DNA of 64,000 nt. Origin: an uncultured Nitrospirales bacterium. GTDB taxonomy: Bacteria > Nitrospirota > Nitrospiria > Nitrospirales > UBA8639. Made by a program: the position numbers and the translations under genes. The DNA is taken from NCBI GenBank assembly GCA_958295805.1, contig OY282373.1:777001-841000 (forward strand), written 5' to 3'. The first letter of the stretch is position 1, and each line of letters opens with the position of its first letter. Positions 1 through 64,000 of the stretch are shown one piece after another. A model generated the notes under the pieces. The model did not search any database and was not told where the DNA came from. It saw only the letters and a list, made by a program, of their open reading frames with translations.

Positions 1-322
1 CCCCCGTCTGCGTTTCCTTTCCGGTCTCGACAAGAGTCACGCGCCAGGGCTCGATCGATTCATTGACGTATTCAACGTCGCCGCTTGCAAAATCGACGAC
101 GACGTCGGATACGATTCTGCGGTAATTGATGAAGTATTGTTTGACGACGTCGCTCTTGTAACCAAGACACACGATAAAATCGGATACACCGTGCCGTTGG
201 TAGATCTTCATAATGTGCCAGAGCATGGGCCGGCCGCCGATTTCGATCATCGGCTTTGGTTGGGCTACCGTTTCCTCGGACAGCCGCGTCCCCAACCCTC
301 CGGCGAGAATGACGGCCTTCAT
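1..322 (-). CDS. rfbF: Glucose-1-phosphate cytidylyltransferase, partial (3' end beyond window)
   Basis: The reverse strand from 322 encodes MKAVILAGGLGTRLSEET, the nucleotidyl-transferase signature with the glycine-rich loop GGLGTRL, then PKPMIEIGGRPMLWHIMKIY and, further on, EPWRVTLVETG. This pattern is typical of RfbF, which makes CDP-glucose from CTP and glucose-1-phosphate, the first step to CDP-linked 3,6-dideoxyhexoses and related O-antigen sugars. The start at 322 is preceded by GGAG at good spacing. About 107 of roughly 257 residues lie in the window and the rest runs off the left edge. Family assignment is firm; the exact sugar pathway needs the neighbours outside the window. Confidence 0.88.
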   Translation of the reverse strand, partial: MKAVILAGGLGTRLSEETVAQPKPMIEIGGRPMLWHIMKIYQRHGVSDFIVCLGYKSDVVKQYFINYRRIVSDVVVDFASGDVEYVNESIEPWRVTLVETGKETQTG

Positions 323-429
323 AGCCGGTCGCTCCATGCATGCGTCGTGGTGACACATCCGTGCAATTTTATTGTCATTTCATTATTGATGACCATGCAA
401 TAGCCTTGCTGGTGGGGATACAAAGGTTT

Positions 430-633
430 TTAGTATACCACCACCAACGTCGGCATGTGAATATAACTCTCATCTTTTTTGCGCGCGACTTCGATAACCT
501 GACAGACTGGCTGGTGGTGCAGCAGAAGGCCAAGGGAAAAGGCCGTCCCCGTACTGAGGTCGCCCTGGGGTCCTTCCACTGTTCTGCGAGCAACTTCTTT
601 ATGCCCGAGATCTGATCGATGCAGATTTGCCAC
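430..633 (-). CDS. Small hypothetical protein (67 aa), doubtful
   Basis: A GTG-started frame of 67 residues ends in IEVARKKDESYIHMPTLVVVY. The C-terminal half has a plausible protein-like composition, but no family is recognised and no clear ribosome-binding site precedes the start. A second reverse frame that begins at 659 with MDYKKQLSQW also looks protein-like at its N-terminus, so the locus could be one small gene broken by a frameshift. It lies between rfbF and the NorD-like gene, in an otherwise featureless stretch (323-682). Confidence 0.3.
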   Translation of the reverse strand: MANLHRSDLGHKEVARRTVEGPQGDLSTGTAFSLGLLLHHQPVCQVIEVARKKDESYIHMPTLVVVY

Positions 634-682
634 TGGCTTAGCTGCTTTTTATAATCCACCTCTTTGCCTCATTCCTTTGACC

Positions 683-3600
683 ATGGACCACTCTGCCTTT
701 CCCCAAGCGTTTCATGCGCAACTTGCCGGTCGGTTGAGAGCCGACGACGTCCAAACGGTCTCCACGGCTCTTTTGGAGGCCGGGGTGGCGGACCAGGTTT
801 GGGAATTGGTTGTCGAACTCCAGGAACGTTCGGCGAAACTATCGAGGGAAGCCATTGATGCGCTTCCTGAAATGGTCGAACGGTGTGAGCCTGAGATCAT
901 GGTCACGTGGATGGACGTGGCCGTGACGTTAGCCGGGAGATCGGGGGCAACGACCTTGAAATTCCTGAAGGAGAGCCCGCGTCTGTTGGGGGTGCTTGAC
1001 TCCGTTGCTCTGCGACGGCGGGTCCTCAACGCCGCGTTGGACGTTGCAGATGGCGATTCGGAATTTGCCGCCAACTGCGCGTTTGAGTTTTTCCGTACAG
1101 CGCCGGAATTGCTCTTCATCGACCCACGCACCGATTTGGCGCAGTGGGCGATGATCGGGCAAGAATTGACGGATTGGAATCACGTGGTCGGCATTGAGTT
1201 TATTCGAGAATGTCCGAGAGTCGCGGGCGTGCTGACGTGGGACGCCGTTCGACCATGGGTGGCCTTCGGCATGAAACTGATTACGGAGAATAGTTTGGGT
1301 AAACCCGATTATCTGGGTGTTCTTGAATTCTTTCGCACGAGTCCCGGACTGATCGGAGACGTCTCTGACGTTGAGGTACGCGCCAGCGTTGTCGGCGTGG
1401 GATCAACGCTCGCCGATCAATCGCCTGAAACGGCACTGCGCTTTTTGACTGAAGCGCCGCGGATCATCGGCGGTCTGCCCTCGACCGAATGGCGCAAGAC
1501 CGTTCTCCGGTATGGAGGACTCTTGGCTGAACAAGATGCCGCGGCGTTCATGGAATACGTTCGTCGCTCGCCGGAAATTATTCGCTTAGGCAGTGGAGCG
1601 GAAAGCCGAAACGAGGCCTTTGAAACGTGGTTCCGTGGGGGCATGGAAGTGTTGGCCTATAGTCCTGAGGGGGCTCGCGCGTTTTTTGCTCTTGAAACGT
1701 CGAAGGCATTACGTGCCGTTGAGCAGGGCATGAACGGGGTTCCGCTTCGACGCGTGGCCCGCTCGTTGACGTTGTTTGCCCACATGATCGGCGGCCGGTC
1801 GGTGCGGATTGAATCGTTGGCAGACGCCACGCGGTCCCCTCGTCTGGATATGAAGCCCGAGGGTCCCGTCGTGTCTCTGCCTTCCATCATGAATCGGTTT
1901 TCGCTCAAGGAAGAGAACGTTCGCTGTTATTCGGTCATGGTTGCGCATGAAGTCGGGCACGTGGCATTTGGAACGTATCACGTCGATCGTCGGTTCCTTC
2001 AAGCCTTGGCTCATCAGGTTGTGACTCGCTATCCACGCGGTGAGTCGTCTTTGAATCCGAATCCTTCCGGTACGGCGGACGTTCGTTCATTAGCCGATCT
2101 CTTTTCCCTGTATCCGCGAAAAGGGGTGATCCAAGATCTCTGGATGATTCTGGAAGACGCGCGCGTGGAGTTTCTGTTGCAGCAAGAATATCCAGGCCTA
2201 CGAAAAGAATTGACCGCGTTGTCCCGGGCCGCCGTGCAGACTCGTTCCTTTCTCCACGGGATGACCGTCAGAGAGATGGTGTTGGATTCTTTGCTTTGCC
2301 TTTTGACGCATGGACCTGAGGAAGTCCGAATTCGGGACGACCTTCGGCCGGTGGTGAATCGATGTTGGGCGTTCGCGCAGACCGTTGTCCAACCTCAGGC
2401 GAGGAACGAGCATTCAATTGAGACGGCCGACAAGATCTATCAGGTGCTGGATGACGTGATCGGCAGCGTTGACGCCGTTGTCCGCGATGAGACGGACGTG
2501 GATCAGATGGAAGAGCCCCAGGACGTGGGCGCAGGCCCTCGGGCGTCTGAAGAGACGGCAGGAGGCTATCGGCCCGTGACGAATTGGGTGTATCGCGGGT
2601 CCGTGCGGCCGGATTTCGTCCGTGGTGAACCTGGTGAGTCGGACGAGAGTGGAGATGACTCCGAAGACCAGATGCCGGATATCGAACGGGACGGAGCGGG
2701 TTCCCATCTGACCGGTCGAACGGAACAGATTCTGCCGACGGAACCACTGATTGGTGCTCAAGCGGAAGACGACGGCACTCAAGATTTCCGGCGGTCCGTG
2801 ATAGAGGAACATTCAGGGTGGATGGGCTCGGACCCCCCTCACCCTGGCCCTCTTCCACTGGGAAAGGGATGGGGGAGGGGGAGGGGCGACGAACGTTCGT
2901 ATGTGTATCCTGAATGGGACGGCAGCATTCAAGACTACCGGCTGAAATGGTGTCGGGTGGTTGAGCGTCCGGGCAAAGAGGGGAGTCAGGACTTTGCCCG
3001 GAACGTGTTGGAAACACATGCCCCGGCCATGCGGGTCTTGCGTCGCTATTTTGAAACCATTCGACCGACGGCCTTGCGTCGAGTCCACGGCTATGACCAC
3101 GGCGACGACGTGGAGTTGGATGCAGCCGTTCGCTGGATGGCTGAACGAAAAGCAGGCGCCGACCCGTCCGACCGAATCTATGATCGGCGGGATAAACGGG
3201 AACGCCAAGTCGCCGTGGCGTTTCTGGTTGATCTGAGTGGGTCCACGGGCCGGCAATTGGAGACGGGGACCCGGCGCGTGATTGACGTGGAGAAAGAAGG
3301 GTTGGTGTTACTCACGGAGGCGTTGGAAGCCATCGGGGACCCCTACGCGCTCTACGGATTTTCCGGTCAAGGTCGGCATCAGGTTGATTTCATCGTGCTG
3401 AAGGAGTTTGAGGACACCCGGCGCCACGTGGGACAACGCATTGAGGCCATGAGCCCGCTTCAGCAGAATCGCGACGGTGCGGCGATTCGACACGCCGTGC
3501 AAAAACTGTTGCGCTGCGCGACTCGGCATCGATTGCTGATTCTGTTGAGCGATGGGCGGCCTCTTGATGGAGACTATGGAGAGGAATACGCCCTTGAGGA

Positions 3601-3784
3601 TACCCGCATGGCGCTACGCGAGGCCCGCCAACGGGGGGTGGTTCCTTTTTGTATCACCGTTGACCAGCAAGCTAGCGGCTATCTCAAACGCATGTATGGA
3701 GGCGTGCGTTACCTCGTCTTATCCGACGTACACGCCTTGCCTGAACAATTGCCTCGGGTGTATCAACGACTGACGGGGCGGTAG
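683..3784 (+). CDS. NorD/CbbO-like VWA-domain protein with helical repeats
   Basis: A large protein (about 1033 aa) whose C-terminal quarter is a von Willebrand A domain with the MIDAS motif DLSGST (around residue 850) and a later LLSDGRP. The N-terminal 330 residues contain about five degenerate 38-45-residue repeats ending in motifs such as FLKESPRLLGVL, FIRECPRVAGVL and FFRTSPGLIG. Residues 415-430 carry HEVGH, a possible metal-binding HExxH-type site. Proteins of this build (NorD, CbbO) work with a MoxR-type AAA+ ATPase (NorQ, CbbQ) to activate metalloenzymes, but no such ATPase is adjacent here. At about 718-735 the protein contains the product of a dispersed palindromic repeat in frame. 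The start is taken as ATG 683; TTG 677 is in frame. No strong Shine-Dalgarno is seen. Confidence 0.8.
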   Translation: MDHSAFPQAFHAQLAGRLRADDVQTVSTALLEAGVADQVWELVVELQERSAKLSREAIDALPEMVERCEPEIMVTWMDVAVTLAGRSGATTLKFLKESPRLLGVLDSVALRRRVLNAALDVADGDSEFAANCAFEFFRTAPELLFIDPRTDLAQWAMIGQELTDWNHVVGIEFIRECPRVAGVLTWDAVRPWVAFGMKLITENSLGKPDYLGVLEFFRTSPGLIGDVSDVEVRASVVGVGSTLADQSPETALRFLTEAPRIIGGLPSTEWRKTVLRYGGLLAEQDAAAFMEYVRRSPEIIRLGSGAESRNEAFETWFRGGMEVLAYSPEGARAFFALETSKALRAVEQGMNGVPLRRVARSLTLFAHMIGGRSVRIESLADATRSPRLDMKPEGPVVSLPSIMNRFSLKEENVRCYSVMVAHEVGHVAFGTYHVDRRFLQALAHQVVTRYPRGESSLNPNPSGTADVRSLADLFSLYPRKGVIQDLWMILEDARVEFLLQQEYPGLRKELTALSRAAVQTRSFLHGMTVREMVLDSLLCLLTHGPEEVRIRDDLRPVVNRCWAFAQTVVQPQARNEHSIETADKIYQVLDDVIGSVDAVVRDETDVDQMEEPQDVGAGPRASEETAGGYRPVTNWVYRGSVRPDFVRGEPGESDESGDDSEDQMPDIERDGAGSHLTGRTEQILPTEPLIGAQAEDDGTQDFRRSVIEEHSGWMGSDPPHPGPLPLGKGWGRGRGDERSYVYPEWDGSIQDYRLKWCRVVERPGKEGSQDFARNVLETHAPAMRVLRRYFETIRPTALRRVHGYDHGDDVELDAAVRWMAERKAGADPSDRIYDRRDKRERQVAVAFLVDLSGSTGRQLETGTRRVIDVEKEGLVLLTEALEAIGDPYALYGFSGQGRHQVDFIVLKEFEDTRRHVGQRIEAMSPLQQNRDGAAIRHAVQKLLRCATRHRLLILLSDGRPLDGDYGEEYALEDTRMALREARQRGVVPFCITVDQQASGYLKRMYGGVRYLVLSDVHALPEQLPRVYQRLTGR
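2833..2886. repeat. Dispersed palindromic repeat (family C) inside a CDS
   Basis: A C-rich arm (CCCCTCACCCTGGCCCTC) is followed by a G-rich arm (GGGATGGGGGAGGGG) that can fold back. The same type of element occurs at 3790-3835, 23090-23205 and 37157-37306. Here it is read through in frame by the NorD-like gene and adds the segment HPGPLPLGKGWGRGRG. Confidence 0.7.
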
Positions 3785-3789
3785 AAAAG

Positions 3790-3835
3790 CCCTCATCCCT
3801 CACCTCTCCCAGTGAGAGAGCGCCAGGGTGAGGGG
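3790..3835. repeat. Palindromic repeat (family C) between genes
   Basis: CCCTCATCCCTCACCTCTCC and its G-rich partner ending in GGGTGAGGGG flank a short loop. It lies just after the stop of the NorD-like gene and may act as a transcript-end hairpin, though no T-run follows. Confidence 0.6.
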
Positions 3836-3884
3836 CCGCCTGCGGTCTTGGACGGTGAACGTTTCTCAGGAGGCGCGTCGATTC

Positions 3885-4295
3885 ATGACTCATGACTCTC
3901 ACGAACGCACGGTTCCTCCGTGGCTGTATAAGCTGTTTACCGGGCATCAGTATCCATACGTTCGCCGTTTGGCCAAATTTGAGAAGAAGGATCGAAAAAA
4001 AGGCGAGATCGGTTCTGAACCGACTCCGCAAGAAATTGAGGCCAAATTCTGGGAAGTGTATCCTCGATCCTCCGCGAAAATTTTGCAGGAAGTCAAACGG
4101 GGAATGATTGTCGGGTTCACTGAATTGGGGGCCTATCCACCGGGCGGCTATCAGGAATTGGTCAATGTGCCGGAAGAGTTTCTTGCCCGAGAATATGGAA
4201 GAAAAAAGATCAAAGTGAATTTTTACGACGGAGAAAATTTTGTCTGTACCATCAATTTCAAAGTTGGGGGATGGGCCAGTCACGACGATGACTAG
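3885..4295 (+). CDS. Conserved-looking hypothetical protein (136 aa)
   Basis: A soluble, charged protein starting MTHDSHERTVPPWLYKLFTG, with a lysine-rich stretch (FEKKDRKKGE) and a hydrophobic C-terminal half (NFYDGENFVCTINFKVGG). The ATG at 3885 was chosen because CAGGAGG lies at 3867-3873, 11 nt upstream; an earlier in-frame start at 3828 lies in repeat DNA. It follows the NorD-like gene by 100 bp in the same direction and may be co-expressed. No family is recognised. Composition and codon use match the neighbours, so it is likely a real gene. Confidence 0.7.
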   Translation: MTHDSHERTVPPWLYKLFTGHQYPYVRRLAKFEKKDRKKGEIGSEPTPQEIEAKFWEVYPRSSAKILQEVKRGMIVGFTELGAYPPGGYQELVNVPEEFLAREYGRKKIKVNFYDGENFVCTINFKVGGWASHDDD

Positions 4296-4374
4296 AGCCC
4301 ACGCCGATGAAGCACGTGCGTCGTTGCGTCCATTGTTTTTCTATGAGTCGAAACAATCTAACGGTGGGTGAGCC

Positions 4375-5316
4375 ATGAGTCGAGAGAAAATTACCATCGT
4401 GGGAGCCGGGAACGTTGGTGGGTCCGCGGCCCAGAGGCTGGCGGAGAAGAACGGGTACGAGATCGTCCTGTTGGACATTGTCGAAGGCCTGCCGCAGGGC
4501 AAGGCCTTGGACTTGGCGCAAGCCGGCGCGGTGTGCGGCTATGACGCTCCGATTCGCGGGACCAATCGGTATGACGAGACGGCGGATTCCTCCGTGGTGG
4601 TCATTACCTCGGGCATTGCCCGGAAGCCCGGCATGAGCCGCTCCGAATTACTGGCGACCAATGCCAACATTGTTCGATCCGTCGTACAGGAAGTGGCCGC
4701 ACGGTCTCCCGCGGCGGTATTGGTCGTGGTGGCCAATCCGTTGGACGCGATGACCTACGTTGCCTATCGGGTCAGCGGATTTCCCAAACAACGAGTCGTG
4801 GGCATGGCCGGGATTCTGGATTCCGCCCGATTCAGCACCTTCATTGCCCGGGAGTTGAACGTGTCCGTCCACAACGTGCATGCCATGGTCTTGGGGGGAC
4901 ACGGGGACGCGATGGTGCCGCTGATTCGGTATACGACCGTCAGTGGACGGCCCGTGGAGGAATGGATTTCAAAAGACAAGCTCGACGCCCTGGTGAAGCG
5001 CACGCGGGACGGGGGAGCCGAAATCGTGAATCTCCTCAAGACCGGCAGCGCCTATTACGCGCCGGCAGCGTCCGCGGTCGAAATGGTCGAAGCCATTATC
5101 CGGGATGAAAACAAGGTGCTCCCCTGTGCCGCGCTGTGCGAAGGCGAGTACGGCTTATCAGGGACGTACATGGGGGTGCCGGTCCGATTGGGGAAGCACG
5201 GCGTCGAAGAAATTCTGGAATACACCCTGACGCCCGAGGAACAAGCCGCGTTCGATCTTTCGGCCCAGGGCGTCAGCGAATTATGTGAGGAGGTCGATAA
5301 CATTCTGGGTGGATGA
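4375..5316 (+). CDS. mdh: Malate dehydrogenase (LDH-like type)
   Basis: The 313-residue protein has the N-terminal Rossmann loop [11 protein letters not shown], the mobile-loop segment [12 protein letters not shown], with Arg residues expected for malate/oxaloacetate binding, and the catalytic HisAsp-type segment [11 protein letters not shown]. Length and motifs fit the LDH-like malate dehydrogenases. It interconverts malate and oxaloacetate with NAD(H), a step of both the oxidative and reductive TCA cycle. A GGTGGGTGAG sequence precedes the ATG. It converges with purE, whose stop lies 4 bp beyond this stop. Lactate dehydrogenase is less likely because of the Arg-rich loop. Confidence 0.93.
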
Positions 5317-5320
5317 TCGC

Positions 5321-5818
5321 CTATGATAATTTTTCAGCCAACACCTTTTGCGTTTGTTTCTTCCGATAATTTTCCAACCGTTTTCTGACGGTCGGGTCCG
5401 ACAAAGACAGAATTGCGGCGGCAAACAGGGCGGCGTTGACCGAGCCGGCTTCTCCGATGGCCAGGGTGGCCACGGGAATGCCTTTGGGCATCTGGACGAT
5501 TGAGAGCAGGGAATCAAGACCTTGTAACGCTTTCGACTGCATGGGCACGCCGAGGACCGGCAGCGTGGTTTTTGCCGCAATCACGCCTGGTAAATGAGCC
5601 GCTCCACCGGCTCCGGCGATCATGACGCGGAGGCCGCGTGCCTTGGCTTGGCTGACGTACTCGAATAACGTATCAGGCGCCCGGTGTGCAGAGATCACGC
5701 GGCATTCATGAGCAATGCCGAGTTGCGTCAGCGTCTCACTGGCCAAGCGCATGACCTCCCAGTCGCTTTTACTTCCCATCAAAATGCCGACGATCGGTTT
5801 CTCATTGGTTGAAGCCAC
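5321..5818 (-). CDS. purE: N5-carboxyaminoimidazole ribonucleotide mutase
   Basis: The protein (165 aa) carries the class I PurE core: [14 protein letters not shown] near the N-terminus, then [22 protein letters not shown] and [17 protein letters not shown]. It catalyses the N5-CAIR to CAIR rearrangement in de novo purine synthesis. The GTG at 5818 is preferred because AGGAAAGGAGA lies about 7 nt upstream; an in-frame ATG at 5842 would lie before that site. purK is not adjacent. The gene converges on mdh. Confidence 0.93.
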
Positions 5819-5964
5819 AAGCGTCTCTCCTTTCCTGTACAAGAGGGTGGTTACGCAGGACGGACTCTCTTTTCATCGGAGCGTGAGAGTGTACAAACTC
5901 ATCGTGCCATTTACAATTGGGGGCGTGAAAAAGAGATTGCCGATGCTTCAAGAGATGCCGGATG

Positions 5965-6097
5965 GATTCCCGATTACGAATGTCGGGAATGACAGGAGAG
6001 AAGCGTCGGGAATGACAGGAGAGAAGCGTCGGGAATGATAGGAGGGAAGCGTCGGGAATGACAGGAGAGAAACGTTGGGAATGACAGGAGAAGCCCG
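5965..6097. repeat. Five tandem copies of a 23-bp unit from a dispersed repeat
   Basis: After GGATTCCCGATTACGAATG, the 23-bp unit beginning TCGGGAATGACAGGAGAG recurs at 5983, 6006, 6029, 6052 and 6075, with small changes in the later copies. The unit is the right arm of the common GATTCCCGC...GCGGGAATGAC element found elsewhere in this window. The rest of the 5819-6260 gap shows no gene; it holds this array and the upstream region of the nuoF-like gene. Confidence 0.8.
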
Positions 6098-6260
6098 TTT
6101 CAGTTGAATGTCTTTGATCCTGATGGATTCTAACTATTTGATCTACAAAGACTTTTCTGATGATTTCGGTGAGGGAAAGGCTTGACGGGATGAGGGACAC
6201 CCTCGTATAGTCCAACCCTCGATTTTTTGAAACGCTTGACGATTCACCCCTGGCATTCTT

Positions 6261-7568
6261 ATGGAGAAACAGGTACCGCTTCGGTTACTTGCCCCGCTTG
6301 ACGGTGAGCCTTGGGATATTGACGGCTATCGTACACGTGGGGGGTACGAAGCGTGGCAGCAAGTGGTTCGAGACCGGAATCCCGACCGCGTGATTGAGGA
6401 ACTCAAGCAATCGCGGCTGCGAGGGCGGGGTGGGGCCGGATTTCTGACGGGGTTGAAATGGGAAAAAGTAGTTCACCATCGAACCAACGAGCGATATTTC
6501 GTCTGCAACGCCGGGGAACATGAACCGGGCACCTTTAAGGATCGATATCTGGTTCAGCACCACCCGCATCAATTGATTGAAGGGTGCTTGATTGCAGCCT
6601 TCACCGTCGGCGCGAAAGCATCGTACATTTACTTGAATGCCGAATTTCTCGACGCCCGGGCGAGCTTGGAGAAGGCCATGGACCAGGCCCGGGAGCGAGG
6701 GTTTCTGGGGAAGAACGTGTTGGGTGCCGGCTTCGATCTGGAGTTAGAGGTGTTTGAAGGTCACGGCAGCTACGTGGCGGGAGAAGAAACGGCGATGTTG
6801 GAGTCCATGGAAGGCCGTCCGGCTCATCCGAAGCAAAAACCACCCTTTTATCCCACCGACTTCGGTCTCCGGGGCAAACCGACGCTGGTCAATAACGTCG
6901 AAACCCTGTCCCACGTTCCCCACGTGCTTCGTCACGGCGCTCAATGGTTTACCGAAGTGGGCGTCGAAAAAAGTCCGGGAACCATGCTGTTTTCCTTAAG
7001 TGGGGCGGTCAATCGTCCCGGCGTGTATGAACTGCCCCTCGGAACCCCGCTTCGTCATGTAATCGACGAATGCGGCGGAGGCGTCCCGCACGGCCGGCGG
7101 GTGAAAGCGGTGTTTCCAGGCGGTCCGTCTTTTTCAATGGTCGGACCCGACGAACTTGATCTTCAGATGGATTTTGATTCCTTGAAAAAGGCCGGGACGG
7201 GCTTAGGGTCCGCGGGCGTCATCGTGGTCGATGACGCGACCTGCATGGTTGCCCACACGCTCGCGCTCTCCACGTTTTTTCGGGAAGAAAGTTGCGGGCA
7301 ATGTCCGCCCTGCCGGATTGGAACGGAACGTCTTGAAGACCTCGTCGCCACAATAGAAGAAGGACGCGGGACCCGAAACGATCTGGATAAACTTTTACAG
7401 ATTTGTGGGTTTGTCAAAGGCACGGGATTTTGTACGTTGGTGACCGGCGCGTCGGTCCTGGTACACAATAGTCTTCGTCTGTTCCGGCACGAGTATGAGG
7501 ACCATATTGCGGGCAAGGGCTGTCCGTTTAATCCGACGGCGACCGAATCGGCGGTGGCCGTTGCGTGA
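6261..7568 (+). CDS. NuoF-like NADH-binding FMN/[4Fe-4S] flavoprotein
   Basis: A 435-residue homologue of complex I subunit NuoF. It has the FMN/NADH loop GRGGAGFLTGLKW (around residue 52), GSYVAGEETAMLESMEG, NNVETLS and a C-terminal cluster motif ESCGQCPPCRIG with a distal Cys in GTGFCTLV, binding one [4Fe-4S]. The usual NADESEPGT motif reads NAGEHEPGT, so an Asp and a Ser near the FMN are replaced while the central Glu remains. No NuoE, NuoG or membrane subunits are adjacent; a [2Fe-2S] ferredoxin follows 6 bp downstream. This suggests a small NADH-linked diaphorase or NADH:ferredoxin unit rather than part of complex I. Partner and direction are inference. Confidence 0.85.
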   Translation: MEKQVPLRLLAPLDGEPWDIDGYRTRGGYEAWQQVVRDRNPDRVIEELKQSRLRGRGGAGFLTGLKWEKVVHHRTNERYFVCNAGEHEPGTFKDRYLVQHHPHQLIEGCLIAAFTVGAKASYIYLNAEFLDARASLEKAMDQARERGFLGKNVLGAGFDLELEVFEGHGSYVAGEETAMLESMEGRPAHPKQKPPFYPTDFGLRGKPTLVNNVETLSHVPHVLRHGAQWFTEVGVEKSPGTMLFSLSGAVNRPGVYELPLGTPLRHVIDECGGGVPHGRRVKAVFPGGPSFSMVGPDELDLQMDFDSLKKAGTGLGSAGVIVVDDATCMVAHTLALSTFFREESCGQCPPCRIGTERLEDLVATIEEGRGTRNDLDKLLQICGFVKGTGFCTLVTGASVLVHNSLRLFRHEYEDHIAGKGCPFNPTATESAVAVA

Positions 7569-7574
7569 GAGTCT

Positions 7575-7922
7575 ATGCCACGGGTGACGTTCATTCATCC
7601 GGAGGGAAAAAGCGGCGAGGTTCCGGCAAACCTGAGCCTGCTGGAAGCCGCGGAGTATTTGAGCTTTCCCCTCAATCACGATTGCGGGGGGAGCGCGTCG
7701 TGTTCGACCTGCCGCGTCGAAGTGCTGATGGGGGGCGAACATTTATCCGAGATCGATTTTGAAGAACAGGACCTGCTCGACCGTGAGGCGTTGACCGAGC
7801 CCTACCATCGTCTCGGGTGCCAGGCCACGGTCCTGGGAGACGTCGTGGTCCAGGTGCCTGAAGAAAAATGGGGAAACGGGGATTCACGGCAATCGGAATC
7901 CTCAAACGTCGCCAAGGGTTGA
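7575..7922 (+). CDS. [2Fe-2S] ferredoxin, plant/adrenodoxin fold
   Basis: A 115-residue protein with the cluster motif CGGSASCSTC (positions about 36-45) and a fourth Cys in HRLGCQATV (about 83), the C-x5-C-x2-C...C spacing of [2Fe-2S] ferredoxins of the plant/Isc type. The N-terminus MPRVTFIHPEGKSGEVPANL is typical of the fold. It follows the NuoF-like gene by 6 bp and precedes the pterin synthase gene by 6 bp, so all are likely one transcript. It is the probable electron partner of the NuoF-like flavoprotein. Confidence 0.88.
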   Translation: MPRVTFIHPEGKSGEVPANLSLLEAAEYLSFPLNHDCGGSASCSTCRVEVLMGGEHLSEIDFEEQDLLDREALTEPYHRLGCQATVLGDVVVQVPEEKWGNGDSRQSESSNVAKG

Positions 7923-7928
7923 TCGGTG

Positions 7929-8396
7929 ATGACGAGCGGAACGCGAGAGAGAGGCAGGGAAAAAATCTCCGTCACCCGTCAATACGGCTTTTGTGCCGCG
8001 CATCGGTTGCACGCCGACCAACTGCCGGACGACGTCAATCAAAAAGTGTTCGGCAAGTGCAATAACCCCAATGGCCACGGTCATGATTACACCGTGTTCG
8101 TGACGGTGACGGGTGAACCGGACCCGAAGACCGGCGAGGTGACCGCGATTGACGCCCTGGACCGGCTGGTCACCCGCAAAATCGTAGAACGCTTTGATCA
8201 CCGGCATCTCAATCACGATCCGGCGTTCCGGCACGTGGTGACCACCGGCGAGAATCTCGCCAAGTTTATCTGGGATGAACTGGTGCAGGAGATTCCGGTT
8301 GGACGTTTAGAAAAAATCAGGCTCATTGAAACGCGCGATAATTCTTTTGAATATCAGGATGACCAGCCCGTAGGGCCGAGCCACCACCCTGCCTGA
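7929..8396 (+). CDS. 6-pyruvoyltetrahydropterin synthase family protein
   Basis: The 155-residue protein resembles true PTPS of the animal type more than short QueD: FCAAHRLHADQLPDD, then FGKCNNPNGHGHDYTVFVTV, giving the three zinc-binding histidines (AAHR and HGH) and the catalytic Cys of GKCNNPNGHGH. The later GENLAKFIWDEL and IETRDNSFEY also fit. PTPS converts 7,8-dihydroneopterin triphosphate to 6-pyruvoyltetrahydropterin; QueD would make 6-carboxytetrahydropterin for queuosine. folE, which makes the shared substrate, follows at 30 bp. ATG 7929 is preferred over the GTG just before it. No sepiapterin reductase is adjacent. Confidence 0.85.
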   Translation: MTSGTRERGREKISVTRQYGFCAAHRLHADQLPDDVNQKVFGKCNNPNGHGHDYTVFVTVTGEPDPKTGEVTAIDALDRLVTRKIVERFDHRHLNHDPAFRHVVTTGENLAKFIWDELVQEIPVGRLEKIRLIETRDNSFEYQDDQPVGPSHHPA

Positions 8397-8426
8397 GAAG
8401 GCTCTCTTTTCATTTCCCCCACCGCT

Positions 8427-9071
8427 ATGAACAAGCGTCACTCTCCCAAGCGGTCAACGAGGTACCCCGTCCGCAACGCAAAGCAGGCGTCGGTCTCCCT
8501 GCCCTCTGACCAGAGCGACCCGTTACGGCAGTTGTGCGCTCAGATGCTGACGGTACTCGGGGAAGATCCCAAGCGGAGCGGCCTGGAGCACACTCCGGCG
8601 CGAGTGGCCGAGGCACTCAAGTTTTTTACCAAAGGGTATCACGAAAACGTTGAGGACGTGCTCAACGGGGCGCTGTTCCCCATCGAGTACGACGAGATGG
8701 TCATTGTCCGGGACATTGACGTGTATAGTTTGTGTGAACATCACCTGCTCCCGTTTTTCGGCAAGTGCCACGTCGGGTACATCCCGGATAAACACGTCGT
8801 CGGCCTCAGCAAAATACCGAGGATCGTCGAAGTCTTCAGCCGGCGATTGCAGGTTCAGGAGCGCCTGACCGTACAAATTGCCGAAACGCTCAAGGAGACG
8901 CTGCACCCCTTGGGCGTGGGCGTGGTCATTGAGGCGCGGCATTTGTGCATGATGATGCGAGGCGTCGAGAAACAAAACACCTTGGCCGTGACGAGTCACA
9001 TGCTCGGGGTGTTTCGCAAGCAACAACAAACGCGCGATGAATTTTTGAAACTCATTCACGCACCTTCCTAA
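8427..9071 (+). CDS. folE: GTP cyclohydrolase I
   Basis: A 214-residue protein with the FolE core: [19 protein letters not shown], then the zinc and catalytic region [25 protein letters not shown] split over consecutive residues, [16 protein letters not shown], and [13 protein letters not shown] with the second zinc Cys. It converts GTP to 7,8-dihydroneopterin triphosphate, the entry to folate, biopterin and queuosine pathways. About 30 extra basic residues precede the conserved core. It is the last gene of the nuoF-like/ferredoxin/PTPS/folE run; a palindromic repeat at 9100-9172 follows. Confidence 0.95.
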
Positions 9072-9099
9072 GCCCGAGTTTCCCCCGCTTTTTCATTCT

Positions 9100-9172
9100 G
9101 TAGTGGCGCGATCGTATCGCGCCTTCTTCGGTCTCGCGCCTGCTCCATGGCCGCATGAGATGCGGCAGCTAC
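9100..9172. repeat. Family A palindromic repeat (GTAG...CTAC)
   Basis: The element begins GTAGTGGCGCGATCGTATCG, forms a first hairpin (GGCGCGAT/ATCGCGCC), and a second (GGCCGCATGAGATGCGGC) ending in CTAC. Its two ends are complementary. It lies between convergent folE and the alpha/beta hydrolase gene and could serve as a two-way terminator. Other copies are at 10634, 25562, 36884 and 39279. Confidence 0.7.
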
Positions 9173-9210
9173 AAATCCAAATTATAGGCACAGGAGTGCT
9201 CTCGTGTGAG

Positions 9211-10032
9211 TTATTTCTCCGTTAGCCCCTCTTTTTCTCGCTTTTCCAACGAATCCAGAAACGTCCGAATCGCGGCATTAAAGGCTTCCGGATTCTCCAC
9301 GTTCGACAGATGTCCGGCTCCGGGGATCACCACAAACGTGGCCCCGGGAACGTGCCTTGACATCTCTTCCACTTCGTCCGGCGGTGAGGCCACGTCATCT
9401 TCTCCGACGATGACCAACGTCGGCACGGTGACGGTTGACAAGAGCGGTGTGGAATTCGGTCGTTCTTCCATGGCCATGAGATCGCCGATAATGCCGGAGA
9501 CCTGATTGCCCGTGATGATGGCGCGTAACTGCTCCTGCAAGTCTTTCCGGTGCGTGAGCGAAGCCGGACTGAGCAATTTCGGTATCATGAGGTCGGCAAT
9601 GGCCGCCGCCCCCCGTCGATACGCCACCTGGGCCATGGAGAAGCGAGCCGCTTTCGCGTCAGGCGCATCCGCGGTGGCTCGTGTATCGGCCAATACCAAC
9701 GCCTGAATCAACGCCGGGTATTTCCGATAAAAAGCAAAGAGGATATACCCACCCATGGACAGCCCCACGAACGTGGCTTTTGAAATCGCAAGGTGATCCA
9801 GCAAGCCCTTGACGTCGTCGGCAAACTGGTCAAGGGTATAACGCCACGTCGGCGCATCGGATTCGCCGTGCCCGCGCAGATCGATGGTGATGACACGATA
9901 CCGACCCGCAAGCCCGACGACCTGCGGCTCCCACGTGCTACGGTTCAACGGAAACGCATGAAGAAACACGACGGGTGCCCCGTGTCCCTCATCCGAATAG
10001 GCCAACTCAATGCCGTTGACGTGTACTTTCAT
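9211..10032 (-). CDS. Alpha/beta-fold hydrolase
   Basis: The 273-residue protein starts MKVHVNGIELAYSDEGHG and shows the fold's landmarks: the oxyanion segment VFLHAFPLN, the strand DLRGHGESD, the nucleophile elbow GLSMGGY with the catalytic Ser, an acidic residue in VGEDDVASP and the catalytic His in IPGAGHLSNVE. The pattern fits 3-oxoadipate enol-lactonase-like and related small esterases, but substrate cannot be read from sequence. The start is set by AAGGAG 6 nt upstream of ATG 10032. It is alone on the reverse strand between two repeats. Confidence 0.88.
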   Translation of the reverse strand: MKVHVNGIELAYSDEGHGAPVVFLHAFPLNRSTWEPQVVGLAGRYRVITIDLRGHGESDAPTWRYTLDQFADDVKGLLDHLAISKATFVGLSMGGYILFAFYRKYPALIQALVLADTRATADAPDAKAARFSMAQVAYRRGAAAIADLMIPKLLSPASLTHRKDLQEQLRAIITGNQVSGIIGDLMAMEERPNSTPLLSTVTVPTLVIVGEDDVASPPDEVEEMSRHVPGATFVVIPGAGHLSNVENPEAFNAAIRTFLDSLEKREKEGLTEK

Positions 10033-10844
10033 CAAGAACTCCTTCGTCTTCCGTCATTCCCGTATGTGTTCACTCATTCGTTGCCAAGTGCCATCCATCG
10101 GTTTGGGGCCTTCAGCCCTTGGTGCAGTTTAACGGCCCCGGAAGTTCAACGGACCCGATGACCGTTCCCTGTGCCTTGAGGCCCTTGGTGCGGTTTGACG
10201 GCCCCGGAAAGGTCATTCCCGCAGTTTTTAGCGGGAATCCATCCGACTCGTTCTGTGCTACCCTTACAATGCAAGGCAGATAAAGGGACTGGATTCCCGA
10301 TTACAAACGTCGGGAATGACAGCCCCACCGTCATTCCCACCCCCTCGTCCTTTCCACACCCTCCTGTCCTTCCCGCAACTTCCTCCTGTCCTTCCCGCCG
10401 TCGGTTAGCGGGAATCCAGCGTCGTTTCTTCTCCGCGATGAAAGACCCTTGCAAAAATCGAATGCCGGCTTCAAATTGCTTTATCTTTGATATGATCATT
10501 TTGTGGAGTATATTGGTATATCAGGGCATAAACGCTCACCTCCCCTTTCTTCAAAATGCAGCTATTTCCTATCTTTTTTGTAATTTCTACGCCTTCCTGC
10601 TTGAGGTCTAACTTAAACTGACCCACTAATTATGTAGTGGCCGCATCTCATGCGGCCAGACTACTTTATGCTGCTCAGGGGAGGGCGCCATAAGATGGCG
10701 CCGCTACAAGTTTATAAAAGGTGCCCTCTCTGAATCCGTTTGTAAAACCGCACGCTGACCTCACACCGATCGTTGCATTTGCACCGGTTTCCAATGACGT
10801 TATAGCATTGGCCTGCCTACGATGTTGGCTTCTGGAAAAACGTG
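10033..10844. other. Repeat-rich intergenic region
   Basis: This 800-bp gap has no convincing gene. It holds two copies of a short unit around CAGCCCTTGGTGCAGTTTAA and GGCCCTTGGTGCGGTTTGAC (10116 and 10182), both followed by CGGCCCCGGAA, a GTCATTCCCGC...GCGGGAATCC hairpin (10212-10240), a second copy of its arms to about 10420, and a family A palindrome at 10634-10707. A short A+T-rich stretch (10480-10620) separates them and may hold the upstream region of rarA. Confidence 0.6.
10634..10707. repeat. Family A palindromic repeat
   Basis: GTAGTGGCCGCATCTCATGC pairs locally to give GGCCGCAT/ATGCGGCC, followed by GGCGCCATAAGATGGCGCC and CTAC. The outer GTAG and CTAC ends are complementary. Confidence 0.7.
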
Positions 10845-12134
10845 ATGGTTGACGAGACTTCACCTGACCTGTTCTCTTCCTCTCCTCGGTCAAAACGCAA
10901 ACCGGCGCAAAGTTTGGCTTCTCCCTTAGCCGAGCGAATCCGTCCCCGGACGTTTGATGAATTTGTCGGTCAGGACCACGTGCTGGTCGGGGATCAATCG
11001 CTCCGACGGGCTATTGAAGCTGATAAAGTGCCGTCGTTCATTCTGTGGGGGCCGCCCGGTTCCGGGAAAACCACGTTGGCCCACGTCATTGCCCAAAAAA
11101 CGAAAGCAGCATTCATTGCATTTTCCGCGGTCGTCAGCGGCGTGCCGGAACTGCGAGCCATCATCAAAGAAGCCGTGCAACGACGGCGCATCCACGGGCA
11201 ACTCACGATTTTATTCGTCGATGAGATTCATCGCTTTAACAAGGCGCAACAGGACGCCTTTCTGCCCTACGTCGAGCGGGGGGACATTATCCTTATCGGC
11301 GCAACGACGCAGAATCCCTCCTTTGAAGTCATTGCCCCGCTTTTGTCTCGCGCCATGGTGGTCACCCTCCATGAGCTGGATGACGAGGCCATGGGAATAA
11401 TCCTGGATCGCGCCATGGCGGATGCCGAGCGCGGGCTTGGGAAATCCGGGGTGAATCTCACCGGCGAGGCTCGACACTATCTGATTCGGTACGGGAACGG
11501 AGACGCCCGATCAATGCTCACGGCCGTGGAATACGCGGTTCAGCAGGCCGGTGCCTCCTCTGATAAGCCGCTTGATCTGGATCGTCCGCACCTGGAACGG
11601 CTCCTTCAGCGACGCGTGAGATACGACAAAGACGGAGAAGAACACTACAACCTGATTTCGGCTTATATCAAGAGCATGAGGGATTCCGACGCCGATGGGG
11701 CGCTCTACTGGCTCGCTCGCATGTTGGAAGGAGGCGAGGATCCGAAATTCATTGCGCGGCGCATGGTCATTTTTGCCTCGGAAGATATTGGCAATGCCGA
11801 ACCCATGGCCATTGTGGTCGCCACGTCCGTCTTTGCCGCCGTGGACGTGGTGGGCCTGCCGGAGGCGCAAATCAATTTAGCGCAGGGAACCACGTATCTC
11901 GCGTCCCGTCCGAAAAGCAACGCCTCCTACGTGGGGTTGATTGAAGCCAGGAAGGACGCCCGGGAATTCGGCAATCTGCCCGTTCCCTTGCACGTGCGGA
12001 ACGCGGTCACGGCCCTCATGAAGGACCTGGGATATGGAAAGGGCTATCGATACGTCCATCATGACCCGCGTGCCCGAACCGAACAATCCCATCTGCCGCC
12101 GGAGTTGGAGAAGCGAAAATATTACCGGCCATAA
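10845..12134 (+). CDS. rarA: Replication-associated recombination protein A (AAA+ ATPase)
   Basis: A 429-residue RarA/MgsA/WRNIP1-family protein. It has the N-terminal RPRTFDEFVGQDHVL, Walker A GPPGSGKTTLAHV, Walker B FVDEIHRFNKAQQD, sensor 1 IGATTQNPSFEV, and the family C-terminal MAIVVATSVFAAVDVVGLPE. RarA is a clamp-loader-like ATPase acting at stalled forks with SSB and RecA-type repair. ATG 10845 is used; a GTG directly precedes it. It converges on the ABC-F gene, with stops 15 bp apart. Confidence 0.93.
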   Translation: MVDETSPDLFSSSPRSKRKPAQSLASPLAERIRPRTFDEFVGQDHVLVGDQSLRRAIEADKVPSFILWGPPGSGKTTLAHVIAQKTKAAFIAFSAVVSGVPELRAIIKEAVQRRRIHGQLTILFVDEIHRFNKAQQDAFLPYVERGDIILIGATTQNPSFEVIAPLLSRAMVVTLHELDDEAMGIILDRAMADAERGLGKSGVNLTGEARHYLIRYGNGDARSMLTAVEYAVQQAGASSDKPLDLDRPHLERLLQRRVRYDKDGEEHYNLISAYIKSMRDSDADGALYWLARMLEGGEDPKFIARRMVIFASEDIGNAEPMAIVVATSVFAAVDVVGLPEAQINLAQGTTYLASRPKSNASYVGLIEARKDAREFGNLPVPLHVRNAVTALMKDLGYGKGYRYVHHDPRARTEQSHLPPELEKRKYYRP

Positions 12135-12149
12135 CCGCGGGCGGAGCCG

Positions 12150-14000
12150 TCAGCCGACGTGTTTCAGCCGGTCTTTCAGGCCTTCGAGTTCGGTGGACAG
12201 AGCCGACCAGCGGGTCGTCAGGATGTCCAAGTCGCGTTTCCAACGTTGATGTTCTTGGTGCAAGTCGTTCCACCGAGGAAAATCCTGATACAACTCCGGC
12301 GTCGCGAGTTCCTGCGCCCTGGCGTTGATTTGCTCTTCCAAAGCCGCAATCTCTTCTTCCGACCGGGCGACTTGTTTGGCCAGACGATTGATCGATTTGG
12401 TCATCTCGCGGCGATTGGGCGCGTTCGACGGAGCAGAGGCCGTTGCCGCGGGCGGAGAAAATTGTCGGAGTTTCCGTTTTTTCTTTGGAGGGCTGGCTGC
12501 CGCCTGAGCCTCTTGTTGCTCTTTCAACGCCGCGAGTTCTTGTGAGCGTTTCCATAAATAATATTCATAGTCTCCAAAGTAGTCGGTGAGCGCGCCGTCT
12601 TCGATTTCGACCACGCGAGTGGCGACCCGGCTCAAAAACGTGGGATCGTGCGAGATAAACACCATCGTGCCCTGAAAATCGATGAGCGCGTCGGTGAGCA
12701 CGTCAATGGAACCCGGATCCAGATGATTGGTCGGTTCGTCCAACAGCAGAGTGTTTGCCGGCTCCACCAACATGCGAGCCAGTGCCACGCGGTTTCGTTC
12801 CCCGCCGCTCAGAGCTTTGATCGGCTTCTTCTGATCCTGCCCGGAGAAGAGAAAGACCCCGGCAATACTTCGCAAAGAATTGGGTTCGGCTTGAGGTCCG
12901 GCTTCAGCCAGAGAGTCCAGAATCGAATGTTCGGGATTCAAAATTTCAGCTTGGTGCTGGGCAAAATAGTGGAGAGTCACCCCGTGCCCCTCCCGGCGAG
13001 TGCCGGCCTCAAAAGGTAAGACACCGGCCAACATTTTTAATAAGGTGCTTTTCCCCGCGCCGTTTTCTCCGACCAGCGCGACGCGTTGGCCGCGTTCCAC
13101 GGAAAAGGTCAGCCCATCGTAGACCACCTTGTCCCCGTATTGTTTTCGGACGCGGTGCAGGTCCAACACCTGGATGCCGCTGGGGGCGGGTTGCGGAAAC
13201 CGGAAGCGGAGCCGTTTAGGGTTCCGCTGAGTTTCGATGCGTTTGATCTTTTCCAACTGTTTGAGGCGCGATTGCACCTGTTTCGCTTTGGTGGCCTTAT
13301 AGCGAAATCGATCCACGAACGTGTGGACTCGTGCGATCTCCTTGGCTTGACGCTGAGCGGCTGCCTCCCGGTGAGCGTCCCGTTGCGCGCGCAAGGAGAC
13401 AAAGGTCTGATAGTTTCCACGATATTCGTGAATGTGATGATTGTGGATTTCCCAGACGTGCGTAGCCAACCGATCAAGAAATTGTACGTCGTGGCTGATG
13501 ATGAGCATGGTCATCTTCGAAGCGAGCAGAAAGGACTCGAACCAGGCTTGCGTGGGTTTGTCCAGATGGTTCGTTGGCTCGTCAAGCATCAACACGTCGG
13601 GGTTGGAAAGCAAAAGATGCCCCAGCGCCACCCGCATACGATAGCCTCCCGAGAAGGTGTCCAGCGTTCGAGACCAGTCGGTTTCTGCGAACCCGAGCCC
13701 GGACAAAATTCGTTTCGCTTCATGTTCCGGGTATTCGTCGCGATGGGCGGCCTGAAGAACGGTCAGGCCCGTGGGCACGTCGAGTTCTTGCGGGAGATAT
13801 CCGATGCGGAGCCAAGGCCGTTGTCGGATCGAACCATCGTCGGGCCGGTCTTCGCCGATAATCATGCGGAGCAGGGTGGTTTTTCCCGTTCCGTTCCGGC
13901 CGACGAGGCCGACGCGGGTTTCAGGACGGAGATGGGCCGAGGCCTCGGAAAAGAGCGTTTTCGTCGGGTACCGTTTGGTGATCGACTCAATGTGGATCAT
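12150..14000 (-). CDS. ABC-F family ATP-binding protein (Uup/YheS-like)
   Basis: A 616-residue soluble protein with two ABC domains and no membrane segments. Domain 1 has Walker A GRNGTGKTT and signature FSGGYRMRV; domain 2 has GENGAGKST and LSGGERNRVALARML, followed by DEPTNHLDPGS. The linker between them (about residues 230-290) is basic and rich in Lys/Arg, as in ribosome-binding ABC-F proteins. The C-terminal 120 residues are coiled-coil and charged. ABC-F proteins act on ribosomes in translation quality control or antibiotic protection; which subfamily this is cannot be settled by eye. Confidence 0.92.
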   Translation of the reverse strand: MIHIESITKRYPTKTLFSEASAHLRPETRVGLVGRNGTGKTTLLRMIIGEDRPDDGSIRQRPWLRIGYLPQELDVPTGLTVLQAAHRDEYPEHEAKRILSGLGFAETDWSRTLDTFSGGYRMRVALGHLLLSNPDVLMLDEPTNHLDKPTQAWFESFLLASKMTMLIISHDVQFLDRLATHVWEIHNHHIHEYRGNYQTFVSLRAQRDAHREAAAQRQAKEIARVHTFVDRFRYKATKAKQVQSRLKQLEKIKRIETQRNPKRLRFRFPQPAPSGIQVLDLHRVRKQYGDKVVYDGLTFSVERGQRVALVGENGAGKSTLLKMLAGVLPFEAGTRREGHGVTLHYFAQHQAEILNPEHSILDSLAEAGPQAEPNSLRSIAGVFLFSGQDQKKPIKALSGGERNRVALARMLVEPANTLLLDEPTNHLDPGSIDVLTDALIDFQGTMVFISHDPTFLSRVATRVVEIEDGALTDYFGDYEYYLWKRSQELAALKEQQEAQAAASPPKKKRKLRQFSPPAATASAPSNAPNRREMTKSINRLAKQVARSEEEIAALEEQINARAQELATPELYQDFPRWNDLHQEHQRWKRDLDILTTRWSALSTELEGLKDRLKHVG

Positions 14001-14097
14001 CGGTCAATTCAGACGTGTACGGTCTACGTGAGTTGGCGTGTCCAAAGAACGATCGAGAAAATGGGGAAGAAATTCCGGTAGGAGCCAAACGGTGCCG

Positions 14098-14160
14098 GAC
14101 ACCCGTCCTTCTGAGCCAGACACCTGTCCTGCTGACCCAGACACCTGTCATTCTGAGCCG
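14098..14160. repeat. Three tandem copies of a 21-bp unit
   Basis: The unit GACACCTGTCATTCTGAGCC and variants is repeated three times at a 21-bp period, followed by GAAGGCGAAGAATC and a CTTCGTTCAGGATGAC arm. It is a partly expanded copy of the dispersed CATTCTGAGCGAAGCGAAGA family (see 31060-31105 and 41655-41700). Confidence 0.7.
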
Positions 14161-14240
14161 AAGGCGAAGAATCTTTCATGCGACCCTTCACTTCGTTCAG
14201 GATGACGTACTGTGACAGATAGACACATTGTTGCGGAATA

Positions 14241-14316
14241 TGGTGGAGCTGGCCGGGATTGAACCGGCGACCTCGTGAATGCCATTCACGCGCGCTCCCA
14301 ACTGCGCCACAGCCCC
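14241..14316 (-). tRNA. tRNA-Ala (GGC)
   Basis: The reverse strand folds as a 76-nt cloverleaf: acceptor GGGGCTG with CAGCTCC, including the G3:T70 pair that identifies alanine tRNA, a D arm with GCGC, anticodon loop TGGCATT region giving GGC, T arm GCCGGTTCAATCCCGGC, and an encoded ACCA end. It lies head to head with gltX. Confidence 0.95.
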
Positions 14317-14518
14317 ACTGATACACGTTGTCGGCGAAAACAGCGTCAAAGGGGCCAATGTATCATGCAGGGTAGGATGGGTCAAGAAAAGCGGAATGGA
14401 CCGTTCGGTCATTTCCGCTTCGGTCTCCCCCACCTGGCCGCCCATTACGAAGTGGAGAGAAAAGAGACACGAAGAATACGGTAGCAATCAGCGGGTTCAC
14501 TTTGATAGAAGAGGGAGC

Positions 14519-15934
14519 ATGACTGACGTTCGAGTTCGATTTGCCCCAAGCCCGACGGGATTCCTGCATGTCGGAGGCCTCCGGACGGCGTTGTTTAATT
14601 GGCTGTTCGCCCGACGCGAGGGTGGCACGTTTATTCTACGCATTGAAGACACGGATCGGGACCGCTCGACGGACGACGCCATCGAGGCCATTGTGAACGG
14701 TCTGCACTGGACGGGCCTGGATTGGGATGAGGGCCCCTATCGGCAAACCGACCGCTTGGCTCTCTACCGACAAAAGGCCATGGAATTACGTGAACGAGGC
14801 AAAGCCTATTGGTGCGTCTGTACGCCGCAAGAACTCGAAGCACGCCGAAAAGAGGCGCAGGCGAAAGGTGAACCCATCAAATATGATGGACGCTGCCGGG
14901 AGCGAGGCCTGACTGCTCCCGCGGAGCCGGCGGCGCTTCGGTTTCGTTCTCCGCAAGAGGGGCAGACCGTTGTGGATGATCTGATTAAAGGAACGATTGC
15001 CTTCGACCACGCGGTGTTGGACGACCTGATTATTCTTCGCGCCAACGGCTATGCCACGTACAACTTTTCCGTGGTGATTGATGATGCGCTCATGGGAATC
15101 ACGCACGTCATTCGCGGGGACGATCACGTCAATAACACGCCTCGCCAAGTGGCTTTGTTCAAGGCATTGGAGTATCGCGTGCCCCATTTTGCCCATCTGC
15201 CCATGATCTTGGGGGCGGATAAATCCCGATTATCCAAACGGCACGGGGCCACGTCGGTCCTTGCGTATCAGGACATGGGCTATTTGCCGGAGGCTCTGGT
15301 GAATTATCTGGTCAGGCTCGGGTGGTCGCACGGCGATCAAGAGATGTTTTCCATTCAGGACATGGTAGAAAAATTTTCCTTTGACCACGTGCAAGCATCC
15401 GCAGCGGCGTGTGACCCGGAAAAATTGCAATGGCTCAATGCCGAATACATCAAACGGGGTGAGCCTCGGCGCCTCGCCGACGTGTTGCGTCCGTTTCTGG
15501 AAAAACGTGGGTACGACCCACGTGGCCCGGTTCAACCCCAAGGCGGACTGGAAGCGGTGGTGCCGCACCTACGCGAGCGTGCAAAAACCCTCGTCGAAAT
15601 GGCGGAGTGGACGATGCCCTACGTGACGGAACCCGTGGCCATGGATGAAGCCGCGGCCGTAAAATTTCTCACCACGGCCGCTGCCCCCAGTCTCACAAAA
15701 TTTGCCGAACGCCTGAAGACGGTCAACCCATTTTCCAAAGAAACCATCGAACCGCTCGTTCAGGCCGTGCTCAATGACGAGCATCTGAAAATGGGGGCAT
15801 TCGCCCAGCCCCTCCGCGTGGCACTCACCGGAAAAACCTTCAGCCCGGGCATTTATGAAGTCATGGCAATACTGGGCAAGGAACGGACCCTGGACCGAAT
15901 CACCCAGGCTCTTCAACGCATTCCCTCGTCGTGA
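14519..15934 (+). CDS. gltX: Glutamyl-tRNA synthetase
   Basis: The start is the ATG at 14519, preceded by GAGGGAG; it gives a 471-residue protein of normal length. It carries the class I HIGH-type motif FAPSPTGFLHVGG at residues 7-19, RIEDTDRDRS, and the KMSKS-type loop DKSRLSKRHGA. It attaches Glu to tRNA-Glu. The nearby glnS indicates that Gln-tRNA is made directly, so this enzyme is probably discriminating. Longer in-frame extensions upstream overlap the tRNA-Ala gene and are rejected. Confidence 0.95.
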   Translation: MTDVRVRFAPSPTGFLHVGGLRTALFNWLFARREGGTFILRIEDTDRDRSTDDAIEAIVNGLHWTGLDWDEGPYRQTDRLALYRQKAMELRERGKAYWCVCTPQELEARRKEAQAKGEPIKYDGRCRERGLTAPAEPAALRFRSPQEGQTVVDDLIKGTIAFDHAVLDDLIILRANGYATYNFSVVIDDALMGITHVIRGDDHVNNTPRQVALFKALEYRVPHFAHLPMILGADKSRLSKRHGATSVLAYQDMGYLPEALVNYLVRLGWSHGDQEMFSIQDMVEKFSFDHVQASAAACDPEKLQWLNAEYIKRGEPRRLADVLRPFLEKRGYDPRGPVQPQGGLEAVVPHLRERAKTLVEMAEWTMPYVTEPVAMDEAAAVKFLTTAAAPSLTKFAERLKTVNPFSKETIEPLVQAVLNDEHLKMGAFAQPLRVALTGKTFSPGIYEVMAILGKERTLDRITQALQRIPSS

Positions 15935-16021
15935 CGAACGGCTCAATGATCCCGTAGAATCCTCACTCCAACCCTTTTCAGCAATGATTCCCAAAATAAC
16001 GTGGCAAAAAAGGAGGACATG

Positions 16022-16978
16022 ATGATTCGAACGAAAAACAGACGTATGATGTTCGTGTTTCTTACCGTGGCGTCGTGGATGTGCGTTCTCGCCTCGGTTG
16101 GAACGGCAAACGCCGATGACACTCGCCGCGGCTTCTACGTGGGCGTCGAACTCGGGTTTGCGAACCCCTCGGACCTGACGTCCACCCTGTTCGGCGTCAA
16201 CCACCCGACGCGATGTGATCGTCTGCTGTATCCTGCTTCGTCCATCCCGCCTGAGATAAAGAATCATGAGGATTGTACGGACAATACCCCACGATCATTA
16301 TCCAACAACTCGTATGATCTGGATACGGGGTTCCTGGGCGGCTTGAGCTTGGGATACACGCTGGACAGGGTTCGCGTCGAATTCGAGTACATGAACCGGT
16401 CTCACGGCGGCGACTCCTCCAGCCTTCAGTCCCCGGGTGGGAATCAGGCGCTGATAAGCAAAAACAGCGAGTGGGCCGACCCTCCCTCGGAGCGGATCTC
16501 GGACTTTATCGCGCACCAGTTCTTCGTGAATGCGTATTACGACGTGCTGAACGACTCGCGCTGGACGCCCTACCTGGGTGGCGGCTTTGGGTGGGCGAAG
16601 ACCAGTATGCGCTACAACAACCGCTTCTTGCGCAAGCCGACCGGCGAATATTTGGAGATTGCTTTCGATCCGGACTGGGACCGGGAGGCCAAGAAGGAGG
16701 CCGCCGGCAAGCTCAGCTTTTGGGATACTCGGATTTCCGATACGACCTTCGGCTTCCAATTCATGGGCGGGTTGGATTACGCCCTCACGGAACGCGTATC
16801 GATAGGGGTAAAAGGGCGCTGGGCCAAGTTCGGAGATATCACCCACGGCGGCACATGGAATCGCATCCGAAGTCACGATCCCGTCCAGGCAGACGGGACG
16901 ACTCCATTCACGAGCAAGCTGACGCTTGACGACATCGAATATTGGGCGATGACCCTGGGGCTGAAGTACCACTTTTGA
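16022..16978 (+). CDS. Outer-membrane beta-barrel protein
   Basis: A 318-residue protein with a signal peptide (basic MIRTKNRRMM, hydrophobic core, cleavage after TANA) followed by GFYVGVELGFANPSD, alternating hydrophobic strands such as LSLGYTLDRVRVEFEYMN and FVNAYYDV...WTPYLGGGFGWAKT, and a terminal aromatic residue (LGLKYHF) that serves as a BAM signal. This matches the OmpA/OprD-type eight-strand or larger barrels of the 'outer membrane protein beta-barrel' family. AGGAGG lies 5 nt upstream of ATG 16022; ATG 16019 is also possible. Function (pore, adhesion) is not evident. Two Cys in the first loop region (CDRLL, EDCTD) could form a disulfide. Confidence 0.85.
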   Translation: MIRTKNRRMMFVFLTVASWMCVLASVGTANADDTRRGFYVGVELGFANPSDLTSTLFGVNHPTRCDRLLYPASSIPPEIKNHEDCTDNTPRSLSNNSYDLDTGFLGGLSLGYTLDRVRVEFEYMNRSHGGDSSSLQSPGGNQALISKNSEWADPPSERISDFIAHQFFVNAYYDVLNDSRWTPYLGGGFGWAKTSMRYNNRFLRKPTGEYLEIAFDPDWDREAKKEAAGKLSFWDTRISDTTFGFQFMGGLDYALTERVSIGVKGRWAKFGDITHGGTWNRIRSHDPVQADGTTPFTSKLTLDDIEYWAMTLGLKYHF

Positions 16979-17115
16979 TCGGCGGCGTCAGACGTTGCGT
17001 CCGCCGCATCCCGGGTCACGGCCCGGGACGTGCCTCATGCCGTCAACGCCGCGGCATCACCATCAGGCTGGTTTCTTGACTCAGAAAGAAGACTCCATTT
17101 AAGCTTTTCGCGGGT

Positions 17116-17189
17116 TGGGGGATCGTCTAAGGGTAGGACATCAGATTCTGGCTCTGAGAGTGAGGGTTCGAATCCTTCTCCCCCAGCCA
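17116..17189 (+). tRNA. tRNA-Gln (CTG)
   Basis: A 74-nt cloverleaf: acceptor TGGGGGA with TCCCCCA, anticodon stem TCAGA/TCTGA around loop TTCTGGC giving anticodon CTG, T arm GAGGGTTCGAATCCTTC and encoded GCCA end. It lies 0.5 kb upstream of glnS, its own synthetase gene. Confidence 0.95.
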
Positions 17190-17266
17190 TCCTTGTTGTG
17201 TTTCCTCCCTTTCTATTGCTTTGTCGGCAGCAAGAATGTCTTCAATTATCTTTTCAGAAATAACGT

Positions 17267-17464
17267 TCATTTCCCTTCATCACATTCCCGACATACGAAA
17301 TCTCCCTGCGCGAATTTCCGTCCATGATCAATTCTTGTCATGACGTCGTTAAGATCAGGGACCCGATTGACATAAAGCCCGGAACCGAAAGAAACATCTC
17401 TTCCACAACGATTACAATGTTCAATAGAGATTCCTTCTTGTATCTTCCCATCACATATCCCCAT
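17267..17464 (-). CDS. Small zinc-ribbon protein (65 aa)
   Basis: The protein has two Cys pairs, CNRCG (around residue 17) and CRECDEG (around 58), separated by 38 residues: a zinc-ribbon arrangement. AAGGAG lies 9 nt upstream of the ATG at 17464, supporting a real gene. It stands alone between tRNA-Gln and glnS. No further domain is present, and no specific family is recognised. It may bind nucleic acid or a protein partner. The 240 bp between it and glnS hold nothing further that I can name. Confidence 0.65.
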   Translation of the reverse strand: MGICDGKIQEGISIEHCNRCGRDVSFGSGLYVNRVPDLNDVMTRIDHGRKFAQGDFVCRECDEGK

Positions 17465-17704
17465 TTTTCCGTGCTCCTTGAATTTTAGAGCCTGACGATC
17501 TCTTTTTTGTTGTTTCTTGACAAGTGCAGGTTTGTTGCCGTCCGGCCATTTTCATCAGCTTTTTGCTTTCCATAAGTCGTGTACTTGACACCCTTCATTC
17601 GTTTTCCTAGGTTTCCCTTGGTTTTCCATCATAACAGGAACGTCCCTTCTTTATTCGATTGCTTGCGTTCTGTTCGTATTCCCTGAGATAAAAAGATTCT
17701 GCGC

Positions 17705-19387
17705 ATGTCCAAATCTCCGGCGTCTTCTTCAGATTTCATTCGAGCGATGGTGGCACGTGATCTGGAAACGCAAACGTGCGGGCGCGTCGTGCACACGCGG
17801 TTTCCGCCGGAACCCAATGGGTATCTCCACGTCGGCCACGCCAAGTCGATTTGTTTGAATTTCGGAATTGCTCAGGAGTTCTCCGGCGGGCTGTGCAATT
17901 TGCGGTTCGACGACACGAATCCCACCAAAGAAAACGTGGAATACGTCGAGTCCATTCAGGAGGACGTTCGGTGGCTGGGATTCGACTGGGAGGATCGGTG
18001 TTTTTTTGCGTCCGATTATTTTGAGCGGCTGTACGAATACGCGGTGTTCTTGATTAAGAAGGGAAAAGCCTACGTGGATAGTCTGAACGCGGACGACGTT
18101 CGGGCCTACAGAGGCACCTTGACGGAGCCTGGAAAGGAGAGCCCCTATCGGACGCGATCGGTGGAAGAGAATCTTCACTTGTTCGCCACTATGCGCGCGG
18201 GGGACTGTGAGGAAGGGGCTCACGTGCTTCGGGCCAAAATCGACATGGCGTCTCCCAACGTCAACATGCGCGACCCCACGCTCTACCGGATTCGTCGGGT
18301 TGCTCATCACCGAACGGGAACCGCGTGGAACATTTATCCGACGTATGATTTCGCTCATCCATTGTCGGATTCTCTTGAAGGGATTACACATTCCCTCTGC
18401 ACCTTGGAGTTTGAAGATCATCGGCCTTTGTATGATTGGGTGCTCACCGAGTGTGAAGTCGCCTGCCATTCGCAACAGATTGAATTTGCCCGCTTGAATC
18501 TGACGCATACGGTGATGAGTAAACGGAAGCTTTTGGCTCTGGTGGAAGAAGGGCACGTGTGGGGGTGGAATGATCCACGTCTTCCGACGCTCATGGGTTT
18601 GAGGAGACGCGGGTATCCGCCGGAAGCGATCCGACGGTTTTGCGAGCACGTCGGCGTGGCGAAGCGCGACAGCGTGGTCGAAATGAGGCTGTTGGAGCAC
18701 TTTGTCAGGGAAGACTTGAACGCCCGGGCGCAACGAGTCATGGCCGTGCTGCGGCCGCTTCGGGTGGTCATCACCAATTATCCCGAAGGGCAGGTTGAAG
18801 AACTCCAGGCGGTGAACAATCCTGAAGATCCGACGATGGGAACGCGCACGGTTCCGTTTTCACGGGTCCTCTACGTTGAGCAAGACGATTTCCGTGAAAA
18901 TCCGCACAAAAAATACTTTCGGCTCACGCCCGGTCAAGAAGTGCGTTTGCGCTATGCCTATATTGTTCGATGCGTGGCCGTGATCAAAGACGAGCACACG
19001 GGAGAGATCGTCGAACTGCACTGTACGTATGATCCGGAGACGAAAAGCGGGTCGGGATTATCGACCCGAAAGGTGAAGGGCACCATTCATTGGGTGTCCG
19101 CGGCCCACGCGGTCGAGGCGGACGTGCGGGTATTCGATCATCTGTTCTCCGTTCCGGATCCAGGCAATGACAAGGACGATTACCGGAATTTCCTGAATCC
19201 GAATTCGTTCATCGGGTTGAGCGGCTGCTACGTGGAGCCGGCGTTGCAAGGAGCCGTCATTGGCCGGCGGTTTCAATTTGAGCGGCAAGGATATTTTTGC
19301 GTCGATTCCGATTCCACCTCTCAACGCCTCGTGTTTAATCGCACCGTAGCCCTACGAGACTCCTGGTCAAAAATAGAAAAGAGGTAG
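17705..19387 (+). CDS. glnS: Glutaminyl-tRNA synthetase
   Basis: A 560-residue class Ic synthetase: [17 protein letters not shown] carries the HIGH motif, [16 protein letters not shown] and [20 protein letters not shown] are GlnRS/GluRS-family blocks, and VMSKRKL is the KMSKS loop. The C-terminal half has the two beta-barrel anticodon-binding domains rather than the helical one of bacterial GluRS. It aminoacylates tRNA-Gln directly, so the tRNA-dependent amidation route is not needed for Gln. The ATG at 17705 gives the expected N-terminus and length. Confidence 0.95.
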
Positions 19388-19416
19388 TCTCCCAACGAAG
19401 AAACCAGAAATCCATC

Positions 19417-20886
19417 ATGTCAGAAAGGATATTACCGCCCATGACCACCCCCCATCTCCTCAGCCAACGGATCAAGAATTTCGCAGTGCCGCTGGTCGTC
19501 GATATCGATGGTTCGCTGGTCAGCGGGGATCTGTTGATTGAGGGCATGTTCCGACTATGTGCCGCTTCTCCGTTCAGCCTGTTCGCTCTGCCGTTCTGGT
19601 TGATGAAGGGTCGTGCTGCGCTGAAACGCAGAATCGCTCGGGCGGTTCCGCTGCCGCCGGCGACGCTGGTACTGAATCCCGCGGTGCTCAACGAAATTGC
19701 CGCGGCTCAGGCCGCGGGGCGCGAGGTCTGGCTGGCCTCTGCCTCCGATGAACTCGTCGTCGCTCCGCTTGCCGAGAGCGTGGGTGCCGTGGGTTATCTC
19801 GCTTCTGATGGACGCACCAATCTGGTGGGGCAGACCAAGGCCGCGGCACTGGTCGAACGATTCGGCGAGGGTGGATTTGATTACGTCGGCAACGAGCGGC
19901 GCGATCTGGTCGTCTGGAAACATGCGCGAGGCATTATCGGGGTCGGCCTCTCCGCGGGTCTCGCACGGAACGTTCGAGCCCTGGACGATAAGGTCCGGTT
20001 CATTTCAGGATTCGGTGGTCGTCCGCTGGACTATCTTTGGGCCTTGCGCCCTCACCAGTGGGTCAAAAACGTGCTCGTGTTCGTACCCCTCATCGCCGCG
20101 CACGAGACGGAGCCGGGACTCTACGTGGTGGCCACCGGGATGTTCGTCGCCTTCTCGGCTTGTGCGTCAGGCACGTATCTGTTCAACGATCTGATCGATC
20201 TTCCCCATGACCGCGGGCATGAGAGCAAACGCCATCGTCCGTTAGCGGCAGGAACGGTGCCGATGCCTTCAGCGATCGGCATCGGCGCGGCGTTGATGGT
20301 GGTCGGACTTGCCCTGGCCTTCCGACTGTCTGCCGAGGCAGGGCTTTACGTCCTTCTCTATCTGGTCTTGACCATTGCCTACTCGTTGTCGCTCAAGCGA
20401 AAGACCTTCATTGACGTGATCACGTTGGCCACGTTCTATGCGGTACGCGTTCTCGTCGGTGCGGTGGCGGTTGCCGTTACGCTGTCGTCCTGGCTCATGG
20501 CTTTTGGCCTGTTCGTGTTTCTTGCCCTGGCCATAGTCAAGCGCCAAAGTGAGTTGTGTGGGCTGCGTTCGTCCGACTGTTCCGGGATCAGCGGACGCAA
20601 TTATTCCGTTGAGGATCTTTCCACGCTGACGGCTCTCGGTGCGGCGAGTGGTGTCGCCTCGGTCGTCGTCCTCACTCTTTACATCCAAAGCCCGAAAGTG
20701 ATGGCTCTCTATGCCCGACCGGAATTCCTGTGGCTGGTCTGTCCGCTGCTGCTCTACTGGTTGGGGCGCGTGACGTTGCTCGCCAATCGGGGAGCGGTCG
20801 ATGACCCGCTGGCCTTCGCGATGCGGGACCGGATGAGTTGGCTGACCGGCCTCGGTATGTTCGCCACGTTCGTGGTTGCGCTATGA
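19417..20886 (+). CDS. HAD-UbiA fusion: polyprenyl-phosphate phosphoribosyltransferase-like
   Basis: A 489-residue fusion. Residues 25-200 are a HAD-type domain (LVVDIDGSLVSGD with the DxD nucleophile). Residues about 205-489 are a UbiA prenyltransferase with eight or nine membrane helices and the Asp-rich motif YLFNDLIDLPHDRGHESK, plus a second YSLSLKRKTFIDV. Enzymes of this build transfer phosphoribose from PRPP to decaprenyl phosphate; the fused HAD domain could remove the 5-phosphate. It heads a four-gene cluster with DprE1- and DprE2-like genes, which fits decaprenylphosphoryl-D-arabinose synthesis. The start is ambiguous: ATG 19417 or ATG 19441 (AAAGGA 13 nt upstream). Base composition is more G+C-rich than in glnS. 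Confidence 0.85.
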   Translation: MSERILPPMTTPHLLSQRIKNFAVPLVVDIDGSLVSGDLLIEGMFRLCAASPFSLFALPFWLMKGRAALKRRIARAVPLPPATLVLNPAVLNEIAAAQAAGREVWLASASDELVVAPLAESVGAVGYLASDGRTNLVGQTKAAALVERFGEGGFDYVGNERRDLVVWKHARGIIGVGLSAGLARNVRALDDKVRFISGFGGRPLDYLWALRPHQWVKNVLVFVPLIAAHETEPGLYVVATGMFVAFSACASGTYLFNDLIDLPHDRGHESKRHRPLAAGTVPMPSAIGIGAALMVVGLALAFRLSAEAGLYVLLYLVLTIAYSLSLKRKTFIDVITLATFYAVRVLVGAVAVAVTLSSWLMAFGLFVFLALAIVKRQSELCGLRSSDCSGISGRNYSVEDLSTLTALGAASGVASVVVLTLYIQSPKVMALYARPEFLWLVCPLLLYWLGRVTLLANRGAVDDPLAFAMRDRMSWLTGLGMFATFVVAL

Positions 20887-21034
20887 TGGATGGACGGGGT
20901 CGGCACCGGTCAACTTGCGTGAGACTGCCGTTGCCGCGCGGGCCGCGTTATGCATGCGCCGTGCCCGGACTCGCCGCCGTGTCCATGGTGAGGCGTCGTC
21001 TCGATTGGTGTGTCGCCGTGTGGAGACCGGCGGC

Positions 21035-22363
21035 ATGAAGCTCTCCGGATGGGGCCGGTATCCGGTCCTCGATTGCAGGATGGAGCGTCTTCGTGACCAT
21101 AACCTCCACGGCATGCTCGATCGCCGCCACACCTTGATCGCCCGCGGCAATGGACGGTCCTACGGCGACGCGGCGCTCAATCCTGACCTGACGCTCTCGA
21201 TGCTGGCGATGGATCGGATGCAGGCGTTCGACGCCGAGACCGGCCGGCTGACCTGCGAGGCCGGCGTGCTGCTCGCGGACGTCCTGGACACGTTCGTGCC
21301 GCGGGGCTGGTTCCCGCCGGTGGTGCCGGGCACGAAGTTCGTCACCGTCGGCGGCATGATTGCCGCGGATGTGCATGGCAAGAACCATCACCGGGACGGC
21401 TCCTTCGGCGCGCACGTCGAATCGCTGACGCTGGTGACCGCTGACGGCAAGGTCCGGGAGTGCAGCCGCTCAGAGCACGTGGACCTGTTTCGCGCCACCA
21501 TCGGCGGCATGGGCCTGACCGGGGTCATTCTGTCCGCCAACTTCCGGCTCAAACCGATCGAAACCGCCTTCGTGATGGCGGAGACCGTACCCACGCGCGA
21601 CCTCGACGAAACAATGGCATTGTTCGAGGCATCACGCGACTGGCCCTACAGCGTGGCCTGGATCGACTGCCTGGCGCGGGGCGCGAGACTGGGCCGCTCG
21701 CTGGTCTCTCGCGGAACGTTCATGGCGTGCGGCTCTCTGCCGTCGCGGCTGGTGCGCGAGCCTTTGTGCCCGGCGCCCGTGGGCCGGCTGATGGTCCCGT
21801 TCGATGCACCATCCGTGCTGCTCAACCGTGCTTCGATTGGCCTCTACAATGCCCTCTACTACCGTCGCGGGCAGGTGCGCGGCGGCGCGCGCCCGATCCA
21901 CTTTAACCCGTTCTTCTTTCCCCTTGACAGGATCGAGGCGTGGAACCGCCTCTATGGCCGCAGAGGGTTCGTCCAGTACCAGTGCGTGCTGCCCAGGGCG
22001 AAAAGCCCGGCCGGCATCGCCGCGCTTCTGGAGCGCGTTGCCGCAACGGGACAGGGCTCGTTCCTCGCGGTGCTCAAATTGCTCGGCCCCGCGGGAGAAG
22101 GCATGATGTCGTTCCCCATGGAAGGCTACACGCTGGCACTGGATTTTCCGATGCGCAACGGCACGTTGGCGCTGCTTGATGCGCTTGACGAAATCACCCA
22201 CCGGCACGGCGGGCGCGTCTATCTCGCCAAGGACGCCTGCTGCACGCCGGAACGGATGCGCGAAGGCTATCCCCGGCTGGGGGCCTTCGAGGCGGTCCGC
22301 GCCGAGGCGGCCGGGGCGCCGCCCATGTTCGCCTCCGAACTGTCGCGGAGGCTCACGTTGTGA
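21035..22363 (+). CDS. dprE1: FAD-dependent decaprenylphosphoryl-ribose 2-oxidase-like protein
   Basis: A 442-residue FAD_binding_4 oxidase: TLIARGNGRSYGDAALN holds the FAD-binding Gly-Arg-Ser-Tyr-Gly-Asp, VPGTKFVTVGGMIAADVHGK is the second flavin segment, and the C-terminal ALO-like cap follows. DprE1 oxidises decaprenylphosphoryl-ribose at C2; DprE2 then reduces it, giving the arabinose epimer. Start ATG 21035 (MKLSGWGRYPVLD) has GGAG 9 nt upstream. An open frame continues upstream to 20876, but it is Arg-rich and unlike the family. This leaves about 148 bp after the UbiA stop with no clear gene. It overlaps the next gene by 4 bp. Confidence 0.86.
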   Translation: MKLSGWGRYPVLDCRMERLRDHNLHGMLDRRHTLIARGNGRSYGDAALNPDLTLSMLAMDRMQAFDAETGRLTCEAGVLLADVLDTFVPRGWFPPVVPGTKFVTVGGMIAADVHGKNHHRDGSFGAHVESLTLVTADGKVRECSRSEHVDLFRATIGGMGLTGVILSANFRLKPIETAFVMAETVPTRDLDETMALFEASRDWPYSVAWIDCLARGARLGRSLVSRGTFMACGSLPSRLVREPLCPAPVGRLMVPFDAPSVLLNRASIGLYNALYYRRGQVRGGARPIHFNPFFFPLDRIEAWNRLYGRRGFVQYQCVLPRAKSPAGIAALLERVAATGQGSFLAVLKLLGPAGEGMMSFPMEGYTLALDFPMRNGTLALLDALDEITHRHGGRVYLAKDACCTPERMREGYPRLGAFEAVRAEAAGAPPMFASELSRRLTL

Positions 22364-24822
22364 AGGACATGAACAAGAAGCTGACCACGCCGAACCTCGC
22401 CGCACCGATGGGTCGCTGGCGTGCTCTCGCCGCCCGGTGTCAGGGTATGGCGTGGGGGGTGGTAACTCTGTCCTCCCGGCTGCGCAACGCGCTGTTCGTC
22501 CTGTTCATCGCGGGCATCCTGGCCTACGGGGCCGGGTTCGCCTGGTACATGCTCGACCGCTTCGACCTCGTCAACCTGATCTCCAACACGCACGATGACG
22601 CCTTCTACTACTTCCAGATAGCCTACAACCTGGCCGAGGGAAAGTTCTCGACCTTCGACGGCGGCATCACGCAAACCAACGGCTACCATCCCCTCTGGCT
22701 GTTTCTGATCACGCCGTTCTACTGGGTATTCGACAAGGAAGCCGCGCTGTTCGCCATCAAGGCGTTCGAGATCATGCTCGTCGCCGGCGGCGTGGCCCTC
22801 GTCACCGCGGCTGCCCGGCTGGCGCGTATGCCGTGGTATCTGATGTTCGCCGCGCTGCCGATGCTCTACTACATCCCCTTCATGACTAAAGGGCTGGAAG
22901 CGGCGGCGGCGCTGTTCATGCTGGGCCTGTTCATGCTGGCTGCCTGCCTCTTTGCGCGAAGCCCGGCGCGGTGGAAGTGGCCGCTGGCCGCGGTCGCCTT
23001 TGCCCTGCCTTGGGTGCGCCTGGAGTACATCGCCATATCGCTGGCGGCGACTGCGGCGCTGTGCCTCGTCGAGTGGTCGTGGCGGGAATCACCCTCACCC
23101 CAACCCTCTCCCGTTGAGGGAGAGGGGGAGGGCGTCGGCACCCCGGAGGCGAGAGGGGGCCGGTTCCTTCTCTCCTTGTTGGAGAAGGCCAGGATGAGGG
23201 GGGCGGCCTACCCCCTCTCCGCCCTGAACGCCGTGGTTCCGCTGCTGTGTGCGATCGCAGGCCTCCTGGTGTACTTCGCCTACAACTGGCTCGTGTTCGG
23301 CGGCATCGTGCCGGTGAGTGGCGCGACCAAGCAGGCACGGTCGCAAGCCCGGTGGGAGCACGAAGGCGGGTACAGCTTCGTTCAGAACTTCCGGGACATC
23401 TTGCAGATTCCCGTCTTCGACTATGAACTGCTGGTTGCGCTGGAGATTTGCGCCTACCTGCTGTTGGTCTGGTGGTTCTCCCGTCGCTCCCGGAGTCGGC
23501 AGGACTGGCTGCTGTTGGCCTTTCTGGTGGGCGTGTTCAGTTTGGCGGTCGGCCATCTGGCCAAGTTCGCGCAGACTGTTCTCACGATTCACCCTTCCTT
23601 GGGGCCTTGGTCTTGGTATTTTGTCCCGGCGTACCTGATGATGGCGCTGATTGTTCCCGTACGATGTTACGTCGCCATTTACTTCATTCGCCGGTTCATC
23701 GGGCCGAAGTCGCAGCACGCGACCAACATCCTGAGTTTGGGTATCGTCCTTACGGGCGCGGCCTTCCTGTTTATCAAGGCCGATTTCACCGAGCCATTTC
23801 AGCGTGTTGAAGCGATTAGTGTCTCAACCAGAACTGACGACAAATGGATTAAAGCCGTTTCTTACAACGAATGGACGGAAGCTGTTTATGGGGGTACGCA
23901 GCTTATGAATCGCGTGCTTCCCGAGGACAGCGTGGTCGGGGCGTGGGACGCCGGCGTCATAGGGTACTTCTCGCGCTTTCCGGTGGTGAACCTGGATGGC
24001 CTAGTCAACTCCTACGACTATTTTTACACGAGAAGCATGGATAGAGAGACCCAATATCAAGAATTTGGGATAACTCATTTCGCCCAACCTAGGCACTTTG
24101 AAGGTTCACCACTAGATATCCTCAATAGATGGGAACTCCAACTATGGCCCATCGGTCTGCCGGCGGATGAAAATGCCGTCGCCAGGACTTGGGAGAGGAT
24201 TGAACCCCACTTCGACCATCAGTCGGATGGCGTCGGGCTGATCGTGGACGGCCGGCTGGCGCTGGCGTTCGTCAGGAATTGCGCGCCGAACGAGTTGGCA
24301 GTGTTGTCCTGGGTTGGCCTAGGAGAGGAAACGGTCGCCACAGGCTGGCCGCAAACTGGGCCGTGCGTGGCCGCGTTCGTGCTGCCCCGCAATGCATGCC
24401 CACCGGTCAGTGTGGAAACAACGGATGCCCCTCTGGGCGATCGTCTGGCAAGACTGCTCGGAGACAGCCCGCCGGCAATCCGCTCCGATTGGGATGTGTA
24501 TCTCATCGAGAACAGCCTCATCTATGTAAAAAAGGACCCATGCAGCCCGCAGGACGCTGAACCAACATTCTTCCTCCACCTGGACCCGGTTGACATGAAC
24601 GACCTCCCCAGCCACCGCAAGCAGTACGGCTTCGACAACCTGGACTTCGCTTTCGGGAATCACCGTATCCCCATCAAGGGAGAAGTCTGCGCAGCGGTAC
24701 GGGCACTGCCCGATTACGCCATCGCCGCGATCCGCACTGGCCAGTTCACCGGCGAGGGACAAATCTGGAAGGGCAGCTTCGATGTTGTCGAGTCGGCAGA
24801 TGACGGGAAGGCCGTACCGTGA
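22360..24822 (+). CDS. Large polytopic glycosyltransferase-like membrane protein
   Basis: An 820-residue protein with about ten hydrophobic helices in residues 40-480 and a soluble C-terminal third. An early periplasmic loop has THDDAFYYFQIAYNLAEG, a DD motif of GT-C transferases, which use polyprenyl-phosphate sugars. It overlaps dprE1 (GTGA at 22360) and the dprE2-like gene (24819), so it is probably the transferase that uses the decaprenylphosphoryl-pentose made by its neighbours. Substrate and acceptor are inference. Residues about 244-282 are encoded by a dispersed family C repeat (SPSPQPSPVEGEGEGVG and following), placed in frame between helices. GGAGG lies 8 nt before the GTG start. 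Confidence 0.78.
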   Translation: MKDMNKKLTTPNLAAPMGRWRALAARCQGMAWGVVTLSSRLRNALFVLFIAGILAYGAGFAWYMLDRFDLVNLISNTHDDAFYYFQIAYNLAEGKFSTFDGGITQTNGYHPLWLFLITPFYWVFDKEAALFAIKAFEIMLVAGGVALVTAAARLARMPWYLMFAALPMLYYIPFMTKGLEAAAALFMLGLFMLAACLFARSPARWKWPLAAVAFALPWVRLEYIAISLAATAALCLVEWSWRESPSPQPSPVEGEGEGVGTPEARGGRFLLSLLEKARMRGAAYPLSALNAVVPLLCAIAGLLVYFAYNWLVFGGIVPVSGATKQARSQARWEHEGGYSFVQNFRDILQIPVFDYELLVALEICAYLLLVWWFSRRSRSRQDWLLLAFLVGVFSLAVGHLAKFAQTVLTIHPSLGPWSWYFVPAYLMMALIVPVRCYVAIYFIRRFIGPKSQHATNILSLGIVLTGAAFLFIKADFTEPFQRVEAISVSTRTDDKWIKAVSYNEWTEAVYGGTQLMNRVLPEDSVVGAWDAGVIGYFSRFPVVNLDGLVNSYDYFYTRSMDRETQYQEFGITHFAQPRHFEGSPLDILNRWELQLWPIGLPADENAVARTWERIEPHFDHQSDGVGLIVDGRLALAFVRNCAPNELAVLSWVGLGEETVATGWPQTGPCVAAFVLPRNACPPVSVETTDAPLGDRLARLLGDSPPAIRSDWDVYLIENSLIYVKKDPCSPQDAEPTFFLHLDPVDMNDLPSHRKQYGFDNLDFAFGNHRIPIKGEVCAAVRALPDYAIAAIRTGQFTGEGQIWKGSFDVVESADDGKAVP
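23090..23205. repeat. Family C palindromic repeat, double copy, inside a CDS
   Basis: TCACCCTCACCCCAACCCTC is followed by CCCGTTGAGGGAGAGGGGGA, then a diverged second hairpin CTTCTCTCCTTGTTGGAGAAG with GGATGAGGGGGG. The same arms occur at 37157-37306. It is translated in frame within the membrane glycosyltransferase. Confidence 0.75.
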
Positions 24823-25565
24823 ACGGCGGGGTCGAAACAGCACTGGTGATCGGCGCCATGTCGGACATCGGTCGCGCCGTCGCACACGCGTTGGCGGAGG
24901 ACGGCTATGCGTTGCAGCTCGCGGCCCGCGACCCGGCGCGGCTGGAGAGAGAGACGCGGGACATCCGTGTACGCACAGGGGGCGCCGTGACCGTGCATCG
25001 GTGCGACGTGCTTGATGAAGATGGTGGCGTCTCGTTGCTTGACACGCTCGATCCACTGCCCGACGTGGCGGTGTGCGTCGTCGGGCTGCTCGGTGACCAG
25101 GCGGAAAGTCAGCAGAACCCCGACGCGGCGGAGCGGGTCATACGAACCAACTACATTGGCCCTGCATTACTGATGGGTTCGCTCGCCGAGCGGTTCGAGC
25201 AGCGCGGCAGCGGGGTTCTGGTGGGTATCAGTTCGGTGGCGGGCGATCGCGGGCGCGCCGCGAACTACGTCTACGGCTCCGCCAAGGCCGGGTTCACCGC
25301 GTTCCTGTCCGGGCTGCGCAACCGGCTGGCTACATCTGGCGTCCACGTCGTGACGGTCAAACCGGGGTTCGTGCGCACGCGCATGACCGACGGGATGGAC
25401 CTGCCGTCGTGGCTGACTGCTGAGCCGGAGGAGGTTGCCGCCGCGGTCGTCAAGGCGATTCGCCGACGCCGTGACGTCATCTACGTGCGCGGCATCTGGC
25501 GCCTGATTATGCTGATCATTCGCGCCGTTCCCGAACGGATGTTCAAATGGATCAAATGGGCGTAG
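24819..25565 (+). CDS. dprE2: SDR-family decaprenylphosphoryl-2-keto-pentose reductase-like
   Basis: A 248-residue short-chain dehydrogenase: N-terminal nucleotide loop VIGAMSDIGRAVA (a TGxxxGxG variant), strand ISSVAGDRG with the catalytic Ser, active-site YGSAKAG with Tyr and Lys, then VKPGFVRTRMTDGM. This resembles DprE2, which reduces the 2-keto intermediate made by DprE1 to decaprenylphosphoryl-arabinose with NADH. The GTG start overlaps the stop of the glycosyltransferase gene, indicating coupled translation. The TAG stop is the TAG of the first palindromic repeat at 25562. Confidence 0.84.
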   Translation: MNGGVETALVIGAMSDIGRAVAHALAEDGYALQLAARDPARLERETRDIRVRTGGAVTVHRCDVLDEDGGVSLLDTLDPLPDVAVCVVGLLGDQAESQQNPDAAERVIRTNYIGPALLMGSLAERFEQRGSGVLVGISSVAGDRGRAANYVYGSAKAGFTAFLSGLRNRLATSGVHVVTVKPGFVRTRMTDGMDLPSWLTAEPEEVAAAVVKAIRRRRDVIYVRGIWRLIMLIIRAVPERMFKWIKWA

Positions 25566-25825
25566 CGGCCCCATCTTATGGGGCCTTCCGTCACGGTGGC
25601 GGATGGCGGCATGAGATGCCGCCGCTACGGTTTATGAGCGATGCAAGCGGCTGTTGGGTGTAGTGGCCCCATCTTATGGGGCCTTCCGTCATTGGGGAAG
25701 ATGGCGGCATGAGAGGCCGCCGCTACGGTTTGTGGGCAATGCAAGCGGCTCTTGGGGTGTAGTGGCCCCATCTTATGGGGCCTTTCGTCATTGGGGAAGA
25801 TGGCGGCATGAGAGGCCGCCGCTAC
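25562..25825. repeat. Three tandem copies of family A palindromic repeat
   Basis: Copies at 25562-25628, 25660-25726 and 25759-25825 each run from GTAGCGGCCCCATCTTATGG (or GTAGTGGC) to ATGCCGCCGCTAC, at a 98-99-bp period. Spacers of about 32 bp hold GAGCGATGCAAGCGGCT-like sequence. Each copy has two hairpins and complementary outer ends. The array fills the space between convergent dprE2 and metF and supplies the stop codon of dprE2; metF's stop lies in the final spacer unit. Confidence 0.9.
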
Positions 25826-25828
25826 GGT

Positions 25829-26764
25829 TTATGAGCGGTGCAAGCGGCTTTTGGTAGGGGGGCGTTCCGCGTTCTGGCATTGGGCCAGGGTGTCGAATCG
25901 TTCGATGCCTAGGGCGTCATAGATTTGTAAAGAGGCTTTGGATTTGTTCAAGGTGTAGAGATGCACGCCCGGGACGTTGTGCTCTAATAAGTCTAACACT
26001 TGTTCCGTTGCCCAATTGATTCCAATTCGTTCCGCTTGAGCGTCATCCGTGGCGTTCGTGAATGCCCGCAGCAGCTTTCCGGGAAAGCGCGCGCCTAACG
26101 CGAGTTCTCCCATCTTTTGCATTCCCTTGCGCGAGGTCATGGGCATGATTCCCGCGACGATGGGAATACGCACCCCGGCCAGTTCGCACCGCTCACAAAA
26201 ATCATAAAAATCGCGATTATCGAAAAAGAGTTGCGTGCAGATGTAATCGGCGCCGGCGTCCACTTTGGCTTTGAGATGATCGATTTCCTTGAGACGGTTG
26301 GGCGTATCAGGATGTCCCTCGGGAAAACCGGCAACCCCAATCCCCATGTGGGGAAAATGTTTCTTGATAAACGTGACCAATTCCAAGGCATAGCGAAAGC
26401 CGGGTTCGGATCGATTTGCGGGTTCCTGTTTGGGAGAGTCTCCGCGCAGGGCCATGATGTTGTGAATGCCGTGTTCATCGTATCGTTGCAGAATCTGGAA
26501 AACCTCCTCCCGGGTTGATCCCGTGCAGGTGAGGTGCGAGACGATCAACAAATTGGTTTCTTCGCGCAATTTGACGACCAGGTCATGCGTGCGTTCACGC
26601 GTGGACCCTCCGGCGCCATAGGTGACGCTGACGTAGGTTGGCTTCAGTGGGACCAACTGTTGGATGGTCTGAAAGAGCTCCTGAGAGGCCGCCTCGGTTT
26701 TAGGCGGAAAGAACTCAAAGCTGATCGCAGGCTGGTTCTGGTGAAATACTTCTGATATACGCAT
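25829..26764 (-). CDS. metF: 5,10-methylenetetrahydrofolate reductase
   Basis: A 311-residue TIM-barrel flavoprotein: ISFEFFPPKTEAAS at the N-terminus carries the catalytic Glu, then VTYGAGGSTRERT, HLTCTGSTREEV, ALRGDSPKQE, ADYICTQLFFDN and VPIVAGIMPMTS-like IPIVAGIMPM. It reduces methylene-THF to methyl-THF for methionine synthesis, which links to metK and ahcY further right. MRISEVFHQ at 26764 is chosen; an extra 16 codons upstream start at 26812 but lack support. Convergent with the dprE2-like gene. Confidence 0.95.
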   Translation of the reverse strand: MRISEVFHQNQPAISFEFFPPKTEAASQELFQTIQQLVPLKPTYVSVTYGAGGSTRERTHDLVVKLREETNLLIVSHLTCTGSTREEVFQILQRYDEHGIHNIMALRGDSPKQEPANRSEPGFRYALELVTFIKKHFPHMGIGVAGFPEGHPDTPNRLKEIDHLKAKVDAGADYICTQLFFDNRDFYDFCERCELAGVRIPIVAGIMPMTSRKGMQKMGELALGARFPGKLLRAFTNATDDAQAERIGINWATEQVLDLLEHNVPGVHLYTLNKSKASLQIYDALGIERFDTLAQCQNAERPPTKSRLHRS

Positions 26765-27200
26765 GAAGCCCTTATCTTGAAATGACGCGGTTTTTCTTAC
26801 CGCTTTCCTCACGCGGCTCTTCCCTTCTACGACGTAAGCGTATGGGTGACGTTGGTGAGGCCGGTTATGTATAAGGTTTCAACCATACGGGTTTTTACTG
26901 GAATAATGCAATATTGGTACGAAGAGACGTTCCCATGGTAAAGTGAGCCGATGCTTCGGAAGGGAATAAGTTGACGGCCTCTCTTTCATTCGCGGTTTTC
27001 TTGCCGTCCCCGCAGATTGTCGTGGGTATTTGTGTGGTCCAACTCTGGTGTCATTCCCGAAGTTTTTGTCGGGAATCCAGGCAGATGAAAAGAGGGAAGA
27101 ATGGATTCCCGCTAACTGCCGGCGGGAATGACAGAGGGGAAAGGGCGGGTGAGACGTGGAGTCTTGCGTCGGCTGCCGTGTTTTCATCCATCGGGCGAAT
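26765..27200. other. Intergenic region with a dispersed repeat
   Basis: No gene is supported here. At about 27050-27132 lies a two-arm element, GTCATTCCCGAAG...GTCGGGAATCC and then GGATTCCCGCTAACTGCCGG...GGGAATGACAG, of the same family as 10212 and 37049. The remainder is a plausible promoter region for metF on one side and the macro-domain gene on the other. Confidence 0.5.
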
Positions 27201-27707
27201 GTGAGAAACATTACGATTCTTCAGGGTAGTCTTCTTGAGGTTGAGGCTCAGGCCGTCGTGAACGCGGCCAATAGTCACGGCCTTATGGGGGGTGGCGTCG
27301 CTGGAATCCTCAGGCGCGCGGCCGGGTCACAAGTCGAAGATGAAGCGCGTCGACAGGCGCCAATTCCCGTGGGGACGGCGGTTCTGACTTCAGGGGGCCG
27401 CACGCGGTTTGGCGGAATCATTCATGCGCCGACCATGCCTGAACCCGCGATGCGTATTCCCGCGGAGAACGTCGGCTTAGCCACGCGAGCGGCCCTCAAG
27501 CTTGCCGATGAACAAGGGTTTCCCTCCCTGGCCATTCCCGGCATGGGCACCGGGGTGGGACGAGTTGCCCCAGAGGAAGCCGCGACCATGATGATTGAAA
27601 CAATCCTCGAATTTACGCCGCACTCCTTGCAATCGATCACGTTGGTTGATATTGATCCGGGGATGGTCAAGGCTTGGCAGACTGTTCTGTCCCGTCATCG
27701 GACCTGA
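27201..27707 (+). CDS. Macro-domain protein
   Basis: A single macro domain of about 168 residues: ITILQGSLLEVEAQAVVNAAN, then SHGLMGGGVAGILRRAAG, and GMGTGVGRVAPEEAATMM form the ADP-ribose-binding loops. Such proteins remove or bind ADP-ribose, O-acetyl-ADP-ribose or related metabolites. GTG 27201 gives a typical N-terminus; GTG 27156, preceded by GGGTGAG, would add 15 residues. The HTH-MBL gene follows within about 50 bp. Specific substrate is unknown. Confidence 0.85.
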   Translation: MRNITILQGSLLEVEAQAVVNAANSHGLMGGGVAGILRRAAGSQVEDEARRQAPIPVGTAVLTSGGRTRFGGIIHAPTMPEPAMRIPAENVGLATRAALKLADEQGFPSLAIPGMGTGVGRVAPEEAATMMIETILEFTPHSLQSITLVDIDPGMVKAWQTVLSRHRT

Positions 27708-27752
27708 CGAGACGGTTTGTTTTTTCGATTGCTCGTGACCACGCAACCGGCG

Positions 27753-28604
27753 ATGCGTATGACGCTTGAAGACGAGTTCTGCGATATCGTGAAAAAGGCT
27801 CGCAGGGGGCGAGGCCAATCCGTTGCTCAAGCGGCGAGTGCCGCGAGTCTGCCGCAACGCGACTGGGAACATCTGGAACAAGGCGTCCGCCCCCCATCGG
27901 AACGGGAAGCCTACGCCATGGCGCGGGTCCTCGAGCTCAAAGGGGAGGCTCTGACCGCGGTTGCCGTCAAGGGATGGGTGCCGGAATCTTCTCCGCCGTG
28001 GGTGAACTCCCTGGTGGTGACGGTTCACGGCGACGTTGGAGGCTATGCGGTCAAGGGCTACGTGTTATTCGATCCGCAAAGCAGGCGGGCGGTGTTCATC
28101 GACACCGCGTACAATGCCCAAGCGATGTTGGCGGTTCTCAAAGAAAAAACCTTGACGTTAATCGGCGTGTGTTTGACTCATGGACACGTGGATCACGCCG
28201 GGGGACTGGATCGCATTCTGGCTGAATGGCCGGTGCCGGTGTATCTTGGAAAGGGAGACGTGCTCCTGTTGCCGTGGAAACCTCCTCTTGAGTCGATGCT
28301 CGTCCCCACGGATACACGCCCCATTCTCTTGGGCACCCTGACCGTCGCATGTCTCGCGACCCCCGGGCATACCCCGGGAGGGTTCTGCTACTGCGTCGAA
28401 TTCCAAGGGCGTACGCTGTGTTTTGTGGGCGACACGTTGTTCGCCGGGTCCGTGGGCCGTTCCAATCCATTGTCGTTGTATGTCGATCATTTGGCATCCG
28501 TGCGACATCGCGTGTTGCGATTAGAACCGGACACCGTGTTGCTCCCCGGGCATGGACCGCCCACCACGGTGAAAGAGGAGCAAATGGCCAATCCATTTGG
28601 CTGA
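27753..28604 (+). CDS. Metallo-beta-lactamase-fold hydrolase with N-terminal HTH domain
   Basis: Residues 1-65 resemble an XRE/Cro-type helix-turn-helix (DIVKKARRGRGQSVAQAASA...LEQGVRPPSE). Residues about 85-283 are an MBL hydrolase with THGHVDHAGG (the HxHxDH metal motif), ATPGHTPGG, FVGDTLFAG and LLPGHGPPT, matching glyoxalase II-like or persulfide-dioxygenase-like members. An HTH-MBL fusion is unusual; the HTH could bind DNA or be a dimerisation relic. The start is uncertain (27717, 27753 or 27759). A lone ATG at 27753 gives a compact HTH. Confidence 0.8.
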   Translation: MRMTLEDEFCDIVKKARRGRGQSVAQAASAASLPQRDWEHLEQGVRPPSEREAYAMARVLELKGEALTAVAVKGWVPESSPPWVNSLVVTVHGDVGGYAVKGYVLFDPQSRRAVFIDTAYNAQAMLAVLKEKTLTLIGVCLTHGHVDHAGGLDRILAEWPVPVYLGKGDVLLLPWKPPLESMLVPTDTRPILLGTLTVACLATPGHTPGGFCYCVEFQGRTLCFVGDTLFAGSVGRSNPLSLYVDHLASVRHRVLRLEPDTVLLPGHGPPTTVKEEQMANPFG

Positions 28605-28643
28605 CCCGCCCCGCAATTTTCTGCAAAGGACGCCTCCTCGTTT

Positions 28644-29642
28644 ATGGATCAACACCCGTTTCCACCTGAACCGGACAAGAGGGATCAGGCAGAGCCTCCG
28701 GGAGAAGATGACTCACGGACCCTTGATGAATGGTCGCCCACTTGGGAAGGTGCCGGGGAAGAAGCCGGCCCCGCCCAGTCAAGCGGGTTTTCGGCCGTGT
28801 ATCTGCCGTGCGGACTGTTTGTGGCGACGATCGTCACGACCTTGTGGGCCGGCGCGTATCACGTCAACACCGAGCGGGTATCCGGCGCATGGGATTTTCT
28901 TGTGCGCGACCCCAGCCGGTTGTGGGACGGGTGGCCGTTTGCCGCGACGTTGTTAGGCATCCTCGTCACGCATGAGTTCGGGCATTTTTGGTTGTCGCGC
29001 ATTCATCGAGTGCCGGCGTCCCTGCCGCTGTTTATTCCGGGTCCGCCTCAATTTATCGGAACCTTCGGCGCCATTATTCGGCTGCGCTCGCCCATTATGA
29101 ATCGTCAGGCCTTGTTTGACATCGGCGTGGCGGGTCCGATTGCGGGATTCATCGTGGCCGTGGCCGCGTTGATCCTGGGGTTGTCCTATTCCACCGTTGT
29201 CCCGCGCCTGGGCCTCTATGGCTTACAGTTGGGAAAGCCGCTGTTGCTTCAATTTTTTGACTGGGTCATTTTCGGTCCGATTCCCGATACGCATAAAGTT
29301 CTGTTGCATCCCATCGCCTATGCGGCGTGGTTCGGGTTTTTTATTACGGCCTTGAATTTGATTCCTCTCGGTCAACTTGATGGTGGGCACGTGGCGTATG
29401 CGCTCTTTGGACGAGGGCAACGGACGTTGGCCTTCACCGTGATCCCGATTTTATTTGTGCTGGGTCTGTGGGGCTGGCCGGGGTGGATTCTGTGGGCAGG
29501 GCTGGCCGGCCTTGCGGGCTTGACCCATCCGCCCGTGCTTGATCCCGGGACAGAGTTGGGACGTGGCCGACTCTGGGTTGGCTGGGCCGCCGTTGCCATT
29601 TTTTTCGTCAGTTTTTCCCCCGTTCCATTTTATTTTGGATAA
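28644..29642 (+). CDS. Site-2 protease family membrane metalloprotease (M50)
   Basis: A 332-residue protein with a polar acidic N-terminus (about 45 residues), then six or seven membrane segments. Motif THEFGHFW supplies HExxH zinc ligands, and LIPLGQLDGGHVAYALFG supplies the distal Asp ligand of the family (NxxPxxxLDGGH). FGAIIRLRSPIMNRQALFDIG resembles the EGY1/M50 group of plants and cyanobacteria rather than RseP with PDZ domains. Intramembrane cleavage of a regulator is the usual role; the substrate is unknown. It follows the HTH-MBL gene by 40 bp. Confidence 0.88.
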   Translation: MDQHPFPPEPDKRDQAEPPGEDDSRTLDEWSPTWEGAGEEAGPAQSSGFSAVYLPCGLFVATIVTTLWAGAYHVNTERVSGAWDFLVRDPSRLWDGWPFAATLLGILVTHEFGHFWLSRIHRVPASLPLFIPGPPQFIGTFGAIIRLRSPIMNRQALFDIGVAGPIAGFIVAVAALILGLSYSTVVPRLGLYGLQLGKPLLLQFFDWVIFGPIPDTHKVLLHPIAYAAWFGFFITALNLIPLGQLDGGHVAYALFGRGQRTLAFTVIPILFVLGLWGWPGWILWAGLAGLAGLTHPPVLDPGTELGRGRLWVGWAAVAIFFVSFSPVPFYFG

Positions 29643-29691
29643 CCTGGGCCTTTTTGAATTCGCTTGCAAAACGACAAAACAGGAGAACGCG

Positions 29692-31104
29692 ATGAAGCGT
29701 CTGACCCATTTGGAATCCTACGTCCGTTCAGTCCGGCCAGAATTTGAAACCATGCTGGGAGACTTGGTGGAAACGCCGTCAGTCAGTTCCGACCCCCGAC
29801 GTGCCGAAGATATTGCCCGAACGGCCACGCTGGCCAAACAGTGTGCCGAGCGTCTCGGCGCGCAAGCCCAGATCGTGACAACCAGCGGCTATCCCGTTCT
29901 GTCCGGGGGATGGGACGTTGGGAAGCAATACCCCACGTTGACGATTTACAACCATTTAGACGTGCAACCCGCACAGGAACCGGAATGGAAGCAGGATCCC
30001 TTCGTGTTTCGGAAAGAGGGCAATCAGTATCGAGGTCGCGGCACCACGGATGATAAAGGCCCGGCGTTGACCGCGCTCTTCGCGTGCAAATATGCCGTTG
30101 ATCAGGGCGTGCCGTTGAACCTTCGGTTTCTCTGGGAATTGGAAGAAGAAATCGGCAGCCCGAATTTTCAGGATGCCCTGGACCAACGCCACGTCGTGCC
30201 GCGTCCGGATTCCGTTCTGGTGTCGGATACGATTTGGGTCTCACGTCAACGTCCGGCGATTTCCACGGGGTTACGGGGATTAGTCGCCGCTCGGTTGAGC
30301 CTTCGGACCGGCACGACGGATGTGCATTCCGGATTGACCGGCGGCGGCGCCAGAAATCCCCTTGCCGAATTGTGCGCAGCCGTACACGCCTGCGTGGATG
30401 CTCGCACGGGCCGGGTAAAAATTCCCGGGTTTTACGATGAGGTGCTGCGTCCGACTGCCGCGGAGATGAAGCAATTTCTCTCCTCGGGGTTTCAAGTCAG
30501 CCGCTTCAAAAAGGCGTATGGATTCCGGTCCATTCGGACGGAAAACTGTTCAGACCTGCTCAAACGTATTTGGGCGGCCCCGACCTTTGAAGTCCATGGA
30601 TTGCCGGGCGGTCACATGGGGCCGGGCGTGAAAACGGTGGTGCCGCCCTCCGGTGAAGTACGGGTCAGTATGCGGCTGGTTCCGAATCAGCATCCCCGCA
30701 AAATTTTCTCCCGACTCAAGGCCCATCTCAAGAAACACAATCCCGACGTCCGAGTTGAGTCGAGCGGGCAACTTGAACCGTTTCGCGGCGTCACGCAAGG
30801 CCCGTATGCCCAAGCGTTACATCAGGCGGTGCAGGCGGGATTCGGGAAGAGCCCGTCACTGATTCGGGAAGGCGGGTCCATCGGTGCCGTGGCTTTGATG
30901 GAACGTGCGTGGAAGGTGCCGATTCTCTTTTTCGGTTTAAGTCTTCCTGAACACGGGTACCATGCCCCGAACGAATGTTTTGACTGGGGACAGGCTTCGG
31001 GCGGGATTCGCACGTTTGTCGAATACTTCTCGCGCGTGGCGGACCATTCGGCGGGAGGAGATTCTTCCCTTCGAAGCTCAGGGCAGGCGCTTCGCTCAGA
31101 ATGA
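29692..31104 (+). CDS. M20-family peptidase (dipeptidase-like)
   Basis: The ATG at 29692 is preceded by AGGAGAA; a longer frame begins inside the previous gene. The 470-residue protein has the M20 zinc core: YNHLDVQPAQEPEWKQDPF, RGTTDDKGPALT, a Glu pair ELEEEIGSPNF and a late His (LPEHGYHAPNE). A dimerisation domain lies at about 180-290. Its closest type is PepV/CNDP-like dipeptidases. The last 20 residues (HSAGGDSSLRSSGQALRSE) are encoded by a dispersed CTTCGCTCAGAATGAC-type repeat that also supplies the stop codon. Confidence 0.88.
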   Translation: MKRLTHLESYVRSVRPEFETMLGDLVETPSVSSDPRRAEDIARTATLAKQCAERLGAQAQIVTTSGYPVLSGGWDVGKQYPTLTIYNHLDVQPAQEPEWKQDPFVFRKEGNQYRGRGTTDDKGPALTALFACKYAVDQGVPLNLRFLWELEEEIGSPNFQDALDQRHVVPRPDSVLVSDTIWVSRQRPAISTGLRGLVAARLSLRTGTTDVHSGLTGGGARNPLAELCAAVHACVDARTGRVKIPGFYDEVLRPTAAEMKQFLSSGFQVSRFKKAYGFRSIRTENCSDLLKRIWAAPTFEVHGLPGGHMGPGVKTVVPPSGEVRVSMRLVPNQHPRKIFSRLKAHLKKHNPDVRVESSGQLEPFRGVTQGPYAQALHQAVQAGFGKSPSLIREGGSIGAVALMERAWKVPILFFGLSLPEHGYHAPNECFDWGQASGGIRTFVEYFSRVADHSAGGDSSLRSSGQALRSE

Positions 31105-31105
31105 C
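31060..31105. repeat. Dispersed repeat forming the 3' end of a gene
   Basis: GAAGCTCAGGGCAGGCGCTT followed by CGCTCAGAATGACAG is a copy of the family also seen at 14140-14210 and 41655-41700. Here the GAATGA supplies the peptidase stop. Confidence 0.6.
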
Positions 31106-31184
31106 AGAGAAGGGCAGAGTGACAGGTGTTGCAGATCTTGCTCAGAGTGCCAGAACTTGACGCAGGTATCTGCGTCCGTCCGTG

Positions 31185-32561
31185 CTATTTGCGGGTCGCC
31201 TTTTTTCTGACCAGCATCCGTAACGGGGTGCCCTCGAACCCGAAGGTGGCCCGGATCCGGTTCTCCAAGTACCGGAGATAGGAGGGGGTGACCGTGACGG
31301 ATTGACCGACAAACAAGGCAAACGTCGGCGGTTTGATCGCCACTTGAGTCATAAAGACCGATTTGACGGGGTTCCCTCTTTTGATGGGGATGGGATGGTC
31401 GATCAGCGCCTTTTGGAGGAATTGATTGAGGCGACCGGTGGGCACGCGGTCGGCAAAGGCTTGCCGGACCTGCGTGATGGTGCTGAAGAGTGCCTCAACG
31501 GTTTTCGATTCAAACGCGGATCCGAAGACTATGGGCACAAAGGTGAAAAAGGGGAAACATCGGTGCAGTTCCGAAGAAAACGTCGCCTGCGCATCAGGTT
31601 CGTCCCGACGTCTGTCCCATTTATTCACGAGCATGATGCACGCCCGTCCCTGTTTTTTGATGAGTCCGGCAATCTTGGTGTCTTGCTCCGTGAGTCCCTC
31701 AATCCCGTCAAGGAGTAAAATCCCAATATCCGATCGTCCGAGCGCCTTCATCGTTCGGAGCACGCTGTACCCTTCCACCCCTCGTTCCACTCGTCCGCGA
31801 CGCCGGAGTCCCGCGGTATCCGTCAGCACAAAATGGTGGCCTTGATAGTCAAAGGGCGTGTCAATCGGGTCGCGCGTCGTTCCGGGTATGTCGCTTACCA
31901 GCACGCGGTTTTCCCCCAGGATGGTGTTCACCAACGTCGATTTTCCGACGTTGGGCCGACCGACCACGGCCACGCGGGTGATGGTTTCGGGACTGACGTC
32001 ATCGCAACGCGGGAGGAGGGGCAGGCAGGCTTCCAGTAATTCATCAACCCCCGTACCGTGTTCCGCTGAAATGGGAAACAGCGCCTCTTTCCCAATCGGA
32101 TAAAAATCCGCGAGCAGCGGTTCCAAGTGTGGTGAATCGATTTTATTGACGACAAAAAACGAAGGCTTGTCCACGCCGCGCAACAGATCGACGATCTCTT
32201 GATCCAAGACCGTCAGCCCAGCCCGGCCGTCCATCACCACGAGAAGAACGTCGGCTTCGGCGAGAGCGGTCTGCGTTTGTTGACGGATGAGTCCGCCCAT
32301 GCCTTGCGTCAAGGTCAGATCAAGTCCGCCGGTATCGACCAATTGAAAGTGACGGTTCTGGTAGGTGCCCTCGGCGTGGATGCGATCACGGGTGACGCCC
32401 GGCACGTCATCCACAATGGCGTTTCTTGTACCCAGAATCCTGTTGAATAAGGTTGATTTGCCGACGTTCGGCCGGCCGATGACGGCAATCACGGGCAGGC
32501 GAGACCGTTGACGGCTGAGTTCTGATTGTTGATTGCTCAATCCGCAATCCACGATCTGCAA
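31185..32561 (-). CDS. der: Ribosome-biogenesis GTPase Der (EngA)
   Basis: Two tandem G domains, each with Walker A GRPNVGKSTL (near residues 28 and 206) and the switch DxxG (DTGG, DTAG), followed by the KH-like C-terminal domain with PIPIKRGNPVKSVFMTQV. Length 458 fits Der. It binds the 50S subunit during maturation. The start is uncertain: TTG at 32561 adds about 22 residues (QIVDCGLSNQQSELSRQRS) ahead of the conserved LPVIAVIGRPNVG. These look like read-through of leader DNA, so translation may begin later at a non-ATG codon. Confidence 0.94.
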   Translation of the reverse strand: MQIVDCGLSNQQSELSRQRSRLPVIAVIGRPNVGKSTLFNRILGTRNAIVDDVPGVTRDRIHAEGTYQNRHFQLVDTGGLDLTLTQGMGGLIRQQTQTALAEADVLLVVMDGRAGLTVLDQEIVDLLRGVDKPSFFVVNKIDSPHLEPLLADFYPIGKEALFPISAEHGTGVDELLEACLPLLPRCDDVSPETITRVAVVGRPNVGKSTLVNTILGENRVLVSDIPGTTRDPIDTPFDYQGHHFVLTDTAGLRRRGRVERGVEGYSVLRTMKALGRSDIGILLLDGIEGLTEQDTKIAGLIKKQGRACIMLVNKWDRRRDEPDAQATFSSELHRCFPFFTFVPIVFGSAFESKTVEALFSTITQVRQAFADRVPTGRLNQFLQKALIDHPIPIKRGNPVKSVFMTQVAIKPPTFALFVGQSVTVTPSYLRYLENRIRATFGFEGTPLRMLVRKKATRK

Positions 32562-32621
32562 TCGTTCACGTAACGACGGCTCGTCTGGAAGCCCAGCGGG
32601 TGACGCACGACGGACGTGCGG

Positions 32622-33149
32622 TTACAGGTGGAGATGTTTCATGGCAGCCGCACAGAGAATGATAAAGACGCCGATCCAGAGTCCTGCTTTTTGAAACGGG
32701 ATCGGTTCAACGACCTGTTCTTCTTTTTCTTCTTCGTCTTCTTCTCCGGTGGGTTCAATGCGAAAGATCACGGTATACAAGTACAACGTCAAAATTCCGA
32801 GGACCAGGGTCAGTTTAATGAAAAAGATCGTTAAATATTTGGCATTGTGAGACAGCCCCTCACCGGTTTGCATTTCCATGAGTTCTCCCACGTAGTGGAG
32901 ATTGATGCCACCGGTGAAGAGGATAATCATGAGCAACACGCCGACGACCTTACGATACTGTTTGTAGAACGTGTCGCAAATGGGTTTGATGAATTCTTTG
33001 GGCACGGACGCTTGGAGTCCCGGGGTGACGGCCATGACGAGAAACGCCAGCCCTCCGATCCAGACGACGGCCGAGAGGACGTGTAACCAGTGAGAGAGGA
33101 TGGGAATGATCTTATTGAGATCGGAAAGAATATCGAGGAGGTCGCTCAT
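32622..33149 (-). CDS. Four-helix membrane protein, CopD/DUF-type
   Basis: A 175-residue protein with four membrane helices: residues 15-35 (LSHWLHVLSAVVWIGGLAFLV), 70-90, 108-128 and the C-terminal 150-172. The first helix has conserved His and Trp (HWLHVLSAVVWIG), as in CopD-family and related membrane haem or copper proteins. An acidic stretch EEDEEEKEEQ separates helices 3 and 4. It overlaps the radical SAM gene by 1 bp (ATG shared with its stop region), so it is co-translated. A role in haem or metal handling is inference from this neighbour. Confidence 0.75.
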   Translation of the reverse strand: MSDLLDILSDLNKIIPILSHWLHVLSAVVWIGGLAFLVMAVTPGLQASVPKEFIKPICDTFYKQYRKVVGVLLMIILFTGGINLHYVGELMEMQTGEGLSHNAKYLTIFFIKLTLVLGILTLYLYTVIFRIEPTGEEDEEEKEEQVVEPIPFQKAGLWIGVFIILCAAAMKHLHL

Positions 33150-34594
33150 CAGAATTTGAAGACGGGTTTCTCGTTGCCGAATCGTTTTTGTCGAAGCTCT
33201 TCCATCAACTCAGTCGTGATCACGGGAACGTGGTGTTCTCGGGCGTGCCGTTCCACGCCTTTCTTGACCATGGCGCGCAGGAAATACGGAATCCGGCTTA
33301 AGCGAGTTTCCGCCGCTTCATCCCAGGCCACGTCGGCCTCTTCAGGAACGTTAAACGCCACCGCGACTTTTTCTCCACCTTTCGGGGTATACAGGCACCA
33401 TTGATCTTCATCCATCCAGTCGCCGTGATCGACGTAGGGACGCGCGCGGCAGCCGCCACAGATATCGCTGTATTCGCAGTCGCCGCATTTGCCTTTCAAG
33501 TGCGGATAACGGAAGGAGTGAAAAATTTCAGAATGTTCCCACATCTCGACGAAGCTGGTTGTGCGAATATTTCCGGCGGACAGAGGCATGTAGGGGCAGG
33601 GCGTCAACTCCCCATTGGGCGTGATTCGGGCGTAATTTGTCCCAGCCAGGCAGCCGCCGCCCATGTAGCCTTGGGCCTTGGTAATGGGAGAATTCGGATC
33701 TTTTTCATAGGCCAGCCGTTTGAAATGGGGCGCGCATCGCGCACGCACCAGCATGTCCGGGTATTGATCTTGCGTCTCCACCAGATGGGAGAGCAGGTCT
33801 TCATACTGTTCAGGGGTAATGTCCGTTAATTCTTCTCCGCGTCCCGTGCAGACCATGAAAAACACGTTCAGCACGCGCGCGCCAAGCTGATGGGCCCATT
33901 CGATCACGTCGGGCAATTCTTTGTAATTCATCGGTTGCGCGCTGAAGTGAACCTGGAATTGCAGGCCGTTGCGTTTACAGGCTTCAATGCCGGCGACCGC
34001 GCCCTCCCATGCGCCCGGGACGCCGCGAAACGCGTCGTGCTTGTCCTTGTCAAGGGAGTCGATGCTGATGCCGACGCCCATGACGCCGGTCTCCACCAGT
34101 TGTTGGGCCAGGCGATCCGTAATCAACATGCCGTTCGTGCCGAACACGACCATGAACCCCCGTCCCACGGCGTGGCGGGCCACGTCCAGAATGTCTGGTC
34201 TGACGAAGGGCTCACCGCCGGTGATGACGAGCAGACACCCTTTATTGACTTCCGCGATCTGATCGATCACGCGATAACACTCTTCGGTCGAGAGTTCGTC
34301 CGATCCGCCGCGTGCTTTCGTGGTGGCGTCCAGATAGCAGTGGTCACATTTCAGATTGCAGCGTTTGGTGAGGTTCAACGCGACGAGGTACGGCTTGAAA
34401 TCATCAATGGTGCGCCCGTCGTAGGGATTGTCGGAAGTCGATGAAATGGCTGGATTCCCGCTTTCGCGGGAATGACGGAAGGGGGCGCGGGCATCACGGA
34501 AAGGGGCGTCGGCATTATGGAAGGGGGCGTGGGCATCACGGACTGGTTGTTGCCCAGGTTGTTCGAGCTGAATAACGGGAAGTGATCTGCCCAT
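33149..34594 (-). CDS. NirJ/AhbD-like radical SAM-SPASM protein with PCP_red tail
   Basis: A 481-residue protein. The radical SAM cluster motif CNLKCDHC is at about 78-85, followed by GGEPFVRPDIL. A SPASM-type Cys set lies at about 330-400 (CPYMP, CGDCEYSDICGGC). The last 50 residues match PCP_red (LSRIPYFLRAMVKKGVERHA...VPVITTELMEE). This architecture is found in radical SAM enzymes of alternative haem or haem d1 synthesis. Residues about 20-50 are repetitive (RDAHAPFHNADAPFRDARAP) and include SRESGNP, the translation of a dispersed palindrome; no start codon lies after it, so the repeat seems truly coding. It follows the USP fusion gene by 39 bp. Confidence 0.85.
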   Translation of the reverse strand: MGRSLPVIQLEQPGQQPVRDAHAPFHNADAPFRDARAPFRHSRESGNPAISSTSDNPYDGRTIDDFKPYLVALNLTKRCNLKCDHCYLDATTKARGGSDELSTEECYRVIDQIAEVNKGCLLVITGGEPFVRPDILDVARHAVGRGFMVVFGTNGMLITDRLAQQLVETGVMGVGISIDSLDKDKHDAFRGVPGAWEGAVAGIEACKRNGLQFQVHFSAQPMNYKELPDVIEWAHQLGARVLNVFFMVCTGRGEELTDITPEQYEDLLSHLVETQDQYPDMLVRARCAPHFKRLAYEKDPNSPITKAQGYMGGGCLAGTNYARITPNGELTPCPYMPLSAGNIRTTSFVEMWEHSEIFHSFRYPHLKGKCGDCEYSDICGGCRARPYVDHGDWMDEDQWCLYTPKGGEKVAVAFNVPEEADVAWDEAAETRLSRIPYFLRAMVKKGVERHAREHHVPVITTELMEELRQKRFGNEKPVFKF

Positions 34595-34633
34595 AACGCG
34601 GCCGGCCGGCTCCCTTGGAGGGTCAGGGCAGCC

Positions 34634-36688
34634 CTACTGGGCTCCTGAGCCTGTCAGTTTGGCAATGATTTCTTTAACGTTGCCGGACTTCATGGCTTCT
34701 TCCATGGTCTCTTTGGCTTGTTGGATGCCTTCGTTGGCCACGTCAAGGGTGATCTGGGTCGTCCCCAGTTTCTCGGCATGTTTAAGAATGAGCGCCTTCG
34801 TGCAATCGCGCATAAACCCTTCGGGTGCCCGTTCCAGTCGTTGAACGGCTTCGGGTTCCCAACGATAGGGAGCATCTTCAGCGGGGGACGCCTCGTTCGT
34901 GTCAGGTGCGGGAGGGGCTCCATTGGCGGCCTTATTGGAAAAAATGGGGGTATAGTCTTCGCTTGCGGCCTCTTGAATCATGGGTGCGGCGTATTCCAGG
35001 GTGATCGTAGTCATGCCGAGTTTTCTGGCGGACTTTTCAATCTTGGCTTTGGCGCGGCGGCGTTGAAATCCTGCCGGCACCGCTCGAATCGCCTCTTTCG
35101 CGTCTTTGGTCCACTGCATGGGCACGTCATCGTAGGCCAGTTGCGTTTCCAGAGCCCCTTCTTGCTGGGCAGCGGCATCGAAAATACTTTTATCCACGGT
35201 GTTGAAGGCCTCGCCCGAGGCATCGCAGATCGGACATTTGACCGGGTGGTCGCCTTTGCCAATGTAGCCGCATCCCCCACAGACGTAATACGGTTGGGAC
35301 ATCCGGTCTAAATAAGATTGCGTGGAGGGACTGACATCGGGCTTGGCCTGCGGGTCTTTTTCCTCAACCACCTGATTGACCATGCCGCTGAGCGTCGATC
35401 CCATCAGGTCTTGAGCCACGGCGTCGGTTGTCTGCATCTGATTGCGATCAACGCCGGCTTCGTCGAGTTGGCCGCCCAGGGCCTTCATCGCGTCCATCGC
35501 CCCTTTCGGGAGAATGTCACCGACCGCGGCATCCACCACCGAATTACTGATAATGGTATGGCCTTTCTCAATGGCGTAGCGGTGAATGGCGGTTTTGGCC
35601 ACCCCGCGGGCAAAGACCGGGACCTTTTCCATCCGCAACAAAGCCTCTTCCGTCCAGGCAATGGTATATTCCGCCTGTGTGTCAATGGGAGGCACGTATT
35701 TTTTATTGGACACCAGGACGTTACAGGGTACCGCACGCAGCAGGTTCTCGGCGTTGCTGCCGATGTCCATGTCGTCATCGCTGTGGACGCCGATGCGACC
35801 GATAATCAGCAACCAGGGTTTTTCCTTCCGAACGTATTGCAGGACTTTTTCAAAGGCTTTCCCGTCCAAGAGCGTCGTTCGGATGTCCGACCCTTCGTCC
35901 TGGGCCACTTCGCGAGAAATATCCAAATGCGACTGGTAAATTTTGGCTAATCCGCTGTCGATCACTTCCTCGTGGAGTTTTTCCTGTTCCTTGAAGCGAA
36001 AAACCTTCCCGGCCTCTTCGTTCAACACCCCGGAAATGCTGTGGAACGCGGCATAGTGAAAATACGGATCAAAGGCGGAAATCGCCTCAACCGGCTTATT
36101 CAACGCTTTGCCCAAGGCCAAGCCGGTTTTCAATCCGCCGAAACTATACGGGCTGCCGTCCACCGCGACCACGATTTTCCCGCCGTTCATGGGAGCCAAG
36201 TCTTTCACGATGAACATGTCGGAATGGCGCACGCGACGCAGCACCCGTTCCGTATTGCTGCCGATCACGGAATCCTTGACGGCGCCCACGCCGAGCGCGC
36301 CCATGATGGTCAGATCGTAACCGTTGGCGTGAATGTCCTCGGCCAACACCTTCCAATTCCGGCCTTCCAGCGAGCGCCGTTCCAACGGCAGATTGGATTC
36401 CGTACATTTCTGATCCACGTAGTCCAAATAAGAATCCGTAATAATCTGGAGCCCGCGGGTGATGAGAGAATCATGAATCTTCCGTTGACGGTCCAGTTCT
36501 TTTTCATCGTGATATTCTTCAGGCAGGCCTGCTTCCATCTGCTTAAACCGTTTGTCGTGCATCTTGGCGGCATAGACGTGACTGCCGACGATTTTCGACC
36601 CGAATTCCTTCGCCAACTGCACACCCAGATCAACGGCCATGTTCGAATGGTCCGAATTGTCAACCGGGATGTAGATGGTTTTATACAT
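34634..36688 (-). CDS. Double USP, rubredoxin-like and triple PCP_red fusion protein
   Basis: A 684-residue soluble protein. ATG 36688 follows AAGGAGG by 6 nt. Residues 1-155 and 165-330 are two universal-stress-protein domains (MYKTIYIPVDNSDHS; KIVVAVDGSPYSFGG; GSNTERVLRRV; GSNAENLLRAV). Residues about 345-395 are a PCP_red domain (WTEEALLRMEKVPVFARG). At about 470-500 is a rubredoxin-like site, YVCGGCGYIGKG...CPICDASG. Two more PCP_red domains follow (WTKDAKEAIRAVPAGFQRR and WEPEAVQRLERAPEGFMRD). PCP_red domains occur in protochlorophyllide reductase subunits and redox proteins. The fusion suggests an iron-redox stress protein, co-transcribed with the radical SAM gene that carries the same domain. 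Confidence 0.85.
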   Translation of the reverse strand: MYKTIYIPVDNSDHSNMAVDLGVQLAKEFGSKIVGSHVYAAKMHDKRFKQMEAGLPEEYHDEKELDRQRKIHDSLITRGLQIITDSYLDYVDQKCTESNLPLERRSLEGRNWKVLAEDIHANGYDLTIMGALGVGAVKDSVIGSNTERVLRRVRHSDMFIVKDLAPMNGGKIVVAVDGSPYSFGGLKTGLALGKALNKPVEAISAFDPYFHYAAFHSISGVLNEEAGKVFRFKEQEKLHEEVIDSGLAKIYQSHLDISREVAQDEGSDIRTTLLDGKAFEKVLQYVRKEKPWLLIIGRIGVHSDDDMDIGSNAENLLRAVPCNVLVSNKKYVPPIDTQAEYTIAWTEEALLRMEKVPVFARGVAKTAIHRYAIEKGHTIISNSVVDAAVGDILPKGAMDAMKALGGQLDEAGVDRNQMQTTDAVAQDLMGSTLSGMVNQVVEEKDPQAKPDVSPSTQSYLDRMSQPYYVCGGCGYIGKGDHPVKCPICDASGEAFNTVDKSIFDAAAQQEGALETQLAYDDVPMQWTKDAKEAIRAVPAGFQRRRAKAKIEKSARKLGMTTITLEYAAPMIQEAASEDYTPIFSNKAANGAPPAPDTNEASPAEDAPYRWEPEAVQRLERAPEGFMRDCTKALILKHAEKLGTTQITLDVANEGIQQAKETMEEAMKSGNVKEIIAKLTGSGAQ

Positions 36689-36883
36689 CAGAAGCCTCCT
36701 TACGACCCTTCCCACCCGGATTCGTCTTGAGTGAAACGCATAAAATGAAAGACCTGAAAAGTCACTCCTGAGACGCCAGAAAATTCTGAAATCGATCTTA
36801 GCACCGCCCCTTTGAGCAATGCAACCAACCCTTCAGGAAGGATGGCGGCTACGTTTCATGGCCCATGCAGCCGTCTCTTAGGC

Positions 36884-37047
36884 GTAGCGGCACCATCTCA
36901 TGGTGCCCCCCGTCACGGTGGCGGATGGCGGCATGAGATGCCGCCCTACGTTTCATAGGCCATGCAACCGTCTCTTGGGCGTAGCGGCCCCATCTCATGG
37001 TGCCGTCCGTCACGGGTGGCGGATGGCGGCATGAGATGCCGCCCTAC
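36884..37047. repeat. Two tandem copies of family A palindromic repeat
   Basis: Copies at 36884-36949 and 36981-37047 run from GTAGCGGCACCATCTCATGG to ATGCCGCCCTAC, with a 97-bp period and the same CATGCAACCGTCTCTTGGG-like spacer as the 25.6-kb array. Confidence 0.85.
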
Positions 37048-37156
37048 ATCATTCCCGCAGTTCCCCTCCTGTCATTCCCGCAGTTTTAAGCGGGAATCCA
37101 CGTTGGGTTTTCAAAGAAAGTCCGTCACGGTAGAAAGACAGCGGCCTAAGATGCCC

Positions 37157-37306
37157 CTTTCCCCTCTCCCCTCGCGGGAGAGGGCAAGGGTGAGGGGGAG
37201 GAGAGGAGGAGGCAAGGGGAAAGGAGAGGCAAAGGGGAAGAAAAACCCCGATTCCCATCACAACTATCCCCTCTCCCCTTGAGGGAGAGGGCTAGGGTGA
37301 GGGGTA
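37157..37306. repeat. Family C palindromic repeat, two copies
   Basis: CCCCTCTCCCCTCGCGGGAG with GAGGGCAAGGGTGAGGGGGA, and TCCCCTCTCCCCTTGAGGGA with GAGGGCTAGGGTGAGGGG, are two near-identical hairpins about 100 bp apart. Confidence 0.8.
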
Positions 37307-37485
37307 GTTAGGGTGATGGGTAGAGTGAGCCCAAGAGTGAGGAGGAAAAAACCCCCGAACCAAAACAAAAAAACTCCCCAACCCCCCCCACCGTGTATAC
37401 AACATCTATAGAGAATGATCCGCTATAAAATGATTCAAAACGATCCGAAAAAACTCCAAACGCGCAACCATTGCTCGTCTGCCCA

Positions 37486-37878
37486 TCAGCCGCGGTGGCC
37501 GCGCTGACCTGCCAACACGTGGAAATCGTCCAGATCTTTGATGAACTTCAACAGCGTTGTTCGCACCCTGTCGGGCAGACCGCGAAAATGGTGAAGCAGA
37601 GCTTTTTCCTCACGAGTAAGGGGCGGCTCGTCCAAACTCGGCGGCGTTGCTTGTTTGTGGCGCATGTAGGGGAACACCGTGCCGGTGGCCAACCATTGCG
37701 GGTCTTGCCGTAACAACCGGGCGAGCGCGAAAAAATGATCCAGTTTAATATTTTTGCTCAAGCCCTGCTCCCACTGATTGACCGCGGACGCCGAGACGCG
37801 CAACGACTTGGCGACCTCCGCTTGGGACAACCCCGCCTGTTCGCGGGATGATCGAATTCTCTCCGTCAACATGCTCAT
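37486..37878 (-). CDS. XRE-family transcriptional regulator
   Basis: A 130-residue protein whose first 65 residues are a Cro/CI helix-turn-helix (RIRSSREQAGLSQAEVAKSL...SASAVNQWEQGLSKNI). The C-terminal part is helical and may dimerise; no peptidase S24 domain is present. It is transcribed away from the trimeric autotransporter gene, and two AGTATGCT sites lie between them, so it is likely an autorepressor that also controls the adhesin. ATG 37878 and 37872 are both possible starts. Confidence 0.85.
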   Translation of the reverse strand: MSMLTERIRSSREQAGLSQAEVAKSLRVSASAVNQWEQGLSKNIKLDHFFALARLLRQDPQWLATGTVFPYMRHKQATPPSLDEPPLTREEKALLHHFRGLPDRVRTTLLKFIKDLDDFHVLAGQRGHRG

Positions 37879-37903
37879 GGCAAAGAGACCTGTTTTCCTG
37901 AAA

Positions 37904-37970
37904 TAAGTATGCTTAAATCTTCCACTCTTTAGAGAAAGAATACTTTACTTATATAATTCAGTATGCTAAC
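37904..37970 (+). promoter_or_regulatory. Probable promoter with two putative operator sites
   Basis: TATAAT at 37952-37957 has TTTAGA 18 bp upstream (37928-37933), a plausible sigma-70 promoter for the autotransporter gene. TAAGTATGCTTA (37904-37915, nearly palindromic) and CAGTATGCTAAC (37959-37970) share AGTATGCT 54 bp apart, flanking this promoter. They could be operators for the divergent XRE regulator. Binding is inference. Confidence 0.5.
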
Positions 37971-38089
37971 TTCATGCCCCATTGAGGCTCAGGCCGCTTA
38001 AAGAAACAGAAGAGGAGAAAAAAAGTCACAAACGGGACTTTGGGGTGGAAATTATTTTTTAACCTTTTAATTTCGTGAGGAGGGTGGCA

Positions 38090-39031
38090 ATGAGAACAGG
38101 AGAGAAATTCAGACTGAATAACCTGCCCAGAACATTTGGGGTATACCTTGGATGCACTGCTTTATTCTTGGGCGGGATGACGTTACCGGCTTATGGGCAG
38201 GTATCGAGCCCCAGTCCGTGTCCCACTCCCCCGGTAGCAAGTACCGGCGTCACCGTCCCCACTGACGACAATCCTTCTTCGTATGCTGGTGGCTGTGGGG
38301 CAAATGCTGGGACTGACGGCAGCCTCGCCATTGGTGAAAAGGCAAAGGTAGAGCCATATCTAGAGGGAGAAACCATGAGAGGGGCTTCCGGCATTGCCAT
38401 CGGTAATGAAGCCACCGTCAGAGGCGAGAACAGCGTCGCCATCGGTGCGGGAGCGCGCGCCGGTGCTGAGGACGCCGCCGGCAACGACATCGCTGTAGAG
38501 AACGCCGTAGCATTGGGTTCGGGCGCTCAAGTCACTGGAAATAACGGCGTCGCCATCGGGTCGGGCGCAAGGTCAGCAACAGACGGGATCGCCATCGGTC
38601 AGGGTGTGACCGCCGGCGAAAACCAGATCAGAATCGGTAAAACGTCGCAAACGGACGTGCTGATCGGACGGTATAATTTGCAGACCATGGACAGCAGCGT
38701 CACCACCAACACCGCCGGCATCGCCACCAACCGCAGTAACATCGCCACCAACACCACTGGCATCGCGAGAAATGGTTCCGCCATTGCCGCCAACCGCCAG
38801 GATATCGACACCAACCAATCCGGTGTGGCCATGGCGATTGCGTTCGCCAATCTCCCGTCCATCGCGAGCACACGAGGAAACGTGGGGGTGGCCTTCGGCT
38901 CCTTCGAGGGCAGCACCGCCGGTGCCGTTGGGGCCAACTACAATGTGATGAAAAACATGAACGTCAAGGCAGGCGTCTCCTTCGCTGACGATTCAGTTGG
39001 ATTTGGCGGCGGCGTTGGATGGGGATTTTAA
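38090..39031 (+). CDS. Short trimeric autotransporter adhesin (YadA-like)
   Basis: A 313-residue protein. ATG 38090 follows GAGGAGG by 6 nt. It begins with an extended signal peptide (LPRTFGVYLGCTALFLGGMT...AYG), then a Hep/Hag head of repeated SVAIGxGA-type units (GIAIGNEATVRGENSVAIG, GVAIGSGARSATDGIAIG), then a stalk of repeated TNTAGIATNRSNIATN heptads, and a four-strand YadA anchor ending GGVGWGF. Such proteins form homotrimers on the outer membrane and mediate adhesion. It is very short for the family, with only one head block and a brief coiled coil. The XRE gene is divergent upstream. Confidence 0.88.
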   Translation: MRTGEKFRLNNLPRTFGVYLGCTALFLGGMTLPAYGQVSSPSPCPTPPVASTGVTVPTDDNPSSYAGGCGANAGTDGSLAIGEKAKVEPYLEGETMRGASGIAIGNEATVRGENSVAIGAGARAGAEDAAGNDIAVENAVALGSGAQVTGNNGVAIGSGARSATDGIAIGQGVTAGENQIRIGKTSQTDVLIGRYNLQTMDSSVTTNTAGIATNRSNIATNTTGIARNGSAIAANRQDIDTNQSGVAMAIAFANLPSIASTRGNVGVAFGSFEGSTAGAVGANYNVMKNMNVKAGVSFADDSVGFGGGVGWGF

Positions 39032-39571
39032 GCCGCTTCTTTGTTGAGCCACCTCTTCACGCTGGCCGTAGCGGTGCAGTTCAAAGATGCCTCGTACCAA
39101 GCTCATCCATGTGACGCGAAATTCAGAAATTTCCTGTTTTTTGAGCTTGACGGGTCAAAAGGAAAGAGGAGAAGCATAAATATGCTTCCACTAAAAGGGT
39201 GGAAGATGGCGGCATAAGATGCCGCCGCTACATTTTATGAGGTGTCCGGTCGGAATACCAGGGGAGAGGTTCTTTGGTGTAGCGGCCCCATTTTATGGGG
39301 CCGTCCGGTACGGGTGAAAGATGGCGGCATAAAGGATGCTTTGCTACGGATGCGTAGCGAGTGCCTTTTTTTCTATCGTCAATGGTCTCGAAGGATTTGT
39401 CATTGATACGATACTCAACACGTCTCGCTGTCTCTGTTGATTTTTGGTCCAACTCTGCGCATGATGACATGCGTTTCTCCACAAACCCAGGAATCTCTAG
39501 GCGGTTACAACGATGAAAAGCAACCGGACTGCCGGTTTAGCCATTTCCATGAATTATGAAAGGAACTCTCC
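39032..39571. other. Intergenic region with repeats
   Basis: Nothing gene-like is supported. It contains half of a family A palindrome (GATGGCGGCATAAGATGCCG, 39205-39232) and a complete but eroded copy at 39279-39347 (GTAGCGGCCCCATTTTATGG to GCTTTGCTAC). Confidence 0.5.
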
Positions 39572-40774
39572 ATGATGAGCAAGCTCAACCTTTACTACGC
39601 CACAAATCGCAGACACAGCGGTAATAACCGTTGGAATCCTGACTGCTACGGCGATGACTTCAGTTCTGATGGCACGGAAAACCTTCGATTCGGCAAGCTC
39701 ACCCTTGAAGCCGATGAGAACGAGATCAGAAAATGTCTTAAGGAAGAAACGAAAATGGGAAAGGGTGATGGAGAGGGACTTGCCGAATATCTCTCCGGTC
39801 TCGCAAATGAGAATGGTGCGATGAAAATCTCTGCATTCGAAGAGAACATCACCAAAACGAAGTCCTCCGAGCAGAACCCTCCGAACGCAACGCGCTACGG
39901 CTCCCTCACCATGTTCGAGGAAATCCAGAAAATCATGAAAAAGAGTCATGACGTGCTCATTTTCATCCATGGCTTCAATGTCGCATGGAACGATGCCGTC
40001 GGCTCCGCCCTCGCGCTTCAAGAGATGCTGAATTCCGACGACGCCAACAAGTCGACGCTGGTGGTGCTCTTCTCTTGGCCTTCGGACGGCCGCCTTTTGT
40101 TTTCTTCGGACGGCCGCTCTCTCTCTGCCTACATCTCCGACCGCAAGGACGCCTATGAATCCGGCTGTGCCGTGGGACGGGGTATCTTGAAACTCAGAGA
40201 TTTCCTTTGTCGGCTTCGTCACAACGGTGTTGAACGTTGCAACGGGGAATTTCATCTCCTCTGTCACTCTATGGGAAACTATGTCCTGCAGAGCACGGTC
40301 GAGAAGATCGCTCAATTTTCGAACGGTTCGGTCTTGCCCTGTATTTTCGACCACATTTTCATGTGCGCCCCGGACGTGGACGACAACGTTCTCGGACCGG
40401 ACGGTGCTCTCGCCTGTCTGCACAAAATCACCCGTAACGTCACTGTGTATTTCAACACAGAGGATAGCGCCTTCAAATTGCAGGGCGACCGACTTGGTGC
40501 CACCGGATTTGACTGTCCATCCCGTGTTCATTCGAAGACGAAGATCCACCAAGTGGACTGTAGCCCAATCGTCAAGGGATGGGTCGAACACAGTTACTAT
40601 CTCAATGGGCAAGTCAACAAAGACATCCGAGATAGTATAGCGGGGGAGCACCAGTCCGGTAGGTCGTACAGGAAATCCCACTCCGGGACTTGCAACACGT
40701 GGATTATGGATAAAACAAGTCTGCCGAAGAAGACCAGATCACGCCGACGGCGCCAAGAACGACCGGCGCCGTAA
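39572..40774 (+). CDS. DUF900-type alpha/beta hydrolase
   Basis: A 400-residue protein with a serine-hydrolase core. The segment VLIFIHGFNVAWNDAVGSA has the oxyanion HGFN; FHLLCHSMGNYVLQ has the nucleophile Ser in a GHSMG-like elbow where Gly is Cys; MCAPDVDDNVL follows the expected spacing to an acidic residue. These match the DUF900 family of large esterase-like proteins. The first 120 residues are polar, and the C-terminal 50 residues are basic. It lies alone in the accessory region beside IS30 elements. Codon use is less G+C-biased than the glycosylation clusters. Substrate is unknown. Confidence 0.8.
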   Translation: MMSKLNLYYATNRRHSGNNRWNPDCYGDDFSSDGTENLRFGKLTLEADENEIRKCLKEETKMGKGDGEGLAEYLSGLANENGAMKISAFEENITKTKSSEQNPPNATRYGSLTMFEEIQKIMKKSHDVLIFIHGFNVAWNDAVGSALALQEMLNSDDANKSTLVVLFSWPSDGRLLFSSDGRSLSAYISDRKDAYESGCAVGRGILKLRDFLCRLRHNGVERCNGEFHLLCHSMGNYVLQSTVEKIAQFSNGSVLPCIFDHIFMCAPDVDDNVLGPDGALACLHKITRNVTVYFNTEDSAFKLQGDRLGATGFDCPSRVHSKTKIHQVDCSPIVKGWVEHSYYLNGQVNKDIRDSIAGEHQSGRSYRKSHSGTCNTWIMDKTSLPKKTRSRRRRQERPAP

Positions 40775-41112
40775 TACGCCACGGACTGAACCCGAGGCAC
40801 GTCATGGCCAGGAGTCCTTGATGCCATTGCAGCAAGGGGAGGGTGGTCCGCGAGGCGGAGCGGTGCGATACGATCGCGCCGCTCCAAAGGCTAAGAGTCC
40901 AGACCGGGAAGTCGCCGATGGGGTGGTGGAGTACACGCGCCACTCGGTGACTCTGACGCCCCGGGGTCGGGAATGCCGACTGCAACTGGTGTATGAGGCC
41001 GGCGTCGTGGTGGGAGGAACCATGCGCCTCGACGCCGGGTCACGAGGCTTCGGCCGCTCCGGAGTTCGGGGCGGCGGCGAAGATGCGCTGGCGCTTCTGA
41101 GAGAGAGCATTG
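40775..41112. other. Intergenic, no supported gene
   Basis: This 338-bp stretch is G+C-rich and open in several frames, but none has recognisable domains or a ribosome-binding site. A small reverse-strand frame ending at 40704 has a membrane-like tail (TAPVVLGAVGVIWSSS) but overlaps the hydrolase gene, so it is not called. Confidence 0.3.
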
Positions 41113-41667
41113 ATGCGAGCGAGCGGCTTCATGGCGGTTGCCATCGCGTTGTTGTGCGCTTGCGCGGAAGTCGAGATCAGGACTCCACCCCCGGACGCCA
41201 TCCGCCTCGGGGACGACTATTCAGGAGAAGGCACGAGTTTTTCCCAAGGATTTGTCGGTGGGTGGATGTACGATGCTGAAGCTGGCAAGGTGTGGCTGGC
41301 TGGCATCTACCCCAGGAAAATTTGCCACTTTCGCCAAGACGAGTTGTCACCCAACATCCACTTGAAAATTTTCAAAGAGAACAAGCTCGTGTACCAGGTC
41401 AAGCTCGTTTGGAGCGATCTGCTTAAGGAAGATTTCAGGAGCACGGAAGTGGTTGAGGAAGGGGAAATCTGCTGCGTTCGGAGCCATCTGGTCATTGCGG
41501 AAGATTTCAGTGGTGAAGAACTCGTTAATGAGTCGTTCGAGATATGCGAGGGCCCCACTCTGCATCCTGCCAGAGTTCCGTTTTCCCTTGAGCAAGTGGA
41601 TTCCTGGGAGGCATGGGACTTAGAGACCAACACGCTATTGGGCAAGGGTGCTCTTCTGTCATTCTGA
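41113..41667 (+). CDS. Putative lipoprotein (184 aa)
   Basis: The N-terminus MRASGFMAVAIALLCACAEV has a short basic region, a hydrophobic stretch and a lipobox-like LCAC, so the mature protein probably begins at Cys. The remainder is soluble, with SFSQGFVGGWMYDAEAGKVW and IHLKIFKENKLVYQVKLVW. No known domain is recognised. GAGAGAG precedes the ATG. The stop is the TGA of CATTCTGAGCG, a dispersed repeat at 41655-41700, so the native C-terminus may have been replaced. It lies 140 bp from the first IS30 element. Confidence 0.6.
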   Translation: MRASGFMAVAIALLCACAEVEIRTPPPDAIRLGDDYSGEGTSFSQGFVGGWMYDAEAGKVWLAGIYPRKICHFRQDELSPNIHLKIFKENKLVYQVKLVWSDLLKEDFRSTEVVEEGEICCVRSHLVIAEDFSGEELVNESFEICEGPTLHPARVPFSLEQVDSWEAWDLETNTLLGKGALLSF

Positions 41668-41739
41668 GCGAAGCGAAGAATCTGAATTCCGCGTGAGCAG
41701 AATGACGGCTCCTACGGGACAGGGAAAGCCAAGACCTTT

Positions 41740-41807
41740 CTGGCTTCCCGCGTGTGCGGGAATGACGTGGTGATCCCGAAGGCCGCCCGTACTTCAGCCC
41801 TGGATTC
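41740..41807. repeat. Left flanking repeat of the IS30/DUF1640 array
   Basis: The segment from TGGCTTCCCGCGTGTGCGGG through GTACTTCAGCCCTGG is nearly identical to 45608-45690 on the far side of the array. It contains a TTCCCGCG palindrome of the type that IS30 copies have entered. Confidence 0.75.
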
Positions 41808-42838
41808 TCTAAATTCACAAACGAAGTGCAACACCTTGCTAAGGTGTTGTCATGGGAACCCACTATCACCACCTCACCCTTGAAGACCGATGTGACATGG
41901 CCCGTCTACACGCCGACGGGCGCTCGCTCCGGCAAATCGCGGCAACTCTGGATCGCCCGCCATCAACCGTGGCTCGCGAGATGAAGCGCAATCGTTCCCG
42001 CATCCAGGGCTACCAGCCCCGCTATGCGGAGCAGCAGGCCCGCGCCCGCCGGTGGCGCGGCGCCAAGTTGGACCGCGATGCCCCCCTTCGCACCACAGTC
42101 CTCACCCACCTCCAACAGGGCTGGACCCCCGAGCAGGTGGCCGGGCGCCTCGCCCGCGACGCCGGTCGGTCGGTTATCTCCCACGAAACCATCTACCGCT
42201 TCCTCTACGCCCAGATCGCCCGGACGAAAACCTATGCCTGGCGCCACTATCTCCCTCACGCCAAAGCCACCCGCGGCCGCCGACGCACACGTCGCAGCCC
42301 CGCCGCCTTGATGGCTCACCGCCGCCCCCTCGCCGACCGCCCCGCCGCCGCCGCCGACCGCCAGACTCCCGGCCATTGGGAAGCCGATCTGATGCTCTTC
42401 CGCACCTACGGCCAAGCCGTCCTCACTCTCCACGAGCGCACCTCCCGCCTCCTCCTTGCCGTGCGCCCCCCGGGCAAAGCCGCCGCCCCCATCGCCCACG
42501 CCCTCACCCACCTCCTCACCCCAATGCCCCCTCACGGCCGCCAGACCGTCACCTTCGACAACGGCACCGAATTCGCCTGCCATCACCACCTCCATGCCCT
42601 CGGCATTGAGACCTTCTTCTGTGACCCCTACGCCCCCTGGCAGAAAGGCGGCGTCGAGAACGCCATCGGCCGTCTGCGCCGCACGCTGCCCCGCAAAACC
42701 GACTTGGCCACCCTGTCCGACCAGCGGTTTCATCACTTGGTTCATGCGTACAACCACACCCCGAGGAAATGCCTCGGGTATGCCACGCCCGCGGAGATTT
42801 TTATCCACCAAGTGTTGCACTTGAAATGTGAATCCACA
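41808..42838 (+). mobile_element. IS30-family insertion sequence, copy A (1031 bp)
   Basis: Left end TCTAAATTCACAAACGAAGT and right end, inverted, TGTGGATTCACATTTCAAGT share ATTCACA and AAGTGCAACAC. Ends were set by comparison with copy B. The left flank is TTC, as in copy B, but the right flank is GCA, so there is no target duplication. The right end abuts a truncated DUF1640 gene, which suggests an adjacent deletion or recombination. Confidence 0.9.
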
Positions 42839-42925
42839 GCATGGCCACGTCGTCCTTGGTGGCGAGATTCTCACCGATGCCTTCGGCAAAGGTGGCAACC
42901 AGAACACGGGCTTGCTTCTCGTTGA
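41852..42925 (+). CDS. IS30-family transposase, copy A
   Basis: The reading frame has an N-terminal HTH (LTLEDRCDMARLHADGRSLR) and a DDE core: HWEADLMLF (first Asp), TFDNGTEF (second Asp), QKGGVENAIGRLRR (Glu). These are IS30 signatures. The frame has no stop within the element: it runs through the right end (HQVLHLKCEST) and terminates in flanking DNA at 42925, adding about 29 foreign residues. The catalytic core is intact and may be active. The ATG follows the left inverted repeat by about 20 bp. Confidence 0.93.
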   Translation: MGTHYHHLTLEDRCDMARLHADGRSLRQIAATLDRPPSTVAREMKRNRSRIQGYQPRYAEQQARARRWRGAKLDRDAPLRTTVLTHLQQGWTPEQVAGRLARDAGRSVISHETIYRFLYAQIARTKTYAWRHYLPHAKATRGRRRTRRSPAALMAHRRPLADRPAAAADRQTPGHWEADLMLFRTYGQAVLTLHERTSRLLLAVRPPGKAAAPIAHALTHLLTPMPPHGRQTVTFDNGTEFACHHHLHALGIETFFCDPYAPWQKGGVENAIGRLRRTLPRKTDLATLSDQRFHHLVHAYNHTPRKCLGYATPAEIFIHQVLHLKCESTAWPRRPWWRDSHRCLRQRWQPEHGLASR

Positions 42926-42983
42926 AGCCGGCTTCATTCTGCAACCGTGTAGCCGCTTTGAGGGTGTCAAACGCCACAGCCAT
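42839..42983 (-). pseudogene. DUF1640-like coiled-coil protein, 3'-truncated by IS30 copy A
   Basis: Starts MAVAFDTLKAATRLQNEAGF like its two intact paralogues, and is identical for about 48 codons to ATKDDVAML. It then runs into the IS end and stops after WIHISSATLGG at 42801. The coiled-coil repeats and C-terminal membrane anchor are lost. Confidence 0.85.
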
Positions 42984-43317
42984 GGCACTATTCTAGCTTA
43001 TCAATGTGGTCCTGACAAGCACGGCCCGGATGAAACGGTGCCGGTCTTCGCTCTCTCTCCCCTGGTGTCTCCTGGTAAGAGACCTTTGCAGAAGTTGAAT
43101 ACATGCGTTCCGCTTCTCGCCGATCAGAGACGTGAAGTATACGGCCTCTAGCTTCCCGCGTGCGCGGGCATGACATCTCTGGGCAACATTCAGATAAGTG
43201 GATTCCTGACGGGCCTGGGACTTGGAGACGAACGAGATGTTGAGGAAGGCTAGCTAGGATGGGCAAAAGAGAGTATCGGCAAATAGAGATCAGGTACCTT
43301 TTGCTTCGCTGGCGTTC

Positions 43318-43686
43318 TCATAACAGCTTGTCCAACGCCACGATAATTCCAACGGCCGCGGCGATCATCGCCCCGAGCCGAATGGTCATGCGTTGTTCGA
43401 GTTCGCGCATTTCGCCGCGTAGTATCGCCATGTCCTCCTTGGTGGCCATTTCGTTACGCAGCATGGCCACATCGTTACGCAGCACGGCCATTTCGCCGCG
43501 CAGTATCGCCACATCCTCCTTGGTGGCCATTTCGCTACGCAGCATGGCGATGTCGTCCTTGGTGGCGAGATTCTCACCGATGCCTTCGGCAAAGGTGGCA
43601 ACCAGGACACGGGCTTGCTTCTCGTTGAAGCCGGCTTCATTCTGCAGCCGTGTAGCCGCTTTGAGGGTGTCAAACGCCACAGCCAT
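43318..43686 (-). CDS. DUF1640/CCDC90-like coiled-coil protein, copy 2
   Basis: A 122-residue protein: an N-terminal helical part (MAVAFDTLKAATRLQNEAGF), then heptad-like units ATKDDIAMLRSEM, ATKEDVAILRGEM, RNDVAMLRNEM and a second ATKEDMAILRGEM, then ELEQRMTIRLGAMIAAAVGIIVALDKLL, a C-terminal membrane helix. This is the DUF1640 pattern (mitochondrial CCDC90-like) and suggests a membrane-anchored coiled coil. No Shine-Dalgarno is evident. Paralogues lie at 42839 and 45053. The flanking upstream spacers (about 150 bp) are nearly identical in all three, so the whole unit was duplicated. Confidence 0.8.
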   Translation of the reverse strand: MAVAFDTLKAATRLQNEAGFNEKQARVLVATFAEGIGENLATKDDIAMLRSEMATKEDVAILRGEMAVLRNDVAMLRNEMATKEDMAILRGEMRELEQRMTIRLGAMIAAAVGIIVALDKLL

Positions 43687-43858
43687 GGCACTATTCTAGC
43701 TTATCAATGTGGTCCTGACAAGCACGGCCCGGATGAAACGGTGCCGGTCTTCGCTCTCTCTCCCCTGGTGTCTCCTGGTAAGAGACCTTTGCAGAAGTTG
43801 AATACATGCGTTCCGCTTCTCGCCGATCAGAGACGTGAAGTATACGGCCTCTAGCTTC

Positions 43859-44889
43859 TCTAAATTCACAAACGAAGTGCAACACCTTGCTAAGGTGTTG
43901 TCATGGGAACCCACTATCACCACCTCACCCTGGAAGACCGATGTGACATGGCCCGACTATACGCCGCCGGGCGCTCGCTCCGGCAAATCGCGGCAGCTTT
44001 GGATCGCCCGCCATCAACCGTGGCTCGCGAGATGAAGCGCAATCGCTCCCACACCCAGGGCTACCAGCCCCGGTATGCCGAGCAGCAGGCCCACGCTCGC
44101 CGGTGGCGCGGCGCCCGGCTGGCCCGCGACGCCGCGCTGCGCACCACGGTCCTCACCCGCCTCCAGCAGGGCTGGACCCCCGAGCAGGTCGCAGGCCGCC
44201 TCGCTCGCGACGCCGGGCGCCCCGTCCTCTCGCACGAAACCATCTACCGCTTCCTCTACGCTCAGATCACCCGGACAAAAACCTATGCCTGGCGCCACTA
44301 TCTGCCCCGAGCCAAAGCCACCCGCGGCCGCCGGCGCAAACGCCGCAGCCCCGCCGCCTTGATGGCTCACCGCCGCCCCCTCGTCGAGCGCCCCGCCGCA
44401 GCCGCCGACCGCCAGACCCCGGGCCATTGGGAAGCCGATCTGATGCTCTTCCGCACCTATGGCCAAGCCGTCCTCACCCTCCACGAGCGCACCTCCCGCC
44501 TTCTCCTCGCCGTACGCCCCCCGGGCAAGGCCGCCGCCCCTATCGCCCACGCCCTGACTCACCTCCTCGCTCCCGTCCCACCTCACGGCCGCCAGACCAT
44601 CACCTTCGACAACGGCACCGAATTCGCCTCTCATCATCACCTCCATGCCCTCGGCATGGAGACCTTCTTCTGTGACTTTTACGCCCCCGGGCAGAAAGGC
44701 GGCGTCGAGAACGCCATCGGCCGCATGCGCCGCACGCTGCCGCGTAAAACCGACTTGGCCACCCTGTCCGACCAGCGGTTTCATCACCTGGTTCATGCGT
44801 ACAACCACACCCCGCGGAAGTGCCTCGGGTATGCCACACCCGCGGAGATTTTTATCCACCAAGTGTTGCACTTGAAATGTGAATCCACA
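43859..44889 (+). mobile_element. IS30-family insertion sequence, copy B (1031 bp)
   Basis: Same ends and length as copy A. Flanked by TTC on both sides (43856-43858 and 44890-44892), a 3-bp target duplication. The target is the sequence CTAGC-TTC-CCGCG, seen uninterrupted in the equivalent spacer at 43150, so this copy inserted into a palindromic repeat after the duplication of the unit. Confidence 0.93.
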
Positions 44890-44910
44890 TTCCCGCGTGC
44901 GCGGGCATGA
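43903..44910 (+). CDS. IS30-family transposase, copy B
   Basis: 335 residues with the same HTH and DDE motifs as copy A (HWEADLMLF, TFDNGTEF, GGVENAIGRMRR). It is roughly 93-95% similar by eye, with substitutions spread along the protein, so the two are diverged copies rather than a recent duplication. The stop codon (TGA 44908-44910) lies 21 bp outside the element, in the CCCGCGTGCGCGGGCATGA palindrome of the target, giving the tail FPRARA. Confidence 0.93.
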   Translation: MGTHYHHLTLEDRCDMARLYAAGRSLRQIAAALDRPPSTVAREMKRNRSHTQGYQPRYAEQQAHARRWRGARLARDAALRTTVLTRLQQGWTPEQVAGRLARDAGRPVLSHETIYRFLYAQITRTKTYAWRHYLPRAKATRGRRRKRRSPAALMAHRRPLVERPAAAADRQTPGHWEADLMLFRTYGQAVLTLHERTSRLLLAVRPPGKAAAPIAHALTHLLAPVPPHGRQTITFDNGTEFASHHHLHALGMETFFCDFYAPGQKGGVENAIGRMRRTLPRKTDLATLSDQRFHHLVHAYNHTPRKCLGYATPAEIFIHQVLHLKCESTFPRARA

Positions 44911-45052
44911 CATCTCTGGACAACATTCAGATAAGTGGATTCCTGACGGGCCTGGGACTTGGAGACGAACGAGATGCTGAGGAAGGCTGGGATGGGCAGA
45001 AGAGAGTATGGGCAAAGGAGAGATCAGGTATCTTTTGCTTCTGCTGTCGTTC

Positions 45053-45442
45053 TCATAACAGCTTGTCCAGCGCCACGATAATTCCAACGGCCGCGGCGAT
45101 CATCGCCCCGAGCCGAATGGTCATGCGTTGTTCAAGTTCGCGCATTTCGCCGCGTAGTACCGGAATTTCGTTACGCAGTCCTGCGATTTCGCTACGCAGC
45201 ACGGCCACATCGTCCTTGGTGGCCATTTTGCTACGCAGCACGGCCAGGTCCTCCTTGGTGGCCATTTCGTTACGCAGTCCCGCCGTTTCGCTACGCAGCA
45301 TGGCCACATCGTCCTTGGTGGCCAGATTCTCGCCGATGCCTTCGGCAAAGGTGGCAACCAGGACACGGGCTTGCTTCTCGTTGAAGCCGGCTTCATTCTG
45401 CAGCCGTGTAGCCGCTTTGAGGGTATCAAACGCCACAGCCAT
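45053..45442 (-). CDS. DUF1640/CCDC90-like coiled-coil protein, copy 3
   Basis: 129 residues. N-terminal 48 residues are essentially the same as copies 1 and 2. The coiled-coil part has an altered set of units (ATKDDVAMLRSETAGLRNEM, ATKEDLAVLRSKM, ATKDDVAVLRSEIAGLRNEI), so the heptad blocks have been shuffled or expanded relative to copy 2. The C-terminal REMRELEQRMTIRLGAM-type membrane helix is conserved. Intact; function unknown. Its spacer with the common upstream sequence ends at about 45607. Confidence 0.8.
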   Translation of the reverse strand: MAVAFDTLKAATRLQNEAGFNEKQARVLVATFAEGIGENLATKDDVAMLRSETAGLRNEMATKEDLAVLRSKMATKDDVAVLRSEIAGLRNEIPVLRGEMRELEQRMTIRLGAMIAAAVGIIVALDKLL

Positions 45443-45607
45443 GGCACTATTCTAGCTTATCAATGTGGTCCTGACAAGCATGGCCCGGATGAAACGGTGC
45501 CGGTCTTCGCTCTCTCCCTCCCCTGGCCTTTCCTGACAAGAGACCTTTGCAGAAGTTGAATACATGCGCTCCGATCCTCGCCGATCAGAGACGTGACGTA
45601 TGGCCTC

Positions 45608-45690
45608 TGGCTTCCGCGTGCGCGGGAATGACGTGGTGATCCCGAAGGCCGCCCGTACTTCAGCCCTGGCTTCCCGCGTATATGGAATGA
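45608..45690. repeat. Right flanking repeat of the IS30/DUF1640 array
   Basis: GGCTTCCGCGTGCGCGGGAA followed by GACGTGGTGATCCCGAAGGC and ACTTCAGCCCTGG matches the left flank at 41740-41807. Here the second palindrome TTCCCGCG is uninterrupted, giving the unoccupied version of the copy A target. Confidence 0.75.
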
Positions 45691-45879
45691 TGGTTTTGTA
45701 AAGGTCTTTCTAAGGGTGGGGAAAGAGAGGGCATTCCATCGGATGGCACTTGTCTTGCTGGCGTTGCACGAGCGTGAACGGGTTCTGGGTTCCCTCAGGA
45801 ATCCCTGGGCTTCTTCCTGAACCGGATGAGTCGAACTCCTTGAAAAGTAATGGAATTTCTCGATCAGGGGAATTTTTAT

Positions 45880-45990
45880 TTGACAAACCGGGCGGACTTC
45901 TTTTTATTAAGGGCACGTGCGAGCCCAAATTGGGGGTTTCGTGCGCACATCAAAATACTAACCAGGCTGCTACAGCTTTTACGTCTCACG
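45880..45990 (+). promoter_or_regulatory. Likely metK promoter and leader hairpin
   Basis: TTGACA at 45880-45885, a 17-bp spacer and TTTATT at 45903-45908 fit a sigma-70 promoter. The leader that follows holds GCACGTGCGAGCCC pairing with GGGTTTCGTGC (about 45913-45947). The rest of 45691-46060 shows no gene. I could not match a known SAM or SAH riboswitch. Confidence 0.45.
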
Positions 45991-46060
45991 CAGGCATTCC
46001 TTACCTTGGAATTCGTGAGGAAGGGGGATGCCGTTTTGTTGTAACGGAAGGGTCATTGCC

Positions 46061-47242
46061 ATGAGCCAACAGAATTTCTTGTTTACCTCGGAATCCGTGA
46101 CCGAAGGACATCCGGACAAAATTGCCGACCAGATCTCCGACGGCATTCTGGATGCCATTATGGCGAAGGATAAGAATTGTCGGGTGGCGTGTGAAACGAT
46201 TCTGACGACGGGCTTGGCGTTCGTCGCCGGAGAAATTTCGACGAAAGCCTACGTGGAAATCCCGGACATTATTCGGGAGACCATCCGTGACGTGGGCTAT
46301 ACCGACGCGACCTGGGGGTTTGATTACCGCACGTGTTCGGTGTTGACGGCCATTGACGCGCAGTCGGGCGATATTGCGATGGGCGTGGATACCGGGGGCG
46401 CGGGGGATCAAGGGTTGATGTTCGGATACGCCACCAATGACACCGCGGAATTGATGCCCATGCCCATCGTGTTGGCGCATCGATTGACCAAACGCTTGGC
46501 CGAAGTCAGGAAAAAGAACATTCTGCCCTGGGTGCGGCCTGATGGAAAATCCCAGGTTACGGTCGAGTATCGAGACGGCCGACCGGTCAGGATCGACACG
46601 ATTGTGGTCTCCACGCAACATAGCGACAAGGTCACGACCAAGAAAATCGAACAGGAGATTAAGGAGAAAGTCATTGCGCCCGCGATGCCGAAATGGGTAC
46701 GTGGCAGCGGCAGGAGCAAATCCGCGATCTTCGATCCGAACGAGGTCACGTTTCACATTAATCCGACCGGCCGGTTTGTGACGGGCGGACCCATGGGAGA
46801 CACCGGGCTGACCGGTCGGAAGATCATCGTGGATACGTATGGCGGCGTCGGGAGCCATGGTGGCGGGGCTTTTTCCGGGAAGGACCCCAGTAAAGTGGAT
46901 CGATCGGCTTCGTATATGGCCCGGTATATCGCAAAAAATATCGTTGCCGCGAAACTGGCTGATAAATGTGAGGTCCAGTTGGCCTATGCGATCGGGGTGC
47001 CGGAACCCGTCTCCGTGCTGGTTGATGCCAAAGGCACCGAGCACGTCGCGCTTGAGGTGATCGATAAACTGGTGAGAAAACATTTTCCCATGACTCCGAG
47101 GGGGATCATTGAGTATTTGAAACTTCGCCGGCCCATTTACAAAGAGACGGCCGCCTATGGACATTTTGGACGGAGCGGCCCGGGGTTCACCTGGGAAAAA
47201 ACGGACAAGGCCGCGGCGTTGCAGCAGGAAGCGGGACGGTAA
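46061..47242 (+). CDS. metK: S-adenosylmethionine synthetase
   Basis: A 393-residue protein starting [20 protein letters not shown]. It has the ATP/Mg motifs [35 protein letters not shown] and the P-loop-like [19 protein letters not shown]-type sequence [19 protein letters not shown]. It makes SAM from methionine and ATP. An in-frame ATG at 46028 would add 11 residues and is less likely. ahcY follows by 48 bp; the two form the core of the methyl cycle, with metF at 26 kb. Confidence 0.96.
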
Positions 47243-47290
47243 CGCATCGGTTTTCACGTTGATTGATGACCAGAAGAAGGGAGTAGCCTG

Positions 47291-48676
47291 ATGACGACGA
47301 TGACGACGGAAATGGAAAAAACGGTGGGTGACTATAAGGTTGCCGATATCAGTTTGGCCGACTGGGGGCGAAAAGAAATTCAGATTGCTGAAACGGAGAT
47401 GCCGGCCCTCATGGCCTTGCGGGACCAGTATCAGGCCTCCCAACCGCTCAAGGGGGCAAGAATTCTCGGCTGCATTCATATGACCATTCAAACGGCCGTG
47501 TTGATTGAAACGCTGATGGAATTGGGGGCCGAGGTCCGATGGTCCTCCTGCAACATCTTTTCGACTCAGGATCATGCGGCGGCGGCCATGGCCGCCCGCG
47601 GCGTTCCCGTGTACGCCTGGAAAGGCGAAACTCTTGAGGAATACGATTGGTGCATCGAACAAACTATTGTAAAGGACGGCAAACCCTGGGATGCCAATAT
47701 GGTTCTGGATGACGGGGGCGATTTGACCAACATGCTGCACGATAAATATCCGGCGACGTTGGACACGGTCCACGGGGTCACGGAAGAAACCACCACCGGC
47801 GTGCATCGTCTGCAAGAGCGGTTGGCGAAAGGCACGCTGAAAATTCCGGCGATTAACGTGAATGATTCGGTAACGAAGTCGAAAAACGATAATAAATATG
47901 GGTGTCGCCACAGTTTGAGCGACGCCATTAAGCGCGGCACCGATCATCTTTTGGCGGGAAAGAAGGCACTGGTGATCGGGTATGGGGACGTAGGAAAAGG
48001 GTCGGCGCAATCCCTCCGCCAAGAAGGCATGATCGTGACGGTCTCGGAAATCGATCCCATTTGCGCGATGCAGGCCTGCATGGATGGTTTTGAAGTGGCG
48101 TCGCCCTACACGAACGGCGTCAACACGGGAAACGTTGCGGATCTGAACGCCGCGCTCTTGCGCAAAACGGATCTGGTGGTGACCGCCACCGGTAATTACA
48201 ACGTCTGTGACGCCGCCATGCTCCAAACCCTCAAGAAAGGGGCCGTGGTCTGCAACATCGGCCATTTCGATAATGAAATTGATACCGCCTTCATGCGGAA
48301 ACAGTGGGAATGGGAAGAGGTCAAGCCCCAAGTACATAAAGTCTATCGTGACGTGCTCACCAACGACCATCTGATCCTGTTATCCGAAGGGCGTCTCGTG
48401 AATTTGGGCAATGCCACCGGTCATCCTTCACGGGTGATGGACGGGTCCTTTTCCAACCAGGTGCTCGCGCAAATTTTCTTGTTTGAGAGAAAGTTTGCTG
48501 ACGATCCTGATGCCCGGGTGACCGTCGAAGCCTTGCCGAAGAAGCTGGATGAGGAAGTTGCCGCACACATGGTGCGAGGGTTTGGCGGGGTCATCACCAG
48601 ACTCACCAAGGAACAGGCTGATTACGTGAATTTTCCGATTGAAGGCCCGTATAAAGACGACACGTACCGGTACTGA
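47291..48676 (+). CDS. ahcY: S-adenosylhomocysteine hydrolase
   Basis: A 461-residue enzyme with [32 protein letters not shown], the NAD-binding loop [15 protein letters not shown] and the characteristic terminal KDDTYRY. It hydrolyses SAH to adenosine and homocysteine. GGGAG lies before the ATG. It probably shares the metK transcript. Length and motifs are normal. Confidence 0.96.
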
Positions 48677-48794
48677 ATATGGGAAGTCCCGGTTCTACGA
48701 AACGTGTCAAAGTCTTACGGGGGAGGCTCATTCCTGGGGTGGTCGGGAAGGGGTGTCGTCCCTGCTGTGAGTGCTGCGAGGGTCAATGTGTGAA

Positions 48795-48824
48795 TTGACA
48801 AAATCTCATGGAAATTCCTATAGT
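48795..48824 (+). promoter_or_regulatory. Sigma-70 promoter for the OFOR operon
   Basis: TTGACA at 48795-48800 and TATAGT at 48819-48824 with an 18-bp spacer. Transcription would start near 48831, leaving a leader of about 180 nt before 49011. The leader contains a weak CCCAA/TTGGG hairpin followed by CTTTTTC (about 48880-48920), a possible attenuator. The remainder of 48677-49010 has no gene. Confidence 0.6.
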
Positions 48825-49010
48825 TATTTTTCTGAATGGAGAAGGCGGAATGCTGGGGCAAAAGCCTCATGCTGCTGATCCCAAAATAGCCTAAATATCT
48901 GGGTTGTTGGGGCTTTTTCGAGGTTGCTAAATTGCCTGGACCGGCTTAGAGTAGGCTCACGTTTACACCAGAGGGACACATTTATTTTTATGGAAGGTGG
49001 AGAGTAGCCA

Positions 49011-49625
49011 ATGCCAACGACGTATCAAGTTTTACGGGGGCCAGAACATTTTCTTCCCCCTGCGGCTGCTATGATGGGCATTCGTCTGCCGGACCCGGGT
49101 CAAGCACACATTCATGGATCCATTGTGAATGAAGAGGAAGCGATGGAAGTGGCGGCCCGGCGGTTTTTATCAGCCAAAGTGCCGACCATTTTCCCCGGAC
49201 CTCTTGTCCTGTGGGCGTGGAATGAAAAAGCAGCCGGAAAAGCCAAGGCCGTCAGGCACTTATATGAAACCGTGAAGGAGTGCGTCACCCCGTCCCAACA
49301 GGCCATGCTCATCCCCATGCCTGATTATCGGCCCAAGTATCCGAAGATCAATCCTGAAATCGAAATCAATCCCAATCATCCGAATCTCACCATTTGGCAC
49401 AATAGAATCGACACCTGCATGTTTGTCGGCGTTCATTGCCATCAGGCCAACCTTTCTCTGAAAATTATTCGAGGCGGCACCTATTGTTATACCATCGCCA
49501 TGTGTGCGCAGGCTGGGCATGAAGACGCGATGCTGTCGTTCCGTGACGCCACGGCCGAAAAGATCATGAGGTTGGCCGATTGGGTAAAAAAATTAAAAGG
49601 ATCGGTTGAGCCCCCAAAAGACTAA
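49011..49625 (+). CDS. 2-oxoacid:ferredoxin oxidoreductase, accessory (epsilon-like) subunit
   Basis: A 204-residue protein, first of five co-directional genes. It starts MPTTYQVLRGPEHFLPPAAA and contains PTIFPGPLVLWAWNEKAAGK, IDTCMFVGVHCHQANLSLKI and GGTYCYTIAMCAQAGHEDAM, with several Cys and His that may bind metal. Five-subunit oxidoreductases of Aquificales and Nitrospirota carry such an extra subunit beside the common alpha, beta, gamma and delta. I assign it by this context. Its biochemical role is not established from sequence. Confidence 0.75.
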   Translation: MPTTYQVLRGPEHFLPPAAAMMGIRLPDPGQAHIHGSIVNEEEAMEVAARRFLSAKVPTIFPGPLVLWAWNEKAAGKAKAVRHLYETVKECVTPSQQAMLIPMPDYRPKYPKINPEIEINPNHPNLTIWHNRIDTCMFVGVHCHQANLSLKIIRGGTYCYTIAMCAQAGHEDAMLSFRDATAEKIMRLADWVKKLKGSVEPPKD

Positions 49626-49675
49626 GCGAGCAAGGCTGGGAGCCCTAAAGCCCTAATCCAGAAGGAGGTGCAATC

Positions 49676-50884
49676 ATGGCAACTCAGACGGTAATCGGGA
49701 CACAAAATAAGGTCGGTCAGACGATCGCTGACCCATGGAAGATGATGCACGAAGCCGATCGCACTCCCTGTTTTTTTACGGGGAGCGAAGTCATTAAAGA
49801 AGCCATCCGTCGGGCGAATTGCGACGTGATGATTGCGTATCCCATTACCCCACAAAGTGAGGCGGCGGCGTTGATCGGCGAATTATTCGCCGAAGGCTAC
49901 ATCGGAGACTACTTTCGCGGGGAAAGTGAGTTCGCCGTCATGTCCGAATGTGCCGGTGCCGCGTTCGGTGGGGCGCGAGTCTTCACGACGACCGCGGGGC
50001 CGGGCACCATGCGGGCCATGGAGAATTTCCCAATGTGGGCCGGGGCACGGCTGCCCATTCAAATGATCGTGACCTGTCGCGGCATTAACTCACCGCTGTC
50101 CATTCAACCCGACACGTTGGAAATCTCCTATCTGTTAAACACCGGCATGTTGGTCTGGCACGCTGAAACGGCTCAAGACTTTTTTGACTGGATTCTGAAG
50201 GGGTACATGGTGTCGGAAGAGCCGGACGTCCATTTGCCGCTGGCCCTGTGTTGCGACGGATTTTTTGTCACGCACACCAAAGACGTGGTTAATCTGACTC
50301 CTGCCGACATGTGTCTCCCGCCCTATGACCCGTACCGCTCCCCCGTTCCCTGCATGGACATGGAATGCCCGCCGGTTCGGATGATGCGTGACCCGTTCGT
50401 CATGAAGAGTAATTACATCAGTTATGCCACTCATGCCAGTTGGCAACAGGAAGTCTGGGCCGCGGTAGAGCGTTCCCGCAAGCATACCATTCGATGGTTG
50501 GATGGAATGGTTGAGGTGGATAATCCCGATGCGGACATTTTGATCGTCGCCTCCGGGACGGCCGTTTCCCAAGGACGTGAAGCCAAGGCGGTCCTGGAAG
50601 AAGACGGCATCGATCTCGGCATCGTGAAAGTGAAAAGCTTGCGACCCTGGCCCGAAGAAGAAATCAGGGAAGCCACGAAACACGCAAAGCACATCATTGT
50701 TCCTGAATTTAACGTGACGGGTTGGCTGGCCAAAGAAATTCGTGCCACGATTCCGAATCCTGACCGCGTGTACGCAGGCCCGCACGTCTGCGGAGGCATG
50801 ACCATGCCGCCGGAGATTATTGCCGCCGACATTAAAAAGCTGTTGGGGATTAAAGCTGAAAGCTTGGCCGGGCGTGGAAGCTGA
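49676..50884 (+). CDS. 2-oxoacid:ferredoxin oxidoreductase, alpha subunit
   Basis: 402 residues. The N-terminal domain begins with the family motif IAYPITPQSEAAALIGELFAEG, then GRGESEFAVMSECAGAAFG-like RGESEFAVMSECAGAAFGGA and VFTTTAGPGTMRAMENFPMW. The C-terminal part has the transketolase-C-like domain (VASGTAVSQGREAKAVLEED). AGAAGGAGGTG is an excellent Shine-Dalgarno. Together with the beta subunit it cleaves or carboxylates pyruvate or 2-oxoglutarate using TPP; the reductive direction fixes CO2 in the reverse TCA cycle. Which acid is used cannot be told by eye. Confidence 0.9.
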   Translation: MATQTVIGTQNKVGQTIADPWKMMHEADRTPCFFTGSEVIKEAIRRANCDVMIAYPITPQSEAAALIGELFAEGYIGDYFRGESEFAVMSECAGAAFGGARVFTTTAGPGTMRAMENFPMWAGARLPIQMIVTCRGINSPLSIQPDTLEISYLLNTGMLVWHAETAQDFFDWILKGYMVSEEPDVHLPLALCCDGFFVTHTKDVVNLTPADMCLPPYDPYRSPVPCMDMECPPVRMMRDPFVMKSNYISYATHASWQQEVWAAVERSRKHTIRWLDGMVEVDNPDADILIVASGTAVSQGREAKAVLEEDGIDLGIVKVKSLRPWPEEEIREATKHAKHIIVPEFNVTGWLAKEIRATIPNPDRVYAGPHVCGGMTMPPEIIAADIKKLLGIKAESLAGRGS

Positions 50885-50957
50885 CGACGGCCCCGATCTC
50901 ATACGGGACACGTCAAGCCTGACCATGAACCTTCTGAAAATGAGGTAGGAGGCCCAC

Positions 50958-51866
50958 ATGAGTAAAGAACGAATTAAAATCGCTCCTGAAATGTTCGATA
51001 TCATGCCGTCGGAGTATCAGGATCTGGTCGAACGCGCCACCTATGGCAATGAAAATCACCGTGGGTGGAAGGATATTGGGACATCCAAGGAACTCATTGA
51101 AGAGCATTCGTTGTGTGCCGGATGTCCTGAATCCATGGCCTTTCGGTACATTTTAGCGTCATTACCCGCGCCCGCGGATACCGTCATGGTGGGTTCGACG
51201 GGCTGTACCAGTCTGGTCTTCCCGCATGTCGCCGTGCATAATATTCACTCCCTGTTCGGCAACCAGAATGCCATTGCCTCCGGGCTCAAACGAGCGTTGA
51301 GCGTGCGATTTCCCGGACAGGTCAAGGACGTTGTGGTATTGGCGGGCGATGGGGCCACCGTTGACATCGGGCTTGACATGACCTTGCAAGCGTGGTTCCG
51401 CCAGGAAAAGTTCACGACCATTTGTTTTGATAATGAGCTTTACGCCAATACCGGCGGCCAGGAAAGCGGATTGATGCAAAAAGGATTCGTGGCCAAGATG
51501 GCGCCGGTGGGCAAGACGTTTGAAAAAGTCCGGTTGCCGGAAATCGCACGTGAGTCCGGATGTCACTACGTGGTGAACTGTACGGTCAGCAAACCCAACC
51601 TCGTGGAAAAAGTCATCAAAAACGCCATCTACGTCGCACGCGAAATTGGTCCCACCTACTTGCAGTTATATACGCCGTGTATCCTGGAAATCGGCAAGAA
51701 CAGCATGGAAGGCCTGCAAGAGATGCGCGACTCCGAAAAACCAACGGAACGCTTCGCCTATAAAGAATACGTGAGTGACCATGCCAAGGAACTGTTGACG
51801 GAAATCGCAGCGAAGGAAAAAGAGCGAAAAGCCGCGGCGAAGAAACAGTTGGCGGGGAAAGCCTGA
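50958..51866 (+). CDS. 2-oxoacid:ferredoxin oxidoreductase, beta subunit
   Basis: 302 residues. TPP-binding motif VLAGDGATVDIGLDM with downstream NELYANTGGQESG, and N-terminal cluster Cys residues in EHSLCAGCPESMAFR, with others in STGCTSL. These are the features of the OFOR beta subunit, which holds TPP and one [4Fe-4S]. AGGTAGGAGG precedes the ATG. The C-terminal 30 residues are Lys/Ala-rich (AAKEKERKAAAKKQ). Confidence 0.92.
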   Translation: MSKERIKIAPEMFDIMPSEYQDLVERATYGNENHRGWKDIGTSKELIEEHSLCAGCPESMAFRYILASLPAPADTVMVGSTGCTSLVFPHVAVHNIHSLFGNQNAIASGLKRALSVRFPGQVKDVVVLAGDGATVDIGLDMTLQAWFRQEKFTTICFDNELYANTGGQESGLMQKGFVAKMAPVGKTFEKVRLPEIARESGCHYVVNCTVSKPNLVEKVIKNAIYVAREIGPTYLQLYTPCILEIGKNSMEGLQEMRDSEKPTERFAYKEYVSDHAKELLTEIAAKEKERKAAAKKQLAGKA

Positions 51867-51900
51867 CGCGGATTCGGACCAGGGAAAAGGGGAGACGGTT

Positions 51901-52596
51901 ATGATTAAACGCAGATTAAACATTCGCATGTCCGGCCTTGGGGGCCAAGGCGCCGTGACCGCCGCCCACGTGATGGCCATGGCGGCGTCTCGTGATGGGA
52001 AATTTGCCATTTCCAATCCATTTTTTGGAGCGGAAAAGCGAATGGCTCCCGCCGAGAGTTATTGTCGGATCGGCGTCAGCCGCATCTATGATCGGGGGGA
52101 ACTGGTCTTTCCCGACGTCATTGAAGTCTTTCATCCCCAGGTCATTACGATGGGGAAGAGCTATACCATGCCGTTTTACTCCGGCATTAAGGAAAACGGC
52201 GTCGTGATCATCAACTCCGACGTTCCGCTGTTGGAACGTGAGGACGTGCAGCGGTTGAAAGATTTGGACGTGGCGGTGTTCTACATCAAAGGAACCCAGA
52301 TCGCCTTGGATGTTGCCGGCACCGAGTTGTCCACGAACATGACCATGATTGGATCGGTCGCCGGGATTACGAAATGTGTGTCGTTGGAGTCGCTGGATGG
52401 GGCGCTCCAAGAGCGGTTTGGAAAAAAGTTTGTGGCGTCCGGTGGAACCGCCACGTTGGATGAAGCCATCAAAAAGAAATTTGCCAAAAAGGAAATGCTG
52501 TTGAAGAAAAACCTGGATACGGTGGTCCGGTCGTATGAAATGGCCGCGGAATGGGCGGAAAAGAATAACGTCGAACTTGCCGTTGCAGCGGCATAA
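51901..52596 (+). CDS. 2-oxoacid:ferredoxin oxidoreductase, gamma subunit
   Basis: 231 residues. It opens with the gamma-subunit signature IRMSGLGGQGAVTAAHVMAMA and continues with ISNPFFGAEKRMAPAESYCRI. The gamma domain binds part of CoA or serves in assembly of the 2-oxoacid oxidoreductase. It is 34 bp downstream of the beta gene, with AAAAGGGGAGACGG before the ATG. Confidence 0.92.
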   Translation: MIKRRLNIRMSGLGGQGAVTAAHVMAMAASRDGKFAISNPFFGAEKRMAPAESYCRIGVSRIYDRGELVFPDVIEVFHPQVITMGKSYTMPFYSGIKENGVVIINSDVPLLEREDVQRLKDLDVAVFYIKGTQIALDVAGTELSTNMTMIGSVAGITKCVSLESLDGALQERFGKKFVASGGTATLDEAIKKKFAKKEMLLKKNLDTVVRSYEMAAEWAEKNNVELAVAAA

Positions 52597-52620
52597 TGCA
52601 AAGGGAAAAGGTCGTCATCC

Positions 52621-52899
52621 ATGTATAACGTAGCGCAAGTGACCGATGAAAAGTGCGTCGCCAAAAAAGGGTGCCGATTGTGCATCATGTACTGCCCGGA
52701 GGCCAATTGCCTGGATCTGAACGTCGAGAAATTGGTGGCGGAAGTGGTGATCAATCGATGTAAGGGATGTGAACTGTGCAAAGTCGTGTGTGACGCGGCT
52801 AAACATGAAGCCATTGACATGGTCTCGGTCAGCGCGAATGGCTTGTTGATGGAGTCGGCAGGCGAATCCGCGGAATTAGGACAGGCCTATCAGGGGTAG
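52621..52899 (+). CDS. 2-oxoacid:ferredoxin oxidoreductase, delta (ferredoxin) subunit
   Basis: 92 residues with two [4Fe-4S] sites: CVAKKGCRLCIMYCPEANCL (with a slightly unusual first spacing, C-x5-C-x2-C-x3-CP) and RCKGCELCKVVCD. It is the electron-transfer subunit. A rho-independent-like terminator follows at 52931. The spacing of the first motif is wider than the classical CxxCxxCxxxCP. Confidence 0.9.
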   Translation: MYNVAQVTDEKCVAKKGCRLCIMYCPEANCLDLNVEKLVAEVVINRCKGCELCKVVCDAAKHEAIDMVSVSANGLLMESAGESAELGQAYQG

Positions 52900-52930
52900 T
52901 TCACGCACCGCGGACATTTGACGGAGAAAG

Positions 52931-52975
52931 GCCCCGCTGCAGAACGTTGAGTGCCTGTCGCGGGGCTTTATTTTT
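52931..52975 (+). terminator. Terminator of the OFOR operon
   Basis: GCCCCGC (52931-52937) pairs with GCGGGGC (52960-52966) across a 22-nt loop and is followed by TTTATTTTT. Confidence 0.7.
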
Positions 52976-53023
52976 GTATCAATCAGGGAAACGACGCCAT
53001 GGAGAAAACGGAGAGGTCGGGAC

Positions 53024-53287
53024 GTGAGCGATGACCTCAGACAACTCATGGGAGAAATTGAACGGCACGTGAGCCGATTCCATGAGAGATTGGAAAGTCG
53101 CGCCCAGGAAATGGAACTCATGGGAGAGGACCCCGACGTCGTCAAAAAATTGACGATGGGAGCCGATGCCATGAAGGATAGTGCCAATATTTACTTGTCC
53201 TGGGCGCGCCATTACGTGGCCCTCTCGGAAGGCGGCGCGGCGGAGGCCGACGAAGGCGAAGAAGATTCAGAGGATTTTCAGTTTTAG
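53024..53287 (+). CDS. Small helical hypothetical protein (87 aa)
   Basis: GTG-started, after GGAGAGGTCGGGAC. The first 45 residues are an amphipathic helix (DLRQLMGEIERHVSRFHERL), the middle contains GADAMKDSANIYLSWARHYV, and the C-terminus is acidic (EADEGEEDSEDFQF). No family is recognised. Its position between the operon terminator and tRNA-Asn, good start signals and ordinary composition suggest a real gene. It would be transcribed from its own promoter. Confidence 0.65.
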   Translation: MSDDLRQLMGEIERHVSRFHERLESRAQEMELMGEDPDVVKKLTMGADAMKDSANIYLSWARHYVALSEGGAAEADEGEEDSEDFQF

Positions 53288-53315
53288 CACGCGAAAGAGG
53301 GGGCGGCGTGAACTG

Positions 53316-53343
53316 TTGATCGACATCGGAATTATGTTATGAT
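53316..53343 (+). promoter_or_regulatory. Promoter of tRNA-Asn
   Basis: TTGATC at 53316-53321 and TATGAT at 53338-53343 with a 16-bp spacer. The predicted start lies about 40 nt before the tRNA. Confidence 0.55.
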
Positions 53344-53388
53344 CACGCTCCGTCTTCACCATTGTAGAAAAGACGCTAACGATTGTGT

Positions 53389-53811
53389 TCCTCGGTAGCT
53401 CAGTTGGTAGAGCGGTCGGCTGTAAGGAAAGGCGCATCATGGCAGCAAGGAGACGGCACACGAATCGTCGAGAATACGTGATCTATTGCGCCGACTGCCA
53501 TCGGAGATTGACGCCGGATTGCAGCTTCCACGGGAAACCGTGGTTGAAAAATCGGGTGAATTCAGGGAAGCCTTCCCCGCGTTCGTGACGAACGCGGAAG
53601 GGGAATCCTGAGCGAAGCTTGCCGAAGGGTCATGGGTAGGCAAGAACGTGCAGAGACTAGAGGTTGAGGAACCCGAACCGATAAGACCTCACAAGCGCCC
53701 GACACCCTCACCTGATTCGTCAGCCGGGTGATGAGATAGTCCGAGCCCAGTAGAAATACTGGGGAACTCGTAACCGATTGGTCGCAGGTTCGAGTCCTGC
53801 CCGAGGAGCCA
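53389..53811 (+). tRNA. tRNA-Asn (GTT) interrupted by a group I intron
   Basis: Exons are 53389-53423 and 53771-53811. Joined they give a 76-nt cloverleaf: acceptor TCCTCGG/CCGAGGA, D arm GCTC/GAGC, anticodon stem GTCGG/CCGAT, loop CTGTTAA with anticodon GTT, T arm GCAGG/CCTGC with loop TTCGAGT, discriminator G and encoded CCA. The intron falls between T35 and T36, inside the anticodon, so the tRNA cannot work without splicing. Confidence 0.93.
53424..53770 (+). ncRNA. Group I self-splicing intron in tRNA-Asn (347 nt)
   Basis: The 5' exon ends in T and the intron ends in G, as group I introns require. The internal guide GCAGC (53442-53446) pairs with exon GCTGT, placing the U:G pair at the splice site. 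Core elements are in order: P TTCAGGGAAG, Q AATCCTGAGC, R GTGCAGAGACTAGA and S GAGATAGTCC; GACTA and TAGTC form P7. A long hairpin (CCGCGTTCG/CGAACGCGG) lies between P and Q, and GAAA-capped hairpins CCACGG/CCGTGG and CCCAGTA/TACTGGG resemble P2 and P9. No homing-endonuclease frame is present. Size and tRNA location suggest subgroup IC3. Confidence 0.92.
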
Positions 53812-53820
53812 AATTTCCAA

Positions 53821-53883
53821 CCGCCGGTTCCGGCGGTCCATAAGGAAACATGAGACCCCGAGGGGGAATCCCTTCGGGGTCTC
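53821..53883. terminator. Two hairpins after tRNA-Asn
   Basis: CCGCCGG TTCC GGCGG (53821-53836) and GAGACCCCGA...TTCGGGGTCTC (53852-53883) lie just after the tRNA. Neither has a strong T-run, so termination is only likely. Confidence 0.5.
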
Positions 53884-53916
53884 GTCATATCCGGCCTTCT
53901 ACGAGCGACAACCCCC

Positions 53917-55998
53917 ATGGGCAAAAAGAGACGAATGTCCGCCGAGAAGCCGGCGAGGGAGCGGCCGCACCGCGAACCGCTGATGCCTCTGGTGCTCCCT
54001 CAGTTGCACCCGTTTCACCTCAACCGGGACCTGCTTGGCCTGGTCCTGCTCTTCATCGGCGTGCTCGTCCTGTACGCCCTCTCCACTCCGCGCACCGTGA
54101 TGCTGGAGGACGATGGGGGATTCATCGCCACCGCGAAGTACGCGAGCGTCGCACACGCGCCAGGGTATCCCCTGTTCATCATGCTCGGCTGGCTTGCCTC
54201 GCACGTCCCGTTCGGCAGCATCGCGTGGCGCGTGCATACGGCGAGTGGCCTGATGGGTGCGTTCACCTGCGCCTGCATTGCCTGGACCGTGCTGCGTCGA
54301 ACCGGCAGCCGGCCGGCTGCGTATCTGGCCGGCGCGGCACTCGCGGTCTCCGAGCATTTCTGGTCTCAGGCGATCATCGCCGACGTCTACACGACCAACG
54401 CCGCGCTGGTGTTTCTGACGTTGGCCCTCGTGCAGGAAGCCGCGGCCAACCGGAGCACGCGGTTATGGGTGGCGGCCGCGCTGGTGTACGGCCTCGGCTT
54501 CGCCAATCACTATCCGCTCCTGATTCTGGGCAGCCCTGTCTTGCTCGCCTACGTTGTTGCAGCGAGAAAGGACTTCTGGAGCAGGGGGCACTATCTGATT
54601 CCCGTTGCCGTGCTCAGCGCGTCCGCACTCTACGGTTGGATGGTGTGGCGCTCACACCAGCCGGGGCCGATCAATTTCTTCGGCCCCATCGGGTCATGGG
54701 GAGAGTTCTTCTCGTTCGTTGACCGAAGCATCTACGCGAGCACCGACACCAACGTCAACGCCGGCATCATTGACAAGGGACAATACGCCGGATACTTCGT
54801 CACCGAAGCGTTCTTGCAATTCAGCGTGGTGGGAGGAATCGTCGCGCTGTGGGGCGTAGTCGCGTCGTATCGGACCGGCTGGCGTCTTGGGCTGTTGTGC
54901 GAGACATTCACGTTCGCGGCCAGCAGTTTTCTGCTGATCTTTTTGCTCGGCTTCAACTACGAACACCTCATGATCGCTGCGTTTCGACCCTATCCGTTGG
55001 TTGCCTACGGTATCTTCGCCCTCTGGTTGGGGTATGGCATGCACGCGATGCTGCAAAGCGCGTGGGCTAAGCGCAAGTCAATGCGTTCGGCGGCTTACGC
55101 CGCGTCCATGCTCGTGCTGGCGGCACTGTGCGTCTGGAACGGCAGGATCAACTACCGGCCGCACGATACGTTCGCGGAAGACCAGGCGCAGATGATCTTG
55201 GACCTCGTGGAGCAGGACGGCGTCATCGTCCTGTACCAGGACGCCTATATCGGGCCGATGGCCTACCTTCGCTGGGTGGACGGCCGGCGCCCGGACGTTC
55301 GGATGCTGGAGGCGCACGGCTTGCTGTTCAGCGACCGGGTGGTACAGCCGTCGTGGACGCAGGCGCGTCGAGACGCGGCATGGGACGAGTTCTTCCGGGA
55401 CGCCGAACGGCCGAGTTATTTCCAGTGGCGTGGCCCCGCGATGTCCGGGGTGGGACAAATGCACCTGGGGTTCCTGCGGCGCGCGGACGCGAACGTCGCG
55501 CCCGGCTCCATCGGAGTCGAACTTAACGATGCAGCCAAGGAATACTTCAAGAAGCTTATCACAACATCGGAGCCGGAGGATGCGTGGATATCCTACCACC
55601 GCAACCAGTTGCTCGAAACATACGGCGAATACCTGGGACTGCTCCAGGCCGGCGACTATCCCACGTTCAATGACTATGCCGAGGACATCCTGCCGTTGGC
55701 GAAACACAACTATTGGTCGTTGATGGGCATGGCCAGCGCGCTTACCCCGCAGAGAAGCGCCCGGTCGCTGCGGCTGACGGACGATTACCTGCGCAAGGCC
55801 AAGCAACTCGCAGGAGATAACCGCAGCAAGGCACAGCGGGCGTCGGTGTTCTACCTGGAAGGGCTGATTGAGCAGCAGAAAGGCAACGTCAACGGGGCCA
55901 TGGCCTTGTTCCGTGAGTCCTTGCGAATCAACCGGGAGCCGTCAAACCAGGCCTATCTGAAACTCAGAGAGCTGAATTCCTCTCGCCGGAAGCAATGA
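53917..55998 (+). CDS. DUF2723 (TMEM260-like) membrane glycosyltransferase
   Basis: A 693-residue protein. Residues 38-420 have about ten membrane helices, with the DUF2723 signature MLEDDGGFIATAKYASVAHAPGYPLFIMLG near residue 62-91: an acidic pair followed by HAPGYPL. Family members with known function are GT-C protein O-mannosyltransferases. The C-terminal 270 residues are soluble and end in TPR-like helices. It is the first of five glycosyltransferase genes that follow the tRNA-Asn. DNA here is clearly more G+C-rich than in the OFOR operon. Acceptor and sugar are inferred from the neighbouring Dpm1-like gene. Confidence 0.82.
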   Translation: MGKKRRMSAEKPARERPHREPLMPLVLPQLHPFHLNRDLLGLVLLFIGVLVLYALSTPRTVMLEDDGGFIATAKYASVAHAPGYPLFIMLGWLASHVPFGSIAWRVHTASGLMGAFTCACIAWTVLRRTGSRPAAYLAGAALAVSEHFWSQAIIADVYTTNAALVFLTLALVQEAAANRSTRLWVAAALVYGLGFANHYPLLILGSPVLLAYVVAARKDFWSRGHYLIPVAVLSASALYGWMVWRSHQPGPINFFGPIGSWGEFFSFVDRSIYASTDTNVNAGIIDKGQYAGYFVTEAFLQFSVVGGIVALWGVVASYRTGWRLGLLCETFTFAASSFLLIFLLGFNYEHLMIAAFRPYPLVAYGIFALWLGYGMHAMLQSAWAKRKSMRSAAYAASMLVLAALCVWNGRINYRPHDTFAEDQAQMILDLVEQDGVIVLYQDAYIGPMAYLRWVDGRRPDVRMLEAHGLLFSDRVVQPSWTQARRDAAWDEFFRDAERPSYFQWRGPAMSGVGQMHLGFLRRADANVAPGSIGVELNDAAKEYFKKLITTSEPEDAWISYHRNQLLETYGEYLGLLQAGDYPTFNDYAEDILPLAKHNYWSLMGMASALTPQRSARSLRLTDDYLRKAKQLAGDNRSKAQRASVFYLEGLIEQQKGNVNGAMALFRESLRINREPSNQAYLKLRELNSSRRKQ

Positions 55999-56164
55999 GA
56001 GAAGGAATGATCCCGGAGATGGTATGCGCCCCGTCAGCAAACTCCGACTTTGAATCGTTATCGGGGTTGGGGTACCGGATCGTCAATCATTTGCATTGAT
56101 GAGACTGGCGTTATACGATCCTCCTCGTCACCTCCAGCTTCAATTCATATTGAGATCGGTTTTC

Positions 56165-57289
56165 ATGACTTCATTACAGACGCGAGTGTGTTTCGTCATC
56201 CCTACGTACAACGAAGCGCTTAACGTCACGTCGCTGCTGCAACGATTGACCGAACTGTACCCGAGCCCGGACGTGACGTTTCTGATCGTTGACGACGAAA
56301 GCCCGGATGGGACGGGTCGCCTGGTTCAAGCGTCTGCCGCGACGGATCATCGCGTCCATCTGCTGGAAGGCAAGCGGCGTGGGTTCGGGCAGGCCTACGT
56401 GCGGGGGATGACCTACGCCCTGGACGTTCTTGACGCCGACGTCGTCGTGCAGATGGACGCGGATTTCTCCCACGATCCCGCGGATGTGGGGAAGCTGCTG
56501 GCCGGGCTGTCGGACGGCGCAGACGTGGTGATCGGCAGCCGCTACGTCTCCGGCGGTGCCGTTGACCGGCGCTGGCACGTCGGACGACGGATGTTGTCCC
56601 GATGGGGTAATCGTTTTGCCCGGTTGATCGCCGGCATGAAAGCCGTTCGCGATTGTACCGCGGGTTTCAAGGCGATCAAGGCGACCGCGCTACGGGCCGC
56701 GAAAGTGGAAGAGATCCGAGTGCAAGGCCACACGTTCCAAGTGGTATTGCTGCACCGCCTGATCCGGACCGGCGCGAAGGTCATCGAAGAACCGATCTAT
56801 TTTCGCGACCGCGACCGCGGACACACCAAACTCGGCATCGGGAGCATCCTGGAATTCTTCTACAACGTCTGGTGGCTGTATTTGGCGAGTCACTGGACCT
56901 TCGTCAAATTCGTTTTGACGGGTCTCACCGGCATACTGGTCAACCTCGGGTCGTTCTTCCTTCTGCTCGAATTGGGCATGCACAAATTCTTGGCGTCGCC
57001 GATTGCCATCGAGTTGTCGATCATTTCGAACTTCCTGATAAACAACCACTGGAGCTTTGCCGACCGCGTCATGACCGATCGTGCGCACACCCGGATTATG
57101 AAGTACAACCTCGTTGCGTTGTCCACGCTGGTGCTGAGTTACGTCACGTTTATCGTTCTGTCGTTTCTGTTTTCTGAGGCGTCACCCGTATTGCTGCAAG
57201 GATGTGGAATCCTGCCGGCCGGATTCCTCAATTATTTCATGAATTCCTCCTGGACGTTTCGCGAAACGGACCGCGACGGTCCCCGTTGA
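56165..57289 (+). CDS. Polyprenol-phosphate mannosyltransferase (Dpm1-like) fused to GtrA domain
   Basis: 374 residues from MTSLQTRVCF. Residues 8-240 are a GT2 domain: VIPTYNEALNV, LIVDDESPDGTG, the DxD-type VVQMDADFSHDP and the acceptor-site RDRDRGHTKLG. Residues 250-370 are a GtrA domain of four membrane helices (FVKFVLTGLTGILVNLGSFF). Such fusions make polyprenyl-phosphate mannose or glucose and help present it across the membrane. It would supply the lipid-linked donor for the flanking GT-C enzymes. The ATG 56165 is preferred over upstream in-frame ATG at 56096. Confidence 0.88.
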   Translation: MTSLQTRVCFVIPTYNEALNVTSLLQRLTELYPSPDVTFLIVDDESPDGTGRLVQASAATDHRVHLLEGKRRGFGQAYVRGMTYALDVLDADVVVQMDADFSHDPADVGKLLAGLSDGADVVIGSRYVSGGAVDRRWHVGRRMLSRWGNRFARLIAGMKAVRDCTAGFKAIKATALRAAKVEEIRVQGHTFQVVLLHRLIRTGAKVIEEPIYFRDRDRGHTKLGIGSILEFFYNVWWLYLASHWTFVKFVLTGLTGILVNLGSFFLLLELGMHKFLASPIAIELSIISNFLINNHWSFADRVMTDRAHTRIMKYNLVALSTLVLSYVTFIVLSFLFSEASPVLLQGCGILPAGFLNYFMNSSWTFRETDRDGPR

Positions 57290-57428
57290 GTGCTGCCTTC
57301 GATTGAGCAAAGAACGGCCGCATGGAGTGCGTGAAATCGAAAGCCATCTAACCGGTAGCCGGCAGACTCGCTGCGACGCCGCGAATCTCAGTCCCGCGTT
57401 GAGTGGCAACGTGTCACGACGGGACGGA

Positions 57429-59450
57429 ATGAAGGCACGCAGGGCTCGCCGCGGACGAGCAACGCTTGCCCCGGCTTCCCCGCCGCCGAAGCGCGAGTCC
57501 CGGGACGGAGCCGGGACAACGCCTACGGTCCCGATTCTCGCGGATAAAGGACGCGACCTCGCGGGTGGGCGAGCCGTGGTCCTCCTGGGGTTGGGGCTCG
57601 GACTGGTGGTGGCGGTCAGCTACTACCCTGCGGTACTGGGCGGTTTCGTGTGGGATGACCGGGCGTTTACCGAGGCTGCGCCGGTGCGTGAGCCCTCCGG
57701 CCTCTGGCAAATCTGGTTTTCGCCAAGCGAGATACAAGGCGAGGGACACTACTGGCCGTTGACCTACACCACCTTCTGGCTGGATCACCGGCTGTGGGGA
57801 TTCGCCCCTGCCGGCTTTCACGTCGTCAACGTGCTGCTGCACGTCGCCAACGTCGTGCTGCTCTGGCGGCTTCTGTTGCGTCTGGCCGTGCCCGGCGCCT
57901 GGATGGTCGCCGCGCTGTTCGCGGTGCATCCGGTACACGTTGAGGCCGTCGCTTGGGTGATAGGACGCAAGGACCTGCTCGCGACGCTGTTCTACCTGTC
58001 CGCCGGACGCGCGTGGCTGCGCTTTCTGGAGGAACCGCGCCTGTCTCGACAATACACGTGCTATGGTCTGTCGTTGGCGTTGTTCGCCGCCGGTTTGCTC
58101 TGCAAATCTATTGGGGTCACCCTGCCCGTGGCGCTGCTGATCTGCCAGTGGTGGCGACAAGGCCGCGTGAGTTGGGTTGACCTGCGCCGGGTCGCGCCGT
58201 TCTTTGCGGTGGGACTGGGTCTTGCCGCGGCGGATCTGTCCTACTACCGGGAGGACGTTGCCACCTGGATTGCCCATTACTCGCCGGTTGAACGGGTGCT
58301 TCTCGCAACCCACGCCCTGTGGTTCTACCTCGGCAAGTTGCTCTGGCCCACTGGGCTGGCCGTCATCTACCCACATTGGGAGGTCAACGTCGCGGACCCA
58401 TCGGCCTGGGGATACGTTGCCGCCGCCATCGCCGTGCCCGCGGCTCTCTGGTTTCTGCGGCATCGGATTGGCCGGGGACCGCTGGCGGGTGTTCTGTTCT
58501 TCGCGGTCACGTTGTCGCCGGTGCTCGGGTTCGTGAACTACGGCTACATGCAGTTCTCCTTTGTCGCGGACCGGTACCAATACCTGGCCGGAATTGGGCC
58601 GCTGGCCGTCATCATCGGGACCGCGGCCTGGGGATCTGCCAGGCTGCCCGAAACAGCGGGGAAGGGCGCGCTGTGCCTCGCCTTGGCCGTGCTGGCGCTG
58701 CTGGGAACGCTGAGTTGGCGGCAGGCGAGCATTTACCGGGACGAGATCACCTTCTTCAACCACGTCATCTCGCACAACCCGACGGCTCGGAACGCTCATC
58801 TCAATCTCGGCAAGACGCTGTTCGAGTCGGGACACCGGGAAGAAGGTCTCGCCGCCATCCGCACCGAACTGAAACTGCGACCGGACTTTTTCAAGGCGCA
58901 TTACAGTGCCGGGTTGATGTTTCTGCACCTGGGCCGGCTCGACGAGTCGGAGAGACACCTGCGTCGCGCCCTGGAACTCAACCCGAATAACCGCGACGTG
59001 CAGTACAGCGCCGGCCTGACGCTCTCCACGTTGGGCCGGCACGGCGAGGCGGAACAACACTACCGCCGCGCCCTGCAAATCGATCCGCACCATTTCCTGG
59101 CCCATGCCGGTCTTGGCTGGGCGCTGCTGCACCTGGGCCGGATTGAGGAGTCGGAGAGACACCTGCGCCGTGCCCTGGAACTCAACCCGCGCTACCCGCC
59201 GGCCATCCTGAACCTTGCCGCGTTGCAGCTCAGGCAGAAGGGGTACGAGGAGGCGTTGGCTCTCTATCGAAGTGCCGTCGAGATTGCGTCCGACAACGCG
59301 GAGGCTTGGTCCGGCATGGGCGCCGCGCTGTACTTCCTGGGCAGGGCCGACGAGGCGTTGCAAAGTCTTGACCGGGCCCTTGCCCTGGACCCGACCTTGG
59401 AACGGGCGCGCAACAATCGTGAAGCGATACAGGCTTCCATGGAGCAGTGA
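57429..59450 (+). CDS. TMTC-like GT-C glycosyltransferase with TPR repeats
   Basis: 673 residues. After a basic N-terminus, helices begin at about residue 45. The first loop has GGFVWDDRAFTE, the acidic pair of the GT-C fold, and HPVHVEAVAWVIGRKDLLAT is the TMTC signature. The C-terminal third holds about six TPRs (RNAHLNLGKTLFESGHREEG, DESERHLRRALELNPNNRD, AEQHYRRALQIDPHHF), including two nearly identical DESERHLRRALELNP-type units. TMTC1-4 of animals O-mannosylate cadherins. The TPRs should face the periplasm and recruit acceptor proteins (inference). It overlaps the next gene by 4 bp. Confidence 0.86.
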   Translation: MKARRARRGRATLAPASPPPKRESRDGAGTTPTVPILADKGRDLAGGRAVVLLGLGLGLVVAVSYYPAVLGGFVWDDRAFTEAAPVREPSGLWQIWFSPSEIQGEGHYWPLTYTTFWLDHRLWGFAPAGFHVVNVLLHVANVVLLWRLLLRLAVPGAWMVAALFAVHPVHVEAVAWVIGRKDLLATLFYLSAGRAWLRFLEEPRLSRQYTCYGLSLALFAAGLLCKSIGVTLPVALLICQWWRQGRVSWVDLRRVAPFFAVGLGLAAADLSYYREDVATWIAHYSPVERVLLATHALWFYLGKLLWPTGLAVIYPHWEVNVADPSAWGYVAAAIAVPAALWFLRHRIGRGPLAGVLFFAVTLSPVLGFVNYGYMQFSFVADRYQYLAGIGPLAVIIGTAAWGSARLPETAGKGALCLALAVLALLGTLSWRQASIYRDEITFFNHVISHNPTARNAHLNLGKTLFESGHREEGLAAIRTELKLRPDFFKAHYSAGLMFLHLGRLDESERHLRRALELNPNNRDVQYSAGLTLSTLGRHGEAEQHYRRALQIDPHHFLAHAGLGWALLHLGRIEESERHLRRALELNPRYPPAILNLAALQLRQKGYEEALALYRSAVEIASDNAEAWSGMGAALYFLGRADEALQSLDRALALDPTLERARNNREAIQASMEQ

Positions 59451-61240
59451 GCGGCAGACCGATGGGGAAGACGAGCGGGAAAAAGAAAATCAGGGACAGG
59501 CGCGGGGAGCGCGGTCGTCCATCAACCGCACGCCGCGAGCCGCGAGCGCGCGGGTTGGCGCGCCTGCGATCGGCGCTGGACGGCCTGTTGCACGTGCAGA
59601 CGCCTGACGAACCGACGTGGAGATATTTCTGGCCGGTGCTGGCGTTGGCCTTCGCGGCGCGGGCAGCCGTCGCCCTGTCCGGCGACTTCATCCTGCATCC
59701 CGACGAAATCATGCAGTACCTGGAGCAGGGGCATCGCCTGGCCTTCGGTAACGGCGTCATCTATTGGGAGTTCTTCTACGGCGCGCGCTCGTGGCTGTTG
59801 CCCGGTCTGATTGCCGGGGGGTTGAAGCTGTTCGACGCCCTGGGGCTCGGTCAGCCGGCCTGGTACGTCGGCGGCATCAAGCTGATGTTCTGCGCGATTT
59901 CCCTGGTGATTCCCGCCGGGATGTATTTTTTCTCTCGCCGGCACTTCGGCGAAACCGCGGCGCGGGTCGCGCTGCTGGCCGGGGCCTTCTGGTACGAACT
60001 GGTCGGTTTTGCCCATAAGCCGATGACCGAGTTCGTGGCCACCGGCCTGCTGGCGGTGTTGCTCGTGCTGTGCGTGCGTCCATCGCCCGACCGGCCGGGG
60101 ATCGTCTGGCCGGCGGCCTTCCTGGCGGTACTGGCCGCGGCGATACGGATGCAGTACGCCCCGATCGCGTTCGCGCTTCTCGGTCTCGTCTTTCTGCGCG
60201 CCGGCAGGACGACCGGGTCGGGGGGAGCGTGGTGGAGGGGCGCGCGGGCGCAGCTCGTATTCGCCGCGGCCCTGGGTCTTCTCACGGTCGGCGTATTCGA
60301 CGCGGTGACGTGGAGCGCCGAACCGTTCCACTCCTATCTCGCCAACCTGCGATTCAATCTCGCGCTGGAGGAGACGCGCTCCGGTTCGAGTTCGGCCTGG
60401 CAGTATCTGTGGTGGTCCCTGCTGAGCAGCGTGGGGCTGAGCGCGCTCTGCCTGGCGATGTCGTTGTGCGACCTGCGCCGCTACGGGTTCCTGCTCTCGC
60501 TCATCGTCCTGACCTTGCTCATCCATTCCGCGGAGGCACACAAGGAGTACCGCTTCGTTTTCATCGTGATTCCGTTCTGGCTGTTGATCGGTGCCGATGT
60601 GGTGACCATGCTCGCCGACCGCAAGCCGGTGTGGGTCTTCAGATCGGTCGGCGTCCTGTTCGTGGCGGTCTCCCTGGCCGGAATCCTGAACGCCTTGCCC
60701 CGTCAGGACGAGGCGTATCGGCTGATCTTCGCACCCAAGGAGACGCCCGTCCGATTCATCCGCGGCCAGGACCCTCGGTTCGCCGCGTACCGCTACCTCG
60801 CCGTCGCGCCGGACGTCCTCGGGGTGTGGCAGACCGACCGTCATTATCACAGCCTCCCCGGGTACTATTACCTGCACCGCAAGATCCCGTTTTATGACGC
60901 ATCAACCGGTCCCGGCAACAACCTGCACAAGGACCTGAAAACGCTCCAGGCCTCGGTCAGCCACATCGTGTCCGAGGACCCCAAGCTTGCCGTCCCCGGT
61001 TACGCGGTGGAGAAGGAATTCGGCAACGTCCGCGTCCTGCGCCGTATAGAGAATGATGCCCCAGTCCGCCAATGGCAGGACTTTACTCCGATCATGACCG
61101 GCGACCTTGCCGACCGGATCATGCAAAAGATGGACGCCGTCTTCCCACCATCGCCGGTCAACGCCGGAATCCGCTTTACCGCGCTGGAACGGTCTGGCAC
61201 GTCGCCCGCAAATCGGAGTCAACACCAGGAGTTGCCATGA
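59447..61240 (+). CDS. GT22-like (Alg9/PIG-B type) mannosyltransferase
   Basis: 597 residues with HPDEIMQYLEQGHRLAFGNG near residue 84-103 and WEFFYGARSWLLPGLIAGG just after, both diagnostic of GT22 mannosyltransferases. Multiple helices follow, with the HKEYRFVFIVIPFW motif (about 365), another GT22 landmark. GT22 enzymes use dolichol- or polyprenol-phosphate mannose. The GTG at 59447 overlaps the previous stop, with GGAG nearby; ATG 59462 is also possible. It completes the set of lipid-donor-dependent transferases here. Confidence 0.85.
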   Translation: MSGRPMGKTSGKKKIRDRRGERGRPSTARREPRARGLARLRSALDGLLHVQTPDEPTWRYFWPVLALAFAARAAVALSGDFILHPDEIMQYLEQGHRLAFGNGVIYWEFFYGARSWLLPGLIAGGLKLFDALGLGQPAWYVGGIKLMFCAISLVIPAGMYFFSRRHFGETAARVALLAGAFWYELVGFAHKPMTEFVATGLLAVLLVLCVRPSPDRPGIVWPAAFLAVLAAAIRMQYAPIAFALLGLVFLRAGRTTGSGGAWWRGARAQLVFAAALGLLTVGVFDAVTWSAEPFHSYLANLRFNLALEETRSGSSSAWQYLWWSLLSSVGLSALCLAMSLCDLRRYGFLLSLIVLTLLIHSAEAHKEYRFVFIVIPFWLLIGADVVTMLADRKPVWVFRSVGVLFVAVSLAGILNALPRQDEAYRLIFAPKETPVRFIRGQDPRFAAYRYLAVAPDVLGVWQTDRHYHSLPGYYYLHRKIPFYDASTGPGNNLHKDLKTLQASVSHIVSEDPKLAVPGYAVEKEFGNVRVLRRIENDAPVRQWQDFTPIMTGDLADRIMQKMDAVFPPSPVNAGIRFTALERSGTSPANRSQHQELP

Positions 61241-61326
61241 ATTCCACCCTAATGTGTGGTTCTCTCCTGTTCCTCGCCGGTGGTCCCAATCGGATAAATT
61301 CGTCCACGACAAGGAGAGTTGTTCCA

Positions 61327-61564
61327 ATGGACAAAGCCACGAGCCCTCGCCATCTCCGCCGCCTTGATGGTCGCGTTTCCACTCTTCATCCTCATGGCGA
61401 AAATCCCGGAAAGCAGCCCGTGGAACTAGTCGCTGATCATTGCCCTTGCGTTGCTACAAGGATGTCTCATGGTGTTTTGGACGAACAACTTCATGTTGAT
61501 TCTGTAGGAGATGGTTTGGCGAGTCGTCTTTCCGAATGACGACGTGAAAGGTGGCAGGGTATGA
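61327..61564 (+). pseudogene. Decayed small membrane-protein gene
   Basis: AAGGAGAG and ATG 61327 open a frame that becomes coherent after a +1 shift near 61342: LAISAALMVAFPLFILMAKI then PESSPWN, a TAG at 61427-61429, LIIALALLQGCLMVFWTNNF, a TAG at 61505-61507 and EMVWRVVFPNDDVKGGRV with a TGA at 61562. All later parts are in one frame. It reads as a two-helix protein of about 75 residues broken by one frameshift and two amber codons. No family is recognised. Confidence 0.5.
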
Positions 61565-61604
61565 CGTTGAGGGTGCGAGTAAGCTTGGGCGAAACCCGGA
61601 GAGT

Positions 61605-61817
61605 TCAAGCGGCCCGGCGATTCGTGATAGCTTCGCGGAGGCCTTCAAGCAGACCTTCAAGATGAGCCATCCGTTCCCGGAGCATCACCACTTCGGCGCG
61701 TAACGCTTCAAATTCGCGTTTGAACTCGCGCTGCCCGTTCAGGATGAGACCGGCCAAGCCGACGCCGACCAGTAGAATCGTGAAGATGATGCTTATGACG
61801 GCAAGTGTAATCGTCAT
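61605..61817 (-). CDS. Small single-pass membrane coiled-coil protein (70 aa)
   Basis: MTITLAVISIIFTILLVGVG and LAGLILNG form one membrane helix, followed by a charged coiled coil (REFKREFEALRAEVVMLRER, MAHLEGLLEGLREAI). This one-helix-plus-coil plan resembles small proteins often linked to toxin-antitoxin or DUF1640-type loci. The ATG at 61817 is preferred over 61883. It is convergent with the decayed gene. Function unknown. Confidence 0.55.
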   Translation of the reverse strand: MTITLAVISIIFTILLVGVGLAGLILNGQREFKREFEALRAEVVMLRERMAHLEGLLEGLREAITNRRAA

Positions 61818-62001
61818 GACGTTACGGAGTGTAGCATTGAAAGAGACCGATGGCAACGCAAAACATCCGGGTCTTGTCGTCACGTCGTCTATCCTTTAGA
61901 TTGTCGTATACTTATCTTTTCTCCGTGAGACCCCGTGCAGGACGGTGCGTTCATCCTGCGCCGTTTGGACGAGCCGCCATCGTTGAATCGAAGAACACAC
62001 A

Positions 62002-63657
62002 ATGGGTAAGAGGAGCAGACAAGGGAAGAGGAAGGCAGCCACCAGGAAGGATTCCAACCGGATGGCCGCCGCGCGGGTGAGCGCAGCATTGAACGGGAGT
62101 GGGTTCTGGGTGCTCGTCTTCGTCCTGCTCGTTGGCGTGACGCAGATTGGAAGTCTCGAGCGTGAAGTGATCGACTGGGACGAAAGCGTCTTCATTCTGA
62201 TGGCCGCGAACATACTTGACGGCCACCTGCCCTACGTCGAGATGTTCGAACTCAAGCCGCCGATGCTCTTCTTCATGCTCGCCGGCGTGATGGCGGTCTT
62301 CGGTGAGTCTCTGCTCGTCGTGCGGCTGTTCGGCGACGTCTGCATCCTGGCGTCCTGCGCCGCGGTCTTCGCGATCGCGCGCCGCTGGACCGACCCGATC
62401 TCGGCGGGTCTCGGCACCCTGACGTTCATCACCATCTCGACCGTATACATTTTCGGCCAGCACACGAGCAGCGAACTCCCGGCCACGGCTCTGCTCATGG
62501 CGGCGCTGTGGCTGCTCCTGGCGCGGCGGGACCGGCTTTGGGCCGTCGCCTGTGCCGGCCTGTTGATATCGCTGGCGACACTGACGCGCAGCAATCTCGG
62601 CGTCGCGGCAGTGGCCTTCGCCGTCTGGCTCCTCGTCGCACATTTTCGGCCGTCGTTCGGTGCTCACCGCTGGGCGTTCGCGGCCTTTGTGGGTGCGGGG
62701 GTAATTCCGCCCGGCCTTCTCGTTCTGCTCTACTGGGCGGCGGATGCGCTTTTCGAGTTACGGGTCTCGATCATCGACGTCCCGCTTGCTTACGCGGGCA
62801 ATCAGTTAAGCGTGCTCGAAGTCCTTGATAAACATACCAACGAGTGGTGGTTCATAGTGACTCAGAGTGACCCGTATCTCGTCGGGACCTATATGTTGCT
62901 GACGGCGGGTGTGATGACGTGGGTCTCCATTCGCGCTCTTCGGGAACGAACGTGCGGTGGTGCCTCCCGGTCCGGCGCCTCGGATGGGTTGCTATGGGTC
63001 ACGTTCGCCGTGGTTTTACTTTCCATTATGATTGGCGGCGCCGCTTATCCTCATTACTGGCTGCAACTCTTTCCGATCTACGGGGTTTTCTGTGCTCGCG
63101 CGATCTACTGGGCGCATTCGAGGATCGCTCTTCGCCGACTCGGCTATGCGCTCGTTCTGGTTTGCGTTGCCAGTGCTCTGTGGAACACCGTGCCATCCGC
63201 TGCTCGACTGATCGTCGATCCGGATCACTTGTCCAAATCGCATTATATCCGGCACGCCGCTCGCCTGATAGCGGCGGATAGGCAACCGGACGATACAGTC
63301 TGGGCGTTCTATGACCTTCCTATCCTTTGGTATCTAAACGAGAAACCGATCTCGAAAATTCCCTTACCCACGAGTCTCCTGCGAAAAAATTCCATGATGA
63401 TGCCTCTCGTTCGCTCCGGCTATATTGCGCCGGATGAGCTACAGAGAATCATGGATACTCGGCCTACTTATCTGGTGACGGGAACAAGAAACTCTTCCTT
63501 CTATTATAGTATGGCGGTCGCGATCAGAAATGATCCAACCGTCCGCAAGGACGTCGATGCCATCTTCAAGTTTATCAATGATCACTATTCCGTTTTTCAT
63601 GAGAATGGGCCCATTCGTGTCTACAAACTCCAGAGTAAAGGCGACACAACCCGCTGA
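62002..63657 (+). CDS. GT39/ArnT-like membrane glycosyltransferase
   Basis: 551 residues. After a basic 20-residue N-terminus (MGKRSRQGKRKAATRKDSNR) come about eleven helices. The first periplasmic loop has REVIDWDESVFILMAANILD, the DWDE-type acidic pair of GT39/PMT transferases, then GHLPYVEMFELKPPMLFFMLA. It uses lipid-linked sugar to glycosylate proteins or glycans. It is the last gene of the G+C-rich cluster, separated from the GT22-like gene by the decayed region. Specific acceptor unknown. Confidence 0.85.
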   Translation: MGKRSRQGKRKAATRKDSNRMAAARVSAALNGSGFWVLVFVLLVGVTQIGSLEREVIDWDESVFILMAANILDGHLPYVEMFELKPPMLFFMLAGVMAVFGESLLVVRLFGDVCILASCAAVFAIARRWTDPISAGLGTLTFITISTVYIFGQHTSSELPATALLMAALWLLLARRDRLWAVACAGLLISLATLTRSNLGVAAVAFAVWLLVAHFRPSFGAHRWAFAAFVGAGVIPPGLLVLLYWAADALFELRVSIIDVPLAYAGNQLSVLEVLDKHTNEWWFIVTQSDPYLVGTYMLLTAGVMTWVSIRALRERTCGGASRSGASDGLLWVTFAVVLLSIMIGGAAYPHYWLQLFPIYGVFCARAIYWAHSRIALRRLGYALVLVCVASALWNTVPSAARLIVDPDHLSKSHYIRHAARLIAADRQPDDTVWAFYDLPILWYLNEKPISKIPLPTSLLRKNSMMMPLVRSGYIAPDELQRIMDTRPTYLVTGTRNSSFYYSMAVAIRNDPTVRKDVDAIFKFINDHYSVFHENGPIRVYKLQSKGDTTR

Positions 63658-63768
63658 TCCGGATAGCTGGGTAATGGACCGGCCGTCAATTTGAGTGCCG
63701 GAGCGTATGGGACGGGCAATCGTTCAATCGAGAGGGTATCGAAACGCGGGCAGAGAAAGAAGGGCGAG

Positions 63769-63852
63769 ATGCACGCATTCCGTAAGAAGACCCGAAAGAC
63801 ACCGAGAACCGCAATCCAAACCGCTTTGGCTAGAATGAAGGAGTTGAGATGA
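63769..63852 (+). pseudogene. higB: C-terminal remnant of a HigB-type toxin gene
   Basis: Only the family tail is recognisable: HAFRKKTRKTPRTAIQTALA followed by RMKELR and stop. Upstream, this frame and others lack the rest of the RelE/HigB fold up to the end of the GT39-like gene. The TGA overlaps the ATG of the antitoxin gene (ATGA), the usual HigB-HigA junction. Confidence 0.6.
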
Positions 63853-64000
63853 TGACCATACCATATGCCACGATCCGAGAGCGCTGGAAGGAAGATGACG
63901 ATTTCCGCAGGGAACACGCGGCGCTCGAACCCGAATTCAAACTCGTTCGGAAGTTTATTGAGACCCGTGCGAAGGCGGGCATGAGTCAGAGCGAAGTGGC
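63849..64000 (+). CDS. higA: XRE-family antitoxin (HigA-like), partial
   Basis: The frame starts MMTIPYATIRERWKEDDDFR and runs off the window at RAKAGMSQSEVA, the first helix and turn of an XRE domain. The N-terminal extension before the HTH and the overlap with a HigB tail match antitoxins of the HigBA group. Either ATG 63849 or 63852 may be used. Confidence 0.7.
   Translation, partial: MMTIPYATIRERWKEDDDFRREHAALEPEFKLVRKFIETRAKAGMSQSEV

Follow-up and report, generated by a model that had tools for sequence, protein, structure and literature searches.

The window (the whole stretch of DNA that was analysed, 64,000 nucleotides) comes from the closed 2.9 Mb genome of an uncultured member of the Nitrospirales. 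Three adjacent genes on its reverse strand encode a large fusion protein, a radical SAM enzyme and a small membrane protein. Their features are as follows (window coordinates):

32622..33149, reverse strand: CopD-like four-helix membrane protein, 175 aa; its start overlaps the stop of the radical SAM gene (TGATG)
33149..34594, reverse strand: radical SAM/SPASM enzyme with a C-terminal PCP_red domain, 481 aa, placed in a sister clade of AhbD (Pfam, NCBIfam, tree)
33191..33325, reverse strand: PCP_red domain of the radical SAM enzyme, residues 424-468 (Pfam; matches the solved structures 2kru and 2l09)
33386..34387, reverse strand: radical SAM and SPASM part of the enzyme, residues 70-403 (CX3CX2C at C79, CX2CX5CX20C from C370, plus C287 in a CAPH motif, C315 and C333)
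34452..34474, reverse strand: palindromic repeat element (CATTCCCGCGAAAGCGGGAATCC), incidental, read in frame within the N-terminal linker of the radical SAM gene
34634..36688, reverse strand: fusion protein, 684 aa, tandem USP - PCP_red - rubredoxin knuckle - PCP_red - PCP_red (Pfam, ORF coordinates)
34730..34861, reverse strand: PCP_red domain 3 of the fusion, residues 610-653 (profile match)
34988..35113, reverse strand: PCP_red domain 2 of the fusion, residues 526-567 (profile match)
35198..35287, reverse strand: rubredoxin-like CxxC...CxxC knuckle of the fusion, residues 468-497 (RUBY_RBDX below cut-off; four conserved Cys)
35525..35656, reverse strand: PCP_red domain 1 of the fusion, residues 345-388 (Pfam, local profile)
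35708..36178, reverse strand: USP domain 2, residues 171-327 (Pfam Usp, tandem-USP fold; H211, Q235, E236 and H239 at positions matching domain 1; G-x2-G-x9-GS motif)
36194..36688, reverse strand: USP domain 1, residues 1-165 (Pfam Usp, tandem-USP fold; conserved H37, H44, E52, Q68, R69 and H72 in a helical insert; G-x2-G-x9-GS nucleotide motif)

The fusion protein starts at the ATG at 36688, with an AAGGAGG site upstream of it. The two USP and three PCP_red domains that the initial annotation had assigned to this ORF are confirmed by Pfam, which matches Usp in two stretches (E=8.5e-30, 104.6 bits) and PCP_red in three (E=5.4e-30). With a nucleotide motif in each of its two USP domains the protein is of the tandem type, and its predicted fold matches tandem USPs such as TTHA0350, Rv2623 and UspE/YdaA, which likewise possess two such domains per chain and a G-2x-G-9x-G(S) motif in each (Foldseek, the match covering the USP part; TMt 0.6-0.86). 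It differs from these proteins in its invariant His/Glu-rich helical inserts, its tail of PCP_red domains and rubredoxin knuckle, and its location in an operon with a radical SAM gene. The insert residues listed above are invariant across 25 relatives, including two bare tandem USPs (approximately 31% identity), and they correspond between the two domains (H44/H72 with H211/H239). As they are retained even in bare USPs and at matching places of both domains, they suggest a metal or haem site; the insert helices of the model are of low confidence (parts with pLDDT of about 40-70).

Whole-protein scores for PCP_red (PF08369, cut-off 32.5 bits) are 103.6 bits for the fusion and 51.8 bits for the radical SAM enzyme, while the second copy of the fusion taken alone scores 28.2 bits. 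A local PCP_red profile, seeded partly with these very domains, gave 49-68 bits per real domain and at best 8.1 bits in 4,000 shuffled copies, and Pfam provides independent agreement; the domains are thus not chance matches. At the rubredoxin-like site C470, C473, C485 and C488 are each at least 90% conserved in the alignment, the whole module being missing from the deepest members (family f11), and RUBY_RBDX, sub-threshold on the fusion itself (E=2.6e-5, 24.0 bits; cut-off 26.5), passes on a longer orthologue (55 bits). Upstream of the fusion, positions 36850-37320 are dense in repeats, with two GTAGGGCGGCATCTCATGCCGCCATCCGCCAC-type elements and two CCCTCTCCC...GGGAGAGGG palindromes recognised by eye. 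Farther along the window, neighbours at 38075-39031 and 41852-42925 resemble, on a reading of the sequence alone, a YadA-type trimeric autotransporter head/anchor protein and an IS30-type transposase.

The radical SAM enzyme matches Radical_SAM (1.1e-23), SPASM (3.8e-10) and, at its C-terminus as initially annotated, PCP_red (8.3e-14). All eleven of its cluster cysteines, comprising the radical SAM CX3CX2C motif and the auxiliary-cluster ligands, are invariant across 22 orthologues and five AhbD proteins. The N-terminal linker of the gene (34450-34540) is longer than in relatives through the in-frame palindromic repeat. The enzyme shares with AhbD (TIGR04545), the haem b synthase or coproheme decarboxylase, the radical SAM/SPASM fold, these cysteines, the CAPH motif and approximately 35-40% identity over residues 62-412, but it scores only 315.5 bits on the AhbD model against a cut-off of 500. 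On the NirJ2 model (TIGR04055) it scores 331.9 bits, also against a cut-off of 500; it has the NirJ auxiliary motif CX2CX5CX20C, yet the other haem d1 genes are absent from the order. Members of the rSAM-PCP_red group score about 300-350 bits on both models, whereas AhbD-type proteins of related genomes score 441-522 bits on that of AhbD (516-522 for the genuine AhbD of f11 genomes). Models of PqqE, mycofactocin and peptide maturases match as well, far lower (at most about 155 bits for the peptide maturases). In a maximum-likelihood tree, which carried a long-branch warning, rSAM-PCP_red and AhbD are split with support of 100/99. Given the failed cut-offs and this separate clade, the enzyme is, on sequence evidence, a sister of AhbD and not a member of it, despite the common cysteines and CAPH motif. 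It further differs from AhbD at positions fixed within the clades, T331 and P334 on either side of C333 among them, and in its PCP_red domain, which the AhbD of related genomes does not possess. Two f11 genomes and one f24 genome encode both the enzyme and a genuine AhbD-type protein, and in these the enzyme is therefore a paralogue with a role of its own.

Of the BchB models, the last 50 or so residues alone find a match and the nitrogenase-like catalytic part does not, so there is no DPOR subunit here by this measure. What is in common with BchB/ChlB of protochlorophyllide reductase (PDB 2kru, 2l09, 2xdq, 3aek) is the small helical PCP_red domain and a system that includes a P-loop Fe-S ATPase; the carriers of PCP_red here, unlike BchB/ChlB, are USP, radical SAM and Zn-ribbon fusions.

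The third gene encodes a protein with four hydrophobic segments, as would be expected of the four-helix membrane protein initially proposed, and the TGATG overlap with the radical SAM gene is present. W21, H23 and K112 are invariant and H20 and H85 nearly so. Four transmembrane helices with conserved His in TM1 and TM2 are features that it shares with CopD and with four-helix haem or copper membrane proteins, but the match to CopD is sub-threshold (PF05425, 28.5 bits; cut-off 32.1), the protein is a short single unit and a fold search with its model returned no significant match, the faint likeness to cytochrome bd and STEAP being unusable. HemJ was considered and rejected, as Pfam and NCBIfam scans at E <= 0.01 did not match the protein to that family.

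The closest named relatives of the fusion protein, among the best 80 of 552, are Nitrospirales and Nitrospira MAGs (89-90% identity) and UBA8639 (83%); all of these 80 are from Nitrospirota except one record labelled Nitrospinota. Within the phylum, the fusion was identified in 64 of 148 genomes and the enzyme in nearly all of those. There are two clear exceptions: in G018, a fragmented genome, the enzyme was not found, and in G127 the enzyme was found and the fusion was not. The operon proteins are about 80-90% identical across Nitrospirales and about 60% in the class. Linkage of the genes in relatives, on which the initial annotation depended, holds throughout: where a named-relative locus had enough flanking DNA, the enzyme directly follows the fusion (68/68) and the four-helix gene comes next (61/61), three linkage loci having been counted by hand on account of overlapping alignments where the genes meet. 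Fusion and enzyme lie on separate contigs in G121 and G007. The three-gene operon is a conserved, core feature of the Nitrospiria lineage; conservation at the level of the order sits within one clade and therefore does not represent many independent events.

The partner of the enzyme varies in architecture. It is a bare tandem USP beside the rSAM-PCP_red gene in G056 and G140, possesses one PCP_red domain in G008 (where the contig stops within the gene) and two in f11, has three with the rubredoxin knuckle in f15 and most Nitrospiria, and reaches five with extra CxxC knuckles in f5/f8. Since bare tandem USPs adjoin the enzyme in two genomes, the simplest reading of these sequences is that the USP-enzyme pairing is older than PCP_red in the USP protein, and that PCP_red and rubredoxin were gained stepwise.

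PCP_red domains extend beyond this operon, whose PCP_red proteins are part of a set found class-wide. The four copies in two genes counted by the initial annotation are correct but understate the system, as the source genome encodes 11 in five genes. In addition to the fusion and the enzyme, these encode a protein of 329 aa with four copies, located near S1/SppA genes; a Zn-ribbon protein of 247 aa that has two copies and adjoins an Mrp/NUBPL ATPase; and a protein of 160 aa, likewise with two copies, whose gene belongs to a cytochrome bd-like/DUF420 cluster. An Mrp/NBP35-type ATPase adjoins the gene of the Zn-ribbon/2xPCP_red type in all nine loci read, from the source family to f11, and the initially suggested shared partner of the PCP_red proteins gains support from this P-loop Fe-S ATPase. 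The ATPase resembles the Mrp/NBP35/ApbC Fe-S carriers in its PF10609 match and its KGGVGKS and CPSC motifs, and differs in being an extra paralogue tied to the Zn-ribbon/2xPCP_red protein; on MrpORP it scores 247 bits (cut-off 450). The source genome has three strong PF10609 paralogues, among which this one, at about 103.0-103.9 kb of the genome, has the lowest score (238 bits), and the other Nitrospiria tested have a paralogue in the same range, with the same three-way set recurring.

A near-complete set occurs in one cluster of G095, comprising the fusion, enzyme, four-helix, 4xPCP_red, 2xPCP_red, Mrp and DUF420 genes and a gene for a CADD-like haem-oxygenase-fold protein. A CADD-like protein of this fold lies between PCP_red genes in two class-level relatives (L133:5567-6253, L116:6731-7501). 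In G140 the USP/rSAM pair adjoins a cytochrome bd-like gene, and in f24 a PCP_red protein is also found beside a B12-type radical SAM enzyme. In G066, G056 and G046 (L118-L120), a PCP_red protein of 127-133 aa has a B12-binding radical SAM enzyme on one side and an aconitase-C-like gene on the other.

To our knowledge, PCP_red is known only as the tail of a chlorophyll-synthesis enzyme: in DPOR, BchB with its PCP_red domain works with the P-loop Fe-S ATPase BchL. Mrp is a distant superfamily relative of this ATPase. The DPOR complex of BchB and BchL has been described (PMC7948495). A literature search on PCP_red or PF08369 in non-phototrophs, or on this gene combination, found nothing relevant. 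All parts of the system come from known families, and no described function was found in the literature for the enzyme clade, the PCP_red-Mrp association or the operon.

The haem genes of the source order include HemE, a HemY/CgoX-type oxidase and a HemQ-type protein, the last being present in all Nitrospirales tested; HemN is absent from the Nitrospiria tested, the source order included, and present in G008. With HemE and the oxidase present and HemN absent, the haem route of the order looks coproporphyrin-dependent. The HemN/HemW-type match in the source genome is very weak (1.8e-5) compared with those of sister genomes (1e-42 or better), for which reason HemW may be lost or broken there. 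Ferrochelatase (PF00762) is missing from all seven sampled genomes of the source family and from two of genus g8 (G072, G125), with hemE and hemY directly adjoining each other there, while other Nitrospiraceae retain hemE-hemH-hemY. In the source genome hemE lies next to hemY/CgoX with hemH missing (L104, G000:C1:1393000-1412000, at 9031-11552). A single class II chelatase candidate was found in this genome, a 177-aa CbiX-like protein (L214:6745-7278; G000:C1, about 572.7-573.3 kb) that may replace ferrochelatase. Nearly all genomes that lack HemH carry the rSAM-PCP_red enzyme. That this enzyme is an AhbD orthologue accounting for the missing ferrochelatase was considered and rejected in that form: families f11, f15 and f16 have AhbAB-type proteins and f11 its own AhbD, while AhbAB is lacking from f1, where a HemQ-type protein is present. 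In distant relatives AhbD-like proteins are located with hemE-hemH, which agrees with the finding that some bacteria employ AhbD in the coproporphyrin-dependent route to haem (PMC7242693, PMC10548856). In Nitrospirales, the PCP_red enzyme and its operon do not lie in a haem operon or beside haem genes.

The operon probably handles haem-type molecules or iron-sulphur chemistry. The closeness of the enzyme to AhbD and NirJ2 suggests a tetrapyrrole substrate, and the best reading, although held tentatively, is a step on a tetrapyrrole for which an Mrp-type protein would supply Fe-S clusters or electrons. The enzyme would act on a haem-type or other tetrapyrrole in side-chain or maturation chemistry of the AhbD/NirJ kind. 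Its PCP_red domain, like those of the fusion and the Zn-ribbon/PCP_red protein, may be a docking module for a common Fe-S P-loop ATPase or its cluster and electron supply, by analogy with PCP_red-bearing BchB and BchL and from general knowledge of DPOR. The fusion would form a scaffold sensing nucleotides and metal or haem, with its rubredoxin knuckle carrying electrons or metal, and the CopD-like protein may receive or bind haem at the membrane, perhaps for unusual cytochrome bd-like oxidases. This whole arrangement, from substrate to membrane partner, is the likeliest of the explanations considered but, taken as a whole, less likely than not.

The main rival is that the enzyme is an oxygen-independent coproheme decarboxylase, equivalent to AhbD, which backs up HemQ in the coproporphyrin-dependent pathway at low oxygen or peroxide and is regulated or fed by the USP fusion. 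Every AhbD cluster ligand is retained, no other AhbD-like protein occurs beside the enzyme in Nitrospirales (one match per genome at 1e-60), G083 encodes it without HemQ or HemN, and the haem gene content and the documented use of AhbD in such pathways would suit this role. It is nevertheless less likely, albeit a serious contender, as the enzyme falls well short of the AhbD cut-off, coexists with genuine AhbD-type proteins in three genomes and with HemN in G008, and is accompanied by a HemQ-type protein in all Nitrospirales tested. The initial annotation had suggested, with a perhaps, haem or haem d1 assembly under redox stress. The haem part is plausible in view of the sister relationship to AhbD; for haem d1, NirJ2 is among the two closest models, but no AhbAB/NirDLGH-type protein (PF17805) was found in the source genome or in its order as sampled, cytochrome cd1 (PF02239) is absent from the source genome with few, partial and weak matches in the order, and the genomes with NirS and NirDL (G006, G007, G066) are distant from the source. 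Barring a siroheme decarboxylase of a kind not yet recognised, haem d1 biosynthesis is therefore rejected for the source organism and retains hardly any probability.

Two further explanations dispense with a tetrapyrrole. The operon might be an Fe-S or metal module of the low-oxygen response, with PCP_red limited to mediating assembly with Mrp-type carriers and the radical SAM protein serving in the maturation of some other metalloprotein. The Mrp link fits this, as do the USP nucleotide motifs, the tandem-USP fold and the conserved His/Glu residues of both inserts; the main text of a proteomic study of Nitrospira marina reports that several UspA proteins rise at low oxygen, but does not identify the operon proteins or say whether the fusion is included (PMC8115632). 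With the nearest relatives of the enzyme acting on haem precursors and a CopD-like membrane partner conserved, we regard such a module as unlikely. By analogy with RiPP maturases, the enzyme might instead modify a peptide or protein, its target being a PCP_red or USP segment of the fusion itself. The SPASM architecture is compatible with this, as is the almost strict association with either the fusion or the bare USP ancestral to it, and the near-invariant, unusual segments of the USP inserts could serve as the target. Scores above 300 bits for AhbD/NirJ2, against the much lower ones for peptide maturases, nonetheless speak against it; no small precursor gene was seen and the substrate would be a large folded protein, all of which makes this improbable.

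In its most extended form, the tetrapyrrole reading would have the Nitrospiria run a previously unrecognised pathway organised by PCP_red. The AhbD-sister enzyme, a dedicated Mrp-type ATPase and PCP_red/rubredoxin/USP scaffolds would together resemble a dissected DPOR-type system, making or inserting a modified haem or other tetrapyrrole for unusual respiratory cytochromes; this is speculative, and we consider it doubtful in full. The complete ammonia oxidisers belong to Nitrospira, a major group of nitrite oxidisers, among which the operon described here is near-universal and highly conserved without an assigned function. The link between PCP_red and Mrp provides PCP_red with a testable candidate binding partner, and haem supply in these bacteria becomes a concrete question in view of both the AhbD-sister enzyme and the hemH loss in the source family.
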